A stretch of DNA of 33,397 nucleotides from an uncultured Bacilli bacterium (GTDB taxonomy: Bacteria > Bacillota_I > Bacilli_A > ML615J-28 > CAG-313), in assembly GCA_947627685.1 (NCBI GenBank), contig CANQWZ010000003.1, forward strand, positions 1-33,397, given 5' to 3'. Under the pieces are notes generated by a model, which was not told where the DNA came from, did no database searches, and was given only the letters and a program-made list of their open reading frames with translations. Positions 1 through 33,397 of the stretch are shown piece after piece. The position numbers and the translations under genes are program-made. Positions within the stretch are counted from its first letter, which is position 1. Each line of letters begins with the position of its first letter.

Positions 1-36
1 TAATATACCGAAGTGTTGATAACTATTTTAAAACGC

Positions 37-75
37 AAAAAAAAGACTGTTAACATTTTAGTTTGTCAACAGTCT
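37..75 (-). terminator. Intrinsic terminator at the 3' end of the ABC/lipoprotein operon
   Basis: Inverted repeat AGACTGTTAAC (44-54) / GTCAACAGTCT (65-75), one G-U wobble. On the minus strand it is followed by a run of T (A-run at 37-43 on plus). Confidence 0.85.
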
Positions 76-122
76 AAAGAGCAAAACTAAAATATAGTTT
101 TACTCTTTTATATTAATTATTA

Positions 123-2909
123 CTAGAAGTTAATTGTAATGCTATCTACATATACTGCATTGCCTGCTCCAGCAATTTTAATGAAAAGACTTCCTGCTGG
201 TAATGTATATGTAACAGTAAAATCACGACAATCATATTTTGTGGTGGTACCATCTTTAGTAACAGTAACTTGAGTTCCTGTTAATACACCAGTATCTGCT
301 TGACCAGATACTTCTGTTAAATTAGTAGCTGTAGCGCCTGCTGATACAGTTAGTAATGTAGGAGTACTATAACTGCTCCATACATGCATTACAATTGTTT
401 TTGCTTCTTTAGCAAAACCATTTTTGTTAACAAGTAGAGCATCCTTTGCTTTAAATTGCATGCAATCAAGATATCCTTTTGCATCAGTAGATTGAGGCAT
501 TATAGCTGTTGTTGTAAAAGTTATATCTCCTACTGTATGATCACCATTATATTTAGCATAACCACTACTAGCACTATTAGTAACAGTAAGTAATGCTTCA
601 GTATCCAAAGTAATTGAATCGCCTTCTGCTTCTTTAGCCTTAATTGTTACTGTGAAAGTTTTAGTTTTTTCGGCACTATTTAATGTATAAGTTGCTGTTA
701 AACTAATAGTTACATCATCTTCACCAATTTCAGGACGAGTAACAGAAACAACATTTTGGCTTAATTCGGCAGATGTAGTTTGTGCTAAACTCCATACTAG
801 GCCTTCTGCTTCAGGAAGAGTAAAATCTTCAGTAACAGTTGTTGGAACATCTAAATTATCAAGGAATAATTGAGCTTTAGCTTCATCAGTTAATTGAGGA
901 AGAATGTATTCGCCTTCTCTTGCGCCAAAGATAACACGGTAAGTACCAGTCCAATCACTACCATCTTTACCGCCATTGCTATTAGAATAGAAATAGAAAT
1001 TCAATGTTACTACTTGATTTACATATACTTTAAGTTCTTCTGGGAATTCATTTTGTGAATTAAATAAGCAAACTTTTTTACTTGAATCAGTAGTATCTTC
1101 TAAATAATAGTAAGAATCCTTATTTGTTAATTTACCAGTTGCTTGTAAATATTCACTATGTTTAGCTGTTGAAGGTTGCCATGTACAAATTTCAGCAATT
1201 GTTGTTTGTACTGGTGTTCTCATAGTCCAAGTGCCAGATTCAATTAAAGTTACTTTTAAGCCATCTTTTTTGATTTGTGGCATGCCATAAAAATTATCAG
1301 TTGTACCTTCAATTCTTACTTTATCTCCAAGTTTAAACCCTTGAGGTAATGTAGCATATACTACTATACTACCCGTTTCATCAGCAATAAAGAAATCACG
1401 GAAACTACCTGACCAAATACAGTCAATAACACCTTCAATAATAACAGCTTGACCAGCAGCAAGTTTCTTAACTTCAGCTACTGTTTTTACTGGTAAATCT
1501 TTCTTGAAATTGAAAATTAAAACAGTTGAACTATCAGTTACATCACCACATGTAACAGTTGCTTTAGCAGATACCATAACATCTTCAGTTATAGAAACTT
1601 TACCATCAACTATTGCACTAGCAGGAGTTACTTCCCAAGTAACAGTTACATCACTTGCCCAAGTAAATGAAGTAGGTAATGTAATAGGATCACCATTATA
1701 ATAATTGCCTTCTTTTACTGTATCTTTAATTTCAGATATTGCTCTAGCAACTTTTTGAGCTGCATCTAAAGATGGAGCTTCTGCATCTTCTGGAGTAACA
1801 CCATTCCACATAACTCTAAATTGTGCACTTTTTGAATGTTTATCAAGAGTAATACATTCCATTTTTACATATTGACCTACTTTAGCATCAAGCACATCAG
1901 TTAAAGCACTTGTTGTATAGCCATAAATAGAAATTTTTTCACCTGTTAGTGGATCTTCTAATGAATAAGCATCACCACTAGTTTCTGAGCTATTTAATAA
2001 TTTACCATAAACTTTATATGTAGCACCAACATAATTTAAAAAGGCTTTTTTATCAACGATTAATTTTTTGATATCTAATGCAGCTGCAAGTTTTTCTGTA
2101 TATTCAGAAATTGTTGTTTCTTCATATGCACAAGCAACAATTGAAGAATGAGAATCACTTTCATCTAATTTAGTAACTGTAGGACTAGAGATTTGAGGAG
2201 CACCATAATAAGCTGTAGCTGTACCTTCTACATGAACTAAATCATTAATAGTATAAACTTCACTTACACCTCTTACTACGATAGCGCCTGTACTATCAGC
2301 TACGATTGCGACTTTTGTTTCTTTTTGTGTATATTGATAAATAACACGTCCATATATTTCACTAGGAATGCTTATAGCGTTGCCTTGATTGTCACCTGTT
2401 CCCCAACCGCCATCTACTAATGCATTAATGACAGCTGTTTTTACACCAGCAATAGTTGATGTATCAACTACTTCTTCGCATACAACTTTGTATTCAAAGT
2501 TTTTACTAGCAGTTGCTTCTTTACCACTTGCAGTAGTTTGTTTTGCGACTACTGTTAATGTTACAGGAACAACACCATCTACAGCTCTAGGATCTGTAGG
2601 AACTGGTCTTGTAACTTTAGCTGTAGCAATACTACCTTCTACAACGACATTAATTACGTCAGTTTCACTACTTGTCCAAGTAAATGTAACATCAGGATGA
2701 TTTGAGTTACTATTAACTACTATGAAATCAGCAGTAGTTTTGTATGCATCTTCTTGAACATAAAGAATTTCATCTAAAGCAGCATTAACATGATTTTGCG
2801 CTTCAGTTAATTCAGCATCACCACAGTTAGTACAACTAGCAAAGGTAAGGCCTAAGAAAACTATTGCAAAAAATGCAATTAATTTTTTACCAAATCCGGT
2901 AAGTTTCAT
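123..2909 (-). CDS. Surface lipoprotein with repeated OB-fold-like and bacterial Ig-like domains
   Basis: Signal peptide with lipobox (LTFASC). OB-fold-like segments (e.g. AVIIEGVIDCIWSGSFRDFFIADETGSIVVYA..GDKVRIEGTTDNFYGMPQI). Ig-like segments (VTFTWTSSETDVINV). Start set at the internal ATG (2907-2909) preceded by AGGAGG; the track start at 2960 lies upstream of that RBS. Confidence 0.75.
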   Translation of the reverse strand: MKLTGFGKKLIAFFAIVFLGLTFASCTNCGDAELTEAQNHVNAALDEILYVQEDAYKTTADFIVVNSNSNHPDVTFTWTSSETDVINVVVEGSIATAKVTRPVPTDPRAVDGVVPVTLTVVAKQTTASGKEATASKNFEYKVVCEEVVDTSTIAGVKTAVINALVDGGWGTGDNQGNAISIPSEIYGRVIYQYTQKETKVAIVADSTGAIVVRGVSEVYTINDLVHVEGTATAYYGAPQISSPTVTKLDESDSHSSIVACAYEETTISEYTEKLAAALDIKKLIVDKKAFLNYVGATYKVYGKLLNSSETSGDAYSLEDPLTGEKISIYGYTTSALTDVLDAKVGQYVKMECITLDKHSKSAQFRVMWNGVTPEDAEAPSLDAAQKVARAISEIKDTVKEGNYYNGDPITLPTSFTWASDVTVTWEVTPASAIVDGKVSITEDVMVSAKATVTCGDVTDSSTVLIFNFKKDLPVKTVAEVKKLAAGQAVIIEGVIDCIWSGSFRDFFIADETGSIVVYATLPQGFKLGDKVRIEGTTDNFYGMPQIKKDGLKVTLIESGTWTMRTPVQTTIAEICTWQPSTAKHSEYLQATGKLTNKDSYYYLEDTTDSSKKVCLFNSQNEFPEELKVYVNQVVTLNFYFYSNSNGGKDGSDWTGTYRVIFGAREGEYILPQLTDEAKAQLFLDNLDVPTTVTEDFTLPEAEGLVWSLAQTTSAELSQNVVSVTRPEIGEDDVTISLTATYTLNSAEKTKTFTVTIKAKEAEGDSITLDTEALLTVTNSASSGYAKYNGDHTVGDITFTTTAIMPQSTDAKGYLDCMQFKAKDALLVNKNGFAKEAKTIVMHVWSSYSTPTLLTVSAGATATNLTEVSGQADTGVLTGTQVTVTKDGTTTKYDCRDFTVTYTLPAGSLFIKIAGAGNAVYVDSITINF

Positions 2910-2987
2910 TTTTTTCCTCCTAATTTTTTTAAAATAAGTTTTTATATTTAATTTCTTCAAATGAAGAAGTTAAACCAAAGTTAATAA

Positions 2988-4553
2988 TTATTCTGCAAAT
3001 TCGATATCATCCATCGAGAATAACGCAAGTTGTATATGTCCATTTGCATAATCATTTTCAGGTTCTGATGTTGCACCATTATAATAAGCAACAACAGCAG
3101 TTATATTTTTAATTGTTTTACTATTAAAATATGCACCTGTTATGATTTGTTCACCTGTAACAGGATCTTTTAAAAGAACGTTTTGACTAACACGAACGTT
3201 AAGACGTTTGCTAGTACCATTTGCATCAGTATATTCACAATATAAGGTTATAGCTGAATTGTTATCACCATCGTTATAACCTGTAACTTTTAAGTTAGCA
3301 TTTTCAATATGTATTAAATTACCTATTTTTTCATAAGCATAAATATCATTAACACTATCGCACGTTTCTTCTACAACACCTATTTCATCAGAAGCATCTG
3401 ATGTAAGAAGTTGTACTTTGTTATTTGTTGAAACGTCTGTTATTTGTAAAGAGCCAAAGTAGTAACCAATTTTAGCTGTAACAGTAACTTTAGCACCTTC
3501 AATTAATCTTCTAATATCGTTATAACCACCATATACATATATACCATAATATGAATTGGTTTCTTCGTTATATTGTTGGATATAAGCATTTGTTCTTCCA
3601 TCGTTTTTAACAACGACACCTGTTACTTCAATTAATGGTGAAGTAAATTCGTTTCGAGCATTATCTATAGCTTCAGCTGTACCATATTGTTCTCTGATTT
3701 CTTTAATTGACATAACGGTTGCTGTTTTAGAATAATCATAATTAGGATCTTTTTCACCATATATACGTAAGCCATAAACTACAAGATCTTTTATAGCATC
3801 ATTTAAATATGTTTCATATTTTGTACCTGTTGCTGATTTAACTTGTGCATATGCAAGTTCAGCAAGTTCTAAGTTTAATAATTTAGAATCACCATTTGGA
3901 TAAACGAACCAAACCCAAGCAAGATACCTACCATTGCTATCGGTTTCACCTGGTTTTTCGGCTTCTAAAACAATTTTTGCACCATCTGCTTTAGCTTGTT
4001 TAAATTGACTTTTGTTATATTGTGATGCAGCAAAACCCCATGCTTCAATTCGATATGTTGATTCAGGGGTATTAATACCATTGTAACGTACTGTAAATGA
4101 TGAACCACCTGATGTAAACATTGTTGTATCACCATCTACATATCTTACAGCTTCAACTACACCAATACCATCAGTTTCAAATTTTTTACCTTCATAACTA
4201 CTTTTTAGTTTTAAAGTATCAGTTTGAGGGGTTTTAAAGTCATAAGTTTCACTAGTATATGTACCCCATTTTGCAAAAAGGGTAATATCTTTATCAACTA
4301 CATCTTTTCCGAAATCCCAAGCATTTTTAGTTGTTTTTTCTTTATACCAACCTTGGAATATATATCCTCCTGCACGAACAGGATCAGAAGGTTTTAAGAC
4401 TTGCTTTGATGTTTTTACTTTTTGGGTTATTATTAAATCGCCGCCTTCAAAGTTACCACCATTAGCATCAAAAGTAACAACACATTTTTTAACACAACCC
4501 GTCAAAATAACACCTAACACAAAAGCAGTAATAAATAATAATATTTTTTTCAT
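2988..4553 (-). CDS. Thermonuclease (SNase-fold) lipoprotein with N-terminal InlB B-repeat-like module and C-terminal OB-fold-like domain
   Basis: Lipobox (VILTGC). B-repeat-like VTFDANGG..PVRAGGYIFQGWY..WDFGKDVVDKDITLFAKW. SNase-like core VRYVDGDTTMF..VRYNGINTPES..AWGFAASQY..DSNGRYLAWVWF..LNLELAELAYAQV. Confidence 0.8.
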   Translation of the reverse strand: MKKILLFITAFVLGVILTGCVKKCVVTFDANGGNFEGGDLIITQKVKTSKQVLKPSDPVRAGGYIFQGWYKEKTTKNAWDFGKDVVDKDITLFAKWGTYTSETYDFKTPQTDTLKLKSSYEGKKFETDGIGVVEAVRYVDGDTTMFTSGGSSFTVRYNGINTPESTYRIEAWGFAASQYNKSQFKQAKADGAKIVLEAEKPGETDSNGRYLAWVWFVYPNGDSKLLNLELAELAYAQVKSATGTKYETYLNDAIKDLVVYGLRIYGEKDPNYDYSKTATVMSIKEIREQYGTAEAIDNARNEFTSPLIEVTGVVVKNDGRTNAYIQQYNEETNSYYGIYVYGGYNDIRRLIEGAKVTVTAKIGYYFGSLQITDVSTNNKVQLLTSDASDEIGVVEETCDSVNDIYAYEKIGNLIHIENANLKVTGYNDGDNNSAITLYCEYTDANGTSKRLNVRVSQNVLLKDPVTGEQIITGAYFNSKTIKNITAVVAYYNGATSEPENDYANGHIQLALFSMDDIEFAE

Positions 4554-4580
4554 TTCTAATACCTATCATTAAAAAGATTT

Positions 4581-6032
4581 TTAGTTATTAAGAGCATTAT
4601 AAGATTCTTTATAAGCGGCATCTATTGATTTGTTACCATATAAGATTTGTTGTATTATAAGTTCACCTTCTTCACGTGCTTTAGCTGAGTTAGGGAAAGC
4701 AACATTTGTGAAGAACCAATTTTGTTGTGAAAGACCTGCTTGTTTTGCTTTAGCTGCAAGTGATTGAACACCTTCAATAATTGTTCCATCGGCAGCAACT
4801 TCATTACCTAAAATATGATTTTGATATTCAGCAGAATTTAAAACATCTTTTCTAATTGGGAAATATGAAGTATCAATTGCCCATTTAAGTGCTGATTCAT
4901 AACTGATTAAATATTTTATCCAAAGCCATGCAACAAGTTCTTCTTCTGGATCTTTTGATTTGAATAATGAAACGTTTGTACCTTGTTGAATTACTTGACC
5001 ATGATTTATATCTTTTTGTGGAACGGCTGCAACACCTGTTTCAAATTTAATTGTTGCTTGTGAGCCATCATTGTAACTAGAACCAGCAGATGATCCTAGT
5101 GTCATAATGCATTGACCATTTTTAAAAGCATCTGAGCAATAATCGGTAGCAAAAGCTTGTGAAGTTGCGATGTTACCGTTTTTAAAATTAGTTAATAAGA
5201 AATTAGCAGCTTCTTTTGATTTTCTAGTATCTTCAGCGTTTGCACCAAAAGCATTAAAGACACCTTTATTATTTGTAAAAGAAGTAAATGTAGCATCCCA
5301 TTGTTGCGTTAAAGTAATAAAGGCGTTAGCTTCTGAGTCAATACCAAAAGCAAATACTTGACCAGGATACTTAGCAGCAATAGCTTGATATTCAGAAGTA
5401 GCTTTCCATGCTTCTGCGATTGTTACTACTTCGTCCCAAGTTTTAGGAACACTCCAACCATATTTTTCAAATAATGTTTTATTGTAATACATAAGTTCGG
5501 TTGATTTGTTAAATGGTACAGCATATCTTGTACCTTTAGCATCGTAAATAGTACCTTCATTCCAGAAACCTTCAATGAATTGTTCTTGTTCTTCAGCAGA
5601 AATTCCATATTCAGGATGTTCTATATATTTATCTAATGCACGCACTTTATGTGATTGGTTATAAAGAGCAACGTGGTCTGGATAAGTTTGGGCAGCGTGA
5701 GGTTGAATTTCACCTGAAAGAGCAGCTCTAAGTTGTGTTCTTAAAGTTTCGTAATCACCTAATGAACGTTGTTCTACTTTATAAGTTACACCTAATTTTT
5801 CTTCATAATAAGCTGTGAAACTTTCAGCGATTTCTTCTAATACAGCTGTTAATGCTTGACCATTAGCATGCCAGTAATTAATTGTGATGTTTCTTTGTGG
5901 ATAATCTTCAGGAATATTCGTAGGGTCATCGTTTACATCAACTACATTTGGTTTACATGATTTGCATGAAGCTAACATCATAATAAAGACTGTAGTTATT
6001 AATACAAGCAAAATCTTATTAGTTCTTTTCAT
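4581..6032 (-). CDS. ABC transporter extracellular solute-binding lipoprotein (family 1 / UgpB-like)
   Basis: Lipobox (IMMLASC). ITINYWHANGQ..YAVPFNKSTELMYYNKTLFEKYGWSVPKTWDEV motif typical of carbohydrate/G3P-type binding proteins. Adjacent to MalF/MalG-type permeases. Confidence 0.85.
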   Translation of the reverse strand: MKRTNKILLVLITTVFIMMLASCKSCKPNVVDVNDDPTNIPEDYPQRNITINYWHANGQALTAVLEEIAESFTAYYEEKLGVTYKVEQRSLGDYETLRTQLRAALSGEIQPHAAQTYPDHVALYNQSHKVRALDKYIEHPEYGISAEEQEQFIEGFWNEGTIYDAKGTRYAVPFNKSTELMYYNKTLFEKYGWSVPKTWDEVVTIAEAWKATSEYQAIAAKYPGQVFAFGIDSEANAFITLTQQWDATFTSFTNNKGVFNAFGANAEDTRKSKEAANFLLTNFKNGNIATSQAFATDYCSDAFKNGQCIMTLGSSAGSSYNDGSQATIKFETGVAAVPQKDINHGQVIQQGTNVSLFKSKDPEEELVAWLWIKYLISYESALKWAIDTSYFPIRKDVLNSAEYQNHILGNEVAADGTIIEGVQSLAAKAKQAGLSQQNWFFTNVAFPNSAKAREEGELIIQQILYGNKSIDAAYKESYNALNN

Positions 6033-6088
6033 CTTTTTTTAAGTTCTCCTTTTTTTATTTTTTATATCTTCTAAAACAAATGTTTGTT

Positions 6089-7129
6089 TTAGCCTTTTAT
6101 ACCACTACGTGATACACCACGCATAATGTATTTACGTAAGCACACAAATACAATAAGTAGTGGAGCAAGTACCGCAGCAGCAGCAGCCATTTGTCTACCT
6201 TGATGTGAACGGCCTTCACTATCAGTAAATGATTGTCTTAAACCATTACTAATAAGTCGCATGTCGTCACGTGAGGTAATCATCATTGGCCAAACATAAG
6301 CATTCCATGAACCCATCAATTTCAAAATTGAAATAGTTATTAAGGTTGGCATGGCAATTGGAATCATTATTTTAAACAAGTATTTAAGATTACTTGTACC
6401 ATCAACTTTCGCAGCATAATATAATTCATCAGGAATTTGTCTAAAGTTTTGTCTTAATAAGTAGATATAATATACACTTATTAAGAATGGTACAATCATT
6501 GCCCAGTAAGTATTTTCACCATGTAAATATTTAACAACAACAATGTAGTTAGGAATTATCATCATTTCACCAGGAATCATCATTGTCGCAAGGAAAATAG
6601 TAAAAATAATTTCACGACCAGGGAATTTAATTCTTGAAAAGGCAAAAGCAGCCATAACCGTTGTTACAAGTGTTCCAATTGTGGAAAATACACCAACAAC
6701 TAAAGTGTTATACATTAATCTAAATAAATCAAATTGTAATTTTCCTGAAGTAGTTAAAGACATTTGATATTTTGCGTCTAAGATATATCTAAAATTGCTC
6801 CAAGTAATTACTTTAGGGAAAAGTGTTGGTTTAACTAATTCGATTTCTGCTTCTGTTTTAAGAGCTGTAACAATCATCCAATAAAATGGTACTAACATAA
6901 AGATAGCTAGTAAAACCAAAAAGGTATAACATACGATATATCTAATTGTTTTTAAAGTTTTTTCACGACGAATAATTTCGTCAGCATTTTCAACATAATA
7001 TTTATTTTCAGGACATCTTCTTGCATTTTCAAAAGCTTGTTCTTTTTTAGTAACAATCAATTTAGAAATTAGTAGTGCTATTATGATAATAGCAGTAATT
7101 ATTATAATTGCTAAAAGCATAATCATCAC
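6089..7129 (-). CDS. ABC transporter permease (MalG/UgpE-like)
   Basis: Multiple TM segments. EAA-loop-like DELYYAAKVDGTSNLKYLFKIMIPIAMPTL. Confidence 0.88.
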   Translation of the reverse strand: MMIMLLAIIIITAIIIIALLISKLIVTKKEQAFENARRCPENKYYVENADEIIRREKTLKTIRYIVCYTFLVLLAIFMLVPFYWMIVTALKTEAEIELVKPTLFPKVITWSNFRYILDAKYQMSLTTSGKLQFDLFRLMYNTLVVGVFSTIGTLVTTVMAAFAFSRIKFPGREIIFTIFLATMMIPGEMMIIPNYIVVVKYLHGENTYWAMIVPFLISVYYIYLLRQNFRQIPDELYYAAKVDGTSNLKYLFKIMIPIAMPTLITISILKLMGSWNAYVWPMMITSRDDMRLISNGLRQSFTDSEGRSHQGRQMAAAAAVLAPLLIVFVCLRKYIMRGVSRSGIKG

Positions 7130-7131
7130 CT

Positions 7132-8106
7132 CTAATAATGGACACGTTTTTTACCAACATAACCATTGATGGCGGTAAAAAACATGATTATGGCAAACAG
7201 TACAACTGCCCCTGCTGCCGCAAGTCCCATTTCGGTGGCATCACTACTGCCTATTTTATCATAAATATACCATACTACTGTTGCCATGTTGTGACGATGA
7301 CCAACTGATTGTGCTCCTTCGCCAAAAATAGCAACAACTGATGTATATTCTTTGAAAGCACCAATAAACGAAGTTATAAGTAAATAAAAGATTTGTGGAG
7401 AAAGTAGAGGTACTGTTATTCTTGAAAATATTCTAAATTTAGATGTACCATCTATTTGTGCAGCTTGATAATATTGTTTATCTATACTTTGTAAAGCGCT
7501 AAGTAAAATTAAAATTTTAAATGGAAGAGAATTCCATATGATATAAACCATTAAAACAATCATTGATGTAAACCATTGTGGTGTAAAAAGGGCATTATCA
7601 GGATTGAAAAGATTATTGCCAAGAGTAACACCTTGAATGTTACCACCAAGCCAGTTTACATTAGATCCTCCAAGTGAAGTAATTATGGTATTAGCAAGAC
7701 CTTGATGACTTTCAAAAACAATTGAGAATACCATACCTATAGCAATTGTATTAGTTACATATGGTAGGAAAAAAACTGTTTGGAAAAATCTTTGTAATGG
7801 TTTAATTGAATTTAAAGCAACAGCAATTAAAAGTGATAAAAGAATCGATACAGGTACTGATGCAAAAACAATAACCATTGTATTGCATAAGCAAAGAACA
7901 AATTGATTACCGGCTGAAAAGATTCTTTGATAATTTTCAAAGCCAATACTTGAATAAGCACCGGTAACATTATCATATTGTTCTTTAAAAGATATAATGA
8001 AAGTATCGATTAATGGGTAAAAAGTAAATATCGCCATTAGTACAAGAGCTGGCAATAAGTAAAGCATTGCTTTTAAGAAATTGATACTCTTTTTACCTTC
8101 AACCAT
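7132..8106 (-). CDS. ABC transporter permease (MalF/UgpA-like)
   Basis: Multiple TM segments. EAA-loop-like IDKQYYQAAQIDGTSKFRIFSRITVPLLSPQIF. Confidence 0.88.
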   Translation of the reverse strand: MVEGKKSINFLKAMLYLLPALVLMAIFTFYPLIDTFIISFKEQYDNVTGAYSSIGFENYQRIFSAGNQFVLCLCNTMVIVFASVPVSILLSLLIAVALNSIKPLQRFFQTVFFLPYVTNTIAIGMVFSIVFESHQGLANTIITSLGGSNVNWLGGNIQGVTLGNNLFNPDNALFTPQWFTSMIVLMVYIIWNSLPFKILILLSALQSIDKQYYQAAQIDGTSKFRIFSRITVPLLSPQIFYLLITSFIGAFKEYTSVVAIFGEGAQSVGHRHNMATVVWYIYDKIGSSDATEMGLAAAGAVVLFAIIMFFTAINGYVGKKRVHY

Positions 8107-8107
8107 A

Positions 8108-9169
8108 TTACTGTACTCTCTTTTCTTCTATTTTATCAAACACATAACATTTGTTAGGTTTTACAGCAACTTTGATGGTGGTGTGTTCTTTTACTTCAAC
8201 ACCCGATTCTACAATGAAACGGAAAGTTTCTTTTTCGGTATTTTTGTTACTAGCAACAACAGAAGTATCTCTACCAATATGTTCTACTTGTTTTACTTCA
8301 ACACTAAGTGTTCCGTCTTCACTAATTTCAAAGCCTTCTGGTCTAATACCAATATTTACTTCTTGGTCTTCTAAGTTGCTAGAGCCGATTAATTCATCAC
8401 CGATATATAAACCACCTTTTTCAACTTTACCATAAAAAATGTTAATAGGTGGTGTTCCTAAAAATTTTGCGACAAATTGATTAACTGGTTGTTCATAAAC
8501 ATCTTGTGGCTTGCCACGTTGTTGTTCAACTCCTGCTTTCATAACAACAATTTCATCAGAAATACTCATTGCTTCTTCTTGGTCATGTGTAACGAATACA
8601 GTTGTTATACCTGTTTCACGTTGAATTCTTTTAATTTCTTCACGTGTTTGTAAACGTAGTCTTGCGTCTAAATTAGAAAGTGGTTCATCTAGCAATAATA
8701 CTTTTGGCTCTTTTACAAGGGCTCTAGCAATTGCTACACGTTGTTGTTGACCACCTGATAGTTGCTTTGGCTTACGATCTAATAAATCTTCAATACCAAC
8801 AAGTCTTGCATATTTTTGTGTTCTTGCTAGTATTTCTGCCTTTGGCATTCTCATGTTTTGAAGGGGAAACATAATGTTTTGTTTAACGGTTAAATGAGGG
8901 TAAAGGGCATAATTTTGGAAAACTAAACCTATACCTCTTTTTTCGGCCGATAAATTAGTTACATCTTCATCTCCAAAAAAAATTTGGCCCATAGTAGGTT
9001 CTAACAATCCGGCTATCATATAAAGCGTTGTTGATTTACCACATCCTGAAGGGCCAAGTAGGCCGATTAACTTACCTGAAGGTATAACAATATCCAAATT
9101 GTCTACTGCTCTAACTTCAGAGTTTTTATCGGCAAATATTTTAGTTAAATTAACTAAACGAATGTCCAT
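8108..9169 (-). CDS. ABC transporter ATP-binding protein (UgpC/MsmK-like, with TOBE-like C-terminus)
   Basis: Walker A GPSGCGKSTT, signature LSGGQQQRVAIARAL, Walker B VLLLDEPLSNLD. C-terminal IGIRPEGFE segment. RBS AGGAGG just upstream of the start. Confidence 0.93.
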   Translation of the reverse strand: MDIRLVNLTKIFADKNSEVRAVDNLDIVIPSGKLIGLLGPSGCGKSTTLYMIAGLLEPTMGQIFFGDEDVTNLSAEKRGIGLVFQNYALYPHLTVKQNIMFPLQNMRMPKAEILARTQKYARLVGIEDLLDRKPKQLSGGQQQRVAIARALVKEPKVLLLDEPLSNLDARLRLQTREEIKRIQRETGITTVFVTHDQEEAMSISDEIVVMKAGVEQQRGKPQDVYEQPVNQFVAKFLGTPPINIFYGKVEKGGLYIGDELIGSSNLEDQEVNIGIRPEGFEISEDGTLSVEVKQVEHIGRDTSVVASNKNTEKETFRFIVESGVEVKEHTTIKVAVKPNKCYVFDKIEEKRVQ

Positions 9170-9370
9170 AAAATTATCCTCCTAATTTAGAATATCTAAT
9201 CGCAAAAATTAACAATTTTCATCAATTATTTAATATTCTATTATATTTTACTATATATAACTTTTTTTTGCAAATTATATAAACTTTTTTTTGAATTACT
9301 AAAAAATATATTTGTTTACTTGCTTTTTTTTAGCAATTATCATTTTTCTTTTTTTTACCAAAAATACCTA

Positions 9371-9410
9371 AAAAAAGAAAAGAAGAAAAAGTCATTTTTT
9401 CCTCTTTTCT
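9371..9410 (-). terminator. Intrinsic terminator downstream of the recR-linked small membrane protein gene
   Basis: Imperfect inverted repeat AGAAAAGAAGAAAAA (9376-9390) / TTTTTTCCTCTTTTCT (9395-9410), with a T-run on the minus strand. Confidence 0.65.
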
Positions 9411-9423
9411 AAACAAATATTTC

Positions 9424-9654
9424 CTATTTTATAAATATTAACCACACAATTAGTAAGATAACAAAAGCAGCTGCAATACCTATTACAACTTTAAGCGCTT
9501 TTCTAGCTACTCTGATAAGACCTATGACAGCTAGAAAAATAACTCCTATAAGTAATAATAATTTTAAAAATCCGGGAAGACTGTTGAAAGGCGCAAGTAT
9601 AAAATCAGAAGCTTTATTGGTTGCATCGTTTATCCATTCAATAACACTTAACAT
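9424..9654 (-). CDS. Small hydrophobic membrane protein of unknown function
   Basis: 76 aa with two hydrophobic helices. TTCCTCC (RBS on minus) upstream of the start. Follows recR. Confidence 0.6.
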   Translation of the reverse strand: MLSVIEWINDATNKASDFILAPFNSLPGFLKLLLLIGVIFLAVIGLIRVARKALKVVIGIAAAFVILLIVWLIFIK

Positions 9655-9666
9655 AATTTTTTCCTC

Positions 9667-10263
9667 CTAATTGTTAATTTTTCTAGCATCGATTGCTCTT
9701 CTTAATGTAAGTTCATCAACATATTCGATGTCACCACCTGCCGGAAGTCCGTAGCCAATTCTTGATACAACAAGGCCATCCTTTTTGATTATTTTTTCTA
9801 GATATAAAGCAGTCGTTTCACCATTTGGGGTAAAGCTTGTCGCAATAATGACTTCTTTTATCCCGTCAAGCCTTTTTTCTAAACTATCTATGTTTAAGTC
9901 ATCAGGAGATATGCCATCAAGTGGTGAAATTAAACCACCAAGTACATGATATAAGCCATTATATTGGTTGGTTTTTTCAATGGCTATTACGTCTTTGGTA
10001 TCTCTTACAACCATGATTTGATCTTTTGTTCTATAACTACTAGCACAAATTGGGCAGGTCTCTTGATCGGTTAACATACCACAAACCTTACAATGTTTAA
10101 CATCTTTTTTGGTAGTAACTAATTCTTTTGCGAAAGCCTCAACCTCATCAATTGTCATTTTTTCGGCTATATGGTAAGCATAACGTTCAGCGGTTTTTTT
10201 ACCAACTCCTGGTAATTTTTCAAAATGTTTAGATAGCTTATCAATAAATTTAATTTCGCTCAT
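9667..10263 (-). CDS. recR: Recombination protein RecR
   Basis: HhH (LPGVGKKTAERYAYHI), Cys4 zinc finger (CKVCGMLTDQETCPIC), Toprim region. Located in the dnaX-ybaB-recR cluster. Confidence 0.95.
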   Translation of the reverse strand: MSEIKFIDKLSKHFEKLPGVGKKTAERYAYHIAEKMTIDEVEAFAKELVTTKKDVKHCKVCGMLTDQETCPICASSYRTKDQIMVVRDTKDVIAIEKTNQYNGLYHVLGGLISPLDGISPDDLNIDSLEKRLDGIKEVIIATSFTPNGETTALYLEKIIKKDGLVVSRIGYGLPAGGDIEYVDELTLRRAIDARKINN

Positions 10264-10298
10264 TTTTTGCTACTCCTTATTATATAGTAAAAAATTTT

Positions 10299-10595
10299 TT
10301 AAAAGCCACCTAGTAAAGCTTGATATTTAGACATTTTTTCAGCGGTAAATTTTTCGATTTCATCTGATGCTTGACGGCTTGCCGCAACTATCATATCACC
10401 TAACATTTCTAAATCTTCATCGCTAGTTGCTTCAAATCCTTTTTCGAAGTTAACTTGTTTTAAGGTATGGTCACCCATCATTATAATTGTTACTACACCA
10501 CATGTTGTTGTAAACTCAGTGTTAATAATTTCTTCTTGGGTTTTTTCCATATCTCTTTTCATTTGTTGCATTTTTCTAATCATTGCTTGATTCAT
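10299..10595 (-). CDS. YbaB/EbfC family nucleoid-associated protein
   Basis: MQQMKRDMEKTQEEIINTEF..GVVTIIMMGDHTLKQVNF pattern. Between dnaX and recR. Confidence 0.92.
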   Translation of the reverse strand: MNQAMIRKMQQMKRDMEKTQEEIINTEFTTTCGVVTIIMMGDHTLKQVNFEKGFEATSDEDLEMLGDMIVAASRQASDEIEKFTAEKMSKYQALLGGF

Positions 10596-10599
10596 ATCA

Positions 10600-13434
10600 T
10601 TAATTCTCCTTTTCTACTAAACTTGCACCAAAGGCCTCTTTGGCAATTTGTGATGGTGTTTTAGCTGTTTGCATTTGACCATAATTTACACTTACAACAT
10701 TTAATTCGGGATTGTTAATTGGCGTTAATTTAGGGCGTTGTATACCAATTCCAAATTGGCCACGATATTCATTACGTTTTTCTTGCCATGTGTTTTCTGG
10801 TAAAGCAATAAAATCATAATCTTTACCTAGGTGTATTCGTAATATTTGTTTGGCCTCAGTGTAATTTTTAGGTTCCATCAAATGATTACAAATAGCGGCG
10901 CTTTTGTATACAATAAGTAATGCTGTTTTGCCATTTGCAACCATTAAGCCATCAACTAACATTTTCGCAATTTGTGCATATGCATAACCTACTTTATCTT
11001 CTAGTTTAGGCCATAGACTTGTAATTCTAAGCTTTTCTTCACGACATTCTCTTTCTCTTGCTTCATGTAAGATGTTTTCAATAACGCGAATATCATATAC
11101 ATTTTTAATTGTTTGTAAGGTTTTAGACGCATTAGTTTGAATAGTTCTTTGAATTTCTGGCTTTTTTACATCTTCAGTCTTAGGTATGTCTACCACTGGT
11201 TTTACAGGCTCTACTTTTTCAGTAGTAGGTGCTTGTTTTCTTGTATCTTGCATTACTTGTTTGATTTTGCTAACTTCACTATTTAAGTTGCTTGCTTTTA
11301 TTTCAAGATTATTAATACGACCATCTACATCTTTAAACTTTTCATCATATATATCATTTTTATTATTATTAGCTATTTTATTAATGTCATCAATAATTTT
11401 AGATATATTTTGTTTTTGTTCTTGGCTTTCTATGCTGATATTACTAACTTCTTCGTTAATTTTAGATATGTTAGTTTCGTTTGCTTGGATTTTGTCCGAA
11501 AGCCTATTAATATTAGCAATCATTTGATCCATCATAACAATTGAATTAGCATCAGTATTAACACTTCTATTTGCTTCTAAATCATCAGTATCAAAATCTA
11601 AATTATCGCTTGTAGTATCTGGGGCTTTTATTGCCTTAACTAGTACAAAATAATTTTCTTTTAATTCTTCTATTTCTTTTAAAAGAGCCTCATCTTGACT
11701 AGTAGTTGTTTGATTAATTAAGCCATTCATTGCGTCTTCTAGTTTTTTTAGACGTTCACTAACATTAGTGTTTACGACACTTTCACCACTAGATAACTCT
11801 AAATTTTTAAAAGTATTACTAACTTTTTCTTCGAGATTTTTAACTCTTTCTTCTAATAATATATATGTATTATTATCAAAGGTAGCATCATTTTTAGCAT
11901 CAACTGTTATATTTTTATTTAATTCAGCTATTTCTTCTTTAATTGATGTATATTTATTGCTACTAGTTAAGTTATCTGAATTATTGTTAATAGTATTTTC
12001 TATCTTTTCTAAACGTTCACTAAGTTTGGTTAAAGATGTTTGATCAGCTTGCATGGCAGTAGTATTTATAACTCTAATTTTATCTTCAATATCATCAAGA
12101 CGATAACTTAAATCCGTAGGTAGGGCTGCATTTTTAGAAGATATATCTTCTAACATATCTAATTTTGATTCCATTTTTTCTTTGAATTCATCAATTTTGG
12201 CCTTTGCGAATTCATCTGTTAATTTTTTTATTTTGTTATCAATGGTATTTATCTTACTATTATAATCTTGATTATCAGTAATATTTATACCAAACTTTTC
12301 ATCAAGAGTATTTTCTAACTTTTGAATTTTACCAAGTACATCGATATCTTCGTTTGCGGAATTAATAATTTTCATAATGCCAACTTCTAAATAAATTTTA
12401 GATGAGCTAGTATATCTGATTTTGTTTTGAATATCTACTAATACATCGATATAATAAAATAGTTCTTTAGTATCTAAAGTTTTAGTAAGACTAATAAAAT
12501 CTTCGCTATCATATATATATTTGTAGTTATCTTTTATATTAACGTTTTTATATAGTAAGATATCACGACAAAATTGGATAATGCTTGCAACAAGACGATT
12601 TACTTCTTTTCCCATATCAACAAGTTCATCAATGATACATATACTTTTAGTTGCATCTTTTTCCTTAAAAGCTTTTACAAGTTCAATAAGCTTGTAGTTT
12701 GAGATTCTGCCTGTTACACTATTGATATCTTCTACTGTTATTTTGCCTGTTGCGTATGCACTTGCTTGATCAAGGATACTTAAAGCATCACGCATACCAC
12801 CTTCTGATGCTTCCGCAATAGCACTGATAGCATCTTTTTCAATCTCGATGTTTTCTTTTTGACTAACAAAAAGAAGTTCTTCTTTTAATTCGTCTAAACT
12901 AAATTGTTTAAAATCAAATCTTTGACATCTTGATAAAATGGTTGCAGGAATCTTGTGTGGCTCTGTAGTTGCTAAAATGAACATTATGTGTTTAGGTGGT
13001 TCTTCTAAGGTTTTTAAAAGGGCATTAAAAGCAGCCGTGCTAAGCATATGTGCTTCATCAATGATATATACTTTTTTATTTAATAAACTTGGAGGAAAGT
13101 TAACTTTTTCTAAAATATCACGTATTTCATCAACACCATTATTACTTGCGGCATCGAGTTCTATGATATCGGTTGTTTCATTATTAATAATTGCTTTACA
13201 GTTTTTACAACAATTACAAGGTTCACCATCAATTGGGTTTTCACAATTAACTGCTTTTGCAAAAATTCTTGCAATCGTTGTTTTTCCAATTCCTCTTAAA
13301 CCACTAAATATATATGCATGTGAAGTTTTCCCTTCCATTATCGCATTTTTTAGGGTTTGAACTACATGTTTTTGACCTATTACTTCTTTAAAAGTTGTTG
13401 GTCTATAACTTCTATATAGGGCAACATAAGCCAT
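10600..13434 (-). CDS. dnaX: DNA polymerase III subunit gamma/tau with long coiled-coil insertion
   Basis: MAYVALYRSYRPTTFKEVIGQKHVVQTLKNAI, GLRGIGKTTIARIFAKAVNC, zinc-binding CENPIDGEPCNCCKNC, IDEAHMLSTAAFNALLKTLEEPP. 944 aa in total. Confidence 0.95.
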   Translation of the reverse strand: MAYVALYRSYRPTTFKEVIGQKHVVQTLKNAIMEGKTSHAYIFSGLRGIGKTTIARIFAKAVNCENPIDGEPCNCCKNCKAIINNETTDIIELDAASNNGVDEIRDILEKVNFPPSLLNKKVYIIDEAHMLSTAAFNALLKTLEEPPKHIMFILATTEPHKIPATILSRCQRFDFKQFSLDELKEELLFVSQKENIEIEKDAISAIAEASEGGMRDALSILDQASAYATGKITVEDINSVTGRISNYKLIELVKAFKEKDATKSICIIDELVDMGKEVNRLVASIIQFCRDILLYKNVNIKDNYKYIYDSEDFISLTKTLDTKELFYYIDVLVDIQNKIRYTSSSKIYLEVGIMKIINSANEDIDVLGKIQKLENTLDEKFGINITDNQDYNSKINTIDNKIKKLTDEFAKAKIDEFKEKMESKLDMLEDISSKNAALPTDLSYRLDDIEDKIRVINTTAMQADQTSLTKLSERLEKIENTINNNSDNLTSSNKYTSIKEEIAELNKNITVDAKNDATFDNNTYILLEERVKNLEEKVSNTFKNLELSSGESVVNTNVSERLKKLEDAMNGLINQTTTSQDEALLKEIEELKENYFVLVKAIKAPDTTSDNLDFDTDDLEANRSVNTDANSIVMMDQMIANINRLSDKIQANETNISKINEEVSNISIESQEQKQNISKIIDDINKIANNNKNDIYDEKFKDVDGRINNLEIKASNLNSEVSKIKQVMQDTRKQAPTTEKVEPVKPVVDIPKTEDVKKPEIQRTIQTNASKTLQTIKNVYDIRVIENILHEARERECREEKLRITSLWPKLEDKVGYAYAQIAKMLVDGLMVANGKTALLIVYKSAAICNHLMEPKNYTEAKQILRIHLGKDYDFIALPENTWQEKRNEYRGQFGIGIQRPKLTPINNPELNVVSVNYGQMQTAKTPSQIAKEAFGASLVEKEN

Positions 13435-13572
13435 AATTTTTTCCCTTCCTCTTTTTTTATTATTTTACCTAATTATTTATATTTATTATATCATAAGATT
13501 AAAAAAAAGGCAAACCATTTATATAAAAAGAAAAGCGATTAATTATATTTGCTATATATATCTTTAACTATT

Positions 13573-13614
13573 AAAAAAAGAAAAGTTTTTGCTCGTTTGA
13601 ACAAAAACTTTTTT
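13573..13614 (-). terminator. Intrinsic terminator downstream of the SPFH-family gene
   Basis: Perfect 11-bp stem AAAAGTTTTTG (13581-13591) / CAAAAACTTTT (13602-13612), T-run on the minus strand. Confidence 0.8.
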
Positions 13615-13623
13615 AAAACCTTT

Positions 13624-14667
13624 TTATTCAGAAAGATCTTTTTTACCTTCTTTAAAAACTTCACTTGCAGAAAGGGTAAGACCTGCTAGGCCTTGAAGTT
13701 CTGATGGGATAATAATTTTTGTTGCTTTACCATCAGCTACTTTTTCAAGTGATTCATATGCTTTTAAGGTTAAAACACCTTTATTAACATCAACATCTTT
13801 TATCATCTTTAAGCCTTGTGCTTGAGCTTCGTTAATTTTAAGTATGGCTTCTGCGTTACCTTCGGCTTTTTTGATTGTTGCTTCTTTTTCAGCCTCAGCT
13901 CTTAAAATAGCAGCTTCTTTTTCAGCTTGTGCACGTAAAATTTCTGATTCTTTTATACCTTGTGCTTTTAAAATAGCCGCGTTTTTTTCACCTTCTGCTA
14001 GCAATATTGCTTCACGTCTTTCGCGTTCCGCACGCATTTGTTTTTCCATTGCTTCACGAATATCTTTAGGAGGCATAATGTTTTTAACTTCTACTCTAAA
14101 TACTTTGATACCCCAAGGATCGGTTGCTTCATCAAGAATTTCACGCATTTGTGCGTTTATTATGTTTCTACTTGTTAATGATTGGTCAAGATCTAAGGAA
14201 CCAATTATATTACGAATAGTCGTGGTTGTTAAATTATCAAGTGCTCTTAATGGTTTTGCAACACCATATACATATGATTTTGGATCACTTATTTGATAAT
14301 AGATAACAGTATCTATTTGCATTGTAACGTTATCTTTTGTAATAACAGGTTGTGGATCAAAATCGATAACTTGTTCTTTTAGACTAACTTTACCAATTAC
14401 TCTTGGCGTATCAAGTTTACCACCAATAGTTGGTGCATTTGTATCACACGCAATACGATCGATAAAAGGCATTAAAAAGTGCATGCCTGTTCCCCAAGTC
14501 TTATAGTATTTACCAAGTCTTTCAATTACATATACTTGTGTTTGAGGAACGATTTTTATACAGCTGATAATAACAGCTATCACAACAATTAAAATTACAC
14601 CCAAAGCAATAGCAAGTATAGCTAGGCCTCCTGCGTTTGCTTCTAAAAAATTAAATAAATTTTTCAT
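13624..14667 (-). CDS. SPFH/stomatin-like membrane protein (QmcA-like)
   Basis: N-terminal TM, VPQTQVYVIERLGKYYKTWGTGMHFLMPFIDR, KNIMPPKDIREAMEKQMRAERERRE, Ala/Glu-rich coiled coil. Confidence 0.9.
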   Translation of the reverse strand: MKNLFNFLEANAGGLAILAIALGVILIVVIAVIISCIKIVPQTQVYVIERLGKYYKTWGTGMHFLMPFIDRIACDTNAPTIGGKLDTPRVIGKVSLKEQVIDFDPQPVITKDNVTMQIDTVIYYQISDPKSYVYGVAKPLRALDNLTTTTIRNIIGSLDLDQSLTSRNIINAQMREILDEATDPWGIKVFRVEVKNIMPPKDIREAMEKQMRAERERREAILLAEGEKNAAILKAQGIKESEILRAQAEKEAAILRAEAEKEATIKKAEGNAEAILKINEAQAQGLKMIKDVDVNKGVLTLKAYESLEKVADGKATKIIIPSELQGLAGLTLSASEVFKEGKKDLSE

Positions 14668-14692
14668 TTTTTTATTCCTTTCTTTCTTTTTA

Positions 14693-15169
14693 TTAATCTA
14701 TTTTAATTTCTTCTATAGCATCTACAATCATTTTATTACCAACTATACCAATAATTACCGCTTTTTCACCTACTTCAAAAGCTCTTTCATTTTTTGATAT
14801 GGCTGGCCAATCTTGAAATTCGATTCTAATTTCCCCTTTTTCACCGGGTTTTATGGCTTTGGTTATTACACCTTGCATACCTACATACCTATCAGCATTA
14901 GTTAAGATGGTTTGATTGTCACTGATTTTTTTAACAAAAGGTCTTGTCGCAATCACGAAAATTAAGGTTATACCCACAAAAACAATAAACTGAATCCAAA
15001 TAGGTACCTCAAAAATTGCACAAAGTAGTCCCGCAAGCCCTCCTGCTGAAAACCAAATTGATACTAAGTTAGCTGTTTCAAATTCAATTATAATGGCCCC
15101 AATTACTACCATTGCCCAAACGACAATCATAACAATAAATTGTGGTGCTAAAGCTAAGATGTTAAACAT
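14693..15169 (-). CDS. NfeD-like membrane protein
   Basis: Four hydrophobic segments, then an OB-like C-terminal domain (GMQGVITKAIKPGEKGEIRIEFQDWPAI). Paired with the stomatin-like gene. Start placed at the ATG at 15169 behind AGGAGG rather than the track start at 15196. Confidence 0.85.
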   Translation of the reverse strand: MFNILALAPQFIVMIVVWAMVVIGAIIIEFETANLVSIWFSAGGLAGLLCAIFEVPIWIQFIVFVGITLIFVIATRPFVKKISDNQTILTNADRYVGMQGVITKAIKPGEKGEIRIEFQDWPAISKNERAFEVGEKAVIIGIVGNKMIVDAIEEIKID

Positions 15170-15548
15170 TTCTTGCCACCTCCTTTGTATCAACAATTAG
15201 CATTTTTAATCCTGTATTCCAACAAGCCGAAAATTTGTAGGAAACTTGATTTGTAAAATCTAAATCAAGATGTTTTGTAAGTTCAGTAATCAATTTTTTG
15301 GAGTTGATTCTACCAAAACTAGGTTTTATTGTAAGTTCATATATATCTTCTTTATTGATTTCTTTTTTTAAGATATCTTCTTTAGTAATCTTTTTCATAA
15401 CAACCGTTTTGTTTTGTTTATCATATCCAATAGCTATACCATAAGGATTTTCAAAACATAGCGTTGCTTGTTTACTTAAGGTTATATTGTTGCTATATAT
15501 GGTTACTGCACTACTGTTTTTTTCTTTGCTAATCCACTCTATATTCAT
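15162..15548 (-). CDS. Conserved-context hypothetical protein, 128 aa, first gene of the NfeD/SPFH operon
   Basis: RBS GGAGG upstream. Consensus promoter upstream. Overlaps the NfeD start by 8 bp. Confidence 0.65.
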   Translation of the reverse strand: MNIEWISKEKNSSAVTIYSNNITLSKQATLCFENPYGIAIGYDKQNKTVVMKKITKEDILKKEINKEDIYELTIKPSFGRINSKKLITELTKHLDLDFTNQVSYKFSACWNTGLKMLIVDTKEVARNV

Positions 15549-15567
15549 TTTTTACCTCCTTGGTTAT

Positions 15568-15596
15568 ATTATATTATACTCTATGTATTTTGTCAA
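15568..15596 (-). promoter_or_regulatory. Sigma-A-type promoter for the hypothetical/NfeD/SPFH operon
   Basis: Minus-strand TTGACA (15591-15596) - 17 bp - TATAAT (15568-15573). Confidence 0.8.
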
Positions 15597-15668
15597 CAAA
15601 AATGTATAAATATGTATTTAATGTATTGAGTATATAAACTGATATTTGTGTGAAGTAAATGTTTTTAA

Positions 15669-15697
15669 TTGATATTTTGCCATGTTTTTGTTATAAT
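15669..15697 (+). promoter_or_regulatory. Sigma-A-type promoter with extended -10
   Basis: TTGATA (15669-15674) - 17 bp - TATAAT (15692-15697), with TGn before the -10. Confidence 0.8.
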
Positions 15698-15716
15698 ATT
15701 AACAATGGAGGTTTTT

Positions 15717-16850
15717 ATGAATAATAAAAAAGCAAAATCAATAAGAACTTTAATTGTCATACTAATATGTCTATTTGTTACAATCCTTGCAACTGTAGGT
15801 ATTTGTTGCTACAATTATTATGGATATGTAAATTATAAAGTAAAATATTTAGATGATTATTTCGAAGATGCTAACGAAAAAACTACTTCCACCAAAGAAC
15901 GTATTGAAAAAATATTAAAATGGGATGCTAAAGGTTATTCAGATAAACTTAATGTTACTTACCGTGATCCAATAACAAAAGAAGTTATTACCGATGTTAA
16001 AGTATCAAGTGATAGAGCTGAAAACGTTAATGCTTATTATGAAAACTATACTCTACATCTTCCTAAATATTTTGATATAAATCTTTATCGTGTGGTTGGT
16101 GAAGAAGAAGACTCTGATGGGGTAAAAAAATATACAGATTCTTATTATTTTTATCTTTCAAATATTAACTACAATCAAATCCCTGATTTTGAGCCTCGTA
16201 ATCTTTATATGACTTTCGTTGAAGGTATTGGTGAAGAAAGTGATCAAGCATTAAGTGATGTTGTCGAAGAATTAAAAGCAGCCGATGTAAATACCGGTTT
16301 TCCACCTGCTACATATTCATATTCAATTACTAGTGAAGATGGCTCAAGTTTTTTAAAATCATATTTTTTACTTGATAATCCTGTTGATGAATTTAAAGAT
16401 GAAGAAACCGAAGATGGTACTACTAAGACATATTATATATATAGCAATGAATGTAGAAAAAGTTATGGTGATGAACCAGTTAACTTTTCCGAAACAAAAG
16501 CTTTAACTTTTGTCCTATATTATCAAAACGATACTGATCGTAGTTCTTTTAAAAATCTAGTTGAGGGTACGTTTGAGGCTAATTTAAAAGATAATAAGCT
16601 AATTACTCCTGAAGAATTCTTGGCTCTTGATACTACATATTCTGGATACAATAAAGCTTTTTATCAAGAAAGTTATCGTAAATTTATTATGCCAAAAATT
16701 ATTTTAACTGGTGTTATTACTTTCTTAATTGTTGGTGTTGTTTCTGGTGTGCTTGCAACACTTTGGATATATGATCCTACTAGCAAACAAAATGCAAGTA
16801 AAACAAACAATAAGACATCTAAAAAGAAAACTAAAAAACAAGCGAATTAA
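15717..16850 (+). CDS. Uncharacterised membrane protein with N- and C-terminal TM helices flanking a soluble domain
   Basis: TM near the N-terminus (TLIVILICLFVTILATVGICCY), TM near the C-terminus (IILTGVITFLIVGVVSGVLATLWIY), Lys-rich tail. Start at the ATG at 15717 behind GGAGG, not the track start at 15669. Confidence 0.75.
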   Translation: MNNKKAKSIRTLIVILICLFVTILATVGICCYNYYGYVNYKVKYLDDYFEDANEKTTSTKERIEKILKWDAKGYSDKLNVTYRDPITKEVITDVKVSSDRAENVNAYYENYTLHLPKYFDINLYRVVGEEEDSDGVKKYTDSYYFYLSNINYNQIPDFEPRNLYMTFVEGIGEESDQALSDVVEELKAADVNTGFPPATYSYSITSEDGSSFLKSYFLLDNPVDEFKDEETEDGTTKTYYIYSNECRKSYGDEPVNFSETKALTFVLYYQNDTDRSSFKNLVEGTFEANLKDNKLITPEEFLALDTTYSGYNKAFYQESYRKFIMPKIILTGVITFLIVGVVSGVLATLWIYDPTSKQNASKTNNKTSKKKTKKQAN

Positions 16851-16868
16851 ACGCTTGTTTTTGTTTTT
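16836..16868. terminator. Bidirectional intrinsic terminator between convergent genes
   Basis: AAACAAGCG (16836-16844) / CGCTTGTTT (16852-16860) with flanking A and T tracts. Overlaps the stop codon of the plus-strand gene. Confidence 0.8.
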
Positions 16869-18256
16869 TAAAATTCACAATTTTTAGGTGTTCTAGGAAA
16901 TGGTATAACATCTCTAATATTTTCTATTCCTGTCAAATACATAATAAGTCTTTCAAAGCCCATTCCAAAACCAGAATGTACACATCCGCCATAGCGCCTT
17001 GTATCTAAGTACCAATCAATGCCTTCTTTATCAACATGAAGAGTATCCATTCTTTCAATTAGTTTATCTAAGTTTTCTTCTCTTTGTGATCCACCCATAA
17101 GTTCACCAGCACCAGGAACTACTAAGTCTACTGCCGCAACCGTTTTGTTATCAGGATTTACTTTCATATAATATGCTTTGATATCTTTTGGCCAGTTAGT
17201 GATAAAAACAGGACCATTAAAATATTCAGTTATATATTTTTCGTGTTCTTTAGCAATATCATCATCATAGCTTGGTGTAAATTCCCAATTTATTTTAGCT
17301 TTTTTTAAGATATCAATTACATCATGATGGGTAATTCTTACAAATTTACTATTTAATAAGTTATTGATTCTATCCTTTAGGCCTTTTTCAACAAATGCAT
17401 CAAAGAAAGCTATTTCTTCAGGACAATTATCCATTACAAATTTAACTACAAATTTTAACATTTCTTCTTCAATATCCATAAGTCCTTCTAAATCACAAAA
17501 AGCCATTTCGGGTTCTATCATCCAAAATTCATTAGCATGTGTTTTAGTATTGGAATTTTCGGTTCTAAAAGTAGGGCCAAAAGTATATATATCAGAAAAT
17601 GCCATCGCAAAAGTTTCACCTTGTAATTGCCCAGAACCAGTAATAAAGGCTTGTTTACCAAATAAGTCTTTATTATAATCAATACTGCCATCTTGATTAA
17701 GTGGTAAGTTTTTTAAATCAAGTGTAGTAATTTTAAACATTTGATCAGAACCTTCACAATCAGCACAAGTAATTAATGGCGTATGAACATAAACATACCC
17801 ATTTTTTTGAAAGTATGTATGAATGGCGTATGCTGCAACGCTTCTTACTCTAAATACAGCTGAAAACAAATTTGTTCTTGGTCTTAAATGAGCCACTTCT
17901 CTTAAAAATTCTCTTGTATGTCTTTTGGGCTGTATTGGATAGTTTTCGGGGCAATCACCCAACATTTCAATATGTGTTGCATGGAGTTCTAGTGCTTGCT
18001 TCATTGAAGGAGTAAGTTTTACAATTCCTTTGACAAGTAAAGACATACCTACTCTAAACTTAGAGACGCTTGCAAAATTACTCATTTCATCACTATATAC
18101 TACTTGTATTGATGAAAAACATGAGCCATCGTTAACATTTAAAAAGCCAAATTGGGCTTGTGAACGATTGCTTCTAACCCATCCACATATGGTAACTTCT
18201 TTTTCTGAATAGCAATCTTTTTCTTCGAAAATGGTTTTTATTTTAATTCTTTTCAT
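16868..18256 (-). CDS. asnS: Asparaginyl-tRNA synthetase
   Basis: Class II aaRS motifs (FRTENSNTKTHANEFWMIEPEMAF; GFGMGFERLIMYLTGIENIRDVIPFPRTPKNCEF). N-terminal OB anticodon-binding domain. T-box leader. Confidence 0.95.
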   Translation of the reverse strand: MKRIKIKTIFEEKDCYSEKEVTICGWVRSNRSQAQFGFLNVNDGSCFSSIQVVYSDEMSNFASVSKFRVGMSLLVKGIVKLTPSMKQALELHATHIEMLGDCPENYPIQPKRHTREFLREVAHLRPRTNLFSAVFRVRSVAAYAIHTYFQKNGYVYVHTPLITCADCEGSDQMFKITTLDLKNLPLNQDGSIDYNKDLFGKQAFITGSGQLQGETFAMAFSDIYTFGPTFRTENSNTKTHANEFWMIEPEMAFCDLEGLMDIEEEMLKFVVKFVMDNCPEEIAFFDAFVEKGLKDRINNLLNSKFVRITHHDVIDILKKAKINWEFTPSYDDDIAKEHEKYITEYFNGPVFITNWPKDIKAYYMKVNPDNKTVAAVDLVVPGAGELMGGSQREENLDKLIERMDTLHVDKEGIDWYLDTRRYGGCVHSGFGMGFERLIMYLTGIENIRDVIPFPRTPKNCEF

Positions 18257-18265
18257 AAAATCCTC

Positions 18266-18530
18266 CTAAAAAAAGTCCCTAGGCTTTTTGCCTAAGGACG
18301 AATAAACCGCGGTACCACCTTAGTTCAAAGATTATCAAAATCAAATCTTTGCTCTTTTTTGCTTTTTGTCGTAAAAGCCAACGAGTAGTTCTACTAAAAT
18401 AAAAGTATTCTTTCTTCTACTTGCTAAGAAGTGTTCTTTCAAAAGTGCCTTTTCCTATCTTTTCACTATCAATAGGTCACTTATCTAAAAAGCAAGCTTT
18501 TTACTTTTCTTCCTCAAAACGCATTATTAT
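18266..18530 (-). ncRNA. T-box leader regulating asnS
   Basis: Conserved T-box sequence AAGGTGGTACCGCGG on minus (18307-18321). Terminator GTCCTTAGGC/GCCTAGGGAC (18275-18299) followed by T-run. Plausible Asn specifier AAC at 18433-18435 (context GAACAC). Confidence 0.92.
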
Positions 18531-18536
18531 GAAAAT

Positions 18537-18565
18537 ATTATATTATATTTTTTATCTTTTGTCAA
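18537..18565 (-). promoter_or_regulatory. Consensus sigma-A promoter driving T-box/asnS
   Basis: Minus-strand TTGACA (18560-18565) - 17 bp - TATAAT (18537-18542). Confidence 0.85.
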
Positions 18566-18575
18566 AATACATACG

Positions 18576-19937
18576 TTATTTGCCAAGGCAAAATTTTGAA
18601 AACAACTCATCTAAGAGGCTATCAGTTGAAGTTTCACCTATTATTTCACCTAAATAAAGCCAAGCTTTTCTAATATATATATCTACCATATCGATTTGAT
18701 AGCCATCATTTATGGTTTTTTTAGCCTCAATTAAAGCATCGTAAGCTTTTTTTAGTTTTTCGATTTGTCTTGCGTTACTAATATATGTAATATCTTTATT
18801 TTGAATGTTATTTATTTTTAGTTTTTCTAAAATAGCATCTTCTAAAACCATTAGGCTTTTTTCATCTTTAGTACTAATACTAATATAATCTATTTTAGGC
18901 ATATTGATTTGTTTTTTTAAATCAGCTTTATTGACGATTACTAAATGTTTTTTGTTTTTTATTAATTCATATATTTGTTGATCAGCTTCTTCAAATTTGC
19001 TGCTTCCATCTAAAACAAACAAAATAATATCTGCTTTTTTGGTTATTTCTTTAGCCCTTCTTACTCCTATTTGTTCAACTTCATCATAAGTATTTCTAAT
19101 ACCTGCTGTATCGATTAAGTTTAAAGTTACATGTTTTAAATTAACGCTTGCTTCGATAATATCTCTAGTTGTACCAGGTATATTAGTAACAATAGCCTTA
19201 TTTTCTTTTACTAATGCATTTAAAAGGCTACTTTTGCCAACATTAGGTTTGCCAACAATGGCACAGTTTATACCGTTTTTTAAAAGTTTGGCACTAAGTG
19301 AGTCTTCAATTGTTTTATGAATAAGTTTCATGCATTCATTTAAACTAGGAAGAATTTTTTCATTTGTTAATTCAACTACATCGTCGTATTCAGGATAATC
19401 GATATTAACCGATATCGTCGCAATAATATCTAGTAGTTTTTCTCTAAGTGATACAACATATGAGTTAATATTACCATTTAATGCGCTGGTTGCGATTTTT
19501 AGGGCTTCTTTATTTTGGGCATCTATTACATCCATTACTGCCTCTGCCTTAGTTAAATCGATTCTTCCGGCTAAGAATGCTCTTTTGGTAAATTCACCAG
19601 CTGTAGCAGGTCTTGCCCCTTGTAAAACGAGCAATTCATATATTTGATTTGTAACAAACAAGCCACCATGACAATTAACTTCTACGACATCTTCGGTTGT
19701 ATATGATTTAGGACTTTTAAAAATAGAAACTAAAACTTCATCGACTATTTGTAGATTAACAGGATCTATTATATGTCCATACGTAATGGTATGCGTTTTA
19801 ACTTTTGTTAAATCTTTGCCTTTAAAGACTTTATTTACTATTTCTATGCTTTTATCGCCACTTAGTCTAATAATCGCAATAGCACCTTCGCTTTGCGAGG
19901 TCGCAATTCCAATTATGGTATCATCAAAATATTTCAT
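18576..19937 (-). CDS. mnmE: tRNA uridine-5-carboxymethylaminomethyl(34) synthesis GTPase MnmE
   Basis: TIIGIATSQSEGAIAIIRLSG N-terminus, GKPNVGKSSLLNAL, DTAGIR, NKAD, C-terminal FSKFCLGK motif. Confidence 0.95.
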   Translation of the reverse strand: MKYFDDTIIGIATSQSEGAIAIIRLSGDKSIEIVNKVFKGKDLTKVKTHTITYGHIIDPVNLQIVDEVLVSIFKSPKSYTTEDVVEVNCHGGLFVTNQIYELLVLQGARPATAGEFTKRAFLAGRIDLTKAEAVMDVIDAQNKEALKIATSALNGNINSYVVSLREKLLDIIATISVNIDYPEYDDVVELTNEKILPSLNECMKLIHKTIEDSLSAKLLKNGINCAIVGKPNVGKSSLLNALVKENKAIVTNIPGTTRDIIEASVNLKHVTLNLIDTAGIRNTYDEVEQIGVRRAKEITKKADIILFVLDGSSKFEEADQQIYELIKNKKHLVIVNKADLKKQINMPKIDYISISTKDEKSLMVLEDAILEKLKINNIQNKDITYISNARQIEKLKKAYDALIEAKKTINDGYQIDMVDIYIRKAWLYLGEIIGETSTDSLLDELFSKFCLGK

Positions 19938-20186
19938 TATTACACCTTTTTTACTAACTTTTTTTCTTTATAAAATTATATCACAATTAATTATATTCTT
20001 AGTTTTTTTAACTTTAAAATGTTTTCAATATTAAAAATAATAGTTTCTAAAAAAGTGTAAACATTTTCAAAAGCAAAAAGAGCATTATTTTATCTTTAAA
20101 ATAATATAATAAAGGTGCTCTTTGTGATATTCCTACCATAATTACAAAGAGAATCCTTAATTTTTATTCAATTCTCGTTTCTTTTT

Positions 20187-20230
20187 AAAAGAAAATACTT
20201 ACCATTAATCCGTGGTAAGTATTTTCTTTT
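20187..20230. terminator. Strong bidirectional terminator between jag and the jag-mnmE intergenic region
   Basis: Perfect 17-bp stem AAAAGAAAATACTTACC (20187-20203) / GGTAAGTATTTTCTTTT (20214-20230), 10-nt loop. The plus-strand T-run continues after the stem. Confidence 0.85.
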
Positions 20231-20234
20231 TTAT

Positions 20235-20873
20235 TTATTCTTTAGTCTCACTTTGGGCATTTTTTGGTTCAATAACTAAATATCTTCTAGGTTCTACACC
20301 TTCAGAATGAGTAGTAACATCTTTCCAATTGGCAAGTTTAGTGTGAATAACTTTTCTTTCGTAAGCATTCATATATCTTAAATTAGCTGGTATTTTAGTT
20401 TTTGCAACTTCTCTTGCAATTCTAACTGCCATTTTTTCTAATTTTTCGTCTCTATTTTTACGATAGTCACCAATATCAACTTTAACAATTAAGCCACTTT
20501 CTTTTTCGTGATCAAAATATTGATTAACAATTACTGAGGTAATTTGTTGTAGTGCTGCAAGAGTTTGCGAATTGTGACCAATTAAAACGCCATTAGCATC
20601 AGCTGTTGTTATTGAATATTCAACAACATTATCACGCATTTTTCTTTCAACAAAACCATCAATTTGGGCTTCCTTTAAAAATGTTTCTAGGAAGTCCTTG
20701 CCTTTTTTTACGGGATTAGCATCAACAATTACTTGAACTTGAATTTCTTCTCTTGCTTCAACGTTATCACTTATTACATCAAAATACATATCATCTTTTG
20801 CAACACCAAGTTCTTTTACTGCTAAAGCTTCTACTTCTTGTAAATTTTTACCTATATACATTTTTTCTTTCAT
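20235..20873 (-). CDS. jag: Jag/KhpB family RNA-binding protein (SpoIIIJ-associated)
   Basis: Jag-N-like start, KH region (GVLIGHNSQTLAALQQITSVIVNQ), R3H region (RYMNAYERKVIHTKLANWKDVTTHSEGVEPRRYLVIEP). Next to yidC. Confidence 0.93.
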   Translation of the reverse strand: MKEKMYIGKNLQEVEALAVKELGVAKDDMYFDVISDNVEAREEIQVQVIVDANPVKKGKDFLETFLKEAQIDGFVERKMRDNVVEYSITTADANGVLIGHNSQTLAALQQITSVIVNQYFDHEKESGLIVKVDIGDYRKNRDEKLEKMAVRIAREVAKTKIPANLRYMNAYERKVIHTKLANWKDVTTHSEGVEPRRYLVIEPKNAQSETKE

Positions 20874-20892
20874 ATTAAACGCTTCCTTTTAT

Positions 20893-22290
20893 TTAAATCT
20901 TTTTCTTTAATTTTTCTAATCTTTTAGCACTTGTTTTACTATTTATATACATTTGTGCCATTGAATAAAGGTTACCTATACACCAATAAACACCAAGACC
21001 TGCTTTACTTGTAAAAACAAATAAGCCCATCATTAACATCATCACATACATCATTATCTTCATAGAAGATTGTGAACTATTCTTTTCTTGATTGTATGCT
21101 TGTCTACGGTATAGAGGAATATCATCTTGAGCTTGTTGTTGCGACTTCTTTTGGCGTCTTTGTGCAAGCCACTGACTTAAAAATTGTGTACCAACTACGA
21201 TAATCATCAAAACAATAATACCAATTAATTGTCCCGTTCCGCCTTCACGGTCTAAAAATAAGTTTATACCTAAAAAGCGTGGATTAAGAATATTGGCCCA
21301 GTCGTTTTTAAAAATAGTATTAGCATATGCTTTAGTATATGGTATTCTAGAAACAGCTTGATAAACAGCCATAAAGATTGGGAATTGTAATAAAGGCATC
21401 AAACATCCACTAAGACCTATTTTATATTTTTTATAAAGCTGTGCCATTTCCATTTGTTGCATTTGTTTAGATCTTTCATCTTGACGATTGCCATATTTTT
21501 CTTGTATCTTTGTAAGTTCTGGTTGCATTAGTTGCATTTTAAGAGACATGTCGTTAGTTTTTGCATATATTGGCCAAGCAATTGTACGAACAAGAATGGT
21601 TGTTATAAACAAACCAATAATATAAAAGCCACCTAAAAAATGTGAAAGTTGGAAAATAATCCATGCAATAGGAAAAACCAACAAGTTGTTAAATAAATGG
21701 CTCCAAAATTCTTTACCTGTATAAAAGTGAATTGGTTCTGGACTAGTATAAATTTCATCTGTTTTTAAAACAAAAGCACATACTACATCATTTAAATTAA
21801 GATTTTGTTTATCTTCATAACTTTGATCAATTTGATTTATTACTTCACTTGCTTCTTTGTTAGATGCGGTAGTACAATTTTGGACATAGCTTGCGGCCTT
21901 AACCCATTTGCTATCATCTGATGTATCGGTATCTTTTGCTTCATTTACCAGACTACTATTAATAATATCGGTATAATGTGCAATCTCACTATTTGCAATG
22001 ATGTCATAGCGATATTGATACTTCTTTTTGCCATTTGTAATACCATCTTCAAGAGCATAACTTTTTATTAAATTTATTGCGTCATCTTTTTTCTGCTGTA
22101 AGGTTCTAGTTTCATCGGCACTGTTTAACTTTTTATTTACCCATTCTATTACGTTTTTAATGCCATCTTTATTTTCATCTTCTTGATACAAATTACGATT
22201 TCTAACTTTTCCACAAGAACATGATGTAATAAGAAGCATTAAAAACATAGCTACAGCTAGAAAAATTATTCTATAATTTTTGTTTTTCAT
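20893..22290 (-). CDS. yidC: Membrane protein insertase YidC/OxaA (lipoprotein type)
   Basis: Lipobox (LLITSC). GFYIIGLFITTILVRTIAWPIYAKTNDMSLKMQLMQPELTKIQEKYGNR. Context rnpA-yidC-jag. Confidence 0.95.
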   Translation of the reverse strand: MKNKNYRIIFLAVAMFLMLLITSCSCGKVRNRNLYQEDENKDGIKNVIEWVNKKLNSADETRTLQQKKDDAINLIKSYALEDGITNGKKKYQYRYDIIANSEIAHYTDIINSSLVNEAKDTDTSDDSKWVKAASYVQNCTTASNKEASEVINQIDQSYEDKQNLNLNDVVCAFVLKTDEIYTSPEPIHFYTGKEFWSHLFNNLLVFPIAWIIFQLSHFLGGFYIIGLFITTILVRTIAWPIYAKTNDMSLKMQLMQPELTKIQEKYGNRQDERSKQMQQMEMAQLYKKYKIGLSGCLMPLLQFPIFMAVYQAVSRIPYTKAYANTIFKNDWANILNPRFLGINLFLDREGGTGQLIGIIVLMIIVVGTQFLSQWLAQRRQKKSQQQAQDDIPLYRRQAYNQEKNSSQSSMKIMMYVMMLMMGLFVFTSKAGLGVYWCIGNLYSMAQMYINSKTSAKRLEKLKKKI

Positions 22291-22633
22291 TTATACCTCC
22301 GTTATTTTTTTTGCCAATTAATTTCATTAGAAACTCTGCTTCAGATTGTAACTCTAAATATTTTGCTTGTTTAGAAATTGGTTTAATTACCACAACTAAA
22401 TTATAACCTGGCTTTTCTTTAACATATTTTCTAAAAATATTTCTTGCAATTCTTTTAGCTTTATTTCTTTCAAAAGCTTTTCCGTATTTTTTAGACACTG
22501 AAAAAGCTATACGCATTTGGTTTTGATCACTCTTTTGATAATATATCAAAAAGTTTTTATTAGCAACTTTGTTTTTATTACTAACAATCGAGGCTATTTC
22601 TTGATTTTTCTTTATTCTATATTCTTTTTTCAT
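22271..22633 (-). CDS. rnpA: Ribonuclease P protein component
   Basis: MRIAFSVSKKYGKAFERNKAKRIARNIFRKY. Between rpmH and yidC. 20-bp overlap with the yidC start. Confidence 0.95.
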   Translation of the reverse strand: MKKEYRIKKNQEIASIVSNKNKVANKNFLIYYQKSDQNQMRIAFSVSKKYGKAFERNKAKRIARNIFRKYVKEKPGYNLVVVIKPISKQAKYLELQSEAEFLMKLIGKKNNGGINEKQKL

Positions 22634-22710
22634 ATTTTACCTCAATTAAAAAATAAATGACCACTTAAGTTGTTTGACTGAAGTGGTCCAAGTAATTTAT
22701 TTTATTGTTA

Positions 22711-22845
22711 TTAAGCTGATAATACAACTCTACCTTTAGAACGTCTACGTGCTAATACCTTTCTTCCGCCTACAGTTGCCATACGAGCACGGAAACCATG
22801 TGTTTTACTATGTTTACGTTTGTTAGGTTGGTATGTTCTTTTCAT
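22711..22845 (-). CDS. rpmH: 50S ribosomal protein L34 (44 aa, absent from the supplied ORF track)
   Basis: Translates as [55 protein letters not shown] on minus. Confidence 0.97.
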
Positions 22846-22877
22846 ATGAGCACCTCCTATTTAAACCATGCTTACTT

Positions 22878-22906
22878 ATTTTACTATAATTTTGCTATAT
22901 TGTCAA
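22878..22906 (-). promoter_or_regulatory. Sigma-A promoter for rpmH-rnpA-yidC-jag
   Basis: Minus-strand TTGACA (22901-22906) - 17 bp - TAAAAT (22878-22883). Confidence 0.75.
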
Positions 22907-22927
22907 GTAATAATACTTTTTTAAATT

Positions 22928-24121
22928 TTATTTATCTGCAAGTTCATTAACATTTATATAATAGTTAGCACTAAAACCAGTTAATTTATTAGCTGTATTT
23001 TCATCAGATGTCTTATAATTTTTACCATTTATAATATCGCCATTCATTGAAACATAAAATCTTTCAATATTTAAACATTCATCTATTTTGTAACTAGTTA
23101 AAATAGAAAGTGTTCTTTGTTTTGAATAAAATCCATATAAAGAATATACTTTAACGTATTCTGAAAAATCGCTATCCTGTGGTGTTATTTTAGCATAAAC
23201 AACTAACTCAATACGTTTTATTTCAGGATAAATATCCCAATCTTCTTCTTTTGTTCTAGCTGCTTTTTCGATAATTGTTAGTAATCTTTGATTTTCTGGC
23301 TTAGCTAAATCTTCTTTTAAATAATCTTCACTATGTTTATATTTGTGTAAATTTTCTCTATTTATTGTACATTCAATTCTAAATTCATCTTCAAAAACTT
23401 CTTTTAGTGAAGTTACCTCAGTTGCTAAATTTTTAGTTATTTTTAAATTAACAGGATCTTCTTTAGGATCAATAAAATTATAAACAGCACTATTAGTTTC
23501 TTTTACTATTTCTCTTTTTTCAGCATTTTTAAATTTCTTAAAATCAAATTCATTAACTTTTACTGAATATTTTATTGAATAAACAGGCTTTTCACCTTTC
23601 TTTTGATAGGTAAGTTCTACATAAAGAATATCTGGTGTTTCATCAAATAAAATATGTTCTGTTTTTTCGTCTTCACTAAATTCTTTGTATTCTTTTGTGG
23701 CAAAAGGTGTACTACTAGTTGTTCCTGCAAATTGATTATAATCATAATCTGAAAAAGTTCTACTACTGTTTGCGGTATCATAATAGCGATAACTTTTTCT
23801 AACCGTTCTTGCTGCAATATAAACTTTAACATTTTCCATTGGTTGGGCTGTAACTAGTTTAACCATTTGAACTTGAATTTCAAATGTTGCTTTTTCATGT
23901 TCACCTATTTGTGTTGTTGTTCCTGTTTGATATTTCGAATCTCTTTCTTCTACTTCTCTTACTAAGACTGCGAAATTATCATCATATGGTAAGTCTTGAT
24001 AATTTTCAAAACGTTTATCGACATTTCTATTAAAAACTAACAATATTATGCCAAATAAAACTAAAGTAAAAACAACAATTATTATTATTTTTAGTTTGGT
24101 TGCTATTTTTTTAGTTTCCAT
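22928..24121 (-). CDS. Uncharacterised protein with an N-terminal TM anchor, divergent from dnaA
   Basis: METKKIATKLKIIIIVVFTLVLFGIILLVF TM segment, then a ~360-aa soluble domain. Start taken at the second ATG (24121). Confidence 0.65.
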   Translation of the reverse strand: METKKIATKLKIIIIVVFTLVLFGIILLVFNRNVDKRFENYQDLPYDDNFAVLVREVEERDSKYQTGTTTQIGEHEKATFEIQVQMVKLVTAQPMENVKVYIAARTVRKSYRYYDTANSSRTFSDYDYNQFAGTTSSTPFATKEYKEFSEDEKTEHILFDETPDILYVELTYQKKGEKPVYSIKYSVKVNEFDFKKFKNAEKREIVKETNSAVYNFIDPKEDPVNLKITKNLATEVTSLKEVFEDEFRIECTINRENLHKYKHSEDYLKEDLAKPENQRLLTIIEKAARTKEEDWDIYPEIKRIELVVYAKITPQDSDFSEYVKVYSLYGFYSKQRTLSILTSYKIDECLNIERFYVSMNGDIINGKNYKTSDENTANKLTGFSANYYINVNELADK

Positions 24122-24195
24122 AATCCACCTCATTGTATTTTATTTTATCATATTATTTGTTGTTTTGCAAGTTAAATAACATTTTTATTATTTTT

Positions 24196-24280
24196 TTATC
24201 AACTTATCCAAAATGTGGATAAAATGTTTATTTTTTATCTATTTTTATTGTGGAAAAAATGTGGATAACTATGTGGAAAA
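24196..24280. other. oriC DnaA-box cluster upstream of dnaA
   Basis: Two perfect TGTGGATAA boxes (24214-24222, 24260-24268) plus near matches: TTATCAACT 24196-24204, TTATCCAAA 24204-24212, TGTGGAAAA 24249-24257 and 24272-24280. Confidence 0.85.
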
Positions 24281-24343
24281 GAAAATATACTAACTGCTTT
24301 AATTTTTTCGTAAAATATGTTATCATATTTTGGAGGTGATTTT

Positions 24344-25720
24344 ATGGAACAAGCATATGAATTACTATCTAAAGTAAAAAACGAACTTAAAGAATGTTAC
24401 CCTCCAGCACAATATAGCACTACTTTTGATAATTTAAAAGAAATATATTGTGTTGATAACGGATCAATTTACTTAATTGTCGCAAACGCTTTTGATAAAT
24501 TTAGAATTGAACAACTATATTTAAACAAATTAAATACTATTTTGAATAAATATACTAAAGAAAATATGCAATTTAAATTCATTCTTCCTGATGAAATAGA
24601 AAAAAAAGAAGCTCAAAAGGCTGCTATTTCATATCAAGAAGTTGATTATTCTGAAAAAACAATCGGTCAAAGAATTTTAAGGCCTGAATATACTTTTAAT
24701 AATTTTGTTACCGGTGAAGCCAATAGAGAAGCTTTTACTTTTGCGGTACAAGTTGCGCAGAACCCTAACATTTACAATCCATTTTATATTTTTGGTGATG
24801 TTGGACTTGGTAAAACTCATTTAATGATGGCAATAGGCCATTATATTTTAGATAATAACTTAAAAACTAATGTTATTTATACTACAGCACAACAATTTGT
24901 TGAAGATTATTTTAAATCTAAGAACAAAAATCAAAAATCAACCGATGCTTCTTTAAAATTCGATCAATATTATCGAAGTGCTGATGTTTTATTAGTTGAC
25001 GATATTCAGTATTTGGCAGATAGACTTGGATCCCAAGATGAATTTTTCAAATTATTTGAATATCTTACCGAAAACAAAAAGCAAATTATTGTTACATCTG
25101 ATCGTAATGCAGCCAAATTAAATATTATGGATAGATTAAAATCACGTTTTACTTGGGGAATCCAAGTTGATGTTCGTAAGCCTAACCAAGATTTAAGAAA
25201 AGCTATTTTAAAAAAGAAGCTTGCAACACTAATCGAAAACCCTAACCTTGTTTCTGAAGATGCCCTTGATTTCATAGCAAGCAATTTTGAAGAAAACGTA
25301 CGTGAACTTGAAGGCGCTTTACGTAGATTTGTAAGTTATTGTGTTGCATTCAACTTCGATTATACCTTAGAAAATGCTCAAACATCCCTAGAATCAATCA
25401 TTTCGTCTGATAAGTCTTTATCTTCTGCAACTTCAAATAATGCTGATAAAGTAAAAAATTTAGTTTCTTCTTACTTTAATATTCCTGTTAAAGATTTAAT
25501 CGGAAGTTCTAGAAAGCAAGAAATTGTCTACGCAAGAAGCGTTGCTATTTATTTACTTAGAACTAAATATGATATCGGTCTTAAAAAAATAGGCGAATTT
25601 TTAGGCGATAGAGATCATGCTACAGTTGCTCATGCCATAGATAAAATTGCAGATGGCATGAAATACGACGATTTTGTCAAACAAGATGTTAATAATTTAC
25701 TAGTTAAATTAGAAAATTAA
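24344..25720 (+). CDS. dnaA: Chromosomal replication initiator protein DnaA
   Basis: YTFNNFVTGEANREAFTFAVQVAQNP, FGDVGLGKTHLMMAIGHYI, LLVDDIQYLA, C-terminal GDRDHATVAHAIDKI signature. Start at the ATG at 24344 behind GGAGG. Confidence 0.97.
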   Translation: MEQAYELLSKVKNELKECYPPAQYSTTFDNLKEIYCVDNGSIYLIVANAFDKFRIEQLYLNKLNTILNKYTKENMQFKFILPDEIEKKEAQKAAISYQEVDYSEKTIGQRILRPEYTFNNFVTGEANREAFTFAVQVAQNPNIYNPFYIFGDVGLGKTHLMMAIGHYILDNNLKTNVIYTTAQQFVEDYFKSKNKNQKSTDASLKFDQYYRSADVLLVDDIQYLADRLGSQDEFFKLFEYLTENKKQIIVTSDRNAAKLNIMDRLKSRFTWGIQVDVRKPNQDLRKAILKKKLATLIENPNLVSEDALDFIASNFEENVRELEGALRRFVSYCVAFNFDYTLENAQTSLESIISSDKSLSSATSNNADKVKNLVSSYFNIPVKDLIGSSRKQEIVYARSVAIYLLRTKYDIGLKKIGEFLGDRDHATVAHAIDKIADGMKYDDFVKQDVNNLLVKLEN

Positions 25721-25754
25721 TTTTTTTCTATATAATAAGGACTATAACTAAAAG

Positions 25755-25771
25755 TTATCCACTTATCCACA
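25755..25771 (+). other. Tandem DnaA boxes in the dnaA-dnaN spacer (possible unwinding region)
   Basis: TTATCCACT (25755-25763) abutting TTATCCACA (25763-25771), followed directly by CTACTAATAATAAATAAA. Confidence 0.8.
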
Positions 25772-25820
25772 CTACTAATAATAAATAAAAAAATAAAAAA
25801 TTAATAATAAGAGGTGAATT

Positions 25821-26957
25821 ATGAAATTTATAATCGAAAGAGAATTGCTACTTTCAACTTTACAAAACGTATCTAAAGGCCTATCGCAAAAAACACCAAT
25901 GCCTGTTCTTACTGGTATTTACATTTCAGTAAATGAAGATAAAATTACTTTTATTACCACAAATAAGGAGATTGCGGTAAAGATAGAACTTGAAAAAAGT
26001 GAAAAAGTTAGACTTTACGAAACAGGAGAATGTGTTGTTCCAGGCAAGTACTTTTTAGACATTGTAAGAAAAGTAGAAGGCAAAGATGTTGATTTTACTT
26101 TATTTGAAAAAAATTCTATTAAAATTTTATCTGATCGTTCGGACTTCACACTAGTAGCTTATGATAAAACAGATTATCCTAAAACCAATTTTTTAACCGA
26201 TGTAACGCCGATAATATTTGATAGTAAAGAGTTAAAACAAATTGTTAGAGAAACTTCGTTCGCTTGCGCATCAGCAGAAACAAGAATTGCCTTCACAAGA
26301 ATCGTTTTGTCTAGTTTGAATTTTAAAGCCAAAAATGGCCTATTAGAGATAGTTGCAACAGATAGCTTTAGACTTGCTAAGAAAGTTTCAAAAATCGCAA
26401 CAGATGTCGAAATTAACGTTAATATTCCAAGCAAATCATTAGATGAGTTTTGTAAGATTTTAGACGAAGAATCAACCGTTGTTAAAGTATATTTAGAAAA
26501 TAGCAAAGTTATTTTTGAATATAAAAATATTGTTTTTGTTACAAGATTAATAGAAGGAAATTATCCCGATACTTCAAGTTTGTTCCCTAACGAATCACTA
26601 TTTGTTGCTGAATTTGATCGTAACGAATTAATAAACGCTGTTGATAGAGCATCATTATTTAACAATTCAGAGAGTGTAAACATCGTCAAATTTAGTTTTA
26701 CAAGTGCAAACAAAGCTGAAATTTCTTCTAATTCAACTGAAATTGGTAAAGTTGTAGAAGAGATTTATTTAGAAAATAACTTAGAAAACGTTAATTTTCA
26801 AACAGCTTTTAGCACAAAATATCTTTTAGAGGCTCTAAGAGCGTTTGAAAAAGATAAAGTTAGTCTTTATTTTACTGGTGAAATTAAGCCAGCTTTAATA
26901 AAAGAGCAAGAAAATGATACACTTACTCAGTTGTTGCTTCCAGTAAGAGTTTTTTAA
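25821..26957 (+). CDS. dnaN: DNA polymerase III subunit beta (sliding clamp)
   Basis: MKFIIERELLLSTLQNVSKGLSQKTPMPVLTGIYI. C-terminal TQLLLPVRVF. Position after dnaA. Confidence 0.96.
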   Translation: MKFIIERELLLSTLQNVSKGLSQKTPMPVLTGIYISVNEDKITFITTNKEIAVKIELEKSEKVRLYETGECVVPGKYFLDIVRKVEGKDVDFTLFEKNSIKILSDRSDFTLVAYDKTDYPKTNFLTDVTPIIFDSKELKQIVRETSFACASAETRIAFTRIVLSSLNFKAKNGLLEIVATDSFRLAKKVSKIATDVEINVNIPSKSLDEFCKILDEESTVVKVYLENSKVIFEYKNIVFVTRLIEGNYPDTSSLFPNESLFVAEFDRNELINAVDRASLFNNSESVNIVKFSFTSANKAEISSNSTEIGKVVEEIYLENNLENVNFQTAFSTKYLLEALRAFEKDKVSLYFTGEIKPALIKEQENDTLTQLLLPVRVF

Positions 26958-26967
26958 TTGAAACAAA

Positions 26968-26997
26968 TAAAAAAAGCACCTTAATGGTGCTTTTTTT
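26968..26997. terminator. Bidirectional intrinsic terminator between dnaN and parA
   Basis: AAAAAGCACC / GGTGCTTTTT stem with TTAAT loop and flanking A/T tracts. Confidence 0.9.
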
Positions 26998-27005
26998 ATG
27001 CTTTT

Positions 27006-27794
27006 TTAGTCTAAATTGATGTCTTTAAAGATAGAAATAAGGTCTTTTTTTATTTCATCGAAGTTCTTTTGATGGAATCTGTCCTTCATTGGCTTATTAT
27101 CGAAGACAGAAGTGCCTTCTGCTTGGATGTTTTTTATTTCGGCTTTATCCTTGACTGGAACCGTCATTTCGGCCTTTGGAAGCATCACTTTTGCTTGTTC
27201 TTTTAGCTCTTTCAAACAGTTCATCGGAGCACGTCTTCCTTTGATGTATCCGACCGGTACAATGTACCTAATTTTGTCCAAATCGATGTCAGTATCGACA
27301 AAATATTGAATTGTGTTCGAAAAACCTTGTAAACCAAGCGTGTCTAAACCGACAACAATTAAAATTGATTGACTGATGTCGAGCAAAATTTCGCTCAATC
27401 TGCTGCTTGAAGGCGGAAAATCGATAAAAATATAGTCGAAAAATTTGGTAAAACTCTCAATTATCTGCCTCAAATGCTTTTCTTCGGACCTTTTGAGCGT
27501 TAAATTCAAAGAAAGCCTATCTGTATTTAAGGTTTTCATTAAATACATATTTATTCTTGCTTCAAATGTGATGTCTTGAGGCTCTTTTTCACCCACAAGC
27601 AAATGTTCGAAGAAATCATCATCACGATCAGTAACAAAATGGTCAACGCCGAAAATTTTAAAAATACTATTTTGATCATCAGCGCTAATAACTAAAACGG
27701 TTTTTCCTTGAGTTGCGTAGTAATGAGCGAGATAGCCAAGGAATGTAGTCTTGCCAACTCCGCCCTTTTTACAGAATGCAGAAATGATTGGCAT
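27006..27794 (-). CDS. ParA/MinD-family partition ATPase
   Basis: Deviant Walker A (KKGGVGKTTFLGYLAHYYA), Walker B FDYIFIDFPPSSS. No N-terminal HTH extension. TAATG overlap with the upstream gene. Confidence 0.9.
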   Translation of the reverse strand: MPIISAFCKKGGVGKTTFLGYLAHYYATQGKTVLVISADDQNSIFKIFGVDHFVTDRDDDFFEHLLVGEKEPQDITFEARINMYLMKTLNTDRLSLNLTLKRSEEKHLRQIIESFTKFFDYIFIDFPPSSSRLSEILLDISQSILIVVGLDTLGLQGFSNTIQYFVDTDIDLDKIRYIVPVGYIKGRRAPMNCLKELKEQAKVMLPKAEMTVPVKDKAEIKNIQAEGTSVFDNKPMKDRFHQKNFDEIKKDLISIFKDINLD

Positions 27795-28153
27795 TATCTA
27801 ACACCTTCTCTCGCTAATTTTTCACGGCAAGCATCCTCTACAAACTTAGCAAACATAATTCCACGTGTTGCACAAGCAATTTTTATTTGTCTTCTTAATG
27901 CAATATCCATTGTTGATGTGTATTTTTCTCTGTTTGCATCATCAGGTTGATAATATTGTTGTCTTTGCTGCTGTCTTACTGGTCTTTGCACCGTTTGTTT
28001 AGGTTGTTGTCTTACTACTGGAGCTACTTCTTCATAAAATTCTTGTTCTTCGACTACTTCGGGCTCAGTTTTTACAATCTCAGGCTCTTTTTCTTCCTCA
28101 GTTACTCTTGGAACGTCAAATGGGTTTCTTCTTTTAATTGGTTGATTATTCAT
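27794..28153 (-). CDS. Small DNA-binding protein: disordered Glu/Gln-rich N-terminus plus ribbon-helix-helix C-terminus; candidate centromere-binding partner of ParA
   Basis: C-terminal EKYTSTMDIALRRQIKIACATRGIMFAKFVEDACREKL fits an RHH beta-alpha-alpha pattern. Translationally coupled to parA (TAATG). Confidence 0.7.
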   Translation of the reverse strand: MNNQPIKRRNPFDVPRVTEEEKEPEIVKTEPEVVEEQEFYEEVAPVVRQQPKQTVQRPVRQQQRQQYYQPDDANREKYTSTMDIALRRQIKIACATRGIMFAKFVEDACREKLAREGVR

Positions 28154-28180
28154 AACTAACTACCTCCTATCAACAATTAA

Positions 28181-28209
28181 ATGATAACACAAACCCAAAA
28201 ATTATGCAA
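28181..28209 (-). promoter_or_regulatory. Putative promoter of the RHH-parA operon
   Basis: Minus-strand TTGCAT (28204-28209) - 17 bp - TATCAT (28181-28186) upstream of AGGAGGTA and the ATG. Confidence 0.55.
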
Positions 28210-28651
28210 TTTTTTTGCAATATTTATTTACATAACTAATTAAATATAACCATATTTATTGTAATGAGTCAAAAAACTAAAAAATCTAAAAATAACGATT
28301 TTGTTAAAAAGAATGAGAAAAACATTTCAAAAAACTCTTTAAAAACAAAAAATGAAGTCAAAAAAAGCCTTAAAAATCGATTTTTCAAAAAAAAATGAAA
28401 AATTATTAACCCCCGGGGGGTCAAAGTCAAAAAAACCACGATTTTCAAAAAAGCTGTTTTCACTCGAAAAATTAGGATTTTCATCGTGTTGAACAAGATT
28501 TTTGTTTAATATGTAAATATGTAAATACATAAAAAGAAAGTCAAACAGTCTTAGTGCTTAGCAGTAACAATTTTGAAATCAAAACAAAAAAGTTTTAAAT
28601 ATGAATTCATCAATATTTTATTTTAAAATTAAAAGTAATTATTTTTATTGT

Positions 28652-28858
28652 AAACTAAAATTAATGTTTTTAGTTTTAATTTAAAAACAATTTTTGAGTA
28701 ATAATATCGATTTTCAAACTAAAAACTTTTTTGTTAAAACCAAAATAGTCGAATTTTTTACGATTGTTATTAAATTAAAACTAAAAACTTTTAAAATTAT
28801 TTAATTTAAAACATTAATTTTATTGGTATTTAAGTTTTAAACTAAAAGTTTTTAGTTT
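28652..28858. repeat. AAACTAAAA motif array
   Basis: Forward copies at 28652, 28716, 28778, 28839 (spacing 64, 62, 61). Inverted copies at 28668 and 28850. Confidence 0.6.
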
Positions 28859-28871
28859 TAAAAGTATCATT

Positions 28872-28915
28872 TTATACATAAAAGAATAAAAAAATAATTA
28901 CTCTTTTATGTATAA
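28872..28915. repeat. Perfect 14-bp inverted repeat with 16-nt spacer
   Basis: TTATACATAAAAGA (28872-28885) / TCTTTTATGTATAA (28902-28915). Confidence 0.85.
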
Positions 28916-29475
28916 GAATAAAATAATAAATATTTATAATTTAAAAACTTTTAAAATAAAATAAAAAATGACATCTCAAACTATAAAATGTAAATATGTT
29001 TATAAGTAATTATGTATAAAAATAATTATGTAGATAAATATCAAAAATTAAATATTTAAATAAATAAGTTTATATTTATTAACGTATTTAAATCAATAAT
29101 TAAAAAAACATTTAAAGTTTTATTTAAAATAATAAAAGAATAAATATTTTTTTATTATTTTAAATAAAATAATAATACTTATAATATCAAAGTATTAAAA
29201 AAAACGACGTTTTTTACAAAAAAATCTTAATTTTAAATGATTTTAAGAATGCTGTTATTTTTAAAAAATAAAAAATATTTTTATATTATATATAAAATAA
29301 GGAATATACATAAATACATAAAAATTAACAAAAAACAGCTTTAAAAGTTGCAAACGTCGTTTTTTTGATAGGAAAAAATCGAAAAACAAAAAGATTGGTT
29401 TAGGCGAAGTTTTTGGACGGGAAAACGACATTTTTTTGGAAATTTTTTAAGGTTAAAAAATCGAGGTCAAAACCA

Positions 29476-29504
29476 TTGAAAAAAACTTAAAAATGTGATA
29501 TAAT
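29476..29504 (+). promoter_or_regulatory. Promoter of the yaaA-recF-gyrB-gyrA operon
   Basis: TTGAAA (29476-29481) - 17 bp - TATAAT (29499-29504), with TGn extended -10. Confidence 0.85.
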
Positions 29505-29527
29505 TTAGATGTTAAATGAGGTGTTTT

Positions 29528-29738
29528 ATGGAAGTCGTAAAAATTTCAACTGAAAGCATAAAATTAGGTCAATTCTTAAAGCTAATTGGTGCTGTTTCTA
29601 CCGGTGGTGAAACTAGGGATTTTTTAATAAAAAACACAATAAAAATCAATCAAAAAGAAGAAAATCAGCGTGGAAAAAAGATATTTTTGGGGGATTTTTT
29701 AGAAATTAATGGTAAAAAATATCTTATTGAGGCTAAAA

Positions 29739-29752
<14 letters not shown>
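29528..29752 (+). CDS. yaaA: S4-domain RNA-binding protein YaaA/RlbA-like
   Basis: ISTESIKLGQFLKLIGAVSTGGETRDFLIKNTIKINQKEENQRGKKIFLGD S4 pattern, directly upstream of recF. Start at the ATG at 29528 behind GAGGTG. Confidence 0.92.
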
Positions 29753-32760
<3,008 letters not shown>

Positions 32761-32770
32761 GAGGTAGAAA

Positions 32771-33397
32771 ATGCCAGATAATGATAAATATTTAGACGAA
32801 GAAAATAATGAAGCATTAGATGATGAAGAGTCTACTTATGACGAAGAAGATGAAGAATCATTAGAAAACAATCCTGACATTGATCCCGAATTAACTAAAA
32901 TTGATCAAAATTTATTAGATGAAAATAACGACTATGATAAAATTCAGCCCGTTAATTTATCTAATGAAATGCAAAATTCTTTCTTAAGTTATGCGATGAG
33001 TGTAATTGTATCAAGAGCACTACCAGATGTAAGAGATGGTATGAAACCAGTTCACCGAAGAATTTTATATGCAATGAATGAACTTGGTGTTTATAGTGAT
33101 AGACCACACAAAAAATCAGCTCGTATCGTTGGTGATGTTATTGGTAAATACCATCCTCATGGTGATACGGCTGTATATGAAGCAATGGTCAGAATGGCAC
33201 AAGACTTTAGTTATCGTTATCCTTTAGTTGATGGTCATGGTAATTTTGGCTCAGTCGATGGTGATGGCGCTGCCGCAATGCGTTATACTGAGGCTAGAAT
33301 GAGCAAGTTATCGAGCGAAATGTTACGTGATTTAAATAAAAACACAGTTGATTTCGTTGATAACTATGATGGAAGTGAAAGAGAACCAGCCGTTTTA
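32771..33397 (+). CDS. gyrA: DNA gyrase subunit A, 5' partial (runs off the window; absent from the supplied ORF track)
   Basis: Open frame of 209 codons. [115 protein letters not shown]. Confidence 0.97.

What the first reader, a model, noticed from the sequence alone, without database searches (positions are those of the whole stretch)
27006..29515. Plasmid-style ParA + RHH partition module with an AT-rich putative centromere inserted into the core oriC operon
The canonical order dnaA-dnaN-yaaA-recF-gyrB-gyrA is broken between dnaN and yaaA by an opposite-strand two-gene cassette (RHH protein then ParA, coupled by TAATG) plus about 1.35 kb of non-coding DNA. Chromosomal systems usually use Soj/Spo0J (HTH ParB) near mnmG-rsmG, and no ParB-like gene is visible in this window. 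A short ParA lacking an HTH together with a small RHH adaptor resembles plasmid type Ib-like systems. This may be a chromosomal segregation system that replaced ParABS, with the centromere in the adjacent AT-rich DNA.
Basis: partly seen in the sequence, partly recalled or inferred. Interest (0 to 1): 0.78.

Follow-up and report, generated by a model that had tools for sequence, protein, structure and literature searches.

The report
ParA–RHH segregation module at chromosome origin
An entire order of uncultured gut and digester bacteria has no standard chromosome-segregation protein ParB and no SMC condensin that we could find; it carries instead, inside the replication-origin gene cluster, a ParA motor, a small DNA-binding partner and an array of repeated 8-base sites that looks like a plasmid-type centromere.

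Summary
Confirmed and extended. The window has a two-gene operon, RHH protein (119 aa) then ParA (262 aa), convergent to dnaN, between dnaN and yaaA, plus 1.36 kb of AT-rich non-coding DNA. It is not a sporadic insertion: all 38 order genomes with dnaN assembled carry this ParA directly after dnaN; the five lacking it lack dnaN (assembly gaps). ParA distances track GyrB (r=0.90). Spo0J/Noc-type ParB and clustered parS are missing across the order, and no full-length SMC, ScpA or MukB was found. soj survives alone at mnmG-rsmG-soj. The key new evidence is in the AT-rich DNA: TACATA/TATGTA cores (octamers ATACATAA/TTATGTAT), in both orientations, at exact multiples of 8 bp. Runs of two or more number 280 in 55 kb of these regions against 22 in 593 kb of flanks. 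Sites peak at the rhh promoter. RHH partners share an N-terminal KRxNPF/L motif and a flexible linker, as in ParG and omega. Best reading: a chromosomal partition system with an RHH centromere-binding protein, in place of ParB-parS. A 2016 review states that all bacterial chromosomal centromere-binding proteins are HTH proteins. Binding, ATPase stimulation and origin movement are inferred, not shown.

The parts
24134..24316 (.). DnaA-box cluster upstream of dnaA (likely DnaA-binding part of oriC)
   Evidence: 5 sites within 1 mismatch of TTATCCACA, 2 of them exact, expected about 0
26967..26999 (.). bidirectional terminator between convergent dnaN and parA
   Evidence: 14-bp stem with T tails on both strands
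27006..27794 (-). parA, deviant Walker-A ATPase, 262 aa, no N-terminal HTH
   Evidence: Pfam AAA_31 2e-23; invariant CKKGGVGK, DDQNS and near-invariant DFPP motifs across the order; fold matches Soj/McdA/delta
27794..28153 (-). rhh, 119-aa partner: N-terminal KRRNPF motif, disordered linker, C-terminal ribbon-helix-helix (about residues 76-117)
   Evidence: family profile hits 2kel at 9e-8; model helices 84-97 and 101-116; motif conserved
28228..28272 (-). putative rhh-parA promoter with an adjacent octamer site (28228-28235)
   Evidence: TTGACT-18-TATATT at 28272-28243 (consensus match only); across loci, site density is highest 0-100 bp from the rhh start
28154..29515 (.). AT-rich non-coding region, candidate centromere
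   Evidence: 17% GC; 10 TACATA/TATGTA sites, 6 of 6 close pairs in 8-bp phase, 0 of 2000 shuffles equal it
28509..28532 (.). three contiguous octamers ATATGTAA-ATATGTAA-ATACATAA
   Evidence: one of three genome-wide hits of the tandem pattern lies here
28365..28455 (.). conserved site-free element (TTAAAAATCGATTTTT...TTATTAACCCCCGGGGGG), function unknown
   Evidence: recognisable about 200-330 bp from rhh in 14 of 37 loci by a simple pattern, and seen in the wider alignment; no Rfam family
28874..28913 (.). octamer pair 32 bp apart (cores at 28875 and 28907)
29010..29033 (.). octamer pair 16 bp apart (cores at 29011 and 29027)
29306..29321 (.). two contiguous octamers ATACATAA-ATACATAA
   Evidence: one of three genome-wide hits of the tandem pattern lies here

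Best explanation
This is the resident chromosome (origin) partition system of an uncultured Bacilli order. The RHH protein dimerises, binds the 8-bp octamers ATACATAA/TTATGTAT cooperatively in the DNA between rhh and yaaA, and so builds a partition complex directly at oriC; at the promoter-proximal island it also represses its own operon. Its flexible tail, which begins with KRxNPF/L, contacts nucleoid-bound ParA-ATP and stimulates hydrolysis, so that sister origins follow receding ParA by the diffusion-ratchet logic of other ParA systems. It stands in for Spo0J-parS, which the lineage lost together with Noc, SMC and ScpA. Shown here: gene content, order-wide conservation and co-inheritance, ParB/parS/SMC/ScpA not found, the phased array and its concentration in this region, the shared N-terminal motif. 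Inferred: that the RHH binds the array, that it activates this ParA, autoregulation, and origin movement.
For: Same order dnaA-dnaN-<parA<rhh-AT-rich gap-yaaA/recF-gyrB, as far as each contig reaches, in every locus examined; genomes without it lack dnaN. ParB_N: none in this genome and only weak hits in 8 of 43 order genomes (E 4e-4 to 3e-11), against 1e-28 to 1e-38 in most sister families; parS at most one isolated 1-mismatch site per genome. rsmG-soj is not followed by parB in any of 23 loci inspected. Octamer cores at exact multiples of 8 bp on both strands: lag 8 same strand 88 observed vs 0.4 shuffled; 390 of 452 close pairs in phase in 55 kb vs 23 of 39 in 593 kb of flanks; 280 vs 22 runs. 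In the divergent genus g8 the letters shift (ACCATA, TACATT) but the 8-bp lag persists. Site density peaks at the rhh promoter. Clostridial relatives of this ParA are preceded by a partner that also begins KRTNPL. ParG and omega precedents: RHH dimers on tetramer boxes with AT spacers, or on gapless heptads in both orientations, with tails activating ParA (PMC7308502; PMC9499535).
Against: No binding, ATPase or localisation data exist for these uncultured organisms. soj is retained and could have its own segregation role. Sites in the window's own family are sparser than in family f2 (L061, truncated, L062, L063 and L067 show no in-phase pair of strong cores). Assigning the array to the RHH protein rests on position, promoter overlap and precedent. 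Clostridial homologues lie away from oriC in genomes that also have ParB, so this ParA family is not always the main chromosome segregator.
Confidence: 0.78

Rival explanations
1. The RHH-ParA pair mainly controls replication initiation at oriC (as Soj does with DnaA in B. subtilis), and the array is a regulatory or unwinding element rather than a centromere.
For: The module sits next to dnaA-dnaN and the DnaA-box cluster; the array region is extremely AT-rich (11% GC at its lowest) and could melt easily; a separate conserved element of unknown role lies in it.
Against: DnaA boxes cluster before dnaA and are few in the array region in most loci. A strict 8-bp phase on both strands fits RHH operators and centromeres better than an unwinding element. 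Spo0J and SMC are missing, so some other origin segregator is expected.
Confidence: 0.12
2. A domesticated plasmid or ICE partition cassette kept as incompatibility defence or as a relic, without a housekeeping role.
For: Plasmid systems are the best-studied ParA-RHH pairs; ParA families are widespread on plasmids.
Against: Conserved position in all order members with dnaN assembled, distances congruent with GyrB (r=0.90), best-listed plasmid ParAs below 30% identity, conserved catalytic motifs, array maintained across the order.
Confidence: 0.05
3. The array is bound by another protein (nucleoid-associated or initiator) and the RHH protein only regulates its own operon.
For: Direct binding is not shown; sites extend 1.5 kb or more from the operon.
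Against: The same octamers lie over the rhh promoter and across the region, and no other candidate DNA-binding gene is consistently linked.
Confidence: 0.1

Closest known systems
pSM19035 delta/omega (plasmid ParA with RHH ParB)
   Same: ParA without HTH; RHH partner with basic flexible tail; gapless short repeats in both orientations, overlapping the par promoters (PMC9499535); delta 2oze among the fold matches
   Different: Plasmid-borne; 7-bp WATCACW repeats in runs of 7-10. Here chromosomal, 8-bp octamers, islands of 2-6, spread over about 1-2.7 kb at oriC
TP228 ParF/ParG/parH
   Same: RHH with flexible N-terminal tail bearing an arginine-finger motif; centromere of 4-bp boxes separated by AT-rich spacers (PMC7308502)
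   Different: Plasmid; different box sequence; ParF is shorter and more distant in the fold search (TM about 0.6)
Archaeal SegAB
   Same: Chromosomal ParA plus RHH segregation system (PMC12284271; PMC9178275)
   Different: Archaeal; SegB sites are 13-bp TCTAGA-S-TCTAGA palindromes scattered over the chromosome. Here one array at oriC and no sequence match to SegB
Chromosomal ParABS (Soj/Spo0J/parS)
   Same: ParA ATPase acting near oriC
   Different: No HTH/CTPase ParB, no clustered parS, no SMC found; the canonical soj is a separate gene at mnmG-rsmG-soj

Membership tests
Chromosomal ParABS | HTH ParB (ParB_N) encoded next to soj | tested here: not met
   0 matches in G000; only weak hits in 8 of 43 order genomes; gene after soj is not parB in the 23 loci read
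Chromosomal ParABS | parS sites near oriC | tested here: not met
   TGTTTCACGTGAAACA with up to 1 mismatch: none in G000; single isolated sites in 5 order genomes
Type Ib-like ParA-RHH partition (ParF/ParG, delta/omega) | short ParA without N-terminal HTH | tested here: met
   262 aa, Walker A starting at residue 8-10, fold match to Soj/delta/ParF
Type Ib-like ParA-RHH partition (ParF/ParG, delta/omega) | adjacent small RHH protein with flexible tail | tested here: met
Type Ib-like ParA-RHH partition (ParF/ParG, delta/omega) | centromere of short tandem repeats by the par promoter | tested here: met
   8-bp phased octamers, densest at the rhh promoter; their role as centromere is not shown
Type Ib-like ParA-RHH partition (ParF/ParG, delta/omega) | RHH binds the repeats and stimulates ParA ATPase | not testable with these tools
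   needs purified proteins
Type Ib-like ParA-RHH partition (ParF/ParG, delta/omega) | carried by a plasmid | tested here: not met
   inside the dnaA-dnaN-recF-gyrB cluster; so it works like this family but is not a plasmid member of it
SegAB | SegB-like sequence and TCTAGA palindromes | tested here: not met
   no SegB match in the PDB profile search; the repeats found are ATACATAA; TCTAGA sites were not searched genome-wide

The most novel reading that the evidence does not exclude
A whole bacterial order segregates its chromosome without ParB-parS and without SMC-ScpAB, using a ParA and a ribbon-helix-helix centromere-binding protein on an octamer array built into oriC; this would be a bacterial counterpart of archaeal SegAB and a counter-example to the statement that all bacterial chromosomal centromere-binding proteins are HTH proteins.
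Probability: 0.72. Interest if true: 0.88.

Novelty: new variant of a known kind. Interest (0 to 1): 0.82.

Why it matters
[quoted passage not shown] An order-wide RHH centromere at oriC, with loss of ParB, Noc and SMC-ScpA, would show how the central segregation machine of a chromosome can be exchanged for a plasmid-like one. It offers a natural test of what ParB does beyond tethering (CTP clamp spreading, SMC loading), since these genomes appear to do without both. The parts are small enough to reconstitute.

Tried and rejected
Recent plasmid integration: rejected by order-wide synteny and congruence with GyrB and lack of close plasmid or phage relatives. Sporadic absence in G010, G011, G013, G014 and G037: explained by missing dnaN. 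AT-rich region as the main DnaA-box cluster: rejected for most loci, boxes lie before dnaA; a few f2 loci (L081, L086, L092) do have several boxes in it. Chance AT-rich repeats: rejected by shuffles and flank control. Known RNA in the window: no Rfam match. SMC: no hit near the cut-off in any of 43 genomes, with the caveat that at most 12 candidates per genome were scored; ScpA and MukB agree (one weak sub-cut-off ScpA hit in G030). The order's formal name could not be fixed: records are titled Acholeplasmatales, Acholeplasmataceae, Mollicutes, Bacilli and others.

Full report
Observation. parA (27006-27794, minus) and rhh (27794-28153, minus) overlap as TAATG and lie convergent to dnaN, with a bidirectional terminator between dnaN and parA. 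Then come 1362 bp of non-coding DNA, 17% GC, before yaaA-recF-gyrB-gyrA. The ParA is a deviant Walker-A ATPase without an HTH domain. The 119-aa protein is an RHH protein by family profile and by model, although it has no Pfam match by itself.

Distribution. The RHH protein was found in 37 of 43 order genomes and the ParA, as a close match (48-100%), in 38. The only RHH hit outside the order (G053, E=0.003) is a weak match inside a 382-aa frame. All loci fetched show dnaA-dnaN-<parA<rhh as far as the contig reaches and, downstream, yaaA or recF and gyrB. Of the remaining genomes, five lack dnaN altogether, and one (G007) has ParA but runs into an assembly gap. ParA distances correlate with those of GyrB (r=0.90), at least as well as DnaN correlates with DnaA (0.74), so the module looks vertically inherited. 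A scan of named records places the order among MAGs titled Acholeplasmatales, Acholeplasmataceae, Mollicutes or Bacilli, many from gut, rumen and digesters. More distant ParAs (41-48%) occur in Clostridia MAGs, without the origin genes near them.

Loss of the usual machinery. ParB_N has no match in this genome. In the order only eight genomes have weak hits, while most sister families of the class have hits of 1e-28 to 1e-38. Clustered parS sites occur in many sister-family genomes but not here. The canonical mnmG-rsmG-soj string is intact in 23 loci, but soj is followed by a small conserved (DUF951-like) gene, an MscS-like gene or something else, never by parB. Full-length SMC, ScpA and MukB were not found in the order. 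ScpA was also not found in some other families of the class, so that loss is not unique. MAG incompleteness is unlikely to explain absences shared by 43 genomes, but a closed genome is needed.

The array. The most enriched words in the rhh-yaaA regions of 37 loci include TACATA, ATACATA and TACATAA. Spacings of TACATA and TATGTA are exact multiples of 8 bp, on the same strand (lag 8: 88 observed, 0.4 in shuffles; lags 16, 24, 32 and 40 also high) and on opposite strands (lags -8 and +8: 37 and 50, against less than 1). Within 8-40 bp, 390 of 452 pairs are in phase in 55 kb of these regions; 593 kb of flanking DNA has 39 pairs in all. Runs of two or more octamers: 280 against 22. In the window there are ten sites and all six close pairs are in phase, which no shuffle of 2000 matched. 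Of three genome-wide hits to the tandem pattern in this genome, two lie here. Sites peak within 100 bp of the rhh start, fall to almost none at 200-300 bp and resume from 400 bp. In genus g8 the letters drift but the 8-bp lag remains, as expected of a protein-imposed register.

Mechanism. In plasmid systems RHH dimers bind arrays of short repeats, tetramer boxes with AT spacers for ParG, gapless heptads in either orientation for omega, and their unstructured tails activate ParA. Here the RHH family has a nearly constant N-terminal KRxNPF/L motif and a linker that varies in length. Clostridial partners of the same ParA family begin with the same motif and mostly end in what looks by eye like a degenerate RHH, which ties the motif to ParA contact. 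I infer binding, ATPase activation, autoregulation and origin movement; none is shown.

Novelty. A review states that the proteins of all bacterial chromosomal partition systems are of the HTH class. Archaeal SegAB is the known chromosomal ParA-RHH system. Paper searches found no bacterial equivalent, within an open-access library only. I class it as a new variant of a known kind: plasmid-type parts used as the order-wide chromosomal system.

Noticed in passing
28365-28455 and the same place in related loci: A conserved element (TTTAAATCGATTTTT...GTAAAGTTATTANCCCCCGGGGG) sits in the site-free gap 200-330 bp from rhh; in the window its G/C part also looks like a minus-strand terminator. Not an Rfam family; function unknown.
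   Followed up: partly
L098:10094-10876 and L147-L166: soj is kept at mnmG-rsmG-soj without parB or noc; what an orphan Soj does here is open.
   Followed up: partly
L136-L145: Clostridia MAGs carry a related ParA with a KRTNPL-headed partner away from oriC genes, in genomes that also have ParB; L145's partner shows no RHH and ends in a lysine-rich stretch. Cargo unknown.
   Followed up: partly
G004, G009, G011, G022, G026, G029, G033, G034: Weak ParB_N hits in frames of 180-447 aa, perhaps plasmid- or phage-type.
   Followed up: no
families f4, f7, f10, f13 of the class: ScpA was not found in sampled genomes of these other families either, and several f7 and f10 genomes also have weak or no ParB hits, so other segregation solutions may exist.
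   Followed up: no
22928-24133: 401-aa gene before dnaA without an NCBIfam match, fast-evolving and found only in family f1 loci.
   Followed up: no
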